A DNA stretch of 64,000 nucleotides from Paroceanicella profunda (GTDB lineage: Bacteria > Pseudomonadota > Alphaproteobacteria > Rhodobacterales > Rhodobacteraceae). The notes beneath the pieces were generated by a model. The model was given only the letters and a program-made list of their open reading frames with translations. It did not search any database and was not told the origin of the DNA. Below, piece by piece: positions 1 through 64,000 of the stretch; within the stretch, counting starts at the first letter, position 1; every line of letters starts with the position of its first letter. The translations under genes and the position numbers were made by a program. The DNA lies in the NCBI RefSeq assembly GCF_005887635.2, contig NZ_CP040818.1, forward strand, positions 1,238,001-1,302,000, read 5' to 3'.

Positions 1-505
1 GAAAGAACGCCGCCACCGGGTCTCGCAGCCAGACGATCTCCAGGCCGCGGCCCTCCAGCGCGCCGCCGTCGATCTCCTCACGGGTGAACCAGGGCTCGCC
101 TTTGGGCAGGTCGTCCGGGCGGGAATAGACCGGCCAGGCGAAGACCTCGCTGCGCGCGCGGGCCCCCTCCAGCTCCGGCTCGAAATAGCCGGTGAACAGG
201 CTCTCCGGGCGGCTGCCGGAGACGATCGGCCGGAAGGCCCGCTCGAAGAAGGCCCGGGCGTCCGCAGGCGCCACCTGCCGCGCCTCGGCGCAGACGGCCG
301 CCCAGTCCTCCGCCGTTTCCGGCGGCACCGGGCGCAGGCGGTCGCAGCTGATCAGGAAAGTGGCGAGGCCGGCCGCATGATCGTCATGCGTCCAGCCCTT
401 CAGGTCTCCGAAACGGATGGTGTGCATGTCCTCACCCGACGCCGCTCCGGCCAGACAGGCGGCGATGGCCGCCGCTCCGAGGAGTGCGCGCCCCCGCCCG
501 CTCAT
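1..505 (-). CDS. mltA: Membrane-bound lytic murein transglycosylase A (partial, C-terminus outside window)
   Basis: Only the first 168 residues are in the window; reading continues past base 1. The start ATG overlaps the stop of the Tim44-like gene (ATGA, 502-505). Residues 1-24 look like a signal peptide (short charged n-region, hydrophobic stretch rich in A/L, then A-A-S-G). The mature part carries the MltA hallmark FTGYFEPELEG (residues about 104-114), followed by PVYSRPDDLP and the GRGLEIVWLRDPV block. MltA enzymes cleave the MurNAc-GlcNAc glycosidic bond of peptidoglycan, leaving 1,6-anhydro ends, in the periplasm. The catalytic aspartate lies in the missing half. About half of the usual 340-370 residues is seen. 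The call rests on strong family motifs; the tim44-mltA order is common in Rhodobacterales. Confidence 0.9.
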   Translation of the reverse strand, partial: MSGRGRALLGAAAIAACLAGAASGEDMHTIRFGDLKGWTHDDHAAGLATFLISCDRLRPVPPETAEDWAAVCAEARQVAPADARAFFERAFRPIVSGSRPESLFTGYFEPELEGARARSEVFAWPVYSRPDDLPKGEPWFTREEIDGGALEGRGLEIVWLRDPVAAFF

Positions 506-1170
506 TCGCCCGTGGCGACGAGCACCCAGTTCGGGTCCGACTGGCCAAGCGTACGTTCGAAGGTGAACAGGTCCGTCTGCTGGCGCGGCTGGTTCGGGTC
601 GCCCTCGACCACCTCGCCCGCATCGTTGCGCACCACCACGAACAGCTCACCCACCAGCTCCAGCGTGAGCTCGGCCTGGGAGGTGCGGGTGTCGAACGCT
701 GCGGCAACGAGCCGCGCCGACCGGACCCCGACAAAATTGGCCTCCACGCTCAGCCCGGCGGCCTTGCGCTGCGCGATGGCGTCCTCGAAACCGCCCAGCA
801 CCTCCGGGGAAAGCAGCCGGCTGATGCCGGAGATATCGCCCTGCTCGAAGCCGGTCACGATCATCTCGTAGGCCTGGCGGGCACCGCCGATGAACTCGGA
901 CACGTTGAAGCCCGGCTCCACCGCCTTCATCGCACGCAGGGCATCGGCCGCGACGCTTCCGGGTTCGGCATGGGCCGCGATGTCGGCATCCCCGCCCTCC
1001 AGAACGTCGTAAGTGGCTGATTTTCCGGGCACGGGGCGCGCGGGCCCGGCAGTCGGGGCGCCATCAGGCTTCTCGAAGCCGCTTCGCGTTCCCAGCACGC
1101 TGCGGAGCCGCAGCACCAGGAACAGCGCGATTGCCGCGAGTACGAGAACCTGTATGATCTCCGAATTCAT
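502..1170 (-). CDS. Tim44/TimA family membrane-associated protein
   Basis: The protein has 222 residues. An N-terminal hydrophobic helix (about 5-22, IIQVLVLAAIALFLVLRL) is followed by a charged, proline-rich linker (to about residue 75) and then a Tim44-like domain (about 85-222) with the motif FIGGARQAYEMIVTGFEQGD. Bacterial Tim44-domain proteins are inner-membrane anchored and of poorly defined function; the fold is related to mitochondrial Tim44. The start ATG has an AAGGA a few bases upstream. The gene overlaps mltA by 4 nt and is transcribed divergently from fxsA, with about 140 nt between them. Its position beside secB and fxsA is typical of Rhodobacteraceae. Family assignment is firm, biochemical role is not. 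Confidence 0.88.
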   Translation of the reverse strand: MNSEIIQVLVLAAIALFLVLRLRSVLGTRSGFEKPDGAPTAGPARPVPGKSATYDVLEGGDADIAAHAEPGSVAADALRAMKAVEPGFNVSEFIGGARQAYEMIVTGFEQGDISGISRLLSPEVLGGFEDAIAQRKAAGLSVEANFVGVRSARLVAAAFDTRTSQAELTLELVGELFVVVRNDAGEVVEGDPNQPRQQTDLFTFERTLGQSDPNWVLVATGE

Positions 1171-1308
1171 GGATCCTTACCTTGTCGGCCTGTGACCCTG
1201 CCGCATGGCAATGGTCCGGTCAGCACCATATGTAAGGTGGGGTTGGCTGCGAGTCCATTGCCCAGCCCACGAAACTCGACCAGCTGAAAGGGAGGTCCGC
1301 GTCCGCGC

Positions 1309-1830
1309 ATGTGGTTTTTTCTGCTCTTCATCGCCATCCCCGTCATCGAAATCTCGCTCTTCGTCACCGTGGGGGGTGCCATCGGCCTGTGGCCGACGAT
1401 CCTCATCGTGCTGATCACCGCCGTGGTCGGCTCGACCCTGATGCGCTCGGAAGGCGTGCGGGCGATGATGCAGATCCAGAGCGCACTGGCCACCGGCAAG
1501 AACCCCGCAAGCCCGATGGCGCATGGCGCGCTCGTGCTCGTGGCGGGCATGCTGCTGCTCACGCCCGGCTTCTTCACCGACACGCTCGGCATCCTGCTGA
1601 TGATCCCGGCCGTGCGCACCGGGCTGCTGCGCAAGCTGGGCCCGGCCATCGCCGCGCGGGTGCACACCACCACCACGCAGGGCGGCCAGACCTTCCGCGC
1701 CGGCCCCGGGGGCCCGGCATGGCGCCGCGGCCCGGGCGGTGACGTGATCGACGGGGAATACGAGGTGACCGACCCCGACGGCCCCGACCATGGCCGGGAC
1801 GACCCGCGCCTGCCACCGGAACGCGAATAG
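1309..1830 (+). CDS. fxsA: FxsA family membrane protein
   Basis: The protein has 173 residues. It starts with a membrane segment (MWFFLLFIAIPVIEISLFV), followed by a second hydrophobic segment (about 24-45), a soluble loop and a third segment (about 70-100) containing LTPGFFTDTLGILLMIPAVR, the FxsA signature. The C-terminal 60 residues are glycine-, proline- and charge-rich and probably cytoplasmic and disordered. E. coli FxsA was named for suppression of F-plasmid exclusion of phage T7; its cellular role is unclear. The GGAGG at 1291-1295 sits 13 nt before the ATG, an unusually long spacing, but no better in-frame start exists. The gene is divergent from the tim44-like gene and co-oriented with secB. 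Confidence 0.88.
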   Translation: MWFFLLFIAIPVIEISLFVTVGGAIGLWPTILIVLITAVVGSTLMRSEGVRAMMQIQSALATGKNPASPMAHGALVLVAGMLLLTPGFFTDTLGILLMIPAVRTGLLRKLGPAIAARVHTTTTQGGQTFRAGPGGPAWRRGPGGDVIDGEYEVTDPDGPDHGRDDPRLPPERE

Positions 1831-1967
1831 GCCCCGGGGGCCCAGACCCCCTTCAGCCCCTTTCAGGCCTGCGTTTCCCCCTTCCCTCCGGGGCGCACGA
1901 TTGTTTGAACGGGGAATGCATGTTACGACGCCCCCACGAATTTGAACGCATGTTGCCGGAGGGCAGA

Positions 1968-2444
1968 ATGGCCGAGAACGACACCCCAGTGCAGCCGCGC
2001 CTGCAGGTTGTTTCGCAGTTTATCCGGGACCTCTCTTTCGAGAACGTCGCCGCCCAGAAAAGCCTCAACGCCAGTGAGGCCAAGCCTGAAATCACCGTGA
2101 ATGTCGGCCTGGACGCCGGCAAGATCGGCGACGACCTCTACGAGGTCAAGATGAAGGTCAACATCGACGCCACCGCCGAAGGCAACAAGATCTTCGTGCT
2201 GGAGATGGAATACGCCGGGCGCTTCGTGGTGCAGAACGTGCCGGAAGCCCAGCTTCACCCGTTCCTGCTCATCGAATGCCCGCGGATGATCTTCCCCTAC
2301 GTCCGCCGCATCATCGGCGACATCACCCGTGACGGTGGCTACCCGCCGCTGAACGTGGACAACATCGACTTCGTGAACCTGTACCGCCAGGAAGTGGAGC
2401 GCCGTCGCGCCGCCCAGGTCGAAGGCCCGACCTCGATCTCCTGA
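1968..2444 (+). CDS. secB: Protein-export chaperone SecB
   Basis: The protein has 158 residues. SecB is a homotetrameric cytoplasmic chaperone that keeps preproteins unfolded and hands them to SecA. The sequence shows the conserved core QPRLQVVSQFIRDLSFE near the N-terminus and the strand pattern of the family through FVVQNVPEAQLHPFLLIECPR and FPYVRRIIGDITRDGGYPP, with an acidic start as expected for alphaproteobacteria. The start at MAENDTPVQ is chosen because an SD-like GGAGGG sits 5 nt upstream and it matches family length; the frame stays open back to 1905, adding 21 residues without family support. It is convergent with dnaQ, with no untranslated gap between the two stop codons. Confidence 0.95.
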   Translation: MAENDTPVQPRLQVVSQFIRDLSFENVAAQKSLNASEAKPEITVNVGLDAGKIGDDLYEVKMKVNIDATAEGNKIFVLEMEYAGRFVVQNVPEAQLHPFLLIECPRMIFPYVRRIIGDITRDGGYPPLNVDNIDFVNLYRQEVERRRAAQVEGPTSIS

Positions 2445-3146
2445 TCAGGACTGCTGCCAGAGCGGAGTTCCGCCCAGACCGGCGACGAACTCCGCATGGG
2501 TCGCTTCCTCCGCCTCGGTGATCCGCGGCGGCAGGGGGTGCGGCCGGGCGGGCGCGCGCCAGTCGGCGCCCGCCGCCTGCACTCCGCCCCCCGAACGGGC
2601 CCCGGCGCCGGCGGGGGCGAGCACCAGGTCGGGCTGTCGGCCTCCGATCAGCTCCAGATAGACCTCCGCGAGGATCTCGCTGTCGAGCAGCGCCCCGTGC
2701 AGGGTGCGCGCGGAATTGTCGATGCCGAAGCGCCGGCACAGCGCGTCGAGCGAATTCTGCGCGCCCGGAAAGCGGCGCCGCGCCATCTCCAGCGTGTCCA
2801 CCGCCCGGTTGGCCGGAATGGCCGGGCGCTTTACCCAGCCCAGCTCCGCATTGAGGAAGCGCATGTCGAAACTGGCGTTGTGGATGACCAGCTTCGCGTC
2901 GCCTATGAACTCCAGGAAAGCGTCCGCAACCTCGGCGAACACCGGCTTGTCGGAGAGGAACTCCTCCGACAGCCCGTGCACCCCGAAGGCCTCCGCCGGC
3001 ATGCTGCGCTCGGGGTTGATGTACTGGTGATACACGTTGCCGGTGGGCAGGTGGTTCATCAGCTCCACCGCGCCGATCTCCACCAGCCGGTCACCCTCGA
3101 AGGGGTTGAACCCCGTGGTCTCGGTATCGAGCACGATCTCACGCAT
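2445..3146 (-). CDS. dnaQ: DNA polymerase III epsilon subunit (3'-5' proofreading exonuclease)
   Basis: The protein has 233 residues, slightly shorter than E. coli DnaQ. The ExoI motif VLDTETTGF gives the metal-binding D7 and E9. ExoII is seen at [13 protein letters not shown], and ExoIII at [18 protein letters not shown] with its general-base His and final Asp, so it is the DEDDh type. It edits mismatches during replication as part of the polymerase III core. The last 60 residues are proline- and alanine-rich, fitting the polymerase-binding tail. Its start overlaps the end of coaE by 8 nt, a translationally coupled arrangement usual in this group. The product is cytosolic. Confidence 0.95.
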
Positions 3147-3738
3147 CGTCGTCTCCGTTCATGCTGCGGATGATCCGCGCCACCTCCGCCTCCGCATGGT
3201 CCAGGCCGCGCGACGTGTCGATGACGTGATCGGCCCGGGCGCGCTTCTCCGCGTCGGGCACCTGCCGGGCGAGAATGGCCGCGAAGGCGGTCTCCGTCAT
3301 CCCCGGCCGCGCCATCACCCGGGCCCGCTGTACCTCGGGCGGCGCGGTGACCACAAGCACGGCGTCGAGCCAGGAGACATCGCCGCTCTCGAACAGCAGC
3401 GGAATGTCGCAGACCACCAGCGGCACGCCCGCCGCACGGTTCTGCTCCAGGAAGGCGGCGCGATCGCGGCTCACCACCGGATGCACCGCGGCCTCGATCC
3501 GCGACAGCAGCGTGCCATCGGCGAGGATGGCTTCCCGCAGCGCGGCCCGGTCCACCCCGCCGTCCTTCAGCGCCGCGGGCACCAGCGCGGTCACCGGCCC
3601 GACCGCCGCGCCGCCCGGCGCGTACACCCGGTGCACGGCCGCATCCGCATCCCACACGGGCACGCCGGCGGTGCGGAAGAAGCCCGCCGTGGTCGACTTG
3701 CCCATGCCGATGGAGCCGGTGAGGCCGAGGATCCGCAT
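3139..3738 (-). CDS. coaE: Dephospho-CoA kinase
   Basis: The protein has 199 residues. CoaE phosphorylates the 3'-hydroxyl of dephospho-CoA with ATP, the last step of coenzyme A synthesis. The P-loop is GSIGMGKS (residues 8-15) in the N-terminal [16 protein letters not shown]; later family blocks include [30 protein letters not shown] and the core [12 protein letters not shown]. The frame is open upstream to 3789, but the MRILGLTGS start matches the family and the extension would run into aroE. It overlaps dnaQ by 8 nt and begins 10 nt after the aroE stop, in the operon ppsR-maf-aroE-coaE-dnaQ. Confidence 0.95.
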
Positions 3739-3748
3739 CGCGCCGGCC

Positions 3749-4588
3749 TCAGCCGAGGCCCAGCATGTACTGGCGCAGGGCCTCGTCAACCTCCGGGCGG
3801 ATGCCGAACCAGTGCTGGAAGCCCGGCACCGCCTGATGCAGCAGCATGCCCAGCCCGTCCACCGTGCGCAGCCCGCGCGCCCGCGCCTGCTCCAGCAGCG
3901 GGGTGACCAGCGGCGCGTAGACGATGTCGGTCACCAGCGCATCGCCCGGCGCGGCGTCCAGGCTGATATTGAGCGCCGGCTGGCCGACCATGCCCAGCGA
4001 CGTGGTGTTGGCGACGGTCTTCGCCCCGGAAACCGCCTCGCTCAGGTGATACCAGTCCACCACCACCACCTTGGCGCCATAGGTGTCCGCCAGGTTCTGG
4101 GCCCGGGCGCGGGTGCGGTTGGCCACACGCAGCTCCGGCACACCGGCCGTCAGCAGCGCGCTCACCACGGCCTTCGCCGCCCCTCCGGCCCCCACCACCA
4201 GTGCCGGGCCGGAGCGCGGGTCCCAGTCCGGCACGGTCTGGCGCAGGTTCTCGATGAAACCGTAGCCATCGGTGTTGTCCGCGTGGATCGAGCCGTCCGG
4301 GCGGAAGGAAATCGTGTTCGCGGCCCCGATCAGCGACGCGCGGTCGCTCACCGAACTCGCCATGTGCAGCACCGTCTCCTTGTAGGGGATGGTGATGTTC
4401 GCACCCCCGAACCCCAGTTTCGGCAGCGCCCGTATTCCGGCTTCGAAATTTTCCGGGCGCAAGGCGATGGGAATGTAGTGGCCACGCAGCCCATGCTTCT
4501 GCAGCCAGTAGCCGTGCAGCGCCGGCGACTTGGAATGGCCGACCGGCCAGCCGATGACCGCAGCAAGGGCGGGGGTCTCATGCGTCAT
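3749..4588 (-). CDS. aroE: Shikimate dehydrogenase (NADP+)
   Basis: The protein has 279 residues. It reduces 3-dehydroshikimate to shikimate in chorismate and aromatic amino acid synthesis. The shikimate-binding motif GWPVGHSKSPALHGYW is at the N-terminus; the catalytic lysine sits in IPYKET, the partner aspartate in NTDGYGF, and the NADP-binding glycine motif in VVGAGGAAKAV. The C-terminal VDGLGMLLHQAVPGFQHWFG is also typical. The start ATG overlaps the maf stop (ATGA, 4585-4588), which favours this start over the much longer open frame that runs through maf. It is cytosolic and part of the minus-strand operon led by ppsR. Confidence 0.96.
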   Translation of the reverse strand: MTHETPALAAVIGWPVGHSKSPALHGYWLQKHGLRGHYIPIALRPENFEAGIRALPKLGFGGANITIPYKETVLHMASSVSDRASLIGAANTISFRPDGSIHADNTDGYGFIENLRQTVPDWDPRSGPALVVGAGGAAKAVVSALLTAGVPELRVANRTRARAQNLADTYGAKVVVVDWYHLSEAVSGAKTVANTTSLGMVGQPALNISLDAAPGDALVTDIVYAPLVTPLLEQARARGLRTVDGLGMLLHQAVPGFQHWFGIRPEVDEALRQYMLGLG

Positions 4589-5181
4589 GACAAAAGCGCT
4601 CCCGTTGTCCTGAGATAATCCAGTGTTTCGAGCAGAGGCAGGCCGAGCACGGTAAAATGGTCGCCCTCCACCCGGGAAAAGAGTTGCACGCCCGGCCCTT
4701 CGAGCCGGTATGCGCCGACACAGCCCAGCACCGCCTCGCCCTCGATATCGAGGTAATCGTCCAGGAAGGCATCGGAAAACGGCCGGACGCTGAGCCGCGC
4801 CCGCCCGACATGCCGCCAGACCGGCGCGCCGCCGCGCGCGATCACAGCCGCGGAATGCAGCACATGGGTCTTGCCGCGCAGCGCCAGGAGATGCGCGCGC
4901 GCCGTCGCAACCGTGTCCGGCTTGTCGAACAGCCGCCCGTCCAGGTCCAGCACCTGGTCGGCGCCGATCACCAGCGCCTCGGGGTGGCGCCGCGAGATCT
5001 TCAGCGCCTTCGCCTCGGCCAGGGCATCGGCAATGTCCCGCGGCGACAGGGCCTCGGCGGCCAGCGCGGCCTTCATCATGTCCTCGTCCACGGAGGCGCC
5101 GACCGCCTCGAACGGCACGCCCGCATCGCGCAACATCTGAACACGCGCCGCACTTCGGGAAGCGAGAATTACGTTGCTCAA
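4585..5181 (-). CDS. maf: Maf family nucleoside triphosphate pyrophosphatase
   Basis: The protein has 198 residues, starting at a TTG codon that overlaps the ppsR stop (TTGA, 5178-5181). The N-terminal ILASRSAARVQMLRDAGV is the Maf signature, followed by the acidic VIGADQVLDLDGRLFDKP block that includes the metal and nucleotide site. Maf proteins hydrolyse non-canonical or canonical dTTP/UTP or 7-methyl-GTP to the monophosphate; which substrate applies here cannot be told from sequence. It is translationally coupled on both sides (ppsR upstream, aroE downstream). Confidence in family is high, in substrate low. Confidence 0.93.
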   Translation of the reverse strand: MSNVILASRSAARVQMLRDAGVPFEAVGASVDEDMMKAALAAEALSPRDIADALAEAKALKISRRHPEALVIGADQVLDLDGRLFDKPDTVATARAHLLALRGKTHVLHSAAVIARGGAPVWRHVGRARLSVRPFSDAFLDDYLDIEGEAVLGCVGAYRLEGPGVQLFSRVEGDHFTVLGLPLLETLDYLRTTGALLS

Positions 5182-6008
5182 CTGGGCACCCTGCTCCTGC
5201 GCAGCAGCACGCGCACGGCGGCCGCGGTTTCCTCGATGGATCGCCGGGTGACATCGATCATCGGGATTCCGTGTTTCTCGAAAAACAGACGCGCATCGGT
5301 CACCTCGTCACGAATGTGATGGATGTCTGCATAGGCGTTTTCCCCGCTGATCTCCATATTGGAGAGACGGTGCCGGCGGATCTGCGCCAGGCGTTGCGGC
5401 GAGGCGGTGAGCCCGATCACCGGAAGCCCGGCACGCTGCGCCTCGAACAGCCCCTCCGGCGGGGCCTCTCCGGAAACCAGCGGCACGTTCGCCGCGCGGA
5501 TGCCCTGGTACGCGAGATAGATGCATGTGGGGGTTTTCGAGGTCCGACTCACCCCGACGAGAATCACGTCCGCCTGCAGCAGGTAATCCGGGCCCAGCCC
5601 GTCATCGTGGCTGATCGCGTAGTCCAGCGCCGCCACCCGCTCCAGATATTCCGCATCCACCCGGTACTGGCTTCCCGGCCGCTCGATGCGCCGCTCGCCG
5701 CCGAACCGGCTGAGCGCCTCGACCACCGGGGCCATCACGTCCACCACCTCGAGTTGCAGCCGCGCAGCCCTCTCGAACAGCTCCGAACTCACCGACGTGT
5801 CGGCAATGGAACAAAACACCGGCCCGGGCTGCGCCTCCAGCGCGGCCATCACCTCGTCCAGCGCCACGCGGGTGCGCACGAAGGGATGGACATGCGTCAC
5901 CGGCTCGAGAACCGGAAACATGCTCGAGGCCGCTTCCAGAACCGCCGAGACCGTCTCTCCGGTGGAATCCGAGACGAGGTGGATGTGAAGCGGGATCGGC
6001 TCTTCCAT
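5178..6008 (-). CDS. ppsR: Pyruvate, water dikinase / PPDK regulatory protein (kinase/pyrophosphorylase, DUF299)
   Basis: The protein has 276 residues. This family both phosphorylates (ADP-dependent) and dephosphorylates (phosphate-dependent) a threonine of pyruvate phosphate dikinase or PEP synthase, switching gluconeogenic flux. The N-terminal HLVSDSTGETV and the P-loop-like GVSRTSKT (residues 152-159) are diagnostic. The start at MEEPIPLHIH is chosen for an AGGAAG 6 nt upstream; earlier in-frame ATGs at 6023 and 6050 are possible. It is the first gene of the minus-strand operon and reads away from the candidate origin at 6051-6436. Whether the target is PPDK or PpsA cannot be decided here. 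Confidence 0.93.
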   Translation of the reverse strand: MEEPIPLHIHLVSDSTGETVSAVLEAASSMFPVLEPVTHVHPFVRTRVALDEVMAALEAQPGPVFCSIADTSVSSELFERAARLQLEVVDVMAPVVEALSRFGGERRIERPGSQYRVDAEYLERVAALDYAISHDDGLGPDYLLQADVILVGVSRTSKTPTCIYLAYQGIRAANVPLVSGEAPPEGLFEAQRAGLPVIGLTASPQRLAQIRRHRLSNMEISGENAYADIHHIRDEVTDARLFFEKHGIPMIDVTRRSIEETAAAVRVLLRRSRVPS

Positions 6009-6310
6009 CGGATCTTCCTGCATGCTGCCAGCATAGTGCACGTGCGGCACGGTGGAGAAAGGGGTGGGTAACCCTGTGCATGAATTCGGGACGAATGTGT
6101 GTGATTTTTGCGGAGGCAGGTTTGCCGGTGGAAAGCGGGGGAGTCTTCAAGATGTTAATGATCAAAATCGCCCCATGTTGAAAGTTATCTCGGGCCGCCA
6201 CCGCCACGGCGGACTCTCCCCACCCCCCGAATCGCATTTTCACCTATTTTTGCAAACAGTTAAGCCCCGCACGCCAGCGTCCGAAACGCCGCGAAAATGC
6301 CTGTGAATGG

Positions 6311-6319
6311 TGTGGATAA
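6311..6319 (-). promoter_or_regulatory. DnaA box (perfect TTATCCACA on the minus strand)
   Basis: The plus strand reads TGTGGATAA, the exact complement of the consensus high-affinity DnaA box. A CCATTCACA (two mismatches) lies directly beside it at 6302-6310, and a one-mismatch box is at 6075-6083. Such boxes bind the initiator DnaA. Confidence 0.7.
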
Positions 6320-6344
6320 CTGTGTGGGCGGTTTTATGAACGCG

Positions 6345-6361
6345 TTAATCCCCATGATTAA
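6345..6361. repeat. Inverted repeat TTAATC-N5-GATTAA
   Basis: Two perfect 6-bp arms are separated by CCCAT. The repeat lies in the candidate origin, about 26 nt downstream of the DnaA box and 76 nt before hemJ. The TTAA cores are 9 nt apart, so it does not fit the CtrA pattern TTAA-N7-TTAA. It could be a regulator site for hemJ or an origin element; no regulator can be named. Confidence 0.45.
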
Positions 6362-6387
6362 GCCGCCTACTACAACTCCATCTTTTA

Positions 6388-6412
6388 AAAGAGTCCTTCT
6401 CTTTGGTAAGAG
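6388..6412 (+). promoter_or_regulatory. Overlapping, mutually exclusive inverted repeats before hemJ
   Basis: AAAGAG (6388-6393) can pair with CTCTTT (6399-6404) across TCCTT, while the same CTCTT (6399-6403) can instead pair with AAGAG (6408-6412) across TGGT. The two short hairpins cannot form together. They sit 25 nt before the hemJ start, so they could act as a leader switch or as origin structure; stems are only 5-6 bp, so either role is uncertain. Confidence 0.3.
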
Positions 6413-6436
6413 GGCAGCGCAGACAGGGGACACTCC

Positions 6437-6895
6437 ATGATCGCAGACATCCTCAGCGCTCTCTATCCGTGGACCAAGGCGCTCCACATCATCTCCGTGA
6501 TCACCTGGATGGCCGGGCTCTTCTATCTGCCGAGGCTCTTCGTATATCATGCTGAGAAAGCCGCCCCGGGAACCGAGATGTCGGCGATTTTCCAGGAAAT
6601 GGAGCGCAAGCTCCTCAGGCTGATCATGAACCCTGCGATGATCGCCACCTGGGTGTTTGGCCTGATGCTGGCGTTCACGCCCGGAGTGGTGGACTGGACG
6701 GGCGATGGCTGGTTTCACGCGAAGCTGCTGCTCGTTATGCTGATGACCGCCTACCACCACGCTCTGGGCCTCTGGCGCAAGCAGTTCGCCCGTGACGCGA
6801 ACACCCGGCCCGGCCGGTTCTACCGGCTGTGGAACGAGGCACCGACCCTGCTGATGATCGGAATCGTGCTCCTGGTGGTCTTACGTCCATTCTGA
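6437..6895 (+). CDS. hemJ: Protoporphyrinogen oxidase HemJ
   Basis: The protein has 152 residues with four predicted membrane helices. HemJ oxidises protoporphyrinogen IX to protoporphyrin IX, the penultimate step of haem synthesis, in the inner membrane, and itself carries haem. The N-terminal LYPWTKALHIISVITWMAGLFYLPRLFVYH contains the conserved histidine (H17) and the WMAGLFYLPRL signature; the family block WFHAKLLLVMLMTAYHH follows later, and the C-terminus RFYRLWNEAPTLLMIGIVLLVVLRPF is typical. The start ATG is preceded by GGGGACACTCC. It is the first gene on the plus-strand arm next to the candidate origin and lies upstream of rho, as in other Rhodobacterales. Confidence 0.95.
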   Translation: MIADILSALYPWTKALHIISVITWMAGLFYLPRLFVYHAEKAAPGTEMSAIFQEMERKLLRLIMNPAMIATWVFGLMLAFTPGVVDWTGDGWFHAKLLLVMLMTAYHHALGLWRKQFARDANTRPGRFYRLWNEAPTLLMIGIVLLVVLRPF

Positions 6896-6905
6896 GCCGA
6901 TTTGT

Positions 6906-6934
6906 TTGACAAGCGTCTCGTTTTTACATATCTA
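6906..6934 (+). promoter_or_regulatory. Sigma-70 type promoter for rho
   Basis: A perfect -35 TTGACA (6906-6911) is followed by a 17-bp spacer and a -10-like TATCTA (6929-6934). This predicts a start near 6941 and an untranslated leader of about 75 nt before the chosen rho ATG. Rho genes in other bacteria are often autoregulated through their leader; no hairpin stands out here. Confidence 0.65.
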
Positions 6935-7016
6935 GTCGCCACCTCATAGCAGACTGGCCGCCGAGCCGGTCGCGCCTCCCCCCATGCCCAAAAGTCCCCA
7001 CGGTACCGGATCTAGA

Positions 7017-8300
<1,284 letters not shown>

Positions 8301-8323
8301 TTTCCGAGACAGTCTCACGGCGG

Positions 8324-8348
8324 GCCCGGACCTTCGGTCCGGGCTTTT
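8324..8348 (+). terminator. Rho-independent terminator after rho
   Basis: A perfect 9-bp stem (GCCCGGACC paired with GGTCCGGGC, 8324-8332 with 8336-8344) with a TTC loop is followed by TTTT. It lies 24 nt after the rho stop and 24 nt before mnmE, so it probably separates the two transcripts. Confidence 0.85.
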
Positions 8349-8371
8349 CCGTTTCATATCAGAGGGTTGAT

Positions 8372-9664
8372 ATGGAAGACACGATATTCGCGCTCGCCAG
8401 CGCCCGTGGCAAGGCCGGGATCGCGGTGATGCGGGTCTCGGGGCCGCGCGCGTGGGACATCGTCAGCCGGCTGACACCCCTTCCCCCAGCGCGCAAGGCC
8501 GGCCTCCGGCAGCTTCGCGGCAGCGACGGCGAAATTCTCGATGAGGCCCTTGTCCTCTGCTTCGAGGATGATGCGAGCTTCACGGGTGAGCCCGTCGTGG
8601 AACTGCACCTCCACGGTGCAATGGCCGTGGTCGAGTCCCTCACGCGCTGGCTGTCCGGCCAGAAGGACACCCGCCTCGCGGAGCCGGGTGAATTCACCCG
8701 ACGCGCCCTCTCCAACGGACGCATGGACCTGGCGCAGGTCGAAGGACTCGGAGATCTGATCGAGGCCGAAACCGAAGCCCAGCGTCGGCAGGCCCTGCGC
8801 GTGATGCGCGGGGAACTCTCCCGGCTGGTGTCGCAGTGGCGCACCCAGCTCATCCGCGCCCGCGCCCTTCTGGAAGCCACGATCGATTTCGCAGATGAAG
8901 ATGTGCCGGAGACCGTGACACCCGAAGTCCTGTCCCTCCTCACCCAGGTGCGGACCGGCATGCAGGGACAGGTGGATGGCGCCGCCACGGCGGAGAGAAT
9001 ACGTGACGGTTTCGAGATCGCCCTCGTCGGTCGTCCCAACGCCGGGAAATCCACCTTGCTCAATGCCCTGGCGGGGCGCGAGGCTGCGATCATATCGTCA
9101 CACGCGGGGACCACGCGAGACATCATCGAAGTCCGCATGGATCTCCAGGGACTTCCCGTCACCATACTCGACATGGCCGGGCTGAGAGACTCCGAGGATG
9201 AGGTGGAAACGATCGGCATCGCGCGCGCCCGAAGCCGCGCGGAGTCTGCCGACATACGCATCTTTCTCCTTCCGCCGGACGAAGCGCTGGGGGAGATGGT
9301 GTCACTGCACAGAGCAGGCGATATTCTTGTCCACACGAAATGCGACCTGCAAAGCCCATCCTCCGGACTGGCGATTTCCGCCCAAACAGGCCTTGGCCTT
9401 TCCGAACTTCTTCATGAAGTGTCCACGCGCCTGTCCGCCCGCTCGGCAGCGCCCTCCTGCCTGATCCGCGATCGACATCGCGTTGCCCTGGGACACGCTG
9501 TGGCGCATCTTGATGATGCTGCTACTCGCATGCATGAGGGGTCGGACGACCTGGCCGCCGAGGACATTCGCGCTGCCACGCATGCTGTGGACGTTCTGGT
9601 CGGAAGGGTAGATATAGAGAACGTGCTCGACGAGATCTTCGCGAGCTTCTGTCTTGGGAAGTAG
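8372..9664 (+). CDS. mnmE: tRNA-5-carboxymethylaminomethyl-2-thiouridine synthesis GTPase MnmE
   Basis: The protein has 430 residues. With MnmG it modifies U34 of tRNAs reading two-fold degenerate codons, using methylene-THF and GTP hydrolysis. The N-terminal DTIFALASARGKAGIAVMRVSG and the helical VELHLHGAMAVVESL are the folate-binding part; the inserted G domain shows G1 GRPNAGKSTLLN, G3 DMAGLRD, and G4 as TKCD rather than NKxD. It ends in FCLGK, the conserved C-terminal cysteine motif CxGK. The SD-like AGAGGG precedes the ATG. It lies 3 nt before mnmG, its functional partner, and is clearly co-transcribed. Confidence 0.96.
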   Translation: MEDTIFALASARGKAGIAVMRVSGPRAWDIVSRLTPLPPARKAGLRQLRGSDGEILDEALVLCFEDDASFTGEPVVELHLHGAMAVVESLTRWLSGQKDTRLAEPGEFTRRALSNGRMDLAQVEGLGDLIEAETEAQRRQALRVMRGELSRLVSQWRTQLIRARALLEATIDFADEDVPETVTPEVLSLLTQVRTGMQGQVDGAATAERIRDGFEIALVGRPNAGKSTLLNALAGREAAIISSHAGTTRDIIEVRMDLQGLPVTILDMAGLRDSEDEVETIGIARARSRAESADIRIFLLPPDEALGEMVSLHRAGDILVHTKCDLQSPSSGLAISAQTGLGLSELLHEVSTRLSARSAAPSCLIRDRHRVALGHAVAHLDDAATRMHEGSDDLAAEDIRAATHAVDVLVGRVDIENVLDEIFASFCLGK

Positions 9665-9667
9665 AAA

Positions 9668-11545
9668 ATGTTTCACGTGAAACATGACAGGTACGACGTC
9701 ATCGTCATCGGCGGCGGCCACGCCGGAACCGAGGCGGCTCAAGCGGCCGCCCGGATGGGCGTGCGTACGGCATTGATCACTCACAGCGCGGCGAAGATCG
9801 GAGAAATGTCCTGCAATCCGGCCATCGGCGGCCTCGGAAAAGGGCATCTCGTCCGGGAAATCGACGCCATGGATGGGGTGATGGGCAGGGTGGCTGACCA
9901 GGCCGGCATCCAGTTCCGTCTACTCAACCGCCGCAAGGGGCCTGCCGTTCAAGGGCCGCGCACCCAGGCCGACCGCGCATTGTACCGAACCGCGATGCAA
10001 CGCGAGTTTCTCGGACGGGAGAACCTCGACGTGATCGAGGCCGAGGTCGCAGACCTGAGCGTGGTGAAGGGCCGCGTAATGGGCGTTGTCCTGTCCGACA
10101 GCACCGTGATCACCTGCCATGCGGCCATTCTCACCACGGGAACGTTCCTCGGCGGCGTTATCCACATCGGTGATCGGCAGCAGCCGGGCGGGCGCTGGGG
10201 CGAAGCTCCGTCCATTCCGCTGTCCCTGCGCCTGAAGGCCATGGATCTCCCCCTTGGTCGATTGAAGACCGGCACCCCTCCCCGTCTCGACACCCGCAGC
10301 ATAAACTGGACTGTGCTTGAGGTGCAGGAGGCGGACCCGGAACCCGTGCTGTTCTCGTTCCTGTCCAAGTCCCCCGTGGCCCGCCAGATCGCCTGTGGAA
10401 TCACTCATACCAATGAGCGAACACACGAGATCATTCGCGAGAATCTCGGCCGATCCGCAATGTACGGAGGCCATATCCAGGGTGTGGGCCCACGGTATTG
10501 CCCCTCGATTGAGGACAAGGTCGTCCGATTTTCGGAAAAATCATCGCATCAGATCTTCCTCGAACCGGAAGGCCTCGACGACATCACTGTCTACCCCAAC
10601 GGCATCTCCACGTCGCTGCCCGCGGCCATTCAGGAGGCCTATGTGCGCTCCATCCGGGGTCTGGAGCAGGCCAGAATTCTCCAGCCGGGCTATGCGATCG
10701 AATATGATTACGTCGATCCCAGGGCCCTGCGCGCCACGTTGGAGGTCAAGGACCAGCCCGGCCTTTACCTCGCAGGCCAGATCAATGGAACCACCGGTTA
10801 CGAGGAGGCCGCGGCACAGGGGCTTGTGGCAGGGTTGAATGCCGCTTGTTCCGCACTTGGAAGGGATTCTGTGCTCTTCGACCGTTCTCGCAGCTATATC
10901 GGTGTCATGATTGACGATCTGATCACCCGGGGCGTGACCGAGCCCTACAGAATGTTCACATCTCGCGCCGAATTCCGCCTTTCATTGCGCGCGGACAACG
11001 CGGATCAGAGGCTTACTCCGCTTGGGATTGAGGCGGGCTGCGTGGGGCCGGAGCGGCAGAGGGTGTTTGAGGCCAAGTGTGAGGCGCTGAACGCAGGAAC
11101 CAGCCTGCTCTCCGGCCTTTCCGTGAAGTCCCGGGATGCTGCCGCACGCGGGCTTCCGATCAATGCCGAGGGGCCACCGAAGTCCGCGATGGAGCTTCTG
11201 CAAGTTCCGGAGATTGAAATCGAGTCCCTCATCGCGATCTGGCCTGAGCTGGGAGCAGTTCCCCGCGAAATCCGCACGCAGTTGGGCCGCGATGCACTGT
11301 ATGCGCAGTATATCCTCCGCCAGGAGCGCGATGTGGCGCGGATGCGGCGCGATGAGGAACTTTCCCTGCCGGAAGAGATGGATTACGGCAGCATCATTGG
11401 CCTGACCACGGAACAGAAGACGAAGCTGAGCCGCGTCCGGCCGGGCACGCTGGCACAGGCCGGGCGGATTGAGGGGATGACCCCTGCTGCATTGACCCTC
11501 CTCCTGGGGAAAATGCGGCAGATGGAAGCCAGGCGGGCGGTATGA
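9668..11545 (+). CDS. mnmG: tRNA uridine-5-carboxymethylaminomethyl modification enzyme MnmG
   Basis: The protein has 625 residues. It is the FAD-dependent partner of MnmE. The N-terminal [21 protein letters not shown] is the Rossmann dinucleotide-binding motif, followed by [21 protein letters not shown] and the LKTGTPPRL motif; the C-terminal helical domain interacts with MnmE. The first residues MFHVKH come from a parS site that covers the start codon, so ParB binding and translation initiation share sequence. No clear SD is seen (GAAAA only), so translation may be coupled to mnmE. Its stop overlaps the rsmG start by 4 nt. Confidence 0.97.
9669..9684. promoter_or_regulatory. parS: parS site 1 (perfect 16-bp palindrome)
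   Basis: TGTTTCACGTGAAACA is a perfect palindrome identical to the broadly conserved bacterial parS consensus bound by ParB. It covers the mnmG initiation codon except its first base. It is about 3.3 kb from the candidate origin and about 3.3 kb from parB. Confidence 0.93.
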
Positions 11546-12174
11546 CGGAGACAGGATCGGCCCGCTTTTCCGAGATGTTCGATGTTTCACGTGAAACATT
11601 GGCGGCTCTCGAGGCTTATGCAGCCCTTATCCGGAAATGGTCGCCGAAGATCAACCTGGTTGCCGCATCCACGCTCACTGACATCTGGAGCCGACATTTT
11701 TCCGATTCTGCCCAGATCTTCCGCCACGGTCCACAGGGGGCGCGATCATGGCTCGACCTCGGTTCCGGAGGCGGGCTGCCGGGGTTGGTGGTGGCGATCC
11801 TCGCGCGGGAAGCCATGCCGGAGCTTGTCGTGACGCTGGTCGAGAGCGATGTTCGGAAATGTGTCTTTCTTCGGGAAGTGATACGACAGCTCGGTCTGTC
11901 GGTTCCGGTGAAGACCATGCGGATCGAGGCGCTTCCCGCCGGGCAGTATGACGTTATCTCGGCGCGCGCCCTCGCCGCTTTGCCCGCGCTTCTGGCATAT
12001 GCCGAACCGTTGCTCGCCCCGGGTGGAAAATGTCTCTTTCTGAAGGGTGAGAAGGTCGAATCGGAATTGACCTTGGCGGCTGCTGATTGGCATATTGAGG
12101 TGGAGCAGATCGAGAGTCTGACTGACCCGAATGCTCGGATCCTGTCCATTTCGGAGGTTCACCGTGTCCATTGA
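11542..12174 (+). CDS. rsmG: 16S rRNA (guanine527-N7)-methyltransferase RsmG
   Basis: The protein has 210 residues. It uses SAM to methylate G527 of 16S rRNA. The motif-I region [17 protein letters not shown] is the SAM-binding loop, preceded by [28 protein letters not shown], the family signature; [14 protein letters not shown] and [14 protein letters not shown] follow. It overlaps mnmG by 4 nt (ATGA) and the parA start by 11 nt, indicating one coupled transcript. A second parS site lies in codons 14-19, giving the peptide DVSRET. This gene order is conserved at alphaproteobacterial origins. Confidence 0.96.
11583..11598. promoter_or_regulatory. parS: parS site 2 (perfect 16-bp palindrome)
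   Basis: This is a second exact copy of TGTTTCACGTGAAACA, 1.9 kb from the first and inside the rsmG reading frame. Two exact copies beside parAB strongly support their role as centromere-like sites for segregation of the origin region. Confidence 0.93.
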
Positions 12175-12994
12175 TTCCGCTGACCGGTACGATCGCGGTC
12201 AGATCATCGCGATTGCCAACCAGAAGGGTGGTGTCGGGAAAACCACGACAACCATCAATCTCGGAACGGCGCTCGCTGCCGTCGGCCGGAAGGTTCTGCT
12301 GGTCGATCTCGATCCGCAGGGGAATGCCTCCACCGGCCTCGGAATCACCGGTGACAAGCGTGACATGAACACGTTCGACCTGCTGATGGGCGAAGCCAGC
12401 CTGAACGACGTGCGCACCCCTACCGGCATTCCGAACCTCGATATCGCCCCCGCCACCACGGACCTGAGTTCCATCGACGTGGAGCTCTATCGCGATTCGA
12501 ACCGCACGCGGCGGCTGCGCGATGCCCTGCGTGGCAGCGGCGATCGGCAGGTTCTGGAGAGCTATGATTACATCCTGATCGATTGCCCGCCGTCGTTGAA
12601 CCTTCTCACGGTGAATGCGATGGTGGCCGCGCATTCCGTGCTGGTTCCGCTGCAATGTGAGTTCTTCGCGCTCGAGGGCTTGAGCCAGCTGCTGGTCACC
12701 ATCCGGGAAATCCGGCAGTCTCAGAACCCGGAGCTGCGGGTTCAGGGCGTGGTGTTGACGATGTATGACCGCCGGAACAACCTGTCGTCCCAGGTGGAGG
12801 CGGATGTGCGTGAGAACCTGCGGGACATGATTTACGACACGGTCATCCCCCGGAATGTGCGCCTGTCGGAGGCGCCGTCGCATGCCATTCCGGCATTGAT
12901 TTACGATCACACCTGCGCTGGCAGCATTGCCTATCAGAAGCTGGCCGCCGAGCTGTTGACCCGTGAGCATGATGCCTTGCGGGCGGGGGCGTAA
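12164..12994 (+). CDS. parA: Chromosome partitioning ATPase ParA (Soj)
   Basis: The protein has 276 residues and starts at GTG, chosen because GGAGG (12153-12157) lies 6 nt upstream; the frame is open further back to an ATG inside rsmG (12131). The deviant Walker A is KGGVGKTTTTINLGTALA, followed by VDLDPQGNASTGLG, and the Walker B-like region LIDCPPSLNLLTVNAM. ParA dimerises on DNA with ATP, and ParB-parS complexes stimulate hydrolysis so that origins are moved apart. It overlaps rsmG by 11 nt and is followed 9 nt later by parB. It is cytosolic and nucleoid-associated. Confidence 0.96.
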   Translation: MSIDSADRYDRGQIIAIANQKGGVGKTTTTINLGTALAAVGRKVLLVDLDPQGNASTGLGITGDKRDMNTFDLLMGEASLNDVRTPTGIPNLDIAPATTDLSSIDVELYRDSNRTRRLRDALRGSGDRQVLESYDYILIDCPPSLNLLTVNAMVAAHSVLVPLQCEFFALEGLSQLLVTIREIRQSQNPELRVQGVVLTMYDRRNNLSSQVEADVRENLRDMIYDTVIPRNVRLSEAPSHAIPALIYDHTCAGSIAYQKLAAELLTREHDALRAGA

Positions 12995-13003
12995 GGTATT
13001 GAT

Positions 13004-13912
13004 ATGAAAGAAGAAACTGTGAAAAAGCCGGAAAAGAGAGCGCTGGGGCGCGGCCTGTCTGCGCTGCTGGCCGATGTGAACGCGACGGAGGGGAACCCCG
13101 CTCCCTCGGCCCCGAAGGCTCCGGAGGCCACGCTTCCCATTGACCGGATCCGGCCGAACCCGGACCAGCCGCGGCGCGACTTCGGCGAGACCGAGCTTGC
13201 CGAGCTTGCCTCCTCCATCCGGGAGAAGGGCGTCCTGCAGCCCATCATCGTGCGGCCGGACCCGGAGAAGGACGGGCATTACCAGATCGTTGCCGGTGAG
13301 CGGCGCTGGCGGGCGGCCCAGCGGGCGCAGATCCACCAGATCCCTGCCCTCATCCGGCCCCTGTCGGACAACGAGGTGCTGGAATTCGGCATCATCGAGA
13401 ACATCCAGCGGGCCGATCTCAACCCCGTGGAAGAGGCCATGGGCTATCGTCAGCTCATGGACCGGTTCGGCCATACGCAGGAGAAGCTTTCCGAGGCGAT
13501 GGGCAAGAGCCGCAGTCACATCGCCAACCTCCTGCGTCTGCTGAACCTGCCGGAAGACGTGTTGCGCTGGCTGCGCGAGGGCAAGCTCTCGGCCGGTCAT
13601 GCGCGGGCGCTGATCCCCTGCCCGGACCCCTCGGCGCTGGCCGCCGAGGTGATCCGCAAGGGGCTCTCCGTGCGCGAAACCGAGCGGCTGGCCAAGGTGG
13701 CTGCAAACCCTGCCCCGGAGCGGTTGAAGAAGCCCGCCGGGCTGGAGAAGGATGCCGACACGCGGTTGCTCGAATCCGATCTCACTGCGCAGATCGGGCT
13801 CAGGGTGGTGATCGCGCACAAGGCGGAGGCCGGCGGTGGCGAGGTGAAGATCGCCTATCGCAATCTGGAGGAGCTGGACGGGCTCTGCCAGCTCCTGTCC
13901 CGGGCGGACTGA
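13004..13912 (+). CDS. parB: Chromosome partitioning protein ParB (Spo0J)
   Basis: The protein has 302 residues. Residues 1-22 include RALGRGLSALLADV, the N-terminal ParA-contacting motif. The CTP-binding/N-terminal domain shows LPIDRIRPNPDQPRRDF and the GERRWRAAQRA arginine motif. An HTH domain (FGHTQEKLSEAMGKSRSHIANLLRLLNLP) binds parS. The C-terminal segment is the dimerisation domain. ParB loads at parS as a CTP-dependent sliding clamp. Two perfect parS sites lie 1.4-3.3 kb upstream. It is co-transcribed with parA and convergent with the DUF454 gene. Confidence 0.96.
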   Translation: MKEETVKKPEKRALGRGLSALLADVNATEGNPAPSAPKAPEATLPIDRIRPNPDQPRRDFGETELAELASSIREKGVLQPIIVRPDPEKDGHYQIVAGERRWRAAQRAQIHQIPALIRPLSDNEVLEFGIIENIQRADLNPVEEAMGYRQLMDRFGHTQEKLSEAMGKSRSHIANLLRLLNLPEDVLRWLREGKLSAGHARALIPCPDPSALAAEVIRKGLSVRETERLAKVAANPAPERLKKPAGLEKDADTRLLESDLTAQIGLRVVIAHKAEAGGGEVKIAYRNLEELDGLCQLLSRAD

Positions 13913-13928
13913 GCCGGTCCGCGGGCCG

Positions 13929-14297
13929 TCAGCGCGGCGTCCGCGGGCCTTCCGGGCGGGTCCAGAGGAACAGCAGCACGAGGCTCAGCACTCCGGCCTG
14001 TATGGCCAGCACATGGCCCGGCACGTTCAGCATCACCGAGATCAGGAAGGCGGCGGCAATGGTCGCCGTCGCGATGTATTTCACCCGCCGGCGGATCGCG
14101 CCGTGGCGCTGCCAGTCCATGATCGGCGGGCCCAGGCGCGGGTGGGTGGTGAGCCAGGTGTGAAGCCGTTCGGAGGAGCGGCTGAAGGCGAAGGCCGCCA
14201 GCAGCAGGAACGGCACGGTGGGCACCAGCGGCAGCACCGCTCCCGCGGCGCCGGCGAGCAGGCTGAGCAGGCCGATGGTCAGCCAGACGATGCGCAT
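13929..14297 (-). CDS. DUF454 (YbaN-like) small membrane protein
   Basis: The protein has 122 residues. Hydrophobic segments are at about 3-20 (IVWLTIGLLSLLAGAAGAVL), 27-38, 77-93 and 96-110. The family pattern LPLVPTVPFLLLAAFAFSRSSERLHTWL and LGPPIMDWQRHGAIRRRVK is clear. DUF454 proteins are inner-membrane proteins of unknown function, sometimes encoded near haem or recombination genes. It lies 30 nt downstream of hemW and probably belongs to that operon. It ends 16 nt from the parB stop on the opposite strand. Confidence 0.88.
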   Translation of the reverse strand: MRIVWLTIGLLSLLAGAAGAVLPLVPTVPFLLLAAFAFSRSSERLHTWLTTHPRLGPPIMDWQRHGAIRRRVKYIATATIAAAFLISVMLNVPGHVLAIQAGVLSLVLLFLWTRPEGPRTPR

Positions 14298-14327
14298 TGC
14301 GGGTGTCCTCCGGGGGCCGGCGCGATG

Positions 14328-15485
14328 TCAGGTCAGCAGGTCGCGCAGGATGGCGTTCAACAACGGTCGGCCCTGCGGGGTGGTTCCGATGCGGCTCCCC
14401 TTGTGCCAGAGCAGCCCTGCCTCCACCAGATCTGCGATGCGGCGCTCCGGAATGCCCTCGGCGGCCAGGGCCGCGTGGCGGCTCAGGTCGCTGCCTTCGG
14501 CGAGGCGCAGCGACATCAGCATGTATTCCGTGGCCTGGTCGGCGCCTGAAACGGGCTCCCGCAGGCTTTCGCCATGGCCCTGCTCCCGCACCGCGTTCAG
14601 CCATGCCGTGGGCTCACGCAGCGTCTCTGTGGCCGTGCGGCCCTCTGCCAGGGTGAGGCGGCCATGGGCGCCGGGCCCGATGCCGGCATAGTCCCCGTAG
14701 CGCCAGTAGGTGAGGTTGTGGCGGCTCTCCGCGCCGGGGCGGGCGTGGTTGGAAATCTCGTATCCGGGATAGCCGGCGGCCGAGCACAGCTCCTGCGTGA
14801 GGGCGTACATGTCCGCGGCGAGATCGGGTTCCGGAAGGCCCTTCAGGCGGCCGCGTTCCAGCAGGTCGTGGAAGCGGGTGCCCGGTTCGATGGTGAGCTG
14901 GTAGAGCGAGAGGTGGTCCACCGCCATCGACAGCGCCTCGCCCAGTTCCGCGCGCCAGCCGTCGAGGTCCTGCCCCTGCCGGGCATGGATGAGGTCGAAG
15001 CTCACCCGTTCGAACAGGCCGCGGGCCACGTCGAAGGCGGCGCGGGCTTCCGCGGCGCTGTGCATGCGGCCCAGGGCCTTCAGCGCCCGGTCGTCGAGAG
15101 ACTGGATGCCCATGGAGATGCGGTTCACCCCGGCGTCGCGGAAGCCGCGGAAGCGCCCGGCTTCCACCGAGGTCGGGTTGGCCTCCAGGCTGATTTCCGC
15201 GTCCGGGGCCAGGGTCCAGTGCGTGCCGATGGCGCTGATGACGGCGGCCACCGTCTCCGGCGGCATCAGGCTGGGCGTGCCGCCGCCGAAGAACACCGTG
15301 TCCACCCGCCGGCCCGGCGTTTCCGCCGCAACCCGCGCCACCTCGGACACCAGCGCGCCGCGCCAGGCTTCGTGGTCCACCTCGGCGCGCACATGGCTGT
15401 TGAAGTCGCAATACGGGCACTTGGCCAGGCAGAACGGCCAGTGCACGTAGACGCCGAAGCCGCCCTGCTGCCAGTCCATGGTCAT
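14328..15485 (-). CDS. hemW: Radical SAM haem chaperone HemW
   Basis: The protein has 385 residues. The [4Fe-4S] motif is in FGVYVHWPFCLAKCPYCDFN (CxxxCxxC), the HemW pattern that differs from coproporphyrinogen dehydrogenase HemN. VDTVFFGGGTPSLM is the SAM-contacting GGGTPS loop. HemW proteins bind haem and are thought to deliver it to respiratory enzymes; older annotations call them oxygen-independent coproporphyrinogen III oxidase. The start ATG overlaps the stop of the upstream Rid gene (ATGA, 15482-15485). The order rph-rdgB-hemW is common in Rhodobacterales; a Rid gene sits between rdgB and hemW here. Confidence 0.94.
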   Translation of the reverse strand: MTMDWQQGGFGVYVHWPFCLAKCPYCDFNSHVRAEVDHEAWRGALVSEVARVAAETPGRRVDTVFFGGGTPSLMPPETVAAVISAIGTHWTLAPDAEISLEANPTSVEAGRFRGFRDAGVNRISMGIQSLDDRALKALGRMHSAAEARAAFDVARGLFERVSFDLIHARQGQDLDGWRAELGEALSMAVDHLSLYQLTIEPGTRFHDLLERGRLKGLPEPDLAADMYALTQELCSAAGYPGYEISNHARPGAESRHNLTYWRYGDYAGIGPGAHGRLTLAEGRTATETLREPTAWLNAVREQGHGESLREPVSGADQATEYMLMSLRLAEGSDLSRHAALAAEGIPERRIADLVEAGLLWHKGSRIGTTPQGRPLLNAILRDLLT

Positions 15486-15868
15486 CCCCGGAACGCCGTG
15501 ACTTCGATCTCGACCAGCATTTCGGGGCGGATCAGCCCCGCGATCACCATCGTCGCCGCCGGCCGGATCTCTCCCAGTGCCGCGCCGAGCACGGGGGTGA
15601 GCGCGGCCACCAGGTCCCGGTCCGTCACCGTGTATTGCACGCGCGCGATGTGGCGCATGTCGAAGCCGGCCTCCTCCAGCACCGAGGCGATGGTGGCCAT
15701 GCAGTTGCGCGCCTGCGCGGCGATGTCCTCGGGCATGGTCATGGTGGCGTAGTCGTAGCCGGTGACGCCGGAGACGAAGCACCAGTCTCCCTGCACCACG
15801 GCGCGGGAGTAGCCGATCTCGCGTTCCATGGGCGAGCCGGTGGAGATCAGGCGGCGGTCGGAGGTCAT
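15482..15868 (-). CDS. Rid (YjgF/YER057c/UK114) family protein lacking the canonical arginine
   Basis: The protein has 128 residues. The Rid fold is indicated by FVSGVTGYD, QARNCMATIASVLEEAGFDM and the C-terminal LVEIEVTAFRG. Classical RidA deaminates reactive 2-aminoacrylate using an arginine in the motif RPARS; here the equivalent stretch is RPAAT, so that arginine is replaced by alanine. This points to a non-RidA subfamily with unknown activity. An AGGAG within the rdgB end precedes the ATG. It lies 4 nt after rdgB and overlaps hemW, so all are co-transcribed. Subfamily membership could not be resolved by eye. Confidence 0.85.
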   Translation of the reverse strand: MTSDRRLISTGSPMEREIGYSRAVVQGDWCFVSGVTGYDYATMTMPEDIAAQARNCMATIASVLEEAGFDMRHIARVQYTVTDRDLVAALTPVLGAALGEIRPAATMVIAGLIRPEMLVEIEVTAFRG

Positions 15869-15872
15869 GCGC

Positions 15873-16487
15873 TCACTCCTTCCGGAAGGGGCCGGCGACC
15901 AGCCGGGCGAAGGCGTCGGCCCGGTGGCTGATGGCGTTCTTGCGCACGGGGTCCATCTCCGCGAAGGTCAGTTCCTGCCCCAGCGGCTGGAACACCGGGT
16001 CGAAGCCGTGGCCCATGTGGCCGCGCATCGGCCAGACGATGTGGCCCTCGGCCTCGCCGCGGAAGATCTCGTCATGCCCGTCGGGCCAGGCCAGGCACAG
16101 CGTGCACACGAAGCGGCCCCGGGCCGGCTCCGCGGCGCCGCGCGCGGCGATCTCGGCATGAACCTTGTGCATCGCCATGGTGAAGTCGCGCCCGGTGGCA
16201 GTCTCCGCCCAGTCGGCGGTGTAGACGCCCGGCGCGCCGTCCAGCGCGTCCACCTCCAGCCCGGAATCGTCCGACAGTGCCGGCAGGCCGGTGGCCTTCG
16301 CCGCCGCGTGGGCCTTGATCCGGGCGTTGCCGGCGAAGCTGTCCTCGGTTTCCTCCGGCTCGGGCAGGCCGAGCGCGCCGGCCGAGACCACCTCGACACC
16401 GAAGGGCGCCAGCAGCGCGCCGATTTCCTCGACCTTGCCGGCGTTGTGCGAGGCGATGACCAGCCGGGTTTCAGTGAATGTCCGCAT
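15873..16487 (-). CDS. rdgB: dITP/XTP pyrophosphatase RdgB
   Basis: The protein has 204 residues. It hydrolyses non-canonical purine triphosphates (dITP, XTP) to monophosphates, preventing their incorporation into DNA. The N-terminal [19 protein letters not shown] and the central [24 protein letters not shown] are the family signatures, with the active-site SDDSGL acidic pair. The C-terminal [10 protein letters not shown] is also conserved. The start [11 protein letters not shown] is chosen for a GAGGAC 5 nt upstream; the open frame upstream to 16685 is low-complexity. It lies downstream of rph with 163 nt between them. Confidence 0.95.
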
Positions 16488-16570
16488 CTTGTCCTCGTTT
16501 GGCTCGTCTCTGTCGCGAATGTGGGGGGCATGTGTCCGCCCGGCAATGGGCGGCGGGGGGCGTGGCGGCA

Positions 16571-16590
16571 CCCGGGCCGGCAGGCCCGGG
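16571..16590 (-). terminator. GC-rich hairpin between rph and rdgB
   Basis: CCCGGGCC (16571-16578) pairs perfectly with GGCCCGGG (16583-16590) across a GGCA loop. A run of G6-C7 nearby (16633-16645) can also fold. No T-run follows on the minus strand, so this may be a pause site or a Rho-linked element rather than a simple terminator. Confidence 0.3.
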
Positions 16591-16650
16591 GTGGTGAAGC
16601 GGGGCTCCCGCGCGCAGGCGCAGGAGGGGGTCGGGGGGCCCCCCCAGGCA

Positions 16651-17364
16651 TCAGCCGGCGATGGCGGCCTTCTGCGCCTCGACAAGCTGCGCTGTGCCGG
16701 TTTCGGCCAGGGCCAGCATCGCGTCGAATTCGGCGCGGCTGAAGGTGGCGCCCTCGGCGGCGGCTTGGATCTCCACCAGCCCGCCGCGGCCGGTCATCAC
16801 GAAATTCGCGTCCGTGCCCGCCTCGCTGTCCTCGGCATAGTCGAGGTCGAGCAGGGGCATGCCGCCGAAGATCCCGCAGGAGACCGCCGCGACATGGTCC
16901 ATCAGCGGGTCCATCTTCACCTCGCCGGCCTTCATCAGCTTGTTCACCGCCAGGCGCAGCGCCACCCAGCCGCCGGTGATCGAGGCGCAGCGCGTGCCGC
17001 CATCGGCCTGCAGCACGTCGCAGTCGATGGTGATCTGCCGCTCGCCCAGGGCAGCGCGGTCCAGCCCGGCGCGCAGGGCGCGGCCGATCAGCCGCTGGAT
17101 TTCCTGGGTGCGCCCGGTCTGGCCCTTCTTGGCCTCGCGCTGGTTGCGGCTGGTGGTGGCGCGTGGCAGCATGCCGTATTCCGCCGTCACCCAGCCCAGC
17201 CCGGTGTTGCGCAGGAAGGGTGGCACCCGGGGTTCCAGCGAGGCGGTGCAGAGCACATGCGTCCTGCCGCAGCGGATCAGGCAGGAGCCCTCCGCGTGGG
17301 CGGAGACGCCGGTCTCGATGCTGACGGGTCGAAGAGCGTCGGCCGCTCTGCCGGAAGGGCGCAT
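16651..17364 (-). CDS. rph: Ribonuclease PH
   Basis: The protein has 237 residues. RNase PH is a phosphate-dependent 3'-5' exoribonuclease that trims tRNA precursors and other RNAs. The N-terminal [19 protein letters not shown] and [22 protein letters not shown] are typical; the phosphate-binding region includes [26 protein letters not shown] and [21 protein letters not shown]. The start is set by AGGAGT upstream and by family length; an open frame extends upstream to 17526 in low-complexity sequence. It heads the minus-strand operon rph-rdgB-rid-hemW-DUF454 and is divergent from the fatty acid hydroxylase gene. Confidence 0.96.
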
Positions 17365-17538
17365 GGGAACTCCTGTGTTTGCTCGCGCCCCGCATACCAG
17401 AGCCGGGGCGGCCGCGTCCAGCCACCGGGCCCGGCCAGGGGGCGGCCCGCGCCGCCTTCTGCGTCCCGATGCGCCATTGCCCCCCGGGGGCAACCGCTCC
17501 ATGTTCTGCACAGCCTCGACGGGCAAAGGAGGTCATGC

Positions 17539-18294
17539 ATGCTGCTCGAATTTCTCGCCACCTGGGGCGCCGTCTACATCGCCATGCTGGCGGTGTATTT
17601 CGCCACGGGCCTCGCGCTCACATGGTGGAATGCCCGCCACCCGGAGCGGCGCATCCAGGAGAACCGCCGCGGCGAGACTCGCATGGCGGAGGAGATCCGC
17701 CACTCGCTTTCCGCGCTCGCGCTCTCCTCGCTGCTGCTCGGCACCGGGTTCTTCGCCCAGGGCCGGGGCTGGACCCCGACGCCGCTGGAGCTGTCGTGGT
17801 GGTCCTTCCCGCTGGGCTTCGTGGTGTCGCTGGTGATCTTCGACGCCTGGTTCTACTTCGGCCACCGGCTGCTGCACTGGAAGCCGCTCTACCGGTTCCA
17901 CGCCCTGCACCACAAATCCGTGGCGCCCACGGTGTGGAGCAATGACAGTTCCGGCCTTGTGGACACGCTCATCGAGCACGGGTTCTACCTCGTGGTCTGG
18001 TTCGTGCTGCCGGTGCCGGCGCTGTCGGTGTTCGCGCTGCGGCTGTTCGACCAGATCTCCGGGATGATCGGCCATTCCGGCTTCGAGTATTTCGCCGGCG
18101 CCTCCTCCCGCGCGCCGTCTCCGATGATCTGCTCCACCTTCCATGACCTGCACCATTCCCAGTTCCGCTACAATTTCGGCAACATCTTCTCCATCTGGGA
18201 CCGCCTGCTCGGCACCGTCCACCCGGGGTATGACGCCATGGTGCGCCGCATGGAATCGGGGGAGACGCCCGGAAAGGCGACCAGCCGCCATTGA
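17539..18294 (+). CDS. Fatty acid hydroxylase / sterol desaturase family membrane protein
   Basis: The protein has 251 residues with about four to five membrane segments. The di-iron histidine clusters are HRLLH (109-113), HALHH (121-125) and HDLHH near the C-terminus, the signature of this integral-membrane non-haem oxygenase family. Members hydroxylate or desaturate lipids, sterols or carotenoids; the substrate here is unknown. The start is the second of two nearby ATGs (17535 and 17539); only 17539 is in frame, and it has AAGGAGG 6 nt upstream. It lies 49 nt before hrcA and may be co-transcribed with it. Confidence 0.87.
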   Translation: MLLEFLATWGAVYIAMLAVYFATGLALTWWNARHPERRIQENRRGETRMAEEIRHSLSALALSSLLLGTGFFAQGRGWTPTPLELSWWSFPLGFVVSLVIFDAWFYFGHRLLHWKPLYRFHALHHKSVAPTVWSNDSSGLVDTLIEHGFYLVVWFVLPVPALSVFALRLFDQISGMIGHSGFEYFAGASSRAPSPMICSTFHDLHHSQFRYNFGNIFSIWDRLLGTVHPGYDAMVRRMESGETPGKATSRH

Positions 18295-18343
18295 CCGCAC
18301 CCCCCGGCGCGGTATCCTTGGCCCGAACCCCTGGACGGACCGG

Positions 18344-19417
18344 ATGACCAAGGACAATTCCACACTCGCAAGCCTCAACGAGCGCAGCCGCGCCGTGTTT
18401 CGCCAGCTTGTCGAAACCTATCTCGAAACCGGTGAGCCCGTGGGCTCGCGCACGCTCTCGCGCAGCCTCGCGCAGGCGCTCTCCCCCGCCTCCATCCGCA
18501 ACGTGATGCAGGACCTGGAGGAGCTGGGCCTGCTCGACAGCCCGCATGTCTCCGCCGGGCGCATCCCCACCCATTCCGGGCTGCGGCTGTTCGTGGACGG
18601 GCTGCTGGAGATCGGCGACGTGACCGGCGAGGAGCGCACGGAGATCGAGCGCAACCTCGGCCAGCCCGAGCCGGACATGGCCGGTGTGCTGGACCGCGCG
18701 GGAGACCTGCTCTCCGGCCTCACCCATGGCGCAAGCCTGGTGCTGGCGCCCAAATACGAGGCCCCGATCAAGCACATAGAGTTCGTCCCCCTCTCCGGGG
18801 AGAACGCGCTTGCCGTGCTGGTGATGGAGGACGGGCATGTCGAGAACCGGCTGATGCGCCCGCCGCCGGGGATGACCCCCTCGGCCATGCAGTCCGCCTC
18901 CAACTTCCTCAACGCCGTGCTGCGCGGCCGCACCCTGGCGGAGGTGAAGACCGTCATCGCCCAGCAGATCGCCCAGCGGCGGCAGGAGCTCGACGCCCTG
19001 GCGCAGAGCCTGGTGGAGCAGGGCATCGCCATCTGGGACGGCCAGGGCGCCCCCACGCCGGAGCGGCTGATCGTGCGCGGCCGCTCCAACCTGCTCGACA
19101 ATGTCGCCGCCGGAGACCTGGACCGCATCCGCCAGCTCTTCGACGATCTGGAGCGCAAGCAGGACATCACCCAGCTCCTCGACCTCGCCCAGGAGGGCGA
19201 CGGCGTGCGGGTGTTCATCGGCTCGGAGAACAAACTCTTCTCACTTTCCGGTTCATCTCTGGTGATTTCTCCTTATATGAACGCCGACCGCCGGATCATC
19301 GGGGCCGTCGGCGTGATCGGCCCCACCCGGCTCAACTATGGACGGATCGTTCCGATCGTGGATTATACGGCACGGCTTGTCGGCCGGCTGATGTCCGGTC
19401 GGACCAACACGGGATGA
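18344..19417 (+). CDS. hrcA: Heat-inducible transcription repressor HrcA
   Basis: The protein has 357 residues. HrcA represses groESL and related heat-shock genes by binding the CIRCE element. The N-terminal winged-helix is seen in FRQLVETYLETGEPVGSRTLSRSL and SPASIRNVMQDLEELGLLDSPHVSAGRIPTHSGLRLFVDGLL, which is diagnostic. The C-terminal part contains VFIGSENKLFSLSGSSLVISPYM and GAVGVIGPTRLNYGRIVPIVDYTARLV. No CIRCE repeat is visible nearby, so it probably acts elsewhere. The SD is weak (GGACGG, 4 nt upstream). It overlaps grpE by 4 nt, forming the usual hrcA-grpE pair. Confidence 0.96.
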   Translation: MTKDNSTLASLNERSRAVFRQLVETYLETGEPVGSRTLSRSLAQALSPASIRNVMQDLEELGLLDSPHVSAGRIPTHSGLRLFVDGLLEIGDVTGEERTEIERNLGQPEPDMAGVLDRAGDLLSGLTHGASLVLAPKYEAPIKHIEFVPLSGENALAVLVMEDGHVENRLMRPPPGMTPSAMQSASNFLNAVLRGRTLAEVKTVIAQQIAQRRQELDALAQSLVEQGIAIWDGQGAPTPERLIVRGRSNLLDNVAAGDLDRIRQLFDDLERKQDITQLLDLAQEGDGVRVFIGSENKLFSLSGSSLVISPYMNADRRIIGAVGVIGPTRLNYGRIVPIVDYTARLVGRLMSGRTNTG

Positions 19418-20007
19418 ACGCGAACATGACGAGCAACCCTCAGGACGACATGCGCGACGAGATCGAGCAGCCCGTCGAAGCGACAGTGGCCGAGCCGGAA
19501 GACGCGCTTGACCCGCGTGAAGCCGAGCTTCTTGCTGTCACCACCGAGCGTGACGAGCTGAAGGACCGGCTGCTGCGCTCGCTCGCGGAAAGCGAGAACA
19601 TCCGCAAGCGCGCGGAGCGTGACCGCCGCGACGCCGAGGCCTATGGCGGCACCAAGCTCGCCCGCGACCTGCTCTCGGTGCATGACAACCTCGGCCGGGC
19701 CCTGGGCATGATCGACGAGGAGATGCGCGAGAAGCTCAGCGCCGTGGTCGAAGGGCTGGAGCTCACCCAGCGCGAGCTGGTCGCCACCTTCGCCAAGCAC
19801 CGCATCGAGAAGATCAGCCCCGCCGTGGGCGACAGGTTCGACCCCAAGCTGCACCAGGCGATGTTCGAGGCCCCGGTGCCCGGCGCGGAGCCCGGCTCCG
19901 TCATCCAGGTGATGGTCGAGGGCTTCACCATCGCGGACCGGCTGCTGCGCCCCGCGCAGGTGGGCGTTGCCGCCGCGCTGCCCGCGGAGGCCCGGGCGGA
20001 CGCCTGA
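19414..20007 (+). CDS. grpE: DnaK nucleotide exchange factor GrpE
   Basis: The protein has 197 residues. An acidic N-terminal tail (to about residue 40) is followed by a long coiled coil (about 45-100, ELKDRLLRSLAESENIRKRAERDRRDAEAYGG) and the C-terminal beta domain with FDPKLHQAMFEAPVPG and VMVEGFTIADRLLRPAQVGVA. GrpE dimers release ADP from DnaK and act as thermosensors. The start ATG overlaps the hrcA stop (ATGA). A second ATG three codons later (MNANMTS) is also possible. It is cytosolic. Confidence 0.96.
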   Translation: MNANMTSNPQDDMRDEIEQPVEATVAEPEDALDPREAELLAVTTERDELKDRLLRSLAESENIRKRAERDRRDAEAYGGTKLARDLLSVHDNLGRALGMIDEEMREKLSAVVEGLELTQRELVATFAKHRIEKISPAVGDRFDPKLHQAMFEAPVPGAEPGSVIQVMVEGFTIADRLLRPAQVGVAAALPAEARADA

Positions 20008-20040
20008 GCCCCTCCGCCACCGCTTCGCCACATGTCACAG

Positions 20041-20068
20041 CGCGCCGCCCCCTTCCCGGGGCGGCGCG
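20041..20068 (+). terminator. Strong hairpin after hrcA-grpE
   Basis: An 11-bp perfect GC stem (CGCGCCGCCCC with GGGGCGGCGCG) closes a 6-nt loop, 33 nt after the grpE stop. It is followed by CGCGCTTCTGCT, with only a poor T-run, so termination is plausible but not certain. Confidence 0.5.
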
Positions 20069-20171
20069 CGCGCTTCTGCTGCCGCGGCACCGGCCTGTCT
20101 GTGCAAAAAACCCTCCCGTTCGCGCAATCGGCCATGGTATCGCTCCCGCAAGTTCAGTGAGGAGGACCGCC

Positions 20172-20561
20172 ATGCCCACCGGCCTGCGTGCCATGCCGAT
20201 GATTTCGGCCACCGATGTCGAGGCGAGTGCCGGCGCCCTCGTGCGGGCCTTCGGCTTCGAGCCCGCCGGGTTCTGGCGCGATGCAGGGGGCACCGCCACC
20301 TTCGGCATCCTGCGGCTCGGGCTGGTGACGCTCGGGCTGCGCCGGGTGGAGGCCGTCACGCCCGCTCCGGGCTGGGCGGCCTATGTCTATGTCGATGACG
20401 TGGAGGCGATCGCCGATCTCGGCCGGGCCGGCGCGCTGGCCGTCTCGGGCCCGCAGGACCGCCCCTACGGCACGCGCGAGGTGGAGGTGACGGACCGCGA
20501 CGGCAACGTGATCTGCTTCGCGCGGGACCTGCGCCCGGGCCCGGACGGCCCCGGCCTCTGA
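20172..20561 (+). CDS. Glyoxalase / bleomycin-resistance (VOC) superfamily protein
   Basis: The protein has 129 residues. One VOC module pair is visible: RAMPMISATDVEASAGALVRAFGFEPAGFW at the N-terminus and GTREVEVTDRDGNVICFARDL at the C-terminus, the latter being the common DPDGN-type turn with a terminal beta strand. Metal ligands are not obvious and substrate is unknown. The start is set by GAGGAGGA (20159-20166) 5 nt upstream; an in-frame start at 20157 would overlap that SD. It stands alone between grpE and the ABC-like gene. Confidence 0.82.
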   Translation: MPTGLRAMPMISATDVEASAGALVRAFGFEPAGFWRDAGGTATFGILRLGLVTLGLRRVEAVTPAPGWAAYVYVDDVEAIADLGRAGALAVSGPQDRPYGTREVEVTDRDGNVICFARDLRPGPDGPGL

Positions 20562-20697
20562 CCCCCGGCGCCGCGCCTGCCACATTTCCGTGTGGCTGAC
20601 TGTGACGGATATCACATAACGGCCCGAAACGCCGTTTGCACCTTCCGCCCGCGCCGGTCTACGATCCCGCAAGGTGGCGCATATCGGACGGGAGTGC

Positions 20698-23277
20698 ATG
20701 GACCGGACCTTGCTGCAATTCGTGTGGAGGAGTTCGTGGCGGGATCAGCTGATCATCGTCCTCGCCTCGCTCATCTCCTTTCCGATCATCCTCTCCACCC
20801 TCTACATCCCGAAGATCATCGTCGACGAGGCCCTGCGCGGCACCGAGTTCCCGCAGAGCTTCCTCGGCTTCCAGCTCGACCAGATCGACTACCTGATCGC
20901 GCTGTGCGGCACGCTGCTCGTGCTGATCATCCTCAACAACGCGGTGAAATATTTCATCAACGTCCAGAAGGGGCTCACCGGAGAGCGCCTGCTGCGACGG
21001 CTGCGCTACGTGGTGTTCGAGCGGGTGACGCTGTTCCCCCTGCCCCGGCTGCGCAACACCTCGCCCGGCGAGGTGGTCCAGATCGTCGCCGCGGAGGTGG
21101 AGCCCATCGGCGGCTTCGCCGGCGAGATGGTGGCGACGCCGGTCTACCAGGGCGGCCAGCTTCTGGTCTACATGGGGTTCATCCTGGCGCAGGACCCGTT
21201 CCTGGGCCTCGCGGCGATCTTCCTGTTTCCCGTGCAGGCCTATGTGGTGCCGAAGGTGCAGCGCGTCGTGGTGCGCCTCGTGCAGAAGCGCATCCGCAAC
21301 GTGCGCTCCATGACCGCGGAAATCTCCGAGGCCGTGGGCGGCATGGAGGCGATGCGCATCAATGACGCGCGGGAATGGCACCTCGCGCGGATGTCCGAGC
21401 GGCTCTACACCAACTTCCGCATCCGCTACCGCATCTTCCTGCTGAAATACGCCATCAAGTTCGCCAACAACGTGGTGAACAACATCACGCCGTTCTTCTT
21501 CTACTCCTTCGGCGGCTATCTGGTGATCCAGGGGCGGATGGAGCTCGGCGCGCTGGTGGCCATCCTGGCCGCCTACAAGGACATCGCCTCGCCCTGGCGG
21601 GAGCTGTTGAACTACTACCAGTCCTTTTCCGACATCTCCGCCCGCTACGACGCGGTCTATGACGCCTACGGGCGTGAGCGCCTCGTGGGGCGGCCGGACC
21701 CGGTGCGGCTGGGCGAGGATGACGTGGTGCTGGAGGGCATCTTCTCGGATCAGCCGGTGGAGTCCGGCGGGGTCGAGGACGTGTCGCTCACCATCCGGCC
21801 GGGCCAGACCATGGTCGTTCTGGGCGAGGAGGAAGGCGGCCGCACCGTGCTGCTGAAGCTGCTCTCCGGCCTGGCGCTGCCCTCGCGCGGCGCCGTGCGG
21901 GTCGGCTCCGAGCGGGGGCGCGACGTGCTCACCCGCGCCTACCGCGACCTCGCCTACGTGAGCCGGGCGCCGCACATCCTCTCCGGCACCTTCCGCGAGA
22001 ACGTGGCCTATTCGCTGCTCGGCCAGAAGGGCCACGGCGAGAAGCCGGAGGACTGGGCCCGGCGGGAGCGGGAGGCCCGGCTCACCGGTGCCACGCCGGA
22101 GGACCCGGAGATGGACTGGGTGGATTACCAGCGCATCGGCCTGGACGGCGCGGAGGCTTTCGACGCCTATGTGCTGGAGATCCTCGGCGCGCTGGGGCTG
22201 ACGCGGGAGCTGTTCATCCGCGGTCTCTGGACCCGGCTGGACCCGAAGCGCGAGCCGCTGCTGGCCGAGCAGGCCCTCGCGGCCCGGCAACTGGTGGCGC
22301 GCGACGCGGATGCGGGCCTGGCCGGCCTCGTTGAAGCCTGGGACCGGGATGCCTATCTGGAAAACGCGACGCTGGCGGAGAACCTGTTCTACGGAGTGCC
22401 GGACTCCCCGAAGATGCGCTGGTCGACCCTGGCCCGCCGGCCCGACGTGCGCAAGGCGCTGGTCTCGACGGGCATGGAGGAAGAGGTGCTGCGCATCGGC
22501 CTCGAGGCCGCGGAACTGCTGGTGGAACTGCTGGGCTCCCTCGGGCGGGACGGGGCGCTGGTCGAACAGCTCGGTCTCATCGACCATTCCGAGATCGAGG
22601 ATTACGCCCGCATCGTGGCGGCGCAACGCCGGCGTTCGCTGCGCTGGCTGTCGCGCGGCGACCGGGTGATGCTGATGCGGCTCGCCTTCGAGATCGCCCC
22701 CCTGCGCCACCGGCTCGGCGTGCTCGACAGCCCGGAGCGCCGCGCGCGCATCGTGAAGGCCCGCCGCCCGCTGCGTGCGCGCATCGAGGCGGAAGGCTGG
22801 CTGCATTACTTCGACGACCCGGGCTACCTGCCCGGCCTGCCCCTCATCGAGAACGTGCTCGGCGGCCGCCCGCGCATCGACCGCCGGGACGCCACGCCCC
22901 CCGTGGAGCAACGTCTCGGCCAGGCGATGCTGAGCCACGACATCCACCAGTTCGTCATCGCGGCGGGGCTGCGCACGAATGTCGGGCTGGCGGGCAGCAC
23001 CCTGTCGCCGTCGCAGGCGCGGCGGGTGGCGCTGGCCCGCGCACTGGCGGCGAAGCCTTCGGTGCTTGTGCTCGACGGTGTGGCGGACGACAGTTCGGAC
23101 AACCATCGCGCCCTGCGCGAGGCGATGGAGAAAATTCACCCCGGGGGCACGCGTGTCTTCGGAACCCAGAACGAGGCCCTGGCGCGGGATGCGGACATCG
23201 TCATCCGCATCAGCCGGGGCAAGGTGGTGGCCGTCGGGGCGCCATCGGAAATCTTCGCGTCGGATGACGCGGCATGA
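20698..23277 (+). CDS. ABC exporter-like protein with degenerate, enlarged nucleotide-binding region
   Basis: The protein has 859 residues. Residues about 15-325 form a type-I ABC exporter membrane domain (LIIVLASLISFPIILSTLYIPKIIVDEAL and later helices, with NTSPGEVVQIVAAEVEPIGG). The ATPase part is aberrant. Walker A reads GEEEGGRT (376-383), lacking the usual fourth-position G and with R382 for lysine. The signature is LSPSQARRVALARAL (from 769). Walker B ends VLDG (D793, G794 where the catalytic Glu should be), and the H-loop histidine is replaced (GTQNE). Walker A and signature are about 390 residues apart, versus about 100 normally. ATP hydrolysis is doubtful. GGGAG lies 3 nt before the ATG; an upstream GTG (20674) is possible. 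The next gene starts 19 nt after its stop. Confidence 0.85.
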   Translation: MDRTLLQFVWRSSWRDQLIIVLASLISFPIILSTLYIPKIIVDEALRGTEFPQSFLGFQLDQIDYLIALCGTLLVLIILNNAVKYFINVQKGLTGERLLRRLRYVVFERVTLFPLPRLRNTSPGEVVQIVAAEVEPIGGFAGEMVATPVYQGGQLLVYMGFILAQDPFLGLAAIFLFPVQAYVVPKVQRVVVRLVQKRIRNVRSMTAEISEAVGGMEAMRINDAREWHLARMSERLYTNFRIRYRIFLLKYAIKFANNVVNNITPFFFYSFGGYLVIQGRMELGALVAILAAYKDIASPWRELLNYYQSFSDISARYDAVYDAYGRERLVGRPDPVRLGEDDVVLEGIFSDQPVESGGVEDVSLTIRPGQTMVVLGEEEGGRTVLLKLLSGLALPSRGAVRVGSERGRDVLTRAYRDLAYVSRAPHILSGTFRENVAYSLLGQKGHGEKPEDWARREREARLTGATPEDPEMDWVDYQRIGLDGAEAFDAYVLEILGALGLTRELFIRGLWTRLDPKREPLLAEQALAARQLVARDADAGLAGLVEAWDRDAYLENATLAENLFYGVPDSPKMRWSTLARRPDVRKALVSTGMEEEVLRIGLEAAELLVELLGSLGRDGALVEQLGLIDHSEIEDYARIVAAQRRRSLRWLSRGDRVMLMRLAFEIAPLRHRLGVLDSPERRARIVKARRPLRARIEAEGWLHYFDDPGYLPGLPLIENVLGGRPRIDRRDATPPVEQRLGQAMLSHDIHQFVIAAGLRTNVGLAGSTLSPSQARRVALARALAAKPSVLVLDGVADDSSDNHRALREAMEKIHPGGTRVFGTQNEALARDADIVIRISRGKVVAVGAPSEIFASDDAA

Positions 23278-23296
23278 GACGAGGAGGTTGTACAGT

Positions 23297-23785
23297 ATGA
23301 GCCTGTCCCGGGAATGCGAGATTCTGCGGCACTCCCCCCTGTTCGCAGGGGTGGACCTCTCCCAGCTCAAGCTGCTCGTGCTGATGGCCGAGAACCGCAC
23401 CTTCCATGATGGCGAGAACCTGATGCGCCAGGGCGAGGACGGCAGCGCCGCCTTCGTGCTGCTCAACGGGGATGCGGAGATCCTGGTCGAGGCCCATGGC
23501 AAGGATACCGTGGTCGCGCAGGTGGGCGCGCATGAGGTGGTGGGCGAGATGGCCCTGCTCACCGAGGGGCCGCGCAGCGCCACGGTGCGCGCGCTCGGCA
23601 CCGTGCAGGCCCTGCGGATTGACCGCACCACCTTCCTCAAGCTGCTCAAGCAGTTTCCGGAGATGGGGCTGGAGCTGCTCAGGGTGATGACCGACCGGCT
23701 GGAGCACACCACGCTCGAACTGGCCAATGCCCGCGCGGCGCTGGCCTGCACCGGCATCTCCGGCGCGCCCGGTCCTGCGGCATGA
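23297..23785 (+). CDS. Stand-alone cyclic nucleotide-binding domain protein
   Basis: The protein has 162 residues. It is a single cNMP-binding beta-roll (about 12-125) without a DNA-binding HTH or enzyme domain. The phosphate-binding cassette looks intact: GEMALLTEGPRSATV, with E84 and R93 in the expected positions, so it should bind cAMP or cGMP. N-terminal LFAGVDLSQLKLL is also typical. GAGGAGG (23281-23287) lies 9 nt before the ATG. Its stop overlaps the MBL gene start by 4 nt, and the ABC-like gene ends 19 nt upstream. The context suggests it senses cNMP for that protein or the hydrolase; this is inference. Confidence 0.87.
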   Translation: MSLSRECEILRHSPLFAGVDLSQLKLLVLMAENRTFHDGENLMRQGEDGSAAFVLLNGDAEILVEAHGKDTVVAQVGAHEVVGEMALLTEGPRSATVRALGTVQALRIDRTTFLKLLKQFPEMGLELLRVMTDRLEHTTLELANARAALACTGISGAPGPAA

Positions 23786-24627
23786 GCGTGAGCGGGGACG
23801 AGACCGGAGCCGGAAACAGGGGGGCCGTGCAGTTCCGCGTCTGGGGCTGTCGCGGCTCCCTGCCGGTGCCCGACCCCGCGATGCGCCGCTATGGCGGCGA
23901 TACGTCCTGCTACCAGATCACCGGGCCCGGGGAGGCGGGGCTGGTGATCGACTGCGGCTCCGGCCTGCGCGGCCTTGGCGAGGCGATGCTCTGCAAGCCC
24001 CGGGCGCGCACGGACATCCTGCTCAGCCACAGCCATTTCGACCATCTCATCGGCCTCGGCTTCTTCATGCCGCTGATCACCGGACAGTCCGAGGTCACCC
24101 TGTGGTGCGGGCAGGAGCCGGACCTGGTGCGCGAGGCGCTGGGGCGGCTCTACGGCCCGCCGCTCTGGCCGATCCGCATTCCCGACAAGTACCGCCTGCC
24201 GCTGCGCCACCTGGAGCCGGCCTCCGAGATCGGCGGTGCCTGCGTGCGGACCTTCCCGCTGAACCACCCCGGCGGCTGCACCGGCTTTCGCATCGAGATG
24301 GCCGGCAGGGTGATCTGCTCGGTCACCGACCATGAGCACGGCGTGCCGGAGATCGACGCGCAGGTGATCGCCATGGCCCGCGACGCGGACCTGATGATCT
24401 ATGACGCCGCCTATTCGAACGCCGAGTACCCGTTCCGCAAGGGCTGGGGCCACTCCACATGGGAGGTGGCGCTGAAGGTGGCCGAGGCCGCCGCCGTGAA
24501 GCAGACGCTGCTGGTCCACCACTCTCCCCATTCCACGGACGAACTGCTCGACGCCGCCGCCACCGCCCTGGCCGATGCCCCGGTGCGCTGGCAGTTCGCG
24601 CGGGACGGAATGGAACTGGAATTGTGA
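23782..24627 (+). CDS. MBL-fold metallo-hydrolase
   Basis: The protein has 281 residues. The metal-binding motif HSHFDH (83-88) is complete (H83, H85, D87, H88), with further ligands in LNHPGGCTGF, VTDHEHG and VHHSPHSTDE. The N-terminal VWGCRGSLPVP and RRYGGDTSCYQI resemble the subgroup often annotated as metal-dependent hydrolases of the beta-lactamase superfamily I, found beside cNMP-binding or two-component signalling genes. Substrate is unknown; a cyclic-nucleotide phosphodiesterase activity is possible because related MBL proteins have it, but nothing here proves it. It overlaps the cNMP-binding gene (ATGA) and alkB (GTGA), so all are translationally coupled. Confidence 0.87.
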   Translation: MSVSGDETGAGNRGAVQFRVWGCRGSLPVPDPAMRRYGGDTSCYQITGPGEAGLVIDCGSGLRGLGEAMLCKPRARTDILLSHSHFDHLIGLGFFMPLITGQSEVTLWCGQEPDLVREALGRLYGPPLWPIRIPDKYRLPLRHLEPASEIGGACVRTFPLNHPGGCTGFRIEMAGRVICSVTDHEHGVPEIDAQVIAMARDADLMIYDAAYSNAEYPFRKGWGHSTWEVALKVAEAAAVKQTLLVHHSPHSTDELLDAAATALADAPVRWQFARDGMELEL

Positions 24628-25226
24628 GCGCCATCGCGGTCCGCGGCGCGCTGTGGTTCCGCGGCTTCCTGGACCGCGCCGCGCAGGAGCGGCTTGTGGA
24701 CGAGATCCGCGCCGTGGTGGCTGCGGCGCCGCTCTTCGCGCCCGTCACCCGCCGGGGCCAGCCCCTCTCGGTGCGGATGACCTCCGCCGGCCGCTGCGGC
24801 TGGGTGTCGGACCGGAAGGGATACCGCTACGAGCCCCGCCACCCGGACGGCATGCCCTGGCCGCCGCTGCCCCCCACCGTCGCCGCCGCCTGGGAGGCGC
24901 TCTCCGGCTGGCCGGCGCCGCCGGACTGCTGCCTGGTGAACTGGTATGACCCCGGCGCCCGCATGGGCCTGCACCAGGACCGCGACGAGGCGGATTTCTC
25001 CGCCCCCGTGCTCTCGCTCTCGCTGGGCGACACCGGGGTGTTCCGCATCGGCGCCGAGGCCCGCGGCGGCCGGACGGACCGCATCGACCTCGCCAGCGGC
25101 GATGCGCTGCTGCTCACCGGCCCCTCGCGCCTCGCCCATCACGGCATCGCGCGCATCCTGCCCGGCACCTCCACCCTGCTGCCGGCGCCCGGGCGCATCA
25201 ACCTCACCTGCAGGGTGGTCGGCTGA
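24624..25226 (+). CDS. alkB: Alpha-ketoglutarate-dependent DNA/RNA dioxygenase AlkB
   Basis: The protein has 200 residues. AlkB removes methyl groups from 1-methyladenine and 3-methylcytosine using Fe(II), O2 and 2-oxoglutarate. The Fe-binding HxD is in MGLHQDRDEADFSAPVLSLSLGD, the distal His in LAHHGIARILPGT, and the 2OG/substrate RxNxTxR in GRINLTCRVVG. MTSAGRCGWVSDRKGYRYEP is the family substrate loop. The GTG start overlaps the MBL hydrolase stop (GTGA); an upstream open frame to 24459 overlaps that gene and is disregarded. Its coupling to the ABC-like/cNMP/MBL set is unusual for a repair gene. Confidence 0.92.
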   Translation: MSAIAVRGALWFRGFLDRAAQERLVDEIRAVVAAAPLFAPVTRRGQPLSVRMTSAGRCGWVSDRKGYRYEPRHPDGMPWPPLPPTVAAAWEALSGWPAPPDCCLVNWYDPGARMGLHQDRDEADFSAPVLSLSLGDTGVFRIGAEARGGRTDRIDLASGDALLLTGPSRLAHHGIARILPGTSTLLPAPGRINLTCRVVG

Positions 25227-25250
25227 TCCCGATTTTGTTTGCCAATAACT

Positions 25251-25264
25251 GAACATCCGTTCAC
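25251..25264. promoter_or_regulatory. Palindrome TGAAC-ATCC-GTTCA before the leucine degradation operon
   Basis: Two perfect 5-bp arms are separated by 4 nt in a 71-nt, AT-richer gap before ivd. Leucine-degradation operons of proteobacteria are often controlled by local repressors (LiuR of the MerR family, or TetR types), and this palindrome is a reasonable operator. No such regulator gene is in the window near it. Confidence 0.45.
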
Positions 25265-25297
25265 TTTTGAGCAAAACGAATCATGGGGAGGAATGCC

Positions 25298-26461
25298 GTG
25301 TTCACCGCATCGATGAAATTCGACCTCGGCGAGGACATCGCGGCGCTGCGCGACCTCGTGCACCGCTGGGCGCAGGAGCGCGTGGCGCCGATGGCCGCCG
25401 AGATCGACCGCTCCAACGCCTTCCCGCCCGAGCTCTGGCGCGAGATGGGCGCGCTCGGCATCCTCGGCGTGACGGTGGATGAGGAGTACGGCGGCGCAGG
25501 CATGGGCTATCTCGCCCACACGGTGGTGGTGGAGGAGATCGCCCGCGCCTCCGCCTCGGTGTCGCTGTCCTACGGCGCGCATTCCAACCTCTGCGTGAAC
25601 CAGATCCGCCTCAACGGCTCGGAGGCGCAGAAGCGCAGGTATCTCCCCGGGCTGATCTCGGGTGAGCACGTGGGCGCGCTCGCCATGTCGGAGGCGGGTG
25701 CCGGCTCCGACGTGGTGTCCATGCGCCTGCGCGCCGAGCGCCGGAATGACCGCTACGTGCTCAACGGCACGAAATACTGGATCACCAACGGCCCGGACGC
25801 CGACACGCTCGTGGTCTACGCCAAGACCGACCCGGAGGCCGGCGCCCGCGGCCTCACCGCCTTCATCGTGGAGAAGACGATGACCGGTTTCTCCACCAGC
25901 CCGCATTTCGACAAGATGGGCATGCGCGGCTCCAACACCGCCGAGCTCGTCTTCGAGGACGTGGAGATCCCCTTTGAGAACGTGCTGGGCGAGGAAGGGC
26001 GCGGCGTGAACGTGCTGATGTCCGGGCTCGACTATGAGCGCGTCGTGCTCTCCGGCATCGGCTGCGGGATCATGGCCGCCTGCATGGACCACGTGATGCC
26101 CTACATGCATGAGCGGAAACAGTTCGGCCAGAAGATCGGCGATTTCCAGCTCATGCAGGCCAAGATCGCCGACATGTACACCGCCATGAACACGGCGCGC
26201 GCCTATGTCTATGCCGTGGCCGGCGCCTGCGACCGTGGCGAGGTCACCCGGCAGGACGCCGCCGCCTGTGTGCTCTACGCCTCCGAGCGGGCGATGGAAC
26301 AGGCCGTGCAGGCGGTGCAGGCCATGGGCGGCGCCGGTTTCATGAACGAAAGTCCGGTCTCGCGGCTGATGCGCGATGCGAAGCTGATGGAGATCGGCGC
26401 GGGCACCTCGGAGATCCGCCGCATGCTCTGCGGCCGCGAACTGATGCGGATCACCTCCTGA
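25298..26461 (+). CDS. ivd: Isovaleryl-CoA dehydrogenase
   Basis: The protein has 387 residues. It is an FAD enzyme that oxidises isovaleryl-CoA to 3-methylcrotonyl-CoA in leucine degradation and passes electrons to ETF. FAD/substrate motifs include [16 protein letters not shown] and [33 protein letters not shown] is characteristic of isovaleryl-CoA rather than short-chain dehydrogenases; the catalytic Glu is in [12 protein letters not shown]. The GTG start is chosen because GGGAGGA (25286-25292) lies 5 nt upstream and the N-terminus [14 protein letters not shown] matches the family; an ATG at 25283 overlaps the SD. It is the first gene of the leucine operon; its stop and the mccB start share one base. 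Confidence 0.95.
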
Positions 26462-28068
26462 TGGCGGTCCTGCACAGCGCCTTCGCGCCGGGATCGGAGG
26501 CGGCCCGGGCCAACCGCGCCGCCCATGAGGCCGCCCTGGCCGAGGTGGCCGAGGCCGCCCGCCTCGCGGCCGAGGGCGGAGGCGAGGGCCCGCGCGCCCG
26601 CCACGTGGCACGCGGCAAGATGCCCCCGCGCGAGCGCGTCGCCAACCTGCTCGACCCCGGCTCCCCCTTCCTCGAGATCGGCGCCACCGCGGCGCACGGG
26701 CTCTACGACAGTGCCGCCCCCTGCGCCGGGCTCATCGCCGGCATCGGCCGCGTCTCGGGCCGCGAGGTGGTGGTGCTGTGCAACGACGCCACCGTGAAGG
26801 GCGGCACCTACTATCCCCTCTCGGTAAAGAAACACCTGCGCGCTCAGGAGATCGCCGCCGAGAACCGCCTGCCCTGCGTCTACCTGGTGGATTCCGGCGG
26901 CGCCAACCTGCCGAACCAGGACGAGGTCTTCCCCGACCGCGACCATTTCGGCCGCATCTTCTACAACCAGGCGCGCATGTCGGCCGCCGGCATCGCCCAG
27001 ATCGCCGTGGTCATGGGCTCCTGCACCGCCGGCGGCGCCTATGTGCCGGCCATGTCCGACGTCACCATCATCGTGCGCGAGCAGGGCACCATCTTCCTCG
27101 CCGGCCCGCCGCTGGTGAAGGCCGCAACGGGAGAGGTGGTGACCGCCGAGGATCTCGGCGGCGGAGACGTGCACACCCGGCTTTCCGGCGTGGCCGACTA
27201 CCTCGCCGAGGACGATGCCCATGCCCTCGCCCTCGCCCGGCAGGCGGTGTCGAACCTCGGCGCGGAGCCGGGCGCCCGCATCGCCCTGCAGGCGCCCGAG
27301 CCGCCGCTCTATGACCCGGCGGAGATCTTCGACGTGGTGCCCGCCGACCTGCGCACCCCCTACGACATCCGCGAGGTGATCGCCCGGCTGGTGGACGGCT
27401 CGCGCTTCGACGAGTTCAAGGCGCGCTTCGGCACCACGCTGGTCTGCGGTTTCGCCCATGTCGAGGGCTGCCCGGTGGGCATCATCGCCAACAACGGCGT
27501 GCTGTTCTCCGAGAGCGCGGTGAAGGGGGCGCATTTCGTCGAGCTCTGCTCGCAGCGGAACATCCCGCTGGTGTTCCTGCAGAACATCACCGGCTTCATG
27601 GTGGGCCGGAAATACGAGGCCGAGGGCATCGCCCGCCACGGCGCCAAGCTGGTCACCGCCGTCGCCACCACCGCGGTGCCGAAGATCACCCTGCTTGTCG
27701 GCGGCTCCTTCGGCGCGGGCAATTACGGCATGGCCGGGCGGGCCTACCAGCCGCGCTTCCTGTGGACATGGCCCACCAGCCGCATCTCGGTGATGGGCGG
27801 CGAGCAGGCCGCCGGCGTGCTCGCCACGGTCCGGCGCGAGGGGATCGAGCGCAAGGGCGGCTCCTGGTCGGCCGAGGAGGAGGCCGCCTTCAAGGCCCCC
27901 ACGCTGGAGATGTTCGCCCGCCAGTCCCACCCGCTCTACGCCTCGGCGCGGCTGTGGGACGACGGCATCATCGACCCGCGCCGCAGCCGCGACGTGCTGG
28001 CGCTCTCCCTCTCCGCCGCGCTGAACGCCCCCATCGAAGAGACGCGCTTCGGCGTGTTCCGCATGTGA
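26461..28068 (+). CDS. mccB: 3-methylcrotonyl-CoA carboxylase, carboxyltransferase (beta) subunit
   Basis: The protein has 535 residues. It transfers CO2 from biotin to 3-methylcrotonyl-CoA, giving 3-methylglutaconyl-CoA. Family blocks include [65 protein letters not shown] and the [15 protein letters not shown] oxyanion loop; the second crotonase half contains [23 protein letters not shown] and [33 protein letters not shown] distinguishes it from propionyl-CoA carboxylase. Start and ivd stop overlap as TGATG. It is co-transcribed with mccA, encoding the biotin-bearing partner; the complex is cytosolic. Confidence 0.96.
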
Positions 28069-28078
28069 GGATGCCGTC

Positions 28079-30025
28079 ATGATCCGCAAGATCCTCATCG
28101 CCAACCGGGGCGAGATCGCCACCCGTGTCATCGCCACCGCCCGCCGGCTCGGCATCGCCACGGTCGCGGTGTATTCGGACGCCGACGCGGCCGCCCTGCA
28201 CGTGGAGATGGCCGACGAGGCGCTGCGCCTCGGCCCGGCCCCCGCCGCCGAGAGCTACCTGCGCGGCGATCTCGTCATCGCCGCGGCACAGGCTTCGGGA
28301 GCGGATGCCATCCACCCCGGCTACGGCTTCCTCTCGGAGAACCCCGGCTTCGTGGAGGCGGTGGAGGCCGCCGACCTCACCTTCATCGGCCCCTCCGCCG
28401 CCGCCATCCGCGCCATGGGGCTGAAGGACGCCGCGAAGCGGCTGATGGAGGAGGCGGGCGTGCCCGTTGTCCCCGGCTATCACGGCGAACGGCAGGAGCC
28501 GGAGTTCCTCGCCGCCGAGGCCGCGCGCATCGGCTTCCCCGTGCTGGTGAAGGCGCGCGCCGGCGGCGGCGGCAAGGGCATGCGCCGGGTGGACCGCCCG
28601 GAAGACTTCACCGCCGCCCTGCTCAGCGCGCAGCGCGAGGCGCAGGCCGCCTTCGGCGACCCCGCGGTGCTGATCGAGAAATACGTAACCGCCCCGCGAC
28701 ACATCGAGATCCAGGTTTTCGGCGACAGCCACGGCAACGCGGTGCATCTGGGCGAGCGGGACTGTTCGCTGCAGCGCCGCCACCAGAAGGTGATCGAGGA
28801 AGCCCCCGCCCCCGGCATGACGCCTCAGATGCGCGAAGCCATGGGCGCTGCCGCCGTGCGCGCCGCGCAGGCCATCGGCTATTCCGGCGCCGGCACCATC
28901 GAGTTCATCGTCGACGGCTCCGACGGCCTGCGCGCCGACCGCTTCTGGTTCATGGAGATGAACACCCGCCTGCAGGTGGAACACCCGGTGACCGAGGCCG
29001 TCACCGGGCTCGACCTGGTGGAATGGCAGATCCGCGTCGCCTCCGGCGAGGCGCTGCCGCTGCGCCAGGCCGAGATCACCCTCACCGGCCATGCCTTCGA
29101 GGCCCGGCTCTATGCCGAGGATGCGGGTCGCGGCTTCCTGCCCGCCACGGGGCGGCTGGCCCATCTGCGCTTCCCGCCCGGCATCCGCGCCGATACCGGC
29201 GTGCGCACGGGCGATGAGATCAGCCCCTGGTATGACCCGATGATCGCCAAGCTGGTCACCCACGGGCCCACGCGGGAGGCCGCGCTGTCCGCCCTCGCCC
29301 GCGCGCTGGACGAGACGGAAGTGGCCGGCACGGTGACCAATATCGCCTTCCTCGCCGCCCTGGCCCGGCACGAGGGGTTCGCCGCCGGCGCGGTGGACAC
29401 CGGGCTGATCGACCGGGACCTTGCCGCGCTGCTGCCCGGGGAGGGGCCGCCCGCGCCCTGGCTCCTGGCGCTCGCGGCCCTCGGCGCGGCCGGGCTGGAC
29501 AGCCCGGCGCCCCGGCAGGGCTTCACGCTCTGGGCGCCGCTGCGCCGTTCGCTGACGCTGGGCGTTGACGGTGCGCCGGTGCGGGCCATCATCGAGGTGA
29601 GGGGCCCGGGCCTGTTCACGGTGGAGATCGGGGCGGAACGCCTCGCCATCGCCCTGCACGCGCGGGGGGCGGAGATCGACGGCCGTCACCGCGCCGCCCG
29701 CATCCTGCGCCATGGCGCGGGGGTGAGCGTCTGGAGCGGCGGCCAGGCCTGCCACGCCACCCTGACCGACCCGCTCACCGCCGCCGCGGAGGCCGGCCCG
29801 GGCGGAGACATGGTACTGGCGCCCATGCCGGGGCTGGTGAAACATGTCGGCGTCACGGCCGGCGCCGCGGTCGGGAAAGGTCAGCCGCTGGCCATACTGG
29901 AGGCAATGAAGATGGAACACACACTCACCGCGCCGCGCGACGGCACCATCGCCGAGGTGCTGGTGGCCGAGGGGGATCAGGTGACCGACGGCGCGCTTCT
30001 GCTGCGGCTGGAGGCGGAGGCATGA
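28079..30025 (+). CDS. mccA: 3-methylcrotonyl-CoA carboxylase, biotin carboxylase/carrier (alpha) subunit
   Basis: The protein has 648 residues. Order of domains: biotin carboxylase N-domain (ILIANRGEIATRVIATARRLG), ATP-grasp domain (VKARAGGGGKGMRRV, then EMNTRLQVEHPVTEAVTGLDLVEWQ), carboxylase C-domain, a linker domain, and a C-terminal biotinyl domain with AMKMEH (biotin on the lysine). It carboxylates its own biotin with bicarbonate and ATP, then MccB transfers the CO2. Coupled by overlap (ATGA) to the HMG-CoA lyase gene downstream and 10 nt from mccB. A propionyl-CoA carboxylase alpha is the close alternative, but the operon defines the substrate. Confidence 0.95.
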   Translation: MIRKILIANRGEIATRVIATARRLGIATVAVYSDADAAALHVEMADEALRLGPAPAAESYLRGDLVIAAAQASGADAIHPGYGFLSENPGFVEAVEAADLTFIGPSAAAIRAMGLKDAAKRLMEEAGVPVVPGYHGERQEPEFLAAEAARIGFPVLVKARAGGGGKGMRRVDRPEDFTAALLSAQREAQAAFGDPAVLIEKYVTAPRHIEIQVFGDSHGNAVHLGERDCSLQRRHQKVIEEAPAPGMTPQMREAMGAAAVRAAQAIGYSGAGTIEFIVDGSDGLRADRFWFMEMNTRLQVEHPVTEAVTGLDLVEWQIRVASGEALPLRQAEITLTGHAFEARLYAEDAGRGFLPATGRLAHLRFPPGIRADTGVRTGDEISPWYDPMIAKLVTHGPTREAALSALARALDETEVAGTVTNIAFLAALARHEGFAAGAVDTGLIDRDLAALLPGEGPPAPWLLALAALGAAGLDSPAPRQGFTLWAPLRRSLTLGVDGAPVRAIIEVRGPGLFTVEIGAERLAIALHARGAEIDGRHRAARILRHGAGVSVWSGGQACHATLTDPLTAAAEAGPGGDMVLAPMPGLVKHVGVTAGAAVGKGQPLAILEAMKMEHTLTAPRDGTIAEVLVAEGDQVTDGALLLRLEAEA

Positions 30026-30888
30026 GCCGCGACGTCATCCTGTTCGAGATGGGCCCGCGCGACGGGTTGCAGAACGAGAAGCGCCCCATCGCCACCGGCG
30101 ACAAGGTGGCGCTGGTGGACATGCTCTCGGCCATCGGTTTCGCGAAGATCGAGGTCACCAGCTTCGTCTCGCCGAAATGGGTGCCGCAGATGGCCGACGC
30201 GGCGGAGGTGATGACCGCCATCGCCCGCCGCCCGGGCGTGGCCTACACCGCCCTCACCCCGAACCTGCGCGGGCTCGAGGGCGCGCTGGCCGCGAAGGCG
30301 GACGAGGTGGCGGTGTTCGGGGCTGCCTCCGAGGGGTTCTCGCGCGCGAACATCAACTGTTCGGTCGCGGAAAGCCTGGAGCGCTTCCGCCCGGTGGCGG
30401 AGGCGGCGCTGGCCGCCGGCGTGCCGGTGCGCGGCTATGTCTCCTGCGTGACCGACTGCCCCTATGACGGCCCCGTGGCCCCAGCCGCCGTGGCCCGCGT
30501 GGCCCGGGCGCTGGCCGACATGGGCTGCTACGAGGTGAGCCTGGGCGACACCATCGGCCACGGCACGCCCGAGAGCATCGGCGCCATGCTCGACGCCGTG
30601 CTCGCCGTGCTGCCGGCGGAGCGCCTCGCCGGGCATTACCATGACACGAAGGGCCGCGCGCTGGACAACATCCGCGTGAGCCTGGAGCGCGGCCTGCGCG
30701 TGTTCGACGCCGCCGTGGGCGGGCTGGGCGGCTGCCCCTACGCCCCCGGCGCGCGCGGCAACGTGGCCACGGAAGCGGTGCAGGGGCTGATGGAGAGCCT
30801 CGGGTTCGACACCGGCCTGGATGTCGAGGGCCTTGAAAGGGCGGCCGCATTCGCCCGTTCCCTGCGCAGCGAGGAGGCAAGCGCATGA
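30022..30888 (+). CDS. mvaB: Hydroxymethylglutaryl-CoA lyase
   Basis: The protein has 288 residues, a TIM-barrel of the HMG-CoA lyase family. It splits HMG-CoA into acetoacetate and acetyl-CoA, the last step of leucine catabolism. The N-terminal EMGPRDGLQNEKRPIAT provides the metal and substrate residues; EVTSFVSPKWVPQMADA and the metal-binding HYHDTKGRALDNI follow, then the catalytic-loop cysteine in GLGGCPYAPGARGNVATE. It overlaps mccA (ATGA) and the hydratase (ATGA, 30885-30888), so the operon is tightly coupled. Confidence 0.95.
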   Translation: MSRDVILFEMGPRDGLQNEKRPIATGDKVALVDMLSAIGFAKIEVTSFVSPKWVPQMADAAEVMTAIARRPGVAYTALTPNLRGLEGALAAKADEVAVFGAASEGFSRANINCSVAESLERFRPVAEAALAAGVPVRGYVSCVTDCPYDGPVAPAAVARVARALADMGCYEVSLGDTIGHGTPESIGAMLDAVLAVLPAERLAGHYHDTKGRALDNIRVSLERGLRVFDAAVGGLGGCPYAPGARGNVATEAVQGLMESLGFDTGLDVEGLERAAAFARSLRSEEASA

Positions 30889-31664
30889 ACACGATCCGCA
30901 TCGAGACCGACGCGCGCGGCGTGGCCACCCTCACCCTCGCGCGGCCGGACAAGCACAACGCCATCTCGGCGGAGATGATGTCCGAGCTCGCCGCCGCCGC
31001 CGAGAGCCTCGGCATGGACAGCACGGTGCGCGTGGTGGTTCTGGCAGGCGAGGGCGCGAGCTTCTGCGCCGGTGGCGACCTCACCTGGATGCAGGAGCAG
31101 TTCGCCGCCAGCCGCAAGCAGCGCGAGAAGGAGGGCCGGCGCCTCGCCCGCACCTTCGGCGCGTTCAACGACCTGCCCAAGCCGCTCATTGCCCGGGTGC
31201 ATGGCGCGGCCTATGGCGGCGGGCTGGGGCTGGTCTCGGTCTGCGACATGGTGGTCGCGGCCGAGGAGGCGCGCTTCGGCTTCACCGAGACGCGGCTGGG
31301 GCTGATCCCCGCCACCATCTCGCCCTACGTGATCGCCCGCATGGGCGAGGGCCGGGCGCGGCAAGTGTTCATGTCCTCGCGCATCTTCGGCCCGGCGGAG
31401 GCGGTGGCGCTGGGGCTGGTGGGGCGCGTGGTCCCTGCCCCGGACCTCGACGCCGCCATCGAGGCCGAGGTGGCGCCCTACCTGGGCGTGGCGCCGGAGG
31501 CGGTGGCCGCCTCCAAGGCGCTGGCCCGCTCGCTGGGCCCGGTGATCGACGACGCGGTGATCGACGACACCATCCGCCGCCTGGCCGACACCTGGGAGGG
31601 CGCGGAGGCGCAGGAGGGCGTGGGCGCCTTCCTGGAGCGGCGCAAGCCCTCCTGGAAGGCCTGA
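30885..31664 (+). CDS. liuC: Methylglutaconyl-CoA hydratase (enoyl-CoA hydratase family)
   Basis: The protein has 259 residues, a crotonase-fold enzyme. The oxyanion-hole segments are FCAGGDLTWMQEQ and HGAAYGGGLGLVSVCDMV; the catalytic region FGFTETRLGLIPATISPYV is typical. Its place at the end of the ivd-mccB-mccA-mvaB operon indicates that it hydrates 3-methylglutaconyl-CoA to HMG-CoA, completing the pathway; sequence alone would support only enoyl-CoA hydratase/isomerase. Start overlaps the lyase stop. A gap of 153 nt separates it from the next plus-strand gene. Confidence 0.9.
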   Translation: MNTIRIETDARGVATLTLARPDKHNAISAEMMSELAAAAESLGMDSTVRVVVLAGEGASFCAGGDLTWMQEQFAASRKQREKEGRRLARTFGAFNDLPKPLIARVHGAAYGGGLGLVSVCDMVVAAEEARFGFTETRLGLIPATISPYVIARMGEGRARQVFMSSRIFGPAEAVALGLVGRVVPAPDLDAAIEAEVAPYLGVAPEAVAASKALARSLGPVIDDAVIDDTIRRLADTWEGAEAQEGVGAFLERRKPSWKA

Positions 31665-31817
31665 GGCGCCCGGGCCCCGGCGCGCTCCCTGTGCCGGCCG
31701 GTGCGGGCGGAGCGGCGGTCAGCCCCGGGCTCAGGCGGCCCGAGGGCGGGCGGCGCCGGGCCCCGCCACGCCGGCGCGCGCTTGACGGGTGCGGGCTGGC
31801 CGGGGAAGAGTGTCGCC

Positions 31818-32768
31818 ATGAAACGCATCGTCCTCACCCGCCGCTGGCCCGCCACCGTCGAAGCCATCCTCTCGGAGCGCTATGACGCCGTCCTCAACCC
31901 CGATGACCGGCCGCTGTCCGCGTCCGAGCTGCGCACCGCGCTGGAGGAGGCGGACGCCGTCCTCACCACGGTGACGGACAGGCTGGACGCGGACATGCTG
32001 AAACCCGGCATCCGCGCGCAGATCCTCGGCAATTTCGGGGTGGGCATCTCGCATATCGACCTCGCCGCGGCGCAGGCCGCCGGGCTCGCGGTGGTGAACA
32101 CGCCGGGCGTGCTCACCGATGCCACCGCAGATATCGGCATGACCCTGCTCCTGATGACCGCCCGCCGTGCCTCCGAGGGCGAGGCGCTGGTGCGCGCCGG
32201 CAAATGGACGGGCTGGACCCCGACCCAGCTCATCGGCAGCCATGTGACGGGCAAGACCATCGGCATCGTGGGCATGGGGCGCATCGGCATGGCCATGGCC
32301 CGGCGGGCGCATTACGGCTTCGGCATGGACGTGGTGTTCCACAACCGCTCGAAAGTGGCGGAGACCGGCATTCCCGGCGCGCGGCAGCTCCCGCTGGAGG
32401 AGGTGCTGGCGGAGGCCGATTTCCTCTCGCTCCACTGCCCCGGCGGCGCTGAGAACCGCCACCTGATCGACGCGGCCGCCCTCGCGCGCATGAAGCCCAC
32501 GGCGCATCTCATCAACACCGCGCGCGGCGAGGTGGTGGACGAGGCGGCGCTGGTGGCGGCGCTGAAGGCCGGGAAGCTGGCCGGCGCCGGGCTCGACGTG
32601 TTCGAGGCCGAGCCGACGCTGCACCCGGAGCTTGCCGGCCTGCCGATGGTGAGCCTGCTGCCCCATCTCGGCTCGGCTACCGACGAGACCCGCCACGCGA
32701 TGGGCATGAAGGTGGTCGACAATCTCGACGCCTTCTTCGCCGGGAAGACTCCGCCGGATCTCTGCTGA
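31818..32768 (+). CDS. 2-hydroxyacid dehydrogenase (glyoxylate/hydroxypyruvate reductase type)
   Basis: The protein has 316 residues, D-isomer specific. The NAD(P)-binding motif is GKTIGIVGMGRIGMAMARRA; the catalytic Arg lies in NTARGEVVDEAAL, the Glu in GLDVFEAEP and the His in LLPHLGSAT. Such enzymes reduce glyoxylate to glycolate or hydroxypyruvate to D-glycerate; the sequence resembles the GyaR group, but cofactor and substrate are not fixed. The start ATG has a weak GAAGAG upstream and is placed by family alignment; the open frame continues to 31701. It is convergent with the DUF2125 gene (3 nt between stops). Confidence 0.9.
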   Translation: MKRIVLTRRWPATVEAILSERYDAVLNPDDRPLSASELRTALEEADAVLTTVTDRLDADMLKPGIRAQILGNFGVGISHIDLAAAQAAGLAVVNTPGVLTDATADIGMTLLLMTARRASEGEALVRAGKWTGWTPTQLIGSHVTGKTIGIVGMGRIGMAMARRAHYGFGMDVVFHNRSKVAETGIPGARQLPLEEVLAEADFLSLHCPGGAENRHLIDAAALARMKPTAHLINTARGEVVDEAALVAALKAGKLAGAGLDVFEAEPTLHPELAGLPMVSLLPHLGSATDETRHAMGMKVVDNLDAFFAGKTPPDLC

Positions 32769-32771
32769 GCT

Positions 32772-33812
32772 TCAGCCGGCGTTCGGCACGTCGAGCACCG
32801 GTGTCGCCCCCAGCGGCACCGGGCCGATGCGCACCTGCCCGCCGGAGAAGGTGAGCGGTGCGCGCAGCGTCTCCGGGTCTCCCGAGAGCATGGCGACCAC
32901 GCCCAGCCCGGCCTCCAGCGTGCCGTAGAGGTCGCGCGGCACCAGCCCCGCTTCCACCGCGGTCTGCAACATGCGCTTCCAGTTCTCGGCGGTGATCTCC
33001 AGCTCGCCCTCGGGCTGGCCGAGCTGGTTCACCTTCAGCCGCCCCCGGGCGGAGAAGCGCAGGTCGCCCCACTGGATGTCGGCCTTGCGCAGCACCATCG
33101 CGCTCAGCACCGGCTTGCGCCCCTCCACGGAGCGGCGGTTCCAGGCGCTGTCGAAGGCAAGCGTGGCGTCGAAGGACACGTGGTCCAGCAGCGGGTCCAG
33201 CAGGCCCTTGTCCTCGATCAGCCCGCGCAGCATGTCGGGGATCTCCAGCCGCCGCGCCTCCAGCGAGGCATCGTAGGAATTCTGCGGCGCGCTGCCGTCC
33301 GCGGCGCGTCGCACCGCCAGCACCCCGTGTTCCAGCGTCGCCTCCCAGCCGAGGGAGGAGCGCGCCGTCACCCCGTCCATCTCGATGGTGGACTGGTCCA
33401 GCCCCAGCGCCGTGGAGGGCTGGAAGCGCACCGAGCCGCGCAGGGTGCGGCCGTTCACCGTCACGGTTTCCTGCGGGGTGGAGATGCGCTGGTCGCCCGG
33501 CCAGGCGGCGATGATGTGGTTGGGCTGATAGGCGAGCGCCATCACCTCGAACTCCGGCGCATGCCAGGCCCAGCCCTCTGCCGGCTCGGCCAGCGAGAGC
33601 TCCGTCACCTTCGTGTCGAAACGGAAGGGATAGCCGGTGACGGAGATGTTTCCGGCCTCCGCCAGCCAGCCCTCGGAGCGCCGGTCCGCCAGCCAGGCCT
33701 CATAGGCCTTCTGCTGCGCGCCGGCGGCGAAGACCCACCAGCCGGACCAGCCGAGCACCACGAGCAGGATCAAAACAAGGAGCGTCCGCAGTCTCAGTGT
33801 GGGAAAGTTCAT
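32772..33812 (-). CDS. DUF2125 family membrane-anchored protein
   Basis: The protein has 346 residues. One N-terminal membrane anchor (about 8-28, LRTLLVLILLVVLGWSGWWVFAA) is followed by a large soluble, presumably periplasmic domain rich in beta-strand-like segments (VTGYPFRFDTKVTELSLAEP, WHAPEFEVMALAYQPNHIIAAWPGDQRI), the hallmark of DUF2125. Function of the family is unknown; the repeated pattern resembles AsmA-like lipid-transfer proteins, but only loosely. It is divergent from the ChaC gene with 61 nt between starts, likely a shared promoter region. Confidence 0.85.
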   Translation of the reverse strand: MNFPTLRLRTLLVLILLVVLGWSGWWVFAAGAQQKAYEAWLADRRSEGWLAEAGNISVTGYPFRFDTKVTELSLAEPAEGWAWHAPEFEVMALAYQPNHIIAAWPGDQRISTPQETVTVNGRTLRGSVRFQPSTALGLDQSTIEMDGVTARSSLGWEATLEHGVLAVRRAADGSAPQNSYDASLEARRLEIPDMLRGLIEDKGLLDPLLDHVSFDATLAFDSAWNRRSVEGRKPVLSAMVLRKADIQWGDLRFSARGRLKVNQLGQPEGELEITAENWKRMLQTAVEAGLVPRDLYGTLEAGLGVVAMLSGDPETLRAPLTFSGGQVRIGPVPLGATPVLDVPNAG

Positions 33813-33873
33813 GCTCGACCTCTACATATGGCGCCAGTCCGTCATATAGGCTGCCGGGGAAAGGATCGAGAAG

Positions 33874-34422
33874 ATGCGCGACGAATTCTGGGTGTTCGGC
33901 TACGGCTCGCTGATGTGGAAGCCGGGGTTCGAGTTTGTCGAACGGGTGGTGGCGGACCTGCACGGCTATCAGCGCCGCTTCTGCCTGCGCTCCATCCGCT
34001 ATCGCGGCACGCCGGAGGCGCCCGGGCTGGTGCTGGCGCTGGACCATGAACCGGGCGCGGTGTGCACCGGCATGGCCTACCGTGTGTCCGCCGCCGTGGC
34101 CTCGGAGGTCTACCGCTACCTGCGCCAGCGCGAGATGGTCACCGGCGCCTACCTCGAATCCCTCCACCCGCTGCGCCTGAAGGACGGGCGTGACGTGGAG
34201 GGGCTGGCCTATTCCGCCGCGCCCGACCACCCGCAATACGCCGGGCGGCTGAGCCTCGCCGAGCAGGCCCGCATCATCGCCGCGGCCGAGGGGCCGGCCG
34301 GGCTGAACCGGGACTACCTGTTCTCCACCCTCGAACACCTGAGCGGCATCGGCATCGCCGACCCGGAGCTGGAGGCGCTGGCGGCGGAGGTGCGGGCCCT
34401 CACCGGCGCCGTCAGCGGCTGA
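33874..34422 (+). CDS. chaC: ChaC-family glutathione-specific gamma-glutamylcyclotransferase
   Basis: The protein has 182 residues. The N-terminal WVFGYGSLMWKPGFEFVER is the signature of the fold (YGSL substrate loop), and the catalytic Glu is expected around VTGAYLESLHPL (E in YLES). ChaC proteins degrade glutathione to 5-oxoproline and Cys-Gly. The C-terminal FSTLEHLSGIGIADPELEALAAEV is also typical. It is cytosolic and encoded divergently from the DUF2125 gene and convergently with the Lrp-domain gene. Confidence in family is high; activity is inferred. Confidence 0.88.
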   Translation: MRDEFWVFGYGSLMWKPGFEFVERVVADLHGYQRRFCLRSIRYRGTPEAPGLVLALDHEPGAVCTGMAYRVSAAVASEVYRYLRQREMVTGAYLESLHPLRLKDGRDVEGLAYSAAPDHPQYAGRLSLAEQARIIAAAEGPAGLNRDYLFSTLEHLSGIGIADPELEALAAEVRALTGAVSG

Positions 34423-34429
34423 GCGGCCT

Positions 34430-34666
34430 TCAGAAGGCGCGGAAGGTCAGCGTGGTGAGCGAGCGGGTGATGCCGGGAATGTTGGCGATGTTGTCGCTGA
34501 TCCACTTGCCGACATCCACGTTCTCCTCGAGGTAGACCTTCATGAGCAGGTCGAAGTCACCGCTCGTGGAGTAGAGTTCGGAAACGATCTCGCGGCGGTA
34601 GATCTCGTCGGCGACCTCATAGGTCCTTCCGGGATTGCAGCGCAGCTGGACGAAGATGCAGGTCAT
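34430..34666 (-). CDS. Stand-alone Lrp/AsnC ligand-binding (RAM) domain protein
   Basis: The protein has 78 residues. The whole protein is one RAM domain (beta-alpha-beta-beta-alpha-beta): FVQLRCNPGRTYEVADEIYRREIVSELYSTSGDFDLLMKVYLEE, with SGDFDLL matching the Lrp turn before the second strand. No DNA-binding HTH is encoded. Such single-domain proteins bind amino acids and can associate with full-length Lrp proteins; the partner is unknown here. It is divergent from hisF with a 119-nt gap that probably holds both promoters. Complete, not truncated: its start has GACC-TGAC-ATG and no HTH remnant upstream. Confidence 0.88.
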   Translation of the reverse strand: MTCIFVQLRCNPGRTYEVADEIYRREIVSELYSTSGDFDLLMKVYLEENVDVGKWISDNIANIPGITRSLTTLTFRAF

Positions 34667-34785
34667 GTCAGGGGTCCTCCGGTCACTGGCCGATGAAAAG
34701 CACGGATCGCGCCCGGATGGTAGGGGCGCGTTGAAGCGCCGGGGGAAAGGCGCTAGGAGAGAGCGTCATTGCTGGAGGGCGCGCG

Positions 34786-35547
34786 ATGCTCAAGACCCGG
34801 ATCATCCCCTGTCTCGACGTGAAGGACGGCCGTGTCGTCAAGGGCGTCAACTTCGTCGACCTGATCGACGCGGGAGACCCCGTGGAGGCCGCCCGGGCCT
34901 ATGACGCCGCCGGCGCCGACGAGCTGTGCTTCCTCGACATCGCCGCCACGCGGGAGAACCGCGGCACCATCTACGACCTGGCCCACCGCACCGCGCAGCA
35001 ATGCTTCATGCCGCTTACCGTGGGCGGCGGGGTGCGCAGCCCGGAGGACGTGCGCGCCCTGCTGCTGGCCGGAGCCGACAAGGTGAGCTTCAACTCCGCC
35101 GCCGTGGCGGACCCGGAGGTGATCGCCCGCTCGGCGGAGAAATTCGGCAGCCAGTGCATCGTGGTGGCCATCGACGCGCGCACCGTTTCCCCCGGCAAGT
35201 GGGAGATCTTCACCCATGGCGGCACGAAGGGCACCGGCATCGACGCGCTGGAATTCGCGAAGCTGATGGAGGCGAAGGGCGCGGGCGAGATCCTGCTCAC
35301 CTCGATGGACCGTGACGGCACCCGCGCCGGCTTCAACATCCCGCTCACCCGCACCATCGCCGACGCCGTGTCCATCCCGGTGATCGCCTCCGGCGGCGTG
35401 GGCACCCTCGACCACCTGGTCGAAGGGGTGCGCGACGGCCATGCCTCCGCCGTGCTCGCCGCCTCGATCTTCCATTTCGGCGAGGCGACGATCGGCGAGG
35501 CGAAGGAACACATGAAGGCGGCGGGCATTCCCGTGCGCCTGGTCTGA
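34786..35547 (+). CDS. hisF: Imidazole glycerol phosphate synthase cyclase subunit HisF
   Basis: The protein has 253 residues, a (beta/alpha)8 barrel. HisF uses ammonia from HisH and PRFAR to form IGP and AICAR in histidine synthesis. The catalytic aspartates are in [15 protein letters not shown] and [13 protein letters not shown]. Phosphate-binding parts [11 protein letters not shown] and [15 protein letters not shown] are present. GGAGGGCGCGCG precedes the ATG. It is co-transcribed with hisE 11 nt downstream; hisH and hisA are not in the window, although in many alphaproteobacteria they lie directly upstream. Confidence 0.97.
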
Positions 35548-35558
35548 GGGAGGGTGCG

Positions 35559-35870
35559 ATGAGCGTTCTGGAACGGCTTTCCGCCACCATCGAGGCGCGC
35601 CGCGGCGCCGATCCCGCAAGCTCCCACACCGCGAAGCTCCTCGCCAAGGGGCCGCTGAAATGCGCCGAGAAATTCGGCGAGGAGGCGGTGGAGGCCATCG
35701 TGGCCGCGGCGTCGGACGACCGGGACAACCTCACCTACGAGGCTGCCGACGTGCTCTACCATCTCATGGTGATGCTCGCCTCGCGCGAGGTGTCGCTGGC
35801 GGCGGTTCTCGCCGAGCTGGAGCGCCGCGAGGGCACGTCCGGCATCGCCGAGAAGGCCTCCCGCGGCTGA
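35559..35870 (+). CDS. hisE: Phosphoribosyl-ATP pyrophosphatase HisE
   Basis: The protein has 103 residues. It hydrolyses phosphoribosyl-ATP to phosphoribosyl-AMP, the second step of histidine synthesis. The MazG-like acidic core is [37 protein letters not shown], with metal ligands in EEAVE and [16 protein letters not shown] upstream is a clear SD. It ends 9 nt from the stop of the small convergent hypothetical gene. HisI is not fused here. Confidence 0.96.
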
Positions 35871-35879
35871 ACCGGCCGC

Positions 35880-36101
35880 TCAGGCCTGCGCGGTGCGCGC
35901 GCCGGGCCCGGTGGAGAGCAGGGCCGCCACGCGCTTGCCGAACCAGGTGAGGTGCAGCTCGCCGAGCGTCAGGTCCGCGAGGCCCTTCTCCAGCAGTTCG
36001 AACGCCCAGGTCGCGGACAGGGTGGCCCCCGTCTCCAGCCTGGACAGGGCGGAGCGCTCTTCGTCCGTGAGCTCCGCAGCGGCGTCAGAAATCTTGCACA
36101 T
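35880..36101 (-). CDS. Small hypothetical protein (73 aa)
   Basis: I do not recognise a family. The frame encodes a short helical protein, MCKISDAAAELTDEERSALSRLETG near the start and LHLTWFGKRVAALLSTG near the end. It has no signal peptide, no membrane segment and one cysteine. The start at 36101 has GGGAGAAG directly upstream; the frame is open to 36158. It is convergent with hisE. Coding is supported by an SD and a normal composition, but it remains hypothetical. Confidence 0.5.
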   Translation of the reverse strand: MCKISDAAAELTDEERSALSRLETGATLSATWAFELLEKGLADLTLGELHLTWFGKRVAALLSTGPGARTAQA

Positions 36102-36512
36102 CTTCTCCCGACCTTCGGTTGTCTGACAGGGTTTCCGGAGACAGTCTGTCCCGGTCACGGAGGGAGAACTGTATCGGACGTCACATTGTTCCGAAGATAT
36201 TTACGCAGCCGCGCGGTATGGCGCGCGTGCAACACCCGGAGCGGCGGCCCGGGCCGCCGGCGGCGGCGGATTCTGCGCCCCGCCACGTGGGCCCTCCTTC
36301 GCCGGCGGGGGGATTTCGAAGTAAGCTATTGATTCATAAAAGCATATTTCCCCTGTCGTGCGGGCTTTACATTCCCTGAAATGGGCTGTAAACACCGTCT
36401 CGTTCCGCCAAGATGCGGCGTCACCGGGTGTCCGGTTTGTGCGCCGCAGTTGTCATTGGTGGAAGAGCCGGGGAATGGCACCGCCCGGTTTCAGACTGAC
36501 AGTGCCACGGTG
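36102..36512. other. Gene-free region before tRNA-Lys
   Basis: No convincing coding frame is seen. It holds GC-rich repeats at about 36241-36272, an AT-richer patch at 36325-36350 and an imperfect hairpin at 36366-36392. It probably carries the promoter of the small hypothetical gene (reading left) and of the tRNA (reading right), but no clear -35/-10 pair stands out. Confidence 0.4.
36366..36392. repeat. Imperfect inverted repeat TTTACA...TGTAAA
   Basis: Outer 6-bp arms are perfect (36366-36371 and 36387-36392); an inner CCC/GGG pair adds to the stem, with a TGAAAT loop and one small internal asymmetry. It lies in the gene-free stretch 120 nt before tRNA-Lys. It could be an operator or a short hairpin; no regulator can be named. 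Confidence 0.35.
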
Positions 36513-36587
36513 GGGCGGGTAGCTCAGCGGTAGAGCAGGTGACTCTTAATCACTTGGCCGAGGGTTCGATCCCCTCCTCGCCCACCA
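36513..36587 (+). tRNA. tRNA-Lys (anticodon CTT)
   Basis: A full cloverleaf is drawn from the sequence: acceptor GGGCGGG with CTCGCCC, D-arm GCTC/GAGC, anticodon stem GGTGA/TCACT with loop CTCTTAA (anticodon CTT at 36545-36547), variable TGGCC, T-arm GAGGG/CCCTC with loop TTCGATC. The discriminator A and the CCA end (36585-36587) are encoded. The anticodon reads the AAG codon, which is the preferred Lys codon in GC-rich genomes. Confidence 0.96.
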
Positions 36588-36989
36588 CATTCCTCTCTGT
36601 CACACATGGATGATCCGAAGCGCCCTCGCGGCCCGCGGGACCGTTACCGCCCGGTTACCGAGCGCGGGGGCTCCGGTGCATGGAACGGCCGTTTCACCCT
36701 TCGGCGCCCGTGGCTGCTTGCGGGAGCAGTCGGGCGGCGCGCCGGAACAGGTGCCGCTGCGGCGTGCGGTATGCCGCAGCGCAAGCGCGGTGTGGCGGAG
36801 GCGGTCAAGCACAGCGCTCCGGGCGGACGCACGTCAGGGGGAAGCCGGCTGCCTGCTCGCGCCCGAGCGGATGCGCGCGGCGGGGGACGGGTGCCCCGGA
36901 GCGCGCGCGGCGGGCGGATCATTTGCCTGCGCGAGCGGACTGCAATAGACAATAATCCAGACGGATCAGTTCTTTCCACGGGCGGTGGC
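36588..36989 (+). other. Region between tRNA-Lys and the sigma factor gene
   Basis: The frame of the sigma factor stays open back to 36606, but the 128 codons in it are arginine- and glycine-rich, have no family match and no convincing SD, so I treat it as untranslated. It probably contains the sigma factor promoter. An AT-richer patch (36945-36976) just before the gene may include the -10 region. Confidence 0.4.
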
Positions 36990-37532
36990 ATGGCAGCGGG
37001 TGAAGACGACCGGACAGTGCTCAGCCGTGCCGCCCTGGGTGACAAGGCGGCCATGCGGGTGCTCTACGAGCGCCACCACGACCCGCTCCACGCCTTCCTG
37101 CGCGCCCGCTGCCGGGACGAGGCGCTCGCCAGCGACGTGGTGCACGACGCCATGCTGGAGGTCTGGCGCAGCGCCGGGCGCTTCAGCGGGAAATCCTCCG
37201 TACGCACCTGGATCTTCGCCATCGCCCGCAACAAGCTGGTGGACAGGCTGCGGCGGGGCGGGGCGCTGTCCTTCGTGGAGGAGGTGCCGGACCTGCCGGA
37301 CGAGGCGCCGGACGCCGAGGCCGTGCTCGACGCCGCGCAGAACGCCGCCCGGGTGCGGGCCTGCCTCGACCGGCTCAAGGCGATGCATCTCGCGGTGATT
37401 CGCCTCGCCTTCTACGAGGGCCTGCCCTACGACGAGATTTCCCGGGTGGAGGGCATCCCGGTGGGCACGGTGAAGACCAGGATCTTCCACGCCAAGCAGG
37501 CGCTTCTGCACTGCCTCGGGCGGCGCCGCTAG
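36990..37532 (+). CDS. ECF-type RNA polymerase sigma factor
   Basis: The protein has 180 residues. Region 2 is LYERHHDPLHAFLRARCRDEALASDVVHDAMLEVWRSAGRFSGKSSVRTWIFAIARNKLVDRLRR, including the -10-binding VHDAMLEVW and the RTWIF strand. Region 4 (LDRLKAMHLAVIRLAFYEGLPYDEISRVEGIPVGTVKTRIFHAKQAL) is an HTH for the -35 element. No region 1 or 3, so ECF-type. The start MAAGEDDRTVL is chosen by alignment; the upstream open frame is judged non-coding. The next genes on the map, an anti-sigma-like membrane protein and a subtilase, suggest the regulatory partners. Confidence 0.88.
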   Translation: MAAGEDDRTVLSRAALGDKAAMRVLYERHHDPLHAFLRARCRDEALASDVVHDAMLEVWRSAGRFSGKSSVRTWIFAIARNKLVDRLRRGGALSFVEEVPDLPDEAPDAEAVLDAAQNAARVRACLDRLKAMHLAVIRLAFYEGLPYDEISRVEGIPVGTVKTRIFHAKQALLHCLGRRR

Positions 37533-37690
37533 CCCGGGGGCCGGCCAGCGCCGCACGGGCAGGGCGGCGTGTGCGACCGCCCTGTCCGTTGCGGGCACGA
37601 CGGCTCAGGCAACCCGGTGCGATCCGTCGGGTGAATTCGGACCTGTGCATTCCGGCCGTCGCGACCGGGCAGGGCGCGCGCCCTCCGGGT

Positions 37691-38266
37691 TCAGGGCCGC
37701 GCCACGGCGGTCACCAGTTCCGGCCGGGCGCGCAGCGCGGCTTCGCCGGCGTCCCGCGCGGCATCATCGGCGAAGGTGAGGGTGAAGAGGCCGAGGGCGC
37801 CGGGCCCGTCGGTGACCGTTGCGCCGAGCGCGACCAGAAGGGCGGTCACCTGCGCCAGCGGCGCGTCATCGGCGAAAGCCACCTGCAGCGCGGGGCCGGT
37901 GAGTGTATCGCTCACCGGCCGGTAGCCCGCCGGCCCCCGCCCGGGCAGGTAGGGCACCGCCGCGAGCTGCCAGACGAGCACCGCCGCCGCCGCGATGCCT
38001 GCCACCTGCAGCGGCGAGAACCGCCGGGTGGCGTTCGCCGGCACGCCGGTGCGCTCCGCCTCGATGCTGCGGGAGAGCCGGTCCCAGCCGGCCGCGCGCG
38101 CGGCCGCCGGCGGGGCCTCGGCGCCCAGGGCCGCGGCGGCGGCGCGCAGCGCGGCCAGTTCGGCGCGCAGGGCGGGGCTTTCCGCCAGCTCGGCCTCGAA
38201 GCCGGCCGCCGCATCGGGGTCCAGGCGGCCCTGCATGTAGGCCAGAAGGTGATCGTCGGAATCCAT
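37691..38266 (-). CDS. Membrane anti-sigma-like protein with a subtilisin-propeptide-like periplasmic domain
   Basis: The protein has 191 residues. Residues 1-75 form a cytoplasmic part, DDHLLAYMQGRLDPDAAAGFEAELAESPALRAEL, typical of zinc-free anti-sigma N-termini. A single membrane helix lies at about 85-106. The periplasmic tail (about 125-191) reads like a beta-alpha-beta domain: ALQVAFADDAPLAQVTALLVALGATV, LFTLTFADDAARDAGEAALRARPELVTAVA, resembling the inhibitor-I9 propeptides of subtilisins, which end in a similar LRA-P-x-V pattern. The gene is convergent with the sigma gene and divergent from the subtilase gene. The anti-sigma role and the I9 resemblance are inference. A TTG at 38278 is an alternative start. 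Confidence 0.72.
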   Translation of the reverse strand: MDSDDHLLAYMQGRLDPDAAAGFEAELAESPALRAELAALRAAAAALGAEAPPAAARAAGWDRLSRSIEAERTGVPANATRRFSPLQVAGIAAAAVLVWQLAAVPYLPGRGPAGYRPVSDTLTGPALQVAFADDAPLAQVTALLVALGATVTDGPGALGLFTLTFADDAARDAGEAALRARPELVTAVARP

Positions 38267-38445
38267 GTCATGCCCCAAGTCCGGTTCCTGCGCAGTCTCC
38301 GCGAGTTTCGCGCCAAACGGAAGGTGCCGCGCGGAAGGAGGGGGCAGGGCGGCGGCCGCGCTGCGCCCCGCGTGCCGCCGTGTTCGGGAGTTGGTCGCGC
38401 GGGGGCGGGGCAGGGTTCAAAGATTTTCCGTCCCTGCGGCTGACT

Positions 38446-38469
38446 GGAACGCCAGACTGTGAGACGGTT
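38446..38469 (+). promoter_or_regulatory. Candidate ECF-type promoter (GGAAC-N16-GTT) for the subtilase
   Basis: GGAAC at 38446-38450 is followed after 16 nt by GTT at 38467-38469, about 37 nt before the subtilase start. GGAAC-N16/17-GTT is the usual pattern for several ECF factors, including EcfG-type general stress sigmas. The gap between the divergent anti-sigma and subtilase genes is 239 nt. Whether the nearby sigma factor uses it is untested. Confidence 0.45.
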
Positions 38470-38505
38470 CACAGACCGACCGGGAGTTCACACCGAAAAG
38501 GGCCC

Positions 38506-39714
38506 ATGACCAGAGACCATGCCCCCCGCTGCCAGATCACGGCCCCGCTTCTGGGCATCGCCCTTGCGCTCGCGGGGTGCTCCCCCTCCTACACGCTCAA
38601 TCCGCCGCCGCCGGAGCAGATCCGCGCCGATGCCGGGATGGTGTTCGACGCCCAGGAGATCCTGGCGCTGACCTCGACGCCGCAGGCCGCCGAGGCCCTG
38701 CGCGCCGGGGCCGGGGCCGAGGGGTTCGTGTTCCGGGAGCAGCGCGCGCTGCCGGCGCTGGAGCTGTGGATGCTGCGGTTCGAGTTCCCCCTGCCGCTGG
38801 ACGGGCCCGGCGCCATCGCGGCGCTCGAGCGCATCGAGACCAGCGCCACCGCCGGGGTGAACCACGCCTACAGCCTCGCGGCCGGGCCGGTCGGCAGCCG
38901 CTTCGCCTATGCCGACGCGCTGGTGGGCTGGCCCGGCGGAGGCTGCGTCTCGCAGGGGCCGATCGGCATGCTGGACACCGGGGTGGACGTGACGGCGCCC
39001 GGCGTCGCCGGCGCCCGGGTGGTTTCGGAGAGCTTCGCGCGCGGTGCGCCGGCGCCGGAGGGCCACGGCACCGATGTGGCCAGCCTGCTGGTCGATCCGG
39101 TCCGGCTCGGGGGGGTGACGCTCTACAGCGCCGGAGTGGTGGGCCAGTCCGCCAGCGGCGCGCGGGTGGCGAGCGTCGACAGCATCCTCGAAGGGCTGGA
39201 CTGGCTGGGCAGCCAGGGGGTGCGCCTAGTGAACGTGAGCCTTGCCGGCCCCTACAACAAGCTGCTCGATCGGGCGGTGGACCGGGCGAACGCGCATGGC
39301 ATGACCATCGTCGCCGCCGTGGGGAATGACGGCGCCGAGGGCGCGCCGCGCTACCCCGCCGCTCTGCACAACGTGCTGGCGGTGACGGCGGTGGACGCCC
39401 GGCGCGCCATCTACCGCAACGCCGTGCAGGGGGATTTCGTGGATGTCGCGGCCCCGGGGGTGAACGTGCTCCTGCCCGGCGGCGACACCCGCTTCGCGAG
39501 CGGCACTTCCATCGCCGTGCCCTTCGTCACCGCCTGGCTGGCCTCGGACCCGGAGCTCTATTCCGCGGATGTCGCCACGATCCGCGCAGCGCTGGCGGAC
39601 AGCACGATGGACCTCGGTGCGCCGGGGCCCGACCCGGTGTTCGGGGCAGGGCTTCTGCAGGCCGGCTCCGGCTGCGGCGCGGACACGCGGATGGCCGGGG
39701 CGCCGGCGCACTGA
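38506..39714 (+). CDS. S8 family (subtilisin-like) serine peptidase lipoprotein
   Basis: The protein has 402 residues. A signal peptide with lipobox LAGC (C25) predicts a lipoprotein in the cell envelope. Residues about 45-125 form a prodomain-like part ending in GAIAALERIETSATAGVNHAYSL. The peptidase domain has the full triad: D157 in GMLDTGVD, H187 in GHGTDVASL, S335 in GTSIAVPF, and the oxyanion Asn N274 in AVGNDG. It is encoded divergently from the anti-sigma-like gene, with a possible ECF promoter upstream. Substrate is unknown; cleavage or binding of the neighbouring anti-sigma protein is a testable inference. Confidence 0.87.
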   Translation: MTRDHAPRCQITAPLLGIALALAGCSPSYTLNPPPPEQIRADAGMVFDAQEILALTSTPQAAEALRAGAGAEGFVFREQRALPALELWMLRFEFPLPLDGPGAIAALERIETSATAGVNHAYSLAAGPVGSRFAYADALVGWPGGGCVSQGPIGMLDTGVDVTAPGVAGARVVSESFARGAPAPEGHGTDVASLLVDPVRLGGVTLYSAGVVGQSASGARVASVDSILEGLDWLGSQGVRLVNVSLAGPYNKLLDRAVDRANAHGMTIVAAVGNDGAEGAPRYPAALHNVLAVTAVDARRAIYRNAVQGDFVDVAAPGVNVLLPGGDTRFASGTSIAVPFVTAWLASDPELYSADVATIRAALADSTMDLGAPGPDPVFGAGLLQAGSGCGADTRMAGAPAH

Positions 39715-39799
39715 GGAGGGCCGGGAACCTGCCGCCCGCTGCACGGCTGCGACCAATCGAGAGGCAGCGGCGGATGTCCGCGCGCTGGGGCGGCTCTCT

Positions 39800-39877
39800 G
39801 GCCGCATGGCGGCAGCGGTTCAATTGGCCGCATGGCGGCAGCGGGCCGGATGGACGCGTGGCGGCAGAGGGCCGCGC
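39800..39877 (+). repeat. Three imperfect 26-bp tandem repeats
   Basis: The unit begins GGCCGCATGGCGGCAGCGG and recurs at 39800, 39826 and, more diverged (GGACGCGTGGCGGCAGAGG), at 39852. Units 1 and 2 are identical over their first 19 bases. They lie between the convergent subtilase and hydrolase genes; no gene covers them. Confidence 0.7.
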
Positions 39878-39978
39878 GGACCGGGGGGTCCGGCGCGGCC
39901 CGCTGGGGGGTGAGGGCGTCGGGACGCCTGCGCGGCCTGCGTCTGCCCTCGGCGGGGCCGGGGGCAGACGGTGGGGCC

Positions 39979-40953
39979 TCAGCCGGCGAGGAAGGCCAGG
40001 ATGTCCTGGTTGATCACGTCGGGGTACACGCCGGCCATGCCGTGCGGGTAGCCCTCGTAGGTCTTCAGCGTGCCGTTCTGCAGCAGCTTCGCGGAGAGCG
40101 GGCCGGAATCATCATAGGGTACCACCTGGTCGTCGGTGCCGTGCATCACCAGCGCCGGCACGGTGATCTTCTTCAGGTCCTCGGTGAAATCGGTCTCCGA
40201 GAAGGCCTTGATGCAGTCGTAATGCGCCTTCGCGCTGCCGACCATGCCCTGCCGCCACCAGTTGCGGATCAGGCCCTCGCTCACCTTCGCGCCCTCGCGG
40301 TTGAAGCCGTAGAACGGGCCGGTGGGCAGGTCGATGTAGAACTGCGAGCGGTCGTCGGCGAGGGCCTTGCGCAGGCCGTCGAACACCTCGATGGGCAGGC
40401 CGCCGGGGTTCGAGTCCTTCTTCACCATCACCGGGGGCACCGCGGCGATGAGCACCAGGCCGGAGACGCGGCCCTCCTTGGCGCGGGCCACGTAATGGGC
40501 CGCCTCGCCGCCGCCGGTGGAATGGCCGATGTGCACGGCGCCCTTCAGGTCCAGCGCGTCGGTGAGCGCGGCGACATCGGCGGCGTAGGTGTCCATCTCG
40601 TTGCCGGTGTCGGTCTGCGAGGAGCGGCCGTGGCCGCGGCGGTCATGCGCGATGACGCGGAAGCCCTGCCCGATGAAGAACAGCAGCTGCGGGTCCCACT
40701 CGTCGGCGGTCAGCGGCCAGCCGTGGTGGAAGACGAGCGGCTTGCCGTCGCGCGGGCCCCAGTCCTTGTAGAAAATGGACACGCCGTCGGGTGTGGTCAC
40801 GAAGTTCATGTCTTCGGCTCCTTGAGTTTCAGTCGGGGAAGCTGGGGGTGTGGTCTGGGCGAACGTCCGGGACACGGAGGCAAGCATGGCGATGCTCGCA
40901 CCGCCCAGGACGACCTCCCTGCGGTTGAAGCCATCTGTGTGCTGATCTGGCAT
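39979..40953 (-). CDS. Tat-exported alpha/beta hydrolase (non-haem chloroperoxidase-like)
   Basis: The protein has 324 residues. The N-terminus NRREVVLGGASIAMLASVSRTFAQ is a twin-arginine signal peptide, so it should be exported folded. The hydrolase core starts at about residue 50 (FVTTPDGVSIFYKDWGP) with the oxyanion HGWPL, nucleophile Ser in GHSTGG, acid Asp in HGTDDQVVP and His in YPHGM. The pattern VIAHDRRGHGRSSQ is typical of cofactor-free haloperoxidase-like esterases. Most relatives are cytosolic, so the Tat signal is unusual. GGAG lies 6 nt before the ATG. Natural substrate is unknown. Confidence 0.88.
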   Translation of the reverse strand: MPDQHTDGFNRREVVLGGASIAMLASVSRTFAQTTPPASPTETQGAEDMNFVTTPDGVSIFYKDWGPRDGKPLVFHHGWPLTADEWDPQLLFFIGQGFRVIAHDRRGHGRSSQTDTGNEMDTYAADVAALTDALDLKGAVHIGHSTGGGEAAHYVARAKEGRVSGLVLIAAVPPVMVKKDSNPGGLPIEVFDGLRKALADDRSQFYIDLPTGPFYGFNREGAKVSEGLIRNWWRQGMVGSAKAHYDCIKAFSETDFTEDLKKITVPALVMHGTDDQVVPYDDSGPLSAKLLQNGTLKTYEGYPHGMAGVYPDVINQDILAFLAG

Positions 40954-41438
40954 GTCGGTCTCCTGGCCTTGTCTCATGCGTTGACGCGGGCGGGCGGGGC
41001 CCGCGGCCCGGCCCGGTCGGGCCCGGACGCGGGCAAAAGCTGCGCGGAACCGGCCGCGGCCGCCCTCCGGGTGGCAGATGGCAGGCGGGCCGGCCGCCTC
41101 CGGGGAAGGGGCTGGCCCGCAAGCGCATCCCCGGCGGAGGGCCGCAGCCGGTTCCGCGCATGGCGACGACGGGGGAAGGCCGCGGCACGCTGGCCGGAGC
41201 GCCCGTCGGCCACCCTTCTCACAGGGTGCGGCCAGTCGGGCATTTCCGTCAGCCTGGGTCCGTTTTCTCCATCCGCTCATGCGTGAATGTCTTGAGGGGG
41301 AAGGTAGCATGTGGCCGGGGGGCATTCTGCTATTCGGGGGGCCGGACGGTCTTATACGAAGGTGTATGGCGCTCACCGAAGCGTATGGAAAAGCCGGCTC
41401 CGCGCCGTGCCGAACCGGGGGGGCCGCCCCCGCGCCGC
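40954..41438. other. Gene-free region between the hydrolase and lysR
   Basis: No family-like frame is seen in 485 nt. The right third is less GC-rich (41281-41400) and includes TTATACGAAGGTGTATGG. It presumably holds the hydrolase promoter (reading left). Short plus-strand frames here are overlaps without support. Confidence 0.35.
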
Positions 41439-42344
41439 TCAGCCCCGGGCGGCCTGCTCGTTCAGCGCGGAGGCGAGCTGCATGGCGAAGCGCGCGGAGG
41501 CCACCGGCAGGGTGCGGCCGCGCATCTGCCCCAGGATCAGGCTGCCCGGCGGGATGTCGCGCCCGGAGATGGCGCGAAAGCGCAGGCTGCCGTCCGCCGG
41601 GGCCTTCAGCCCGATGGGGATCTGGAAACCCAGGGCGCGCTCGTGCAGCACGTAGTGGCGGATGAGGTCGAAGCTCTCCGTCTCCACCACCGGGTCCAGC
41701 CGGCGGCCGATGCGCCGGGCGGCGAAGTCCAGCAGGTGGCGCACGCCATAGGCGGTGGAGGGGGCCACATGGGGGTGGTCGAGGCAATCGCGCAGGCGCA
41801 GCTCGGTCTTGGCCGCCAGCGGATGGTCCGCCGCCATCACCACGTTCACCGGCTGCGGCAGGGTTTCGATCACCTCGAAATCCACCAGGTACACCGGCTC
41901 GAACACCAGCGCGAGGTCGGAGGAATAGCTGGCCAGTTCCGCCTCGGCCTGGGCCCGGTCGCGCACGTTCACGGTGAAGGTGACGCCGGGGTGCGCCATG
42001 CGGTAGCGGGCAATCTGCTCGGGCAGGAAATACGGTGCCAGCGCCTGCGAACAGGCGATGGAGACATGGCCGCGGCGCTCCCCGGCGAGGTCCGCCACCT
42101 GGCTCTGGACGCGGGAGAGGTCGGAGCGCGTGGCGCGGTAGTGGTGCAGCAGCAGCTCTCCCGCCGGGTTCAGCCGCACGCCGCCGGGCAGGCGCTCGAA
42201 GATCTCGGCGCCGAACTCCTCCTCGAAGCGGCGGATTCGCCGGTTCAGCGCCGAGGCGGTGAGGTTCATGTCCTCCGCCGCGCGGCGCATGGAGCCCATT
42301 CGCGCCACGGATTCGATCAGCCGGAACGTGTACAAGTGTTTCAT
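41439..42344 (-). CDS. LysR family transcriptional regulator
   Basis: The protein has 301 residues. The N-terminal winged HTH is FRLIESVARMGSMRRAAEDMNLTASALNRRIRRFEEEFGAEIFERLPGGVRLNPAGELLLHHYR, typical except for some changes in the recognition helix. The co-inducer domain follows (VSIACSQALAPYFLPEQIARYR). LysR proteins usually control the divergent gene; here that is the solute-binding protein at 42474, with a T-N11-A palindrome between them. The ligand is unknown but may be the transported compound or a breakdown product of allophanate metabolism. Confidence 0.92.
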   Translation of the reverse strand: MKHLYTFRLIESVARMGSMRRAAEDMNLTASALNRRIRRFEEEFGAEIFERLPGGVRLNPAGELLLHHYRATRSDLSRVQSQVADLAGERRGHVSIACSQALAPYFLPEQIARYRMAHPGVTFTVNVRDRAQAEAELASYSSDLALVFEPVYLVDFEVIETLPQPVNVVMAADHPLAAKTELRLRDCLDHPHVAPSTAYGVRHLLDFAARRIGRRLDPVVETESFDLIRHYVLHERALGFQIPIGLKAPADGSLRFRAISGRDIPPGSLILGQMRGRTLPVASARFAMQLASALNEQAARG

Positions 42345-42366
42345 CTGGAGTGCTTTTCTGGCAGGT

Positions 42367-42383
42367 GGTGCCGAAAATGCACC
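42367..42383. promoter_or_regulatory. LysR-type operator (T-N11-A within GGTGC-N7-GCACC)
   Basis: Perfect 5-bp arms GGTGC and GCACC surround 7 nt, giving exactly T-N11-A (T42369, A42381). It lies in the 129-nt gap between divergent lysR and the solute-binding protein gene, as expected for a LysR site. Confidence 0.6.
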
Positions 42384-42473
42384 GCATTGGTGAAATCCTA
42401 GCAATTTTCGCGAACGCCTCAAGCGTGCAGGCTGTGCGCAATCCGTTTCCCCGTTCCCACGCCGAGGCCCCAG

Positions 42474-44075
42474 ATGACCCAGACCCGACGCAGCTTCCTG
42501 AAAACCGGCGCCGCCCTGATGGGGGCCCTGCCGTTCGCCCGCGCCCTTCCGGCCGCCGCCGCCACCGACACGCTGGTGGTGGTGAGCGGGCAGACGATCA
42601 ACTCCCTCGACCTGCACCGCACCGGCACCAACCGCGCCAGCTACCAGATCGCGGTGAACTGCTACGACCGGCTGGTGACCTTCGGCCAGAAGGAGGCCCC
42701 GGGCGGCGGGCTGAGCTATGACTACGCGAAGATCGAGCCGGAGCTGGCCGAGAACTGGACCATCTCGCAGGACGGGCTCACCCTCACCTTCACCCTGAAG
42801 GACGCCACCTTCCAGGACGGCTCGAAGGTCACCGCGCATGACGTGAAATGGTCCTTCGACCGGGCGGTGACCGTGGGCGGCTTCCCCACCACGCAGATGA
42901 AGGCCGGCGGGCTGGAGCGCCCGGACCAGTTCGAGGCGGTGGACGACAAGACCTTCGTGGTGAAGCTCGACAGGCCCTCCAAGCTGTCGCTGCCCGATCT
43001 CGCGGTGCCGGTGCCCTTCATCATCAACTCCGCGCTCGCGAAGAGCCACGCCACGGAGGCCGACCCCTGGGCGATGGAGTACCTGCACAAGAACACCATC
43101 GGCTCCGGCGCCTACAGCGTGAGCCGCTGGACCCCGGGCCAGCAGGTGGTCTACGAGCGCTTCGACGGCTGGGTGGGCGGCCCGGCGCCGAAGGTGAAGC
43201 GCATCATCGTGCGCGAGGTGCCCTCCGCCGCCACCCAGCGCGCGCTGGTGGAGCGCGGCGACGTTCAGGTGGCCTTCGACATCCCCGACAAGGACGCGGC
43301 GGAGCTGGCCGACAGCCTCACCGTGGTCTCCACCCCGATCGAGAACTGCATCCACGCCCTGTGCCTGAACACGAACTTCGCCCCCTTCACCGACCCCGAG
43401 GTGCGCAAGGCCATCGCCTGTGCTGTGCCCTACGAATCGATCTTCCAGGCGGCGGCCTACGAGCGCGGCGCGCCGCTCTGGGGCGGGCCGGCCGAGATCA
43501 CCGACACCGCCTGGCCGCGCAAGTCGCCCTATGACACCGACCTGGAGAAGGCGAAGGCCCACATGGCGGCCTCCGGCCATGCCGACGGGTTCGACGTCAC
43601 CCTCTCCATCTCCACCGACCTCGCCACCTGGATGGAGCCGGCGGCGCTGCTGATCCAGGAGGCCGTGGGCAAGATCGGCATCAACGCCACGGTTGAGAAG
43701 ATCCCCGGCGCGAACTGGCGCACCGCCTGCCTGGTGGAGAAGCGCCTTGCCATGCACCTGGAGAATTTCGGCGGCTGGCTGAACACGCCGGACTACTACT
43801 TCTTCTGGGCCTACCAGAAGGGCCACCTGTTCAACTCCTCCAACTACTACAACGAGGAGGTGGAGCAGCTCACCAACGAGACGCTGCACATGGCCATGGA
43901 TGACCCGGAATACGCGCCCAAGATCGAGCGCATGTTCCGGATCGCCTTCGAGGACCTGCCGCGCATTCCGCTTTACCAGCCGGCGCTGAACGTGGCGATG
44001 AACGGCGCGGAGGGCTACGAGTTCTGGTTCCACCGCCAGCTCGACGTCCGCTCCCTCGGCGCGGCGGAAAGCTGA
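42474..44075 (+). CDS. Solute-binding protein of an oligopeptide-type ABC transporter (family 5)
   Basis: The protein has 533 residues. The N-terminus TRRSFLKTGAALMGALPFARALPAAA is a Tat signal peptide. The SBP_bac_5 features are LAENWTISQDGLTLTFTLKDATFQDGSKVTAHDVKWSFDRA and TIGSGAYSVSRWTPGQQVVYERFDGWVGG. Family members bind peptides, nickel or other organic compounds; the substrate here is unknown. Its operon ends in allophanate hydrolase, so urea- or carbamoyl-type nitrogen compounds are candidates (inference). Followed by permease genes 3 nt downstream; controlled presumably by the divergent lysR. Confidence 0.92.
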   Translation: MTQTRRSFLKTGAALMGALPFARALPAAAATDTLVVVSGQTINSLDLHRTGTNRASYQIAVNCYDRLVTFGQKEAPGGGLSYDYAKIEPELAENWTISQDGLTLTFTLKDATFQDGSKVTAHDVKWSFDRAVTVGGFPTTQMKAGGLERPDQFEAVDDKTFVVKLDRPSKLSLPDLAVPVPFIINSALAKSHATEADPWAMEYLHKNTIGSGAYSVSRWTPGQQVVYERFDGWVGGPAPKVKRIIVREVPSAATQRALVERGDVQVAFDIPDKDAAELADSLTVVSTPIENCIHALCLNTNFAPFTDPEVRKAIACAVPYESIFQAAAYERGAPLWGGPAEITDTAWPRKSPYDTDLEKAKAHMAASGHADGFDVTLSISTDLATWMEPAALLIQEAVGKIGINATVEKIPGANWRTACLVEKRLAMHLENFGGWLNTPDYYFFWAYQKGHLFNSSNYYNEEVEQLTNETLHMAMDDPEYAPKIERMFRIAFEDLPRIPLYQPALNVAMNGAEGYEFWFHRQLDVRSLGAAES

Positions 44076-44078
44076 GCC

Positions 44079-45104
44079 ATGGCGGGCCGCTGGAAAGCCG
44101 TGGGACTGCGCGTCGCCCAGTCGGTGCCGGTGGTGCTGGGGGTGGTGGTGATCTCCTTCCTGCTCACCCGCGCCCTGCCGGGAGACCCGGCGGTGCAGTT
44201 CGCCGGGGCGGCGGCCACGCCGGAATCGATCGAGCAGGTGCGCGTGGCGCTCGGGCTGGACAAGCCGCTGCTGCAGCAGTTCCTCATCTACTGCGGGCAG
44301 CTGCTGCAGGGGGACCTGGGCCAGTCCGTTTCCACCGGGCGGCCGGTGGCGGAGGAACTGGCCGCCCGGCTGCCGGCCTCGCTGGAGCTCACGCTCACCG
44401 CGCTCATCCTCTCCTGCGCCGTCGCCATCCCGCTGGGGGTGCTGGCGGCCACGCGGCCGGGAAGCTGGGTGGACCAGCTCTGCCGGCTGCTGGTGACGGC
44501 GGGGGTCTCGCTGCCCACCTTCTTCACCGGCATCGTGCTGATCTACGTGTTCTACTACCTGCTGGGCATCGCGCCCTCGCCGCTGGGCCGGCTGGACTTC
44601 GTCTATCTGGAGCCGGACCCGGTGACCGGGTTCTATCTGATCGACGCGGCCCTGATGGGGGATTGGGAAACCTGGTTCGGCGCGCTGAAACAGCTCGTGC
44701 TGCCCGCCATCACACTGGCGCTCTTCACCCTTGCCCCCCTTGCGCGGATGACCCGGGCGGCCATGCTCTCCGCCCTCTCGGCGGATTTCATCCGCACGGC
44801 GCGGGCGGCGGGCCTGAGCCGGGGCAAGGTGCTCTACGGCTACGCCTTCCGCAACGCGCTGCTGCCGGTGGTGACCACGCTGGGCATGGTATTCTCCTTC
44901 GTGCTGGGCGCCAACGTGCTGGTGGAGAAGGTCTTCGCCTGGCCGGGCATCGGCTCCTACGCGGTGGAGGCGCTGGTGGTCTCCGACTATGCCGCCGTGC
45001 AGGGCTTCGTGCTGTCGATGGCGCTGCTCTTCGTCGCCCTCAACCTGGTGATCGACCTCGCCTATTCGGTGATCGACCCGCGCTTCGGAACGGAGGCGAA
45101 ATGA
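44079..45104 (+). CDS. ABC transporter permease, DppB/OppB type
   Basis: The protein has 341 residues with six membrane helices. The N-terminal VPVVLGVVVISFLLTRALPGDPA and the central LPASLELTLTALILSCAVAIPLGVLAA are typical of DppB/OppB; the EAA coupling loop is DFIRTARAAGLSRGKVLYGYAFRNALLPVVT. It pairs with the next permease to form the transmembrane channel. Start is 3 nt after the SBP stop, and its stop overlaps the next start (ATGA). Confidence 0.94.
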   Translation: MAGRWKAVGLRVAQSVPVVLGVVVISFLLTRALPGDPAVQFAGAAATPESIEQVRVALGLDKPLLQQFLIYCGQLLQGDLGQSVSTGRPVAEELAARLPASLELTLTALILSCAVAIPLGVLAATRPGSWVDQLCRLLVTAGVSLPTFFTGIVLIYVFYYLLGIAPSPLGRLDFVYLEPDPVTGFYLIDAALMGDWETWFGALKQLVLPAITLALFTLAPLARMTRAAMLSALSADFIRTARAAGLSRGKVLYGYAFRNALLPVVTTLGMVFSFVLGANVLVEKVFAWPGIGSYAVEALVVSDYAAVQGFVLSMALLFVALNLVIDLAYSVIDPRFGTEAK

Positions 45105-45973
45105 CCGCCCCTGCCGAAACCCCCACCCGCTCCGGCACGCTGGTCCACGTGGCCTACGTGCTGCGCGAAAACCCGGTGACGGCGCTGTCCTTCGCGCTCT
45201 TCGCCTTCTTCCTCGGCTCGGCCCTGGTCGGGCCCATGCTGGTGCCCTACGACCCGCTGGCGACGGAAGCCGCCATCGCCCTGCAGGCGCCCTCCGCCGC
45301 GCACTGGTTCGGCACCGACAGTCTGGGGCGCGACGTGTTCTCCCGCGTGATCGTGGCAACAAGGCTCGACCTGGTGATCTCGGTGGCCGCGGTGGCGCTC
45401 TCCTTCGTCGTGGGCTCGGTGCTGGGCGCCGTGGCGGGCTATCGCGGCGGCTGGACCGACATCGTCCTCAACCGGGTGCTGGACACCATCATGGCCTTCC
45501 CGCTCTTCGTGCTGGCCATGGGCATCGTGGCGGCGCTGGGAAACTCGGTGGCGAACATCATCTACGCCACCGCCATCATCAACGTGCCCTTCTACGCAAG
45601 GCTGGTGCGGGCCGAGGTGAACATCCGCCGCGAGGCGGGTTTCACCCAGGCCGCGAAGCTTGCGGGGAATTCCGACGCCCGTGTGGTGGCCTTCCACATC
45701 TTCCCCAATGCCCTGCCGCCGATGATGGTGCAGGTCTCGCTCAACCTCGGCTGGGCCATCCTGAATGCCGCGGGGCTGAGCTTCATCGGGCTGGGCGTGC
45801 GCCCGCCCACGCCGGAATGGGGCATCATGGTGGCCGAGGGGGCGAACTTCATCGTCTCCGGGGAATGGTGGCTCGCGCTCTTCCCCGGCCTGTGGCTGAT
45901 GCTCGCCGTCTTCACCTTCAACCTGATGGGCGACGGTCTGCGCGACATCGTCGACCCCCGCCGGAGGACCTGA
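45101..45973 (+). CDS. ABC transporter permease, DppC/OppC type
   Basis: The protein has 290 residues. The periplasmic HWFGTDSLGRDVFSRVIVATRLDL and the EAA loop REAGFTQAAKLAGNSDARVVAFHIFPNALPPMMV are typical of DppC/OppC, as is the C-terminal LMGDGLRDIVDPRRRT. It forms the heterodimeric channel with the DppB-type protein. It overlaps the upstream permease gene by 4 nt and lies 1 nt before the ATPase gene. Confidence 0.94.
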   Translation: MTAPAETPTRSGTLVHVAYVLRENPVTALSFALFAFFLGSALVGPMLVPYDPLATEAAIALQAPSAAHWFGTDSLGRDVFSRVIVATRLDLVISVAAVALSFVVGSVLGAVAGYRGGWTDIVLNRVLDTIMAFPLFVLAMGIVAALGNSVANIIYATAIINVPFYARLVRAEVNIRREAGFTQAAKLAGNSDARVVAFHIFPNALPPMMVQVSLNLGWAILNAAGLSFIGLGVRPPTPEWGIMVAEGANFIVSGEWWLALFPGLWLMLAVFTFNLMGDGLRDIVDPRRRT

Positions 45974-45974
45974 G

Positions 45975-47615
45975 ATGCTGTCGATCAAGGATCTGCAGGT
46001 CGCCTTCCGCACCCGCCGGGGCGAAGTGGAGGCGGTGAAGGGCATCAGCTTCGAGCTGGCGAAGGGCGAGCGGCTGGGGATCGTGGGCGAGAGCGGCTCC
46101 GGCAAGTCCGTCACCTCCTACGCGCTGATGCGCATTCTCGATGCGGGCGGCCGCATCAAGGCCGGCGAGGCGGTCTATTCCGGCATCGACCTGCGCCGGG
46201 CGTCGGAGCGGAGCATGAAGGCGCTGCGCGGCCGCGAGATCTCGATGATCTTCCAGAACCCGCGTGCCGCGCTGAACCCGATCCGCAAGGTGGGCCACCA
46301 GATCGAGGACGTGCTGCGCCAGCACGCCCGCGCCACCCGCGCCGACGCCCGCGCGAAGGCCATCGCCGCGCTGGAGGCGGTGAAGATCCGCGACGCGGAG
46401 GCCCGCTACGAGGCCTATCCGTTCGAGCTGTCGGGCGGCATGTGCCAGCGCGTGGTCATCGCCATCGCGCTCGCCTGCGACCCCAAGCTGCTCATCGCCG
46501 ACGAGCCGACCACCGGGCTCGACATCACCACCCAGAAGGCGGTGATGGACCTGGTGGGCGAGCTGGTGAGCGCCCGCGCCATGTCCTCCATCCTCATCAC
46601 CCATGACCTCGGTCTGGCCGCGGAATACTGTGACCGGATCGTGGTGATGAAGGACGGGCGGATCGTGGAGGAAGGCGCCCCGGCGGAGCTGTTCGTGCGC
46701 CCGGTCCACGCCTATACCCGCAAGCTGGTGGACGCCACGCCGCGCCCCGGCGCCAGCCTGCGCGCGCTGTTGCCGGAGGCCGAGCGCACGCCGCTGGCGC
46801 CCCGCACCGTCTCCGCCACGCCGCTGATGGAGGTGCGCGGCCTCACGAAGACCTATGCCGGGAAATCCGGCCCTGTGCATGCGGTGAAGGGCGTGGATTT
46901 CACCGTGCATGAGGGTGAGAGCGTGGGGCTGGTGGGCGAGAGCGGCTGCGGCAAGTCCACCACCTCGGCCATGCTGGTGCGGCTGCTCGACGCCACTTCC
47001 GGCGAGATCCGCTTTCGCGGGGCCGATCTGGCCGCGCTGCCCGCAGCCGGGTTCGCGAAGCACCCGTTGCGCGCGAAGATCCAGATGGTGTTCCAGGACG
47101 CGACCGACAGCCTCAACCCGCGCCATTCCGCCCGGCAGTCCATCGCCGAGCCGCTGAAGCGCATGACCGGGCTCTCCGGCGCCGCCCTCACCGCGCGGGT
47201 GGAGGAGCTCGCGCATCTGACCGGCCTGCCGCCGCACCTGCTCGACCGGTTTCCGCATCAGCTCTCCGGTGGGCAGAAGGCGCGCGTTGGCATTGCCCGG
47301 GCCATCGCGCCGGAGCCGGATTTCCTCATCCTCGACGAGCCCACGGCGGCGCTCGACGTCTCCATCCAGGCCGTGGTGCTGAACCTGCTCGCGGACCTGC
47401 GCGCCCGGCTGGGCATGTCCTACCTCTTCGTGAGCCATGACCTGAACGTGGTGCGCCTGCTCTGCGACCGGGTGATCGTGATGAAGGGGGGCGAGATCGT
47501 CGAACAGGGCCCCACCGAGCGGGTGATGACCGACCCCGCCTCCGACTACACGCGCACCCTGCTCTCCGCCGCGCCGAAGGCGCCGGCGCCGGCCTCCGTG
47601 TCTCCCGCAGCCTGA
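45975..47615 (+). CDS. Fused dual ABC ATPase (OppD-OppF type)
   Basis: The protein has 546 residues, with two complete ATPase domains in one chain. First: Walker [10 protein letters not shown], signature [12 protein letters not shown], Walker [13 protein letters not shown]. Second: Walker A GESGCGKST, signature LSGGQKARVGIA, Walker B LILDEPTAALD. The first half corresponds to OppD, the second to OppF, so one gene powers the transporter, as in some other proteobacterial peptide systems. Separate OppD and OppF genes belong to the other transporter at 49494-51538. Start is 1 nt after the DppC stop. Confidence 0.95.
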   Translation: MLSIKDLQVAFRTRRGEVEAVKGISFELAKGERLGIVGESGSGKSVTSYALMRILDAGGRIKAGEAVYSGIDLRRASERSMKALRGREISMIFQNPRAALNPIRKVGHQIEDVLRQHARATRADARAKAIAALEAVKIRDAEARYEAYPFELSGGMCQRVVIAIALACDPKLLIADEPTTGLDITTQKAVMDLVGELVSARAMSSILITHDLGLAAEYCDRIVVMKDGRIVEEGAPAELFVRPVHAYTRKLVDATPRPGASLRALLPEAERTPLAPRTVSATPLMEVRGLTKTYAGKSGPVHAVKGVDFTVHEGESVGLVGESGCGKSTTSAMLVRLLDATSGEIRFRGADLAALPAAGFAKHPLRAKIQMVFQDATDSLNPRHSARQSIAEPLKRMTGLSGAALTARVEELAHLTGLPPHLLDRFPHQLSGGQKARVGIARAIAPEPDFLILDEPTAALDVSIQAVVLNLLADLRARLGMSYLFVSHDLNVVRLLCDRVIVMKGGEIVEQGPTERVMTDPASDYTRTLLSAAPKAPAPASVSPAA

Positions 47616-47641
47616 CCACGCAGCTTCAAGGACCCCCTCAG

Positions 47642-49444
47642 ATGCTCTCTGACCTTCCCTTCACCCTTTCCGCCCTGCGGGACGCCTATGCCGCCGGCAC
47701 CCGCCCCGAAGCCGTGATCGCGGAGGTCTTCGCCCGGCTCGACGCCGCCAACGACCCCGGCATCTTCCTGCATGCGGACCGCGAGGCGGCGCTGGCCGCC
47801 GCGCGGGCCCTCGGCGCGCCGGACGGCCGGCCGCTCTGGGGCATCCCCTTCGCGGTGAAGGACAATATCGACGTGGCCGGCATGCCCACCACCGCCGCCT
47901 GCCCGGAGTTCGCCTATGCGCCGGAGGCGGACGCCTTCGTGGTGGCCCGGCTGCGCGCCGCCGGCGCCATCGTCATCGGCAAGACCAATCTCGACCAGTT
48001 CGCCACCGGCCTCGTGGGCACCCGCACGCCCCACCCGGTGCCGCTGAACGCGCTAGACCCGGCCATCGTGCCCGGCGGCTCCTCCGGCGGGTCCGGCGTG
48101 GTGGTGGCGCGCGGCATCGTCGCCTTCTCGCTGGGCACCGACACGGCCGGCTCCGGCCGGGTTCCCGCGGCGTTGAACGGCATCGTGGGGCTGAAGCCCA
48201 CGCTCGGCGCGCTCTCGGCCTCCGGCATGGTGCCGGCCTGCCGCACGCTCGACACCATCTCGGTCTTCGCGCTCACCGTGGCGGACGCCTGGGCGGTGCA
48301 CTCCGTCGCCGCCGCGCCGGACCCGGAGGACGCGTACTCCCGCGCCTTCCCGGCGCAGCCGCTCTCCCCCGTGCCGCCGCGCCTGACCATCGCCGTGCCC
48401 GATGCCGCCAGCCTCCAGACCTTCGGCGACCGGGTGCAGGAGGCCGCCTTCCGCGCCACGCTCACCGAGCTGCGCACCCGGGGCGTGGAGATCCGCGAGA
48501 TCGACTTCACGCCCTTCTACGACGTGGCGGCCATGCTCTACGAGGGCGCCTGGGTGGCCGAGCGCACCGCCGCCGTGGGCGCCCGCCTCACCGAGGCGCC
48601 GGAGACGCTGCACCCGGTGACACGCTCCATCGTGGAGCAGGGCCTCGCCCTCACGGCGGTGGACGCCTTCCGCGGCATCTATCGCCTGGCGGAGCTGCGC
48701 CGGCACTGCACCGCCGCGATGGCGGGCATCGACCTGCTCTGCGTGCCCACCATCCCCTGTTTCGTCACCCGGGAGCAGGACGCGGCAGACCCGATCCTGC
48801 ACAACTCGCGTCTCGGCACCTACACCAACTTCGTGAACCTGCTGGACATGTGCGGCCTCGCGGTGCCCTGCGGAACGCGGGAGGACGGCCGGCCCGCCTC
48901 CGTCACCCTGCTGGGCCGCGCCGGGCAGGACGGGCTGCTGGCCGGCGTCGCCGGGCTGGTGGAGGCGGGCCCGCTGGGCGCCACCGGCTGGCACCGCCCG
49001 GCCGCGCCGGTGCCGGCGCCGGAGCCGGTGCCCGGCGAGGTCGCCGTGGCCGTCTGCGGCGCGCACATGTCCGGGCTGGGGCTGAACCACCAGATCGCCG
49101 AACGCGCCGGCCGCTTCCTGCGCGCCTGCCGCACGGCGCCGGAGTACCGGTTCTTCGCCCTGCCCGACGGGGTGCGCCCCGGCCTGGTGCGCGTGGGGCC
49201 GGAGACCGGCGCGGCCATCGCGGTGGAGGTCTGGGCGATGCCGATGGAGGCCTTCGGCTCCTTCGTGGCCGGCATCCCGGGCCCGCTCGGCATCGGCCGC
49301 GTGACGCTGGAGGACGGCAGCGCCGTGCCCGGCTTCCTGTGCGAGGAGATCGCCACCCGCGGCGCGGAGGACATCACCGCCCTGGGCGACTGGCGCAGCC
49401 ACCTCGCCCGCAAGGCCGGCGCGGGGCGCAAGGGCGCGGCCTGA
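47642..49444 (+). CDS. atzF: Allophanate hydrolase
   Basis: The protein has 600 residues. It is an amidase-signature enzyme that hydrolyses allophanate to ammonia and CO2. The Ser-cisSer-Lys triad is in FAVKDNIDV (Lys), GGSSGGSGVVVARG (cis-Ser) and GTDTAGSGRVPAAL (Ser nucleophile). A C-terminal domain (about 450-590; GEVAVAVCGAHMSGLGLNHQ to RGAEDITALGDWRSHL) is the AtzF/urea amidolyase type, so it is not a general amidase. No urea carboxylase, biuret hydrolase or AtzE is in the window. It lies 26 nt after the transporter ATPase gene and is likely co-transcribed. Confidence 0.93.
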   Translation: MLSDLPFTLSALRDAYAAGTRPEAVIAEVFARLDAANDPGIFLHADREAALAAARALGAPDGRPLWGIPFAVKDNIDVAGMPTTAACPEFAYAPEADAFVVARLRAAGAIVIGKTNLDQFATGLVGTRTPHPVPLNALDPAIVPGGSSGGSGVVVARGIVAFSLGTDTAGSGRVPAALNGIVGLKPTLGALSASGMVPACRTLDTISVFALTVADAWAVHSVAAAPDPEDAYSRAFPAQPLSPVPPRLTIAVPDAASLQTFGDRVQEAAFRATLTELRTRGVEIREIDFTPFYDVAAMLYEGAWVAERTAAVGARLTEAPETLHPVTRSIVEQGLALTAVDAFRGIYRLAELRRHCTAAMAGIDLLCVPTIPCFVTREQDAADPILHNSRLGTYTNFVNLLDMCGLAVPCGTREDGRPASVTLLGRAGQDGLLAGVAGLVEAGPLGATGWHRPAAPVPAPEPVPGEVAVAVCGAHMSGLGLNHQIAERAGRFLRACRTAPEYRFFALPDGVRPGLVRVGPETGAAIAVEVWAMPMEAFGSFVAGIPGPLGIGRVTLEDGSAVPGFLCEEIATRGAEDITALGDWRSHLARKAGAGRKGAA

Positions 49445-49493
49445 GCCAGGGCGCCGGATGAAGCTCTGCTCTGCGCCGCTCCCGCCCGTCGGC

Positions 49494-50492
49494 TCAGCCC
49501 GGCCGGGCTGCGGGCAGGCGCATGAGGCAGGCGGCGCGACTGCCGTGGCCCGTGTCGGCCAGAACCGGGCGCAGGGTGGCGCAGTCCGGGCCGCGCTCCG
49601 GGCAGCGGGTCACGAAGGGGCAGCCCTGCGGCGGGAGCGCCGGGCTCGGCAGGTCCCCCTCCAGCGCGAAGGGGGGCTTGGCGCGCTGCGCCGCCGGGTC
49701 CGGCAGGGGGATCGCGGCCAGCAGCGCCTCGGTATAGGGGTGCGTGGGATGGTCGAAGAGCGCGTCCGTCGGCCCCTCCTCGGCCACGGTGCCCAGATAC
49801 ATCACCACCACCCGGTCCGAGATGTGGCGCACCACCGAGAGGTCATGCGCGATGAACAGGTAGGACAGGCCCAGCTCCGCCTGCAGGCTCATCAGCAGGT
49901 TCACGATCTGGCTGCGGATGGAGACATCGAGCGCCGAGACCGGTTCGTCGCAGATGATCAGCTTCGGGTTCAGCGCCAGCGCCCGGGCGATGACCACGCG
50001 CTGGCGCTGGCCGCCGGAAAGCTCGTTGGGGTAGCGCTGTGCGTGGCCGGGCAGCAGGCCGACGAGGCCGAGCAGTTCCGCCACCCGGGCCGCGCGCTCC
50101 GCCTTCGGCCAGCCGGCGATCGCCAGCGGCTCGGCGATGCACCGGCCCACGGTGAGCTTGGGGTTCAGCGCCGAGACCGGGTCCTGGAAGATCACCTGCA
50201 TGTCGCGGCGCAGGGCGCGCTGGCGCGGGGCGTTCTGGGCCAGGATGTCCTCGCCCTCGAACAGGATGCGCCCGCCGGTGGCGCGCACCAGCCCGAGGAT
50301 GGCGTTGCCGGCGGTGGATTTTCCGCAGCCGCTCTCGCCCACCAGCGCCACCGTCTCGCCCGGGCCGATCTCCAGGCTCACGCCGTCCACCGCCTTCACC
50401 GCGCCGGTGCGCCGCCCGGTGAACCCGCCGGTGAGCGGGAAGTGCACGCGCAGGTTCTCCACGCGCAGCAGGGGGGCGGGCGCTCCGGTCAT
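49494..50492 (-). CDS. ABC transporter ATP-binding protein, OppF/DppF type
   Basis: The protein has 332 residues. Walker A is GESGCGKST, signature LSGGQRQRVVIA, Walker B LIICDEPVSALD; the C-terminal oligopeptide extension (HPYTEALLAAIPLPDP, then CPFVTRCPERGPDC) includes cysteines of the FeS-type motif seen in OppF/DppF proteins. It is the last gene of the ten-gene minus-strand operon. Its start overlaps the OppD stop by 4 nt. Confidence 0.94.
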   Translation of the reverse strand: MTGAPAPLLRVENLRVHFPLTGGFTGRRTGAVKAVDGVSLEIGPGETVALVGESGCGKSTAGNAILGLVRATGGRILFEGEDILAQNAPRQRALRRDMQVIFQDPVSALNPKLTVGRCIAEPLAIAGWPKAERAARVAELLGLVGLLPGHAQRYPNELSGGQRQRVVIARALALNPKLIICDEPVSALDVSIRSQIVNLLMSLQAELGLSYLFIAHDLSVVRHISDRVVVMYLGTVAEEGPTDALFDHPTHPYTEALLAAIPLPDPAAQRAKPPFALEGDLPSPALPPQGCPFVTRCPERGPDCATLRPVLADTGHGSRAACLMRLPAARPG

Positions 50493-51538
50493 GTCATCTC
50501 TCCGATGCGGTCGAGGTGCAGGCAGGCGGCGGTGTGGCCGGGCTGGCCGGGGATGGGCACATGCGGCGGCACCTGCGCGCAGTCCTCCCGCGCCAGCGGG
50601 CAGCGGGAGCGGAAGCGGCAGCCCTCCGGCCAGTCCGCCACGTCCGGCACGCTGCCCTCGATGGAGCGCAGGTGCTCCTTGCGCGGGCCGGTGAGCCGCG
50701 GAATGGTGGAGAGCAGCAGCTTCGTGTAGGGGTGCGAGGGGCGGGAGAACAGCTCCTCCGCCGTGCCCGTCTCCACGATGCGGCCGCCGTACATCACGCA
50801 GACCCGGTCCGCGATGTCCGCCACCACGCCCATGTCATGGGTGATGATGAGGATGGCAGTGCCGAAATCCGCCCGCAGCCGCTTCATCAGCGCGAGGATC
50901 TGCGCCTGGATGGTGACGTCGAGCGCGGTGGTCGGTTCGTCGGCGATGAGCAGCTTCGGCTCGGAGATCAGCGCGCAGGCGATCATCACCCGCTGGCACA
51001 TGCCGCCCGACAGTTCCGCCGGGTATTGCCGGGCCCGCGCCGCCGGGTCCGGGATGCCGACGCGCGCCAGCATCTCCACCGCGCGGATCCGCGCCTGCGC
51101 GGGCCTGGCGCGGCCGTGGACGACCAGGCTCTCGGCCACCTGCTCGCCCACCCGCATCAGCGGGTTGAGCGAGGCCACCGGCTCCTGGAAGATCATCGAC
51201 AGGCTCTGCCCGCGGATGCGGCGCATGCGGCGCTCCGGGGCGGCGAGCAGCTCCTCGCCGTCCAGCCGCACCGCGCCGCCGGCGGCCCGGGCGGCGGCGG
51301 GCAGCAGGCCCATGACGGAGAGCGCGGTGAGGCTCTTGCCCGAGCCGCTCTCGCCCACCAGCGCCACCACCTCGCCCGGGGCGACGTCGAAGCTCACCCC
51401 GTCCACCACCGCGTTGCCGCCGATGCGGGTGACGAGGTCGCGCACGCTGAGCACGGGCCCGGCCGGGGTGGCGGGCGGGTGGGGGCCGGGCCGGTCCGTT
51501 TCGGGCGGGGCGGTTCCGGGCAGGTCGGGCTCAGGCAT
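50489..51538 (-). CDS. ABC transporter ATP-binding protein, OppD/DppD type
   Basis: The protein has 349 residues. Walker A is GESGSGKSL, signature [12 protein letters not shown], Walker [13 protein letters not shown], and the C-terminal cysteine motif [14 protein letters not shown] is typical of OppD/DppD. The start [10 protein letters not shown] lies 8 nt inside the end of the gamma-glutamyltransferase gene; the open frame extends further, but that part overlaps the GGT gene. The first 30 residues are proline-rich and low complexity. It functions with the OppF-type protein downstream. Confidence 0.94.
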
Positions 51539-53078
51539 CCGGGCCTCCTTCGGTCTCGGCGGCCACCGCGGCCCAGGGGCTGGTGGGATGGGCCATGCCG
51601 CTGTTGCGCCCGGAAGCCGGGTCACGCGCGACGGCGGAGGGAATGGCGAAGTTCACCGGGTGCAGCGTATCGGTGACAAGCTCCACCGGGAAGGCCTCCG
51701 CCACCTTCGCGGCCACGTCGGGCGCGGCCCGGCGGTTCACCCGGATGGTGGGGGAGCTGGCGTCCAGCCGGGGGGCGTGGAAGGCCTCCTCCAGCCCCAT
51801 GCCGCCGTCCAGCATGAAGGACAGCAGCTGCACCAGCGCCGGGAAGATCTGCCGCCCGCCGGCCGCGCCGATGGCGAGGGTGGGCCGCCCGCCCCGCGTG
51901 AGCAGCAGCGGCGACATGTTGGCCAGCGGCCGGGCGCCGGGGGCGATGCGGTTCGGCACGCCGGGCCTCGGGTCGAACCACATCATGCCGTTGTTGAGCA
52001 GGAAGCCGGTGGAGGGCAGCGTCACCTTCGCCCCGAAGCGCGACAGCAGCGTGTTGGTGAGCGAGACCATGTTGCCCGCCCGGTCCACCACGCTCACATG
52101 CGAGGTGCAGTCGCCCCCGGCGGAGGCGTGGCCCATGGTGGTGAGCCGCAGCCGGGTGGCGTCGCGGATGGCGGTGGCATAGGCCAGCGCCGCTTCGGCG
52201 GGGCCGGTCTGCGGTCCGATGTCGAGCGCGGCGAGCGCCGCGAGCAGGCTCGGCCCGCCGGAGAGCCCGTCGATCACATGCACCTCATGGCCGCGGTAGC
52301 TGGCGGTGCGCGGGGGTTGCCAGGTGCTGCGGTAGGCGGCGAGATCCGCGGCGGAGAGTTTCGCGCCCGCCATGGCCAGTTCGCCGGCGAGGGAGGCGGC
52401 GATCCCGCCCTCGTAGAAATCCCGCGCGCCGGCCTGCGCGAGGCGGCGCAGGGTGCGGGCCTTGGCCGGCATGGGCAGGCGCGGGGTGCGGCCCGGGTCC
52501 GGCGGCTGGCCCCCGGGCAGGAACACCTCCGCCGAGGCCGGGTCCGCCGCGAGGTTGCCCGCGTCGATGGCGATGCAGAGCCGGGTGAACCAGTCCACCT
52601 CCAGCCCGCGCTCCGCCGCCTCGATGGCCGGGGCCAGCGCCTCCGCCCAGGAGAGCGTGCCGAAGCGCGCCAGCGCCGTGGCCAGCCCGTCGATCGCGCC
52701 GGGCACGCAGACCGACATCGGGCCGGAGAGGTTGCGGTCCCCCTCCACCGCCGGCCAGTCGAACCAGTCGCCGCCGCGGCCGCCGCGCAGCGGGTAATCC
52801 GCCGCAGAGATGCCCTGCGGCGCGCGCACGTTGAAGTCCAGCGTGTCCACGGCGCCGGTGTCGCCGCTGGCGTGCAGCAGGAAGCCGCCGCCGCCGATGC
52901 CGCTCAGCCAGGGTTCGGCCACCGAGAGCACCAGCGCGGTGACCACGGCCGCGTCCATCGCGTTGCCGCCGGCCGCGAGCACCCGGGCGCCGGCCTCCGC
53001 CGCGCCGCCGTGCTGGGCCGCGACGAGGCCGCCGGCGGAGTGGCGGGCGTGTTTCTCTATGCCGCTCCAGGTCTGCAT
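51531..53078 (-). CDS. ggt: Gamma-glutamyltransferase family protein
   Basis: The protein has 515 residues. The family core is [60 protein letters not shown]. The autoproteolytic Thr is in [22 protein letters not shown], the start of the small subunit (TSH rather than the common TTH), and [13 protein letters not shown] is the glycine-rich substrate region. No signal peptide is seen, unlike most GGTs, so it may act in the cytoplasm on imported compounds. The ATG is tied to the deacetylase stop (1-nt overlap). Typical GGTs cleave gamma-glutamyl amides and peptides. Confidence 0.93.
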
Positions 53079-53956
53079 CAGGAGGGGGTCCGTGCCGGGT
53101 GGGAGGAGATCGGGCCGGGCAGGGCGGAGGCCTGCGCGAAGGCCCCGGCCTGGGTGGCCATGTGATGGGCGGCAATCTCGCCCACGGTGGCGATCCACAC
53201 GCCCTCGGCGGCGCGGATCTCGCCCAGCAGCCGGTCCAGCATGGCGATGCGCTGCGCCCGGCCGGAGATCCAGTCATGCACGGTGAGCATGAACAGCCCG
53301 CCCCAGCGGTGCAGCAGGCGCCATTCCTCGGCCCAGGTCTCGCCCACCGGGCCGGTGGGCTGCGGCGGCCACTTGTCGGCCCCGCCGCCGAGGAACTTGA
53401 AGAAGATCGCGTCGTCGATGCCCCATTGCACCGGGATCTCGGCCACGCCGTCCATGGTGTAGGGGTGGTCGTAGCCCATCAGCGAGCTGTCGTAGAGGCC
53501 GAGGCGCCGGCATTCCGCCAGCATGTGCGGGGTCATCTCCCAGGCCGGGGAGCGGAAGCCGAGCGGGCGCCGGCCGGTCTGGCGCTCGAACAGCTCCAGG
53601 GAGCATTCCAGCGCATGGGTGAACTCCGCGTCGGAGATGTCGTCCACCAGTTCGTGGAAATAGCCGTGCAGGCCGATCTCGTGGCCCCCCTCCAGCAACC
53701 GGGGCAGCATGTCCGGGTGTTCCTCGGCCACGATGCCGGGCACGAAGAACGTGCCCTTGATGCCATGCGCCTCCAGCAGGTCCAGGATGCGCCCCAGCCC
53801 CACGCGCGGCCCGAAGCGGCGCTGTTCCAGGTGGCCGATGGTGCGCGGCCTGCTGTCGCGCATCTGCCAGAGCCAGGGGGAATGGGCGTCCACGTCCACG
53901 GTGAAGGCGGTGGCGGAGGCAAAGCCCTCGGGCCAGATGTAGCGGTCGGTTGCCAT
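53078..53956 (-). CDS. Polysaccharide deacetylase-family hydrolase (PuuE/PgdA-like)
   Basis: The protein has 292 residues. The NodB-like metal centre is seen in [11 protein letters not shown] (first Asp), [11 protein letters not shown] (H-x3-H), and [11 protein letters not shown], with TVHDWISGR at the C-terminus. This pattern is that of cytoplasmic family members related to allantoinase PuuE and Helicobacter PgdA, which act on cyclic amides or imides as well as sugars. No signal peptide. In the operon it sits between an SDR and a gamma-glutamyltransferase, which makes a role in cleaving an imported amide or cyclic imide plausible (inference). Confidence 0.88.
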
Positions 53957-54747
53957 CACAGCGCCTGCTTCTTGTCCTGGTGCACGTCGAGCGAGCCGAT
54001 GGAGTTGCCGCCGTCCACCGCCAGCGTGGCGCCGGTGACATAGGCCGCCGCGTCGCTGGCGAGGTAGAGCGTCGCGGCGCCGACATCGGCCTCCGTGCTG
54101 GCCCGGCCCAGCGGGATGCCGGCGGTCACCTTGCTCACATGCGCCGGGGTGAGGCGGCTCACGGCGGAGCCGGCGGCGAAGCCCGGCTCCAGCGCGTTCA
54201 CCCTGATGCCGTATTCCGCCAGCTCGATGGCGAACCCCTTGGTGAGCCGGTCCAGCGCGGTCTTGGACAGGGAATAGGGCGCCGCGGTGCGCCGCATCTT
54301 GCGCGCCGCGCCGGAGGAGATGTTGATCACCACGCCCTTCCGGCCCGCCTTCACCATCTGGGTGGCGAGATCGCGGGTGAGGATGAAGGGCGCGCGCAGG
54401 TTGATGCCCAGGATGGCGTCCCACTGGGCGTTCGTGGTGTCGAGCAGGAAGCCGCTGGGGTAGATGCCGGCGTTGTTGACCAGGATGTCCGCCGCGCCCC
54501 ATTCGGCGCCCACCCGAGCGACGAGCGCCTGCAGGGAGGCATCGTCCGCCAGGTCGGCCACCTGGGTGAAGGAACCGGCGGCGGCGGGCAGTTCGGCCAG
54601 CAGGGCGTTGAGCGCCGCGCCGTCACGGTCGGTGAGGCAGAGCCTCGCGCCCTCTGCCGCGAAGGTGCGGGCCAGGCCGGCGCCGTAGATGCCGCAGGCC
54701 CCTGTGATCACAACGCCGCGTCCGGCGAATTCGCCTTCGAAATTCAT
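53956..54747 (-). CDS. SDR family NAD(P)-dependent oxidoreductase
   Basis: The protein has 263 residues, a classical short-chain dehydrogenase. The cofactor motif is VVITGACGIYGAGLARTFA, the structural ILVNNAGIYPSGF (NNAG), the catalytic Ser region INISSGAARKM and the catalytic Tyr/Lys YSLSK. The C-terminal GATLAVDGGNSI is typical of 3-ketoacyl reductase-like SDRs. Substrate unknown. Its stop and the deacetylase start share one base; 18 nt separate it from the permease upstream. Confidence 0.93.
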   Translation of the reverse strand: MNFEGEFAGRGVVITGACGIYGAGLARTFAAEGARLCLTDRDGAALNALLAELPAAAGSFTQVADLADDASLQALVARVGAEWGAADILVNNAGIYPSGFLLDTTNAQWDAILGINLRAPFILTRDLATQMVKAGRKGVVINISSGAARKMRRTAAPYSLSKTALDRLTKGFAIELAEYGIRVNALEPGFAAGSAVSRLTPAHVSKVTAGIPLGRASTEADVGAATLYLASDAAAYVTGATLAVDGGNSIGSLDVHQDKKQAL

Positions 54748-54765
54748 GGGAGGAGCCTTTCGGAC

Positions 54766-55638
54766 TTATCTGGATTTGGGGTCGAGCCGGTCGCGCAGGT
54801 GGTCGCCTATCAGGTTCACCGAGAGCACGAGCAGGAAGAGGCAGAGGCCCGGGAAGGCGGAGATCCACCAGGCGGAGCCGACATAGTTGCGCCCCACCGA
54901 GAGCATCGCCCCCCAGCTTGCCGTGGGCGGCTGCACGCCGAGCCCGAGGAAGGAGAGCCCGGCCTCGAACAGCACCATCAGCCCGAATTCCAGCGTGGCC
55001 ACCACGGTGATGGCGCCGATGATGTTGGGCAGGATGTGGATGAACAGGATCCGCGGCGTCGACGCCCCCATGAAGCGGGCCAGCCGCACGTAGGGCATGT
55101 TGGCGACCGAGAGCGTCTGGCCATAGGCCACCCGGGCGTAGCGCGGCCAGCGGGTGAGCGCGAGCACGATCACCACGTTGGTGAAGCCCGGCCCCAGCAC
55201 CGCCACGGTGATGATGGCCAGCAGCACGGCGGGGATGGAGAGGAACACGTCCACCAGCCGCATGATCACCGTCTCCACCCAGCCGCGCGCCTGCGCCGCA
55301 GCCATGCCCAGCACGGTGCCCACCACGCCCGACAGCGCCACGGAGAGCACCGCCACGCTGAGCGAGATGCGCGCGCCCCAGATCAGCCGGGTGAGCAGGT
55401 CGCGCCCCAGCTCGTCGGAGCCCAGCCAGTAGGTGATGCCGCGCGCCGTCACCCCCGGGGCCTTCAGCCGGCCCATCAGGTTCTGGCTGTTGGGGTCGTT
55501 CGGGGCGATGAGCGGCGCGAAGACGGCGATCAGCACGAAGGCCGCGAAGATGGCGAGGAAGGGCAGCACCGCGCGGCTGCCCGGGCCGCGGCGCCGGCCG
55601 GTGGCCTTTTCGCGGATGGTCTCCGCCACGGCGCTCAT
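54766..55638 (-). CDS. ABC transporter permease, DppC type
   Basis: The protein has 290 residues. Six membrane helices, the periplasmic YWLGSDELGRDLLTRLIWGARISL, the EAA loop MPYVRLARFMGASTPRILFIHILPNIIGA and the terminal GDHLRDRLDPKSR identify a DppC/OppC permease. It overlaps the DppB-type gene by 4 nt. The open frame runs upstream into that gene, so the start MSAVAETIRE is chosen by alignment and overlap. Confidence 0.94.
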   Translation of the reverse strand: MSAVAETIREKATGRRRGPGSRAVLPFLAIFAAFVLIAVFAPLIAPNDPNSQNLMGRLKAPGVTARGITYWLGSDELGRDLLTRLIWGARISLSVAVLSVALSGVVGTVLGMAAAQARGWVETVIMRLVDVFLSIPAVLLAIITVAVLGPGFTNVVIVLALTRWPRYARVAYGQTLSVANMPYVRLARFMGASTPRILFIHILPNIIGAITVVATLEFGLMVLFEAGLSFLGLGVQPPTASWGAMLSVGRNYVGSAWWISAFPGLCLFLLVLSVNLIGDHLRDRLDPKSR

Positions 55639-56561
55639 GACGCGCCCCCGAGGCGGATGCGCGGGTCGACCAGGCTGTAGAGCAGGTCGGCCACGAAGTT
55701 GAGCGCGATGGTCACGAAGGCGCCCAGCAGCACCACGCCCTGCACCACCAGGAAGTCGCGGCTGATGATGGACTGCACGGTGAGCAGCCCCAGCCCCGGC
55801 CAGGCGAAGACCGTCTCCACGATCACCGCGCCGGCGAGCAGCTGGGAAATCTCCATCGCCGCGATGGAGATCACCGGGATGGAGGCGTTGCGCAGAAGGT
55901 GCCGGCGCACCAGCCGCCCGGTGGTGACGCCGCGCGCCCGGGCCGAGCGCACGTAATCTTTCGAGAGCTCCTCCAGCACGGAGGTGCGCGCCACCCGGGC
56001 GAAGGTTGCCATGCTCAGCAGCCCCAGCGCCACCGAGGGCATCACCAGGTTCCGCCAGCCCCCGGCCCCGGAGGGCGGCAGCCAGTGGTTCCACACCGCG
56101 AAGACCATGATCATCAGGATGCCGGACCAGAAGGTGGGCATGCTCTGCGCCGCCAGCACGAGGCCCATGAAGCCCTTCGCCTCCGCGTGGCCGCGGCGCA
56201 CCGCCATCCACACGCCCAGCGGCACCCCGATGCAGAAGGCCACCAGCAGCGCGCCGCCGGCGAGCTGCAGCGTGTAGGGCAGCCGCGAGGCGATGATGTC
56301 GATCACCGGGATGTTCTGGATGTAGGAGCGGCCGAAATCCAGCCGCGCCATGTCGACGAGGAAGGTGCCGTACTGCACGATCAGCGGCCGGTCGAGGCCA
56401 AGGCTCGCGCGCATGGCCTCGATGTCGGCCTGGGTCGCCGTCTCGGGCACCAGCAGGTAGGTCGGGTCGCCGGTGAGGCGCTGCACGAAGAAGATCAGCG
56501 TCATCACCCCGAAGAGCGCGACCACGGCCTGCCCGAGGCGCCTGGCGAGATAGCGTCCCAT
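55635..56561 (-). CDS. ABC transporter permease, DppB type
   Basis: The protein has 308 residues. Hallmarks are RRLGQAVVALFGVMTLIFFVQRLTGDP at the N-terminus, LPYTLQLAGGALLVAFCIGVPLGVWMAV, the EAA loop DYVRSARARGVTTGRLVRRHLLRNASIPVIS and the terminal NFVADLLYSLVDPRIR. AAGGACAG sits before the chosen ATG; the frame stays open to 56696 in shadow sequence. It starts 16 nt after the solute-binding protein stop. Confidence 0.94.
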   Translation of the reverse strand: MGRYLARRLGQAVVALFGVMTLIFFVQRLTGDPTYLLVPETATQADIEAMRASLGLDRPLIVQYGTFLVDMARLDFGRSYIQNIPVIDIIASRLPYTLQLAGGALLVAFCIGVPLGVWMAVRRGHAEAKGFMGLVLAAQSMPTFWSGILMIMVFAVWNHWLPPSGAGGWRNLVMPSVALGLLSMATFARVARTSVLEELSKDYVRSARARGVTTGRLVRRHLLRNASIPVISIAAMEISQLLAGAVIVETVFAWPGLGLLTVQSIISRDFLVVQGVVLLGAFVTIALNFVADLLYSLVDPRIRLGGAS

Positions 56562-56577
56562 TCTGTCCTTCCCGGCC

Positions 56578-58080
56578 CTACTCGGACCAGCCCATGCGGT
56601 TGAGGAACAGGCTCTCGTTCGCCGTGGGCGTCCACTCCAGCTTGTCCGAGGCGCCGTAGACCACCGCGGCCTGGTAGAGCGGCAGCAGGGCGGCATCCGA
56701 TTTCATCAGCTCGGAGGCGGCGTGGTAGGCCTTCAGCCGGGCGTCCCTGTCCAGCGTGGAACGGCCCTCCTCCAGCAGCCGGTCCATCTCCGGGTCGGAG
56801 TAGCGCGACCAGTTGCTGCCGGACTGGAGCAGCGGATACATGATGCCGTCCGCGTCCTGGCAGGCGCAGGACCAGCGGCCGAAGCTCAGCATCGGGCGGT
56901 TCTCCTCCGGGCCCTGGGCCTTCTTGAGGTAGCTCGCCATGTCCATCATGTTGATGGAGACGTTGAGCCCGATCTCGGTGAGCATCTGCTGCACGGCCTG
57001 CACGATGCGCTGGTCGTAGACCGGCGAGGTGTCGAAGCTGAGCTCGGTCTTCGCCGCGTCGCCGAGGCTCTCGACGATCTCCTTCGCGGCTTCCGGATCG
57101 TAGGGGATCGGGGCGATGTCATCCGCCCAGCCGAAATGCGCGGGCGAGAGCAGCTGCCCCACCACGGCGCCTTCGCCGGCCAGGATGCCCTCCACGATGC
57201 CCTCCCGGTCCACGCCCATCACGATGGCCTTGCGCAGCTCGGGGTTGTCCAGCGGCGCGACGCGGGTGTTCATGCCCACGAAGCCCACGCGCTCGGTGAG
57301 CGCGGTGAGCGGCGTCACGCCGGGGGCGCTCTCGAGCTGCATCGCGAGGTCGGAATCGAGCGAGACCGCGAGGTCCGCCGCGCCGGCCTGCAGGTCCGCC
57401 ACGCGGGTGGAGGCGTCAGGCACGGCGCGGAAACGGGCCTCGGCGAAGGCGCCCTTGTCGCCCCAGTAGGCGTCGTTGCGCTTCAGCGTCACGTCCACGC
57501 CGCGGTTCCAGGCCTCGAAGGCATAGGGGCCGGAGCCCACGGGGGCGGCGTTGAACGCGTCGTCGCCCATCTCCGTCACCACGTGCTCGGGCACGATGGA
57601 GAGCTTCACCAGCTGGGCGAGCAGCACCGGGTAGGGGCCCTCCGTGGTCAGCGTCACGGCGTTTGCGCCGGTCACCTCGGCGCCGGTGATCTTGTTGAAC
57701 TGGCCGAGCTGCGGGCTGGCGAAGGCCGGGTCGATGATCCGCTTCACGGAGAACACCACGTCCTCGGGCGTCAGCTTCGTGCCGTCATGGAAGGTGATGT
57801 CGTCACGGATGGTGAATTTCACCTGCGTGTCGGACAGCTGCTCCCAGGCGCTGGCCACCTGCGGGACGATCTCGCCGTCGTCGGAACGGGTGACGAGATT
57901 GTCGAAGATGTTGCGGTAGACGTAGTAGCTGTCCGGGTTCCACTGCTTCTGGGGGTCGAGCGAGGCGGGCTCGTTCACCAGGTCCACGGTGATCAGGTCC
58001 TTCGCCAGCGCGCCCTGCGCGGCGGGCGAGGCGAGGGCGGCCAGAAGGCCGAGGGCGGTTGCTGCAAGCAGGCGTTTCAT
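56578..58080 (-). CDS. Solute-binding protein (family 5), paralogue 1
   Basis: The protein has 500 residues. A Sec signal peptide (about 1-26) precedes the SBP_bac_5 fold: NEPASLDPQKQWNPDSYYVYRNIFDNLVTR, TFHDGTKLTPEDVVFSVKR, PVGSGPYAFEAWNRG. It closely resembles the upstream paralogue (58179-59696), indicating tandem duplication. Both share WSCACQDADGIMYPLL, with a CxC pair unusual for this family. Two binding proteins may widen the substrate range of one channel. Substrate is unknown. Confidence 0.93.
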   Translation of the reverse strand: MKRLLAATALGLLAALASPAAQGALAKDLITVDLVNEPASLDPQKQWNPDSYYVYRNIFDNLVTRSDDGEIVPQVASAWEQLSDTQVKFTIRDDITFHDGTKLTPEDVVFSVKRIIDPAFASPQLGQFNKITGAEVTGANAVTLTTEGPYPVLLAQLVKLSIVPEHVVTEMGDDAFNAAPVGSGPYAFEAWNRGVDVTLKRNDAYWGDKGAFAEARFRAVPDASTRVADLQAGAADLAVSLDSDLAMQLESAPGVTPLTALTERVGFVGMNTRVAPLDNPELRKAIVMGVDREGIVEGILAGEGAVVGQLLSPAHFGWADDIAPIPYDPEAAKEIVESLGDAAKTELSFDTSPVYDQRIVQAVQQMLTEIGLNVSINMMDMASYLKKAQGPEENRPMLSFGRWSCACQDADGIMYPLLQSGSNWSRYSDPEMDRLLEEGRSTLDRDARLKAYHAASELMKSDAALLPLYQAAVVYGASDKLEWTPTANESLFLNRMGWSE

Positions 58081-58178
58081 GCGGGGATACCTCGTCTGGG
58101 GGCAAGGGGAAGGCGGGTGGCGCCTGCCCGTCCTGTCGGCGGGGCGCGCGGCGTGGTGCCGCCCGCCCCGGGGGCGCG

Positions 58179-59696
58179 TCACTCGGCCCAGCTCATGCGG
58201 TTGAGGAACATGCTCTCGTTCGCCGTGGGCTGCCATTCCAGCTTCGCGTTGCCGCCGTAGATGATGGCGGCCTGGTAGAGCGGGATGATCGGCACCTCGT
58301 CCTTCACGATCTCGTGCACCCGGGTGTAGGCGGCGAGACGGTCCTCCTCGTCCAGCACGGAGCGGCCCTCCTCCAGCGCCGCGTCCACCTCCGGCGAGGA
58401 CCAGCGCGACCAGCCGGAGGAGGAGTGCAGGAGCGGGAACATGATGCCGTCCGCGTCCTGGCAGGCGCAGGACCAGCGCGAGAAGGTGAGCATGGGTGCT
58501 GCCGCGTCATCCACCTGCTGGTCCTTCAGCCAGGTGGCCATGTCCGTCATGCGGATGTCGACCTTCAGGCCCACGTCGGTGAGCATCTGCTGGATGGCCT
58601 GCACCACGCGCTGGTCGAACACCGGCGAGGTGGCCAGCTCCATCGGCGTGGCGGCCGCGTCGCCCACTTCGGCGATCAGCGCCTTCGCGTCCTCCGGGTC
58701 GTAGGGGAAGGGGTCGATCCCGTCCACCCAGCCGAAATGCGCCGGCGAGGCGATCTCGCCCACCACCCGCTCGCCACCGGCCAGGATGCCCTCGGCGATG
58801 CCCTCCTTGTCGATCGCCTCGGCGATGGCGCGGCGCATGCGCACGTCGTCCAGCGGTGGCTTGGTGGAGTTCAGCGCCAGGTAGCCCACGCGCTCGGTCT
58901 GCACGATCAGCGGCCTGGCGGTGGTCGAGCCCTCCAGCTGCGCGGCCTGGTCGGAATCGAGCGTGACGACGAGATCCGCCGCGCCGGCCTGCAGGTTCGC
59001 CAGCCGGGTGGCGGCGTCCGGCACGGCGCGGAAGCTCACGTTGGGGAAGGCGCCCTTGGTGCCCCAGTAATCGTCATTGCGGGTGAGGGTCACCTGCACG
59101 CCGCGGTCCCAGCTCGCGAACTTGTAGGGGCCGGAGCCGACGGGGGAGAGGTTGAAGGCGTCCTTGCCCACCTCTTCCACCACGTGCATGGGGATGATGG
59201 AGAGCTTCACCAGCTGCGGCAGCAGCACCGGATAGGGGCCGTCGGTGGTCAGCACCACGGTGTTCGGGCCGGTGGCCTCGGCCTTCACGATCTTGTTGAA
59301 CTGGCCGAGCTGCGGGCTGCCGAAGGCCGGGTCCGTGATGCGGTCTACCGTATAAACCACGTCTTCGGGGGTAAGCTTCGTGCCATCGTGGAAGGTGATG
59401 TCGTCGCGCAGGGTGAACTCCATCTCGGTGTCCGAGAGGCGTTTCCACGAAACGGCGACCTCCGGCACGATGGTGCCGTCGTTGTCGCGGGTGACCAGGT
59501 TGTCGAAGATGTTGCGGTAGACGTAGTAGCTGTCCGGGTTCCACTGGCCCTGCGGGTCGAGCGAGGAGGGCTCGTTCACCAGGTCGATGGTGAGCAGGTC
59601 CTTGGCACCGGCGGTGCCGGCGGCGGAGAAGGCCAGGCTCAGCGCCAGTGCGGCGCAGGCCAGGGCGGGCGGGGCGAAGCTGCGGAGGCTCTTCAT
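58179..59696 (-). CDS. Solute-binding protein (family 5), paralogue 2
   Basis: The protein has 505 residues. A Sec signal peptide (about 1-31, ending AGTAGA) precedes NEPSSLDPQGQWNPDSYYVYRNIFDNLVTRDNDGTIVPEVAVSW. Compared by eye, long stretches match paralogue 1, for example TFHDGTKLTPEDVV, SPQLGQFNKI, PVGSGPYKF and the shared WSCACQDADGIMFPLLHS. It follows the GntR regulator gene with a 4-nt overlap, so the regulator and binding protein are translated together. A gap of 98 nt separates the two paralogues. Confidence 0.93.
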   Translation of the reverse strand: MKSLRSFAPPALACAALALSLAFSAAGTAGAKDLLTIDLVNEPSSLDPQGQWNPDSYYVYRNIFDNLVTRDNDGTIVPEVAVSWKRLSDTEMEFTLRDDITFHDGTKLTPEDVVYTVDRITDPAFGSPQLGQFNKIVKAEATGPNTVVLTTDGPYPVLLPQLVKLSIIPMHVVEEVGKDAFNLSPVGSGPYKFASWDRGVQVTLTRNDDYWGTKGAFPNVSFRAVPDAATRLANLQAGAADLVVTLDSDQAAQLEGSTTARPLIVQTERVGYLALNSTKPPLDDVRMRRAIAEAIDKEGIAEGILAGGERVVGEIASPAHFGWVDGIDPFPYDPEDAKALIAEVGDAAATPMELATSPVFDQRVVQAIQQMLTDVGLKVDIRMTDMATWLKDQQVDDAAAPMLTFSRWSCACQDADGIMFPLLHSSSGWSRWSSPEVDAALEEGRSVLDEEDRLAAYTRVHEIVKDEVPIIPLYQAAIIYGGNAKLEWQPTANESMFLNRMSWAE

Positions 59697-60514
59697 TGGT
59701 CTGTCTTCCCTTCCTGTTGGGTGGGTGACGGCCTGCGGGGTTGCGCGTCCTGCGCCCCCGTTCTGTGGGGGTCCGTCGATGGAGCGGGCCGGGCGGGGCG
59801 GGCCCCGGCGGCCGGGTCGAGCGCGCCTGCAAGCAGGGCGCGCCCGGCAAAGGCTTCGAAGGCGTCGAGCGCCGCAAGCAGCTCCGCGACGATGGCATGG
59901 GCATCCTCGCGCGCCACCGCGAGCGCCAGGGCGTGGCGGTCCGGCGTGGGGTGGCGCAGGCCGCTTCCGGCTTCCAGATGGCGCAGCATGCGGTCGGAAT
60001 TGTCCCAGGCCTGGGCCAGCCAGCCGCGCATCCAGGCATTGGCGGGCGCCGCCAGATGGCCGAGCAGCTCGCGGTCATAGCCGCGCAGCGCCTCGGGCGC
60101 GCCGGGGTCGGTGCGCCCGGCCAGGGCGCGACACACCTCGGCCACCGCACTCAGCGCCGCGCGCGTCTCCGCCGTCCGGGACAGCGGAGCCAGCGCGGGT
60201 TCCAGCACCCGGCGCGCCGCGATCAGCCCGCCGACCAGCTCCGCCGTCACCGGTGCCACCTGCCAGCCCCGGCGCGGCAGGGCGAGCACCAGCCCCTCCC
60301 CGGACAACCGCGCCAGCGCCGCGCGCGTGGCGGCCCGGTTCAGCCCGAATCGCTCGGTCAGGTCCTGCTCGCTCACCATCTGCGACGGCGCGAGCGCGCA
60401 GGTCAGGATGGCGTCGCGCAGCCGGTCGACCGCGAATTCGGATTTGGACGCCGTTCCCGGCAGGGTTCCGGGCGCGGCGGGGCGGGCGACAAATGGCGAG
60501 GACCGATCATACAT
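59693..60514 (-). CDS. GntR family transcriptional regulator (FCD type)
   Basis: The protein has 273 residues. The winged HTH (about 25-90) is EFAVDRLRDAILTCALAPSQMVSEQDLTERFGLNRAATRAALARLSGEGLVLALPRRGWQVAPVTA, typical of FadR-like GntR proteins. The helical effector domain has the FCD pattern (RRVLEPALAPLSRTAETR, ALRGYDRELLGHLAAPAN). A proline-rich tail (about 230-273) is extra. It is the first gene of the operon and probably regulates it and itself through the inverted repeat 22 nt upstream. Confidence 0.92.
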   Translation of the reverse strand: MYDRSSPFVARPAAPGTLPGTASKSEFAVDRLRDAILTCALAPSQMVSEQDLTERFGLNRAATRAALARLSGEGLVLALPRRGWQVAPVTAELVGGLIAARRVLEPALAPLSRTAETRAALSAVAEVCRALAGRTDPGAPEALRGYDRELLGHLAAPANAWMRGWLAQAWDNSDRMLRHLEAGSGLRHPTPDRHALALAVAREDAHAIVAELLAALDAFEAFAGRALLAGALDPAAGARPARPAPSTDPHRTGAQDAQPRRPSPTQQEGKTDQ

Positions 60515-60535
60515 GCCGCGAGGCTAGCCGCGCCT

Positions 60536-60569
60536 CTGAGATGTTACCAGAGGGTTTCTGACATCTCAG
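60536..60569. promoter_or_regulatory. Long inverted repeat (CTGAGATGT ... ACATCTCAG) before the GntR gene
   Basis: Two perfect 9-bp arms (60536-60544 and 60561-60569) are separated by 16 nt that contain a nested CAGA/TCTG pair. It lies 22-55 nt before the GntR start, a position that fits an autoregulatory operator or a leader hairpin. Confidence 0.55.
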
Positions 60570-60704
60570 TGCAATTTCTGCCCGGCAATCGGGCATGGGC
60601 GCGCGCCTGCCCGAAGCCTGAGCGGTCAGGCGGGCGCGCTGCCCGCAGCACGGCAGGGGCGCGGCGGGGTGATTCGGGCAGGGTTTCGAAAGGCGGCGGT
60701 GCGG

Positions 60705-61121
60705 TCAGCGCAGGGCGCCGCGCTGGGCCTCGATCATCACCCCGGCGAGCAGGGCATAGGCCTCGGCCCAGGCGGCGCGGGTCTCCTCGGTGAAGCTGTC
60801 GCCAAGCTCGTCGGCCAGCGTCTCCAGCAGGGCCTCGCCGACGATGGCGTAATGTGCCTCCTGGACCTCGTAGACCGCGTGGCGCAGGCCGAGCGCCTGC
60901 ACCGCGGGCAGGATCTGCGGCAGGCTGGTGAGGCCGTTCACCGCGATGGCAAGCATCTGAATGAGCTTCATCTTCTGGGACGACATGTCCCCCGGAAACA
61001 GCTCGCGGGTTTCCGGCGCAAGGGCGAACAGCCGGGCATAGAACCGGTCGCCGGCCGCGCTGGTGTCAGCGGAAATGCGGCTGAAACTGTCCTGCACGAG
61101 GGCGATCTGGTCCGGCGTCAT
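60705..61121 (-). CDS. Single-domain globin (Vitreoscilla haemoglobin-like)
   Basis: The protein has 138 residues. The proximal His is in EVQEAHYAIVGEALLETLADELGDSFTEETRAAWAEAYALLAGVMIEAQ, which matches the F-H helices of bacterial haemoglobins and the globin part of flavohaemoglobins. The N-terminal part MTPDQIALVQDSFSRIS to FYARLFALAPETRELFPGDMSSQKMKLIQML aligns as helices A-E; the CD-corner Phe is F in LFPGD. No reductase domain follows. Such proteins bind O2 and NO. AGGAC sits before the ATG; the frame is open upstream to 61181. It stands alone between other genes. Confidence 0.9.
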   Translation of the reverse strand: MTPDQIALVQDSFSRISADTSAAGDRFYARLFALAPETRELFPGDMSSQKMKLIQMLAIAVNGLTSLPQILPAVQALGLRHAVYEVQEAHYAIVGEALLETLADELGDSFTEETRAAWAEAYALLAGVMIEAQRGALR

Positions 61122-61500
61122 GTCCTGCGCGATCCTTTCGCGTGAAAGACCCTGGCAATGGCCCGGACCGTCGCCGGTCACGGAGCAGACTTCAGGCGGC
61201 GCCGCCCCCGGTCAAGCAGGCCGTGCGGACCGCGCCGGAAGTATAGCCCCGGGCCGTCGCGCGCGCCATCGCTGCCCGGCCTCGGGCGGAGCGGCCGGTT
61301 GCCCCCCCGCTGGCCGTTCACGGGTGGGGTGTGGCCGGCGCACAGACATGGGCGAGGCGACGAACGTGTCCCGAAACCCCGACAAGAATATATGATATGA
61401 GAGAATGCCGCGCTGCACAATAAGAACCCATGGCCATTCCGGCCCGAATGCATGCATGCGCGTCGTGGCCGGCCGGGGCGCGGGCGCCCCGGCGCGAAGA
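61122..61500. other. Gene-free region between globin and uxuB
   Basis: No family-like frame is found. A short palindromic CTTTC-GCGT-GAAAG lies at 61135-61148, just before the globin start, and an AT-rich patch at 61384-61402. Both may belong to the globin promoter. No FnrL- or NnrR-like site (TTGAT-N4-ATCAA) is seen. Confidence 0.35.
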
Positions 61501-62970
61501 TCAGTGGAGCGGCATCGCGACGGCCGCGGCGCGGGGCCCCTCGGCCCGCAGCAGCGCGAGCGCCCGGGCGCAGGCCTCGGTCCACACCGCGTTGTCCCTC
61601 AGGGCGGGGGGCATCAGGCCCGGCGGGGCCGAGAGCGCCGCGACCATGGCCTCCGCCGACCCTCCGTCCACGCGCGCCACGCAGGCGGCCAGCGCCCCGG
61701 CCTGCGGGTCGTCCAGGGGCCGCGCGGCCGCGACGGCCTGTTCGACGAAATGCATCCATGCCGCCACGGCGAAGGCGAAGCTTCCCACCGGCTGCCCGGC
61801 CTGCAGCGCCTCCAGCGCCGGCCAGGTGAGCCGCTGCGGCAGCTTCTGCGTGCCGTCCATCGCGATCTGCAGGGTGCGGTGGCGGATGGCGCGGTTGGAG
61901 AAGCGCCGCGCCAGCGCGTCGGCATAGGCGGCGTAATCCATGCCGGGCAGCGGCTCCAACGTGGCGGCGGCGGCGGCCATGTGGGCGCGCACCATGGGCG
62001 CGAGCGCCGGGTCCTCCATCACGTCGAAGACATGCTCCAGCCCGGCCAGCGCGCCGGCATAGGCGATGAGCGAATGGCTGCCGTTGAGCATGCGCAGCTT
62101 CATCTTCTCGAAGGGCGCCACGTCATCGGTGAAGATCACCCCTTCCGCGGCCTCCCAGGCCGGGCGGCCGGTGGCGAAACGGTCCTCGATCACCCATTGG
62201 GTGAAGGGCTCGGTCTCGATGGCGGCGGCATCCTCGACACCGATGAGGGCGGCGGCATCGGCCAGCGTCGCCTCGGTGGCGGCGGGCGTGATGCGGTCCA
62301 CCATGGTGGAGGGGAAGGGCACGTTCGCCGCGATCCACTCCGCGAGGCCGGGGTCGCGCCGGCGGGCGAAGTCGAGCACCAGCCGCTCCAGCACATGGCC
62401 GTTGTCGGGGAGGTTGTCGCAGCAGAGCGGCGTGAAGGGGGCGAGGCCCGCCGCCCGGCGTCGCGCCAGCCCCTCGACGAGGAACCCCACCACGCCCGAG
62501 GGCGCCTCGGGATGTGCGAGGTCATGGGCGATGGCCGGGTGCGCGAGGTCGAGCCCGCCGGTGGCCGCGTCCCGCCCGTAGGCCTTCTCGGTGACCGTGA
62601 GGCTCACGATGCGGGTGCCGGGGTCCTCCAGCAGGGCGAGCACGGCGGCGACATCGTCGCGCGCGGTCTTCACGCCGAGGATGCAGCCGATCACCCGGGC
62701 CGAGGTGCCCCCGGGCCCGCGCACCAGCAGGGTGTAGAGCCCGTTCTGCGGCGCCATGCGCTCTTCGGTATCGCGCGAGCGCAGGTTGACCCCGGTGATG
62801 CCCCAGTTTCCCCCGGCGGCGGCGAGCGCCTGCTCGGTGGCCACGGCCTGGTGGGCGCGGTGGAAGGCGCCGAGGCCGAAATGCACGATGCCGGGGCGCA
62901 GGGCGTCCCGGTCGTAGCCCGGCTGCCCGACAGTCTCGGGCAGGCCGGCGAGGCTGGTGAGCCGGGTCAT
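61501..62970 (-). CDS. uxuB: D-mannonate oxidoreductase (fructuronate reductase, mannitol dehydrogenase family)
   Basis: The protein has 489 residues. It is a long-chain polyol dehydrogenase that interconverts D-fructuronate and D-mannonate with NAD(H). The N-terminal RPGIVHFGLGAFHRAHQA is the cofactor-binding region, LTVTEKAYG follows, and the catalytic K-x4-N-x2-H is in FEKMKLRMLNGSHS. The C-terminal domain is typical in length. It overlaps uxuA by 4 nt (62967-62970), which supports D-mannonate as substrate over mannitol. These enzymes act in the glucuronate/galacturonate pathway towards KDG. Confidence 0.92.
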   Translation of the reverse strand: MTRLTSLAGLPETVGQPGYDRDALRPGIVHFGLGAFHRAHQAVATEQALAAAGGNWGITGVNLRSRDTEERMAPQNGLYTLLVRGPGGTSARVIGCILGVKTARDDVAAVLALLEDPGTRIVSLTVTEKAYGRDAATGGLDLAHPAIAHDLAHPEAPSGVVGFLVEGLARRRAAGLAPFTPLCCDNLPDNGHVLERLVLDFARRRDPGLAEWIAANVPFPSTMVDRITPAATEATLADAAALIGVEDAAAIETEPFTQWVIEDRFATGRPAWEAAEGVIFTDDVAPFEKMKLRMLNGSHSLIAYAGALAGLEHVFDVMEDPALAPMVRAHMAAAAATLEPLPGMDYAAYADALARRFSNRAIRHRTLQIAMDGTQKLPQRLTWPALEALQAGQPVGSFAFAVAAWMHFVEQAVAAARPLDDPQAGALAACVARVDGGSAEAMVAALSAPPGLMPPALRDNAVWTEACARALALLRAEGPRAAAVAMPLH

Positions 62971-64000
62971 GCGGCAGTGGCCTTCAGCGCCGCCATCACG
63001 CCGCGCAGCTCCGCCAGCCCCTTCAGGCGGCCGATGGCCGGGTAGCCGGGCTGCGAGCCGCGCTCGCTGTCGTTCAGGATGTCCTGGCCGTGGTCCGGGC
63101 GCATGGGGATCTCGGCATCCGCACGTCCCTCGGCGCGGCGGCGGGCCTCTTCGCGCAGCAGCGCGGCGACGAGGGCCACCATGTCGGTGTGCCCGGCGAG
63201 GTGGTCATCCTCGAAGAAGGAGCAGGGGGTCTCCTCCGTGTCGCGGCGCACGTTGCGCAGGTGCACGAAGTGGATTTTCGGGCCCATCCGCTCGGCCATG
63301 CCGGGCAGGTCGTTGTCCGGTCGCGCGCCGAGCGAGCCGGAGCACAGCGTGACACCGTTGGCCGGGCTGTCCACCGCGTCGAGCACGGCGCGGTACTGCG
63401 CCTCGGTCGACATGATGCGCGGCAGGCCGAGCAGCGGGAAGGGGGGGTCGTCCGGGTGGCAGCACAGGCGCATGCCAAGCTCCTCGGCCACCGGCACCAC
63501 CTCGGAGAGGAAGTCGATGAAATGGCCGCGCAACGTCTCCTCGGAGATGCCGTCATAGGTGGCGAGCTGGGTGCGCAGCTCCTCCAGCGACCAGCTCTCC
63601 ATCGCGCCCGGCAAGCCGGCGGTGACATTCTGCGCGATCTGCTTCTGCCGGGCCTCCGGCATGGCGGTGTAGCGGCGCGCGGCCTCCTCGACCACGGCTT
63701 CGGGGAAGCTCTCCGCCGCACCCTTGCGCTTCAGGACATGGATGTCGAAGGCGGCGAAATCGGGCAAATCGAAGCGCATGGCCTTGGCGCCGTTCGCCAC
63801 TTCCCAGGTGAGGTCGGTGCGCGTCCAGTCCAGCACGGGCATGAAATTGTAGCAGATGGTGCGCAGGCCGGCCTCGTGCAGGTGGCGCAGCGAGTGCTTC
63901 CAGTTCTCCACATGGGCGCGCCAGTCACCCGTCTGCGTCTTGATCGATTCGGAGATCGGGATGCTCTCCACCACCTCCCAGTCGAGCCCGGTGGGGGCGG
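62967..64000 (-). CDS. uxuA: Mannonate dehydratase (partial, N-terminus outside window)
   Basis: The last 343 residues are visible; the start lies beyond 64000. UxuA dehydrates D-mannonate to 2-keto-3-deoxygluconate. Metal and substrate residues occur in CYNFMPVLDWTRTDL, LCCHPDDPPFPLLGLPRI, NGVTLCSGSLGA, IHFVHLRNVRRD and the C-terminal MRPDHGQDILND. The partial protein is most of the usual ~395 residues. It overlaps uxuB and is transcribed before it. Confidence 0.94.
   Translation of the reverse strand, partial: APTGLDWEVVESIPISESIKTQTGDWRAHVENWKHSLRHLHEAGLRTICYNFMPVLDWTRTDLTWEVANGAKAMRFDLPDFAAFDIHVLKRKGAAESFPEAVVEEAARRYTAMPEARQKQIAQNVTAGLPGAMESWSLEELRTQLATYDGISEETLRGHFIDFLSEVVPVAEELGMRLCCHPDDPPFPLLGLPRIMSTEAQYRAVLDAVDSPANGVTLCSGSLGARPDNDLPGMAERMGPKIHFVHLRNVRRDTEETPCSFFEDDHLAGHTDMVALVAALLREEARRRAEGRADAEIPMRPDHGQDILNDSERGSQPGYPAIGRLKGLAELRGVMAALKATAA

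What the first reader, a model, noticed from the sequence alone, without database searches (positions are those of the whole stretch)
36990..39714. Sigma / anti-sigma / subtilase module with a propeptide-like sensor domain
A sigma factor, a one-helix anti-sigma-like protein and a surface-type subtilase lipoprotein with full triad (D157, H187, S335) form an isolated island. The periplasmic end of the anti-sigma (about 125-191) reads like a subtilisin I9 propeptide/inhibitor, ending in LRARPELVTAVA. A propeptide-like domain would be a natural binding site or substrate of the adjacent protease. This suggests signalling in which the subtilase docks on or cuts the anti-sigma and frees the sigma factor.
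Basis: inference. Interest (0 to 1): 0.7.

Follow-up and report, generated by a model that had tools for sequence, protein, structure and literature searches.

The report
Anti-sigma factor with protease-prodomain sensor
Three neighbouring bacterial genes form a conserved signalling module in which the membrane switch that holds a gene-activating factor carries, outside the membrane, a domain built like the detachable prodomain of the protease encoded next door, so the cell may be sensing that protease directly.

Summary
The window encodes an ECF sigma factor (36990-37532 +), a one-helix anti-sigma factor (37691-38266 -) and a lipoprotein subtilase with intact Asp157/His187/Ser335 (38506-39714 +). 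The anti-sigma's periplasmic end (126-189) is predicted as a beta-alpha-beta-beta-alpha-beta domain like subtilisin prodomains; in relatives Pfam's nearest family is the Fervidolysin N-prodomain, not I9, and the family profile aligns end to end with the adjacent protease's own prodomain. The trio is a conserved unit: 61 of 63 anti-sigmas with this domain have the subtilase alongside, against 2 of 21 without it. An ECF-type motif (TGAACC-N16-CG[A/T]C) precedes the anti-sigma gene in 9 of 9 divergently arranged loci, window included. A cousin is in print: S. meliloti RpoE6 lies divergent from, and up-regulates, a serine protease, but with another sigma clade and sensor domain. Ten paper searches showed no prodomain-type sensor on an anti-sigma. 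Binding and cleavage are inferred, not shown; a co-evolution test was negative. Verdict: new variant of a known kind.

The parts
36990..37532 (+). ECF sigma factor, 180 aa (P0002)
   Evidence: Sigma70_r2/r4_2 hits; in the sigma tree it lies in the group of 53 rows whose loci have prodomain-type anti-sigmas (support 91/44)
37691..38266 (-). one-helix anti-sigma factor, 191 aa (P0001): N-terminal helical anti-sigma domain (about 1-73), helix 85-106, flexible linker 106-117, prodomain-like sensor 126-189
   Evidence: AlphaFold2 model; NF052375/PRK13920 matches below cut-off; ChrR anti-sigma domain 2q1z_B matched by the family profile, E 0.0022
37694..37894 (-). prodomain-like periplasmic domain (residues 125-191) with the conserved GPxALGL-type motif
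   Evidence: PF22148 hits at E up to 1 in 16 of 63 family members, not in the window's own protein
38506..39714 (+). S8 subtilase lipoprotein, 402 aa (P0003): lipobox Cys25, own prodomain about 49-124, catalytic domain about 131-392, D157/H187/N274/S335
38394..38419 (-). ECF-type promoter motif TGAACC-N16-CGAC pointing at the anti-sigma gene, 128 bp upstream of its ATG
   Evidence: in 9 of 9 divergent-layout loci
38446..38471 (-). second TGAACC site (TGAACC-N14-CGTT), weaker candidate

Best explanation
A self-contained ECF signalling module. The anti-sigma factor holds the sigma at the inner membrane and displays in the periplasm a look-alike of a subtilase prodomain. The mature subtilase, having let go of its own prodomain (which in the window's clade bears the lipid anchor), docks on this look-alike through the same face. 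Because the look-alike ends where a real prodomain would send its C-terminal tail into the active site, the cleft is left open next to the juxtamembrane linker (106-122). The subtilase cuts there (site 1), the generic site-2 protease finishes, and the sigma is released to transcribe the anti-sigma and protease genes, so that new anti-sigma resets the switch. Shown here: the three genes, their conservation as a unit, the domain's predicted fold and its profile similarity to the protease's prodomain, the intact triad, the promoter motif at the anti-sigma gene, and a site-2 protease in the genome. Inferred: docking (about 0.65), cleavage and activation as the direction of the effect (about 0.4), feedback, and that the motif is read by this sigma.
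Against: No binding or cleavage data. The window's own anti-sigma has no Pfam match, and hhalign's own probability for the prodomain match is only 24%; with the first, smaller alignments it was 0.4% (E 0.15). The catalytic domain as control also scored above the shuffles (13.0). The fold is a common one: RRM, ACT and Mesd-type domains score similar Z, and a Mesd-type domain ranks first. Distance-matrix tests show the sensor domain tracks the subtilase no more than the anti-sigma domain does. 16 of 63 relatives have 5-13 residues beyond the window's C-terminus, so the missing tail is not universal. Two domain-bearing anti-sigmas have no subtilase near (L107, L142). The motif is absent upstream of the window's subtilase. 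The site-1 proteases listed in a 2020 review are DegS, DegP, SipS/SipT and Prc, no subtilase (PMC7593790, passages).
Confidence: 0.4

Rival explanations
1. The prodomain-like domain is an inhibitor or holder: the anti-sigma captures mature subtilase at the inner membrane, and the bound complex protects the anti-sigma. When the protease is missing, exported or engaged by substrate, the naked domain is cut by another site-1 protease and sigma restores protease and anti-sigma. The loop measures protease supply.
For: Prodomain-type domains act as stand-alone inhibitors or chaperones (POIA1 1v5i_B and 1itp; Aeromonas sobria ORF2 chaperone, 3wqb_B; by entry titles). The anti-sigma has an ECF-type motif in 9 of 9 divergent layouts. 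The S. meliloti protease is a sigma target. TonB-dependent transducers protecting an anti-sigma from proteolysis are named in the title of PMC11637429 (search listing).
Against: 47 of 63 domains end about where the active-site tail of a prodomain would begin, which should weaken inhibition. No other site-1 protease gene is part of the trio.
Confidence: 0.3
2. The subtilase is only an output of the sigma regulon. The sensor has a generic ferredoxin-like fold that binds some other ligand, and its likeness to a prodomain is convergence of a simple fold.
For: Fold matches to RRM/ACT domains at similar Z; the co-evolution test was negative; the same protease family also sits by anti-sigmas with an unrelated periplasmic domain; the S. 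meliloti protease is a sigma target.
Against: Domain presence goes with the protease next door in 61 of 63 cases and absence with its lack in 19 of 21. PF22148 is the most frequent Pfam hit apart from anti-sigma zinc-finger-type families (8 of 23 and 8 of 40; the next, TetR_C_31, hit 4 of 40 and its place was not looked at). Full-length profile alignment to the neighbour's prodomain.
Confidence: 0.22
3. The anti-sigma's domain acts in trans as a folding chaperone for the subtilase, and folding status of the protease is what is signalled.
For: Prodomains are folding chaperones of subtilases (recalled); the A. sobria ORF2 chaperone appears among fold matches.
Against: The subtilase keeps its own prodomain, modelled in canonical pose, so a second chaperone is not needed.
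Confidence: 0.05

Closest known systems
Sinorhizobium meliloti RpoE6-EcfR6 with serine protease SMa0142 (group ECF26; PMC6180224, passages read)
   Same: ECF sigma, one-helix anti-sigma and a subtilase of the same family side by side; the protease gene is induced on RpoE6 overexpression (log FC 4.7). The paper calls the divergent serine protease arrangement widely conserved in ECF26.
   Different: Its sigma lies across a 100/100 branch from the window's group; the anti-sigma's periplasmic domain has two invariant Cys and no PF22148 hit; sigma, not anti-sigma, is divergent from the protease. That L227 is this locus is inferred from gene order.
RseA/DegS/RseP regulated intramembrane proteolysis of an anti-sigma
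   Same: One-helix anti-sigma whose periplasmic part could be the target of a dedicated site-1 serine protease; a site-2 protease is in the genome.
   Different: Protease is a subtilase encoded in the module; the sensor is a prodomain-like domain. Cleavage not shown.
RsiV-lysozyme receptor anti-sigma (PMC4183432, PMC5014341; search listings only)
   Same: An anti-sigma whose extracytoplasmic domain binds an enzyme as its signal.
   Different: There the enzyme is lysozyme; here it would be the cell's own protease encoded next door.
Stand-alone prodomain-type subtilase inhibitors or chaperones (POIA1; A. sobria ORF2)
   Same: Same fold class as the sensor domain; a prodomain-like partner separate from the protease chain.
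   Different: Those are soluble proteins (recalled); this one is fused through a membrane helix to an anti-sigma domain and mostly lacks the active-site tail.

Membership tests
ECF sigma factors | Sigma70 region 2 and region 4 only | tested here: met
   PF04542 65.1 bits, PF08281 44.8 bits, both over cut-off; 180 aa
Class I anti-sigma factors | N-terminal helical anti-sigma domain related to ChrR/RsiW, then a membrane helix | tested here: met
   Family profile matches ChrR anti-sigma domain 2q1z_B (E 0.0022); the 40-member set of relatives matches RsiW 5wuq_C (E 0.00093); helix 85-106. NCBIfam antisigma 52.4 bits is under its cut-off of 100
S8 subtilases | Peptidase_S8 domain with Asp/His/Ser triad | tested here: met
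   72.8 bits against 21.8; D157, H187, S335
Mycosin (TIGR03921) and QhpE (NF049966) subtilases | NCBIfam curated score | tested here: not met
   77 bits against 278.75 and 63.6 against 165
Fervidolysin N-prodomain family (PF22148) | Curated Pfam score reached by the window's own anti-sigma | tested here: not met
   No hit at E up to 1
Fervidolysin N-prodomain family (PF22148) | Curated Pfam score reached by a relative of the same anti-sigma family | tested here: met
   L213 24.7 bits against 21; 16 of 63 hit at E up to 1
Subtilisin prodomain / I9-type inhibitor | beta-alpha-beta-beta-alpha-beta fold | tested here: met
   Predicted model; but the fold is shared by unrelated families
Subtilisin prodomain / I9-type inhibitor | Pfam Inhibitor_I9 sequence profile | tested here: inconclusive
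   Not among the families shown for 63 proteins (one search shows 25 of 29 families)
Subtilisin prodomain / I9-type inhibitor | C-terminal tail that fills the protease's active site | tested here: not met
   1spb_P aligned 7-71 of a 77-residue prosegment to the model's 124-191; 47 of 63 relatives have 0-3 residues more, 16 have 5-13
ECF26 sigma / serine protease arrangement | Sigma grouping with the S. meliloti RpoE6-like sigma | tested here: not met
   Separated by a 100/100 branch in the sigma tree
ECF26 sigma / serine protease arrangement | Assignment by the published ECF group profiles | not tested
   The profiles and the classification paper were not at hand
Regulated intramembrane proteolysis | Site-1 cut of the anti-sigma by the cognate protease | not testable with these tools
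   No binding or cleavage assay or complex prediction available

The most novel reading that the evidence does not exclude
Prodomain-mimic signalling: an anti-sigma factor senses a subtilase by displaying a look-alike of the protease's prodomain that lacks the inhibitory tail, turning a maturation domain into a receptor and making the subtilase a new class of site-1 protease. The module is old and widespread in Pseudomonadota.
Probability: 0.4. Interest if true: 0.8.

Novelty: new variant of a known kind. Interest (0 to 1): 0.6.

Why it matters
For many ECF systems the site-1 protease and the signal are unknown. A conserved trio in which the sensor domain looks like the prodomain of the neighbouring protease names both candidates at once and can be tested with one pull-down and one deletion. 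If true, it shows a way in which signalling receptors arise: a protease's own maturation domain moved to a membrane switch. It would also add subtilases to the short list of site-1 proteases for anti-sigma factors.

Tried and rejected
Co-evolution (61 loci): I asked whether the sensor domain tracks the subtilase more than the anti-sigma domain does. It does not: partial rank correlation with the catalytic domain given sigma was 0.13 for the sensor and 0.21 for the anti-sigma domain, with the subtilase prodomain 0.04 and 0.05, and the sensor tracks sigma (0.33) at least as well as the anti-sigma domain does (0.24). So no co-evolution support for a direct partnership.

Promoter patterns: four GGAA/GAAC..CGT-type patterns were not enriched. 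An enumeration showed GAACC-N16-CGAC in 8 of 38 sigma upstream regions (maximum 6 in 20 shuffles), which led to the TGAACC motif. The motif was therefore chosen after looking; the 9 divergent anti-sigma regions were not part of that enumeration. All 9 have exactly N16, while the shuffle control was run with spacing 13-18 (mean 0.14, maximum 2, 0 of 200 as high). By pattern, 16 to 21 of 61 sigma upstream regions have it, many from the same genera; only 3 of 9 divergent subtilases do (not the window's); none of the 17 operon-type loci of the window's family is in the lists, and one search found no other shared motif there. In the whole genome it has 66 matches (control pattern 6), many coding-like by eye, so it does not define a regulon.

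The first profile comparison (23 and 24 sequences) was weak (E 0.15); only the deeper set was clear. Sequence profile searches of solved structures found anti-sigma domains but no prodomain. The Foldseek search of the anti-sigma model gave no match at E under 0.001. Of the VIA rows, Boca/Mesd ranks first and RRM and ACT domains are interleaved. The subtilase tree was not finished by the careful method; the quick tree needs 3 changes for the subtilases of the window's type, so they are not one group there.

Dropped before counts: weak rows (L024, L026-L030), two of which were fetched larger (L057, L058) and held none of the trio. The frame-split anti-sigma of L050 was left out of alignment A1 and not mended. 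L143 and L153 were left out of the domain-positive count as borderline (E 2e-3 and 3e-3), though both have the subtilase. L032 and L054 had no anti-sigma match at E under 1e-4 and were left out of the domain-negative count; neither showed a subtilase. Of one search's list, the window and the next 36 places were fetched at larger flank; the rest were not examined. The set of 63 used for Pfam, tail length and profile alignment (23 + 15 + 25) is not quite the 63 of the linkage count (24 + 16 + 23): it lacks L050 and L107 and has the two borderline rows. Many phylum rows come from two families (f174, f171), and distant rows were found with a profile made from trio-bearing loci, so the Fisher values (2e-11 for class and phylum sets, 1e-14 for all) overstate independence.
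Full report
What is there. The window holds an ECF sigma factor (36990-37532 +), an anti-sigma factor (37691-38266 -) and a subtilase (38506-39714 +). Sigma: Sigma70_r2 and r4_2 over cut-off. Subtilase: Peptidase_S8 72.8 bits, lipobox at Cys25, D157, H187, N274, S335. The anti-sigma has no Pfam match of its own, but its family profile matches the anti-sigma domain of ChrR. AlphaFold2 from 23 sequences gives an N-terminal helical domain, a helix 85-106, a low-confidence linker (106-117, pLDDT under 50) and a beta-alpha-beta-beta-alpha-beta domain 126-189. In the genome the anti-sigma query matches this place only, and the subtilase profile matches this gene and two others weakly.

Is it a unit? 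The anti-sigma sequence matched in 31 of 198 genomes of the window's family; the weaker rows are chance or distant. Larger regions were fetched for 26 places, plus one named relative, Oceanicella sp. SM1341 (L031). Profiles made from these found sigma, anti-sigma and subtilase together in 24 loci, window included. With class and phylum searches, 63 examined loci have an anti-sigma with the sensor domain (domain profile E under 1e-3): 24 of 24 in the family set, 15 of 16 in the class set and 22 of 23 in the phylum set have the subtilase beside it, 61 of 63 in all; of 21 anti-sigmas without the domain, 2 do. Those two (L117, L120) are of the S. meliloti type. The family rows were used to build the domain profile; the other 39 were not (37 of 39). 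Rows share ancestry, so the count measures consistency, not independent events. Stretch sizes varied: mostly 8-12 kb for family, class and domain-negative rows (a few 4-8 kb at contig ends; window row 3.6 kb), 2.6-3.6 kb for phylum rows, of which 13 were read again at 5-11 kb with the same outcome.

Layouts. Among the 61 domain-positive loci with a subtilase, 50 have it downstream on the anti-sigma's strand (33 of these within 100 bp between profile matches); 9 are like the window, with the anti-sigma between sigma and subtilase on the opposite strand (L001, L031, L033-L036, L040, L092, L129); 2 have the subtilase upstream. In the sigma tree the window-like layouts fall in one group of 11 (94/97), two of which (L038, L039) are operons. 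A simple lipobox pattern is found in 9 of these 11 subtilases and in 8 of the other 51.

A detail that bears on mechanism. The subtilisin BPN' prosegment has 77 residues by its record title and is aligned to the anti-sigma through residue 71, at the anti-sigma's last residue. The last six residues, which in prodomains lie in the active site (recalled), are missing in the window and nearly so in 47 of 63 relatives; 16 have 5-13 residues more. In this fold the first and last strands are neighbours, with N- and C-terminus at the same edge (recalled topology), so a protease docked in prodomain pose would have its open cleft near the linker to the membrane. This favours cutting over plugging, as inference only.

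Expression. A motif TGAACC-N16-CG(A/T)C lies upstream of the anti-sigma in 9 of 9 window-like loci (shuffles with looser spacing: mean 0.14, maximum 2, 200 runs) and upstream of sigma in 16 to 21 of 61, depending on the pattern; the window's copy is 38394-38419 on the minus strand. It was not found upstream of the window's subtilase, nor upstream of sigma in the 17 operon-type loci of the window's family. The anti-sigma thus looks like a target of an ECF sigma, probably its partner: a negative feedback. This last step is inference.

What is known. In S. meliloti, ECF26 factor RpoE6 is divergent from serine protease gene SMa0142, an arrangement that the authors call widely conserved in ECF26; RpoE6 overexpression raises SMa0142 (log FC 4.7) and ecfR6 (3.6) (PMC6180224, passages). 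The annotated plasmid region L227 shows that order, and its protease matches the same subtilase profile (that it is SMa0142 is inferred from gene order). Such S. meliloti-type sigmas are separated from the window's group by a 100/100 branch, while the window's group itself is supported 91/44; their anti-sigmas have another periplasmic domain with two invariant Cys (17 aligned). Of 27 further subtilases of the family examined (L183-L209), 17 have a sigma nearby and 10 do not. Some genomes (G234, G345, G361, G535) have both module types. Ten literature searches returned no paper that, by listing or passages read, describes a prodomain-like sensor on an anti-sigma. Several found more papers than were listed (20 of 699, 15 of 45, 20 of 226, 20 of 607), and the main ECF classification paper is not held, so the sigma group number is left open and prior mention cannot be excluded. 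Passages only were also seen of PMC8999054, PMC7406223, PMC8103513 and PMC10880074. A 2020 review names DegS, DegP, SipS/SipT and Prc as identified site-1 proteases (PMC7593790, passages).

Judgement. Real and conserved: close to certain. Sensor domain related in fold, and probably in origin, to subtilase prodomains: about 0.85. Sensor binds the cognate subtilase: about 0.65. Binding leads to cleavage and sigma release: about 0.4; holding or inhibition: about 0.3. The negative co-evolution result and the commonness of the fold are the main reasons for caution.

Noticed in passing
window 36513-36584: A tRNA gene lies immediately left of the module (Rfam tRNA, 70.4 bits); its anticodon was not called by a tool.
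   Followed up: no
L036 and L037 (both from genome G035): One genome carries both layouts of the module, one divergent and one operon-type.
   Followed up: partly
L107 (G530) and L142/L217 (G796): Anti-sigmas with the prodomain-like sensor but no subtilase in the stretch read; L107 also lacks a nearby sigma, and the same genome's L099 has the subtilase but no sigma found.
   Followed up: no
L050 about 5675-6313: The anti-sigma of this operon appears split between frames (sequence error or decayed gene); left as it is.
   Followed up: no
L037, L045, L050, L051 subtilases: Several operon-type subtilases carry an extra N-terminal stretch of about 100 residues that reads like an immunoglobulin-like (IPT/TIG-type) domain; judged by eye only.
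   Followed up: no
L055, L213, L218-L221 subtilases: The oxyanion-hole Asn column is not Asn in these members by alignment, though Asp, His and Ser are kept; could be misalignment.
   Followed up: no
L225 (Aminobacter pAM01) and L226 (Nitratireductor pOM-1): S. meliloti-type sigma/anti-sigma/subtilase modules on plasmids lie near DUF4956 and polyphosphate polymerase genes.
   Followed up: no
window 49947-49972: A second match to the promoter motif; the genome-wide count of 66 suggests chance.
   Followed up: partly
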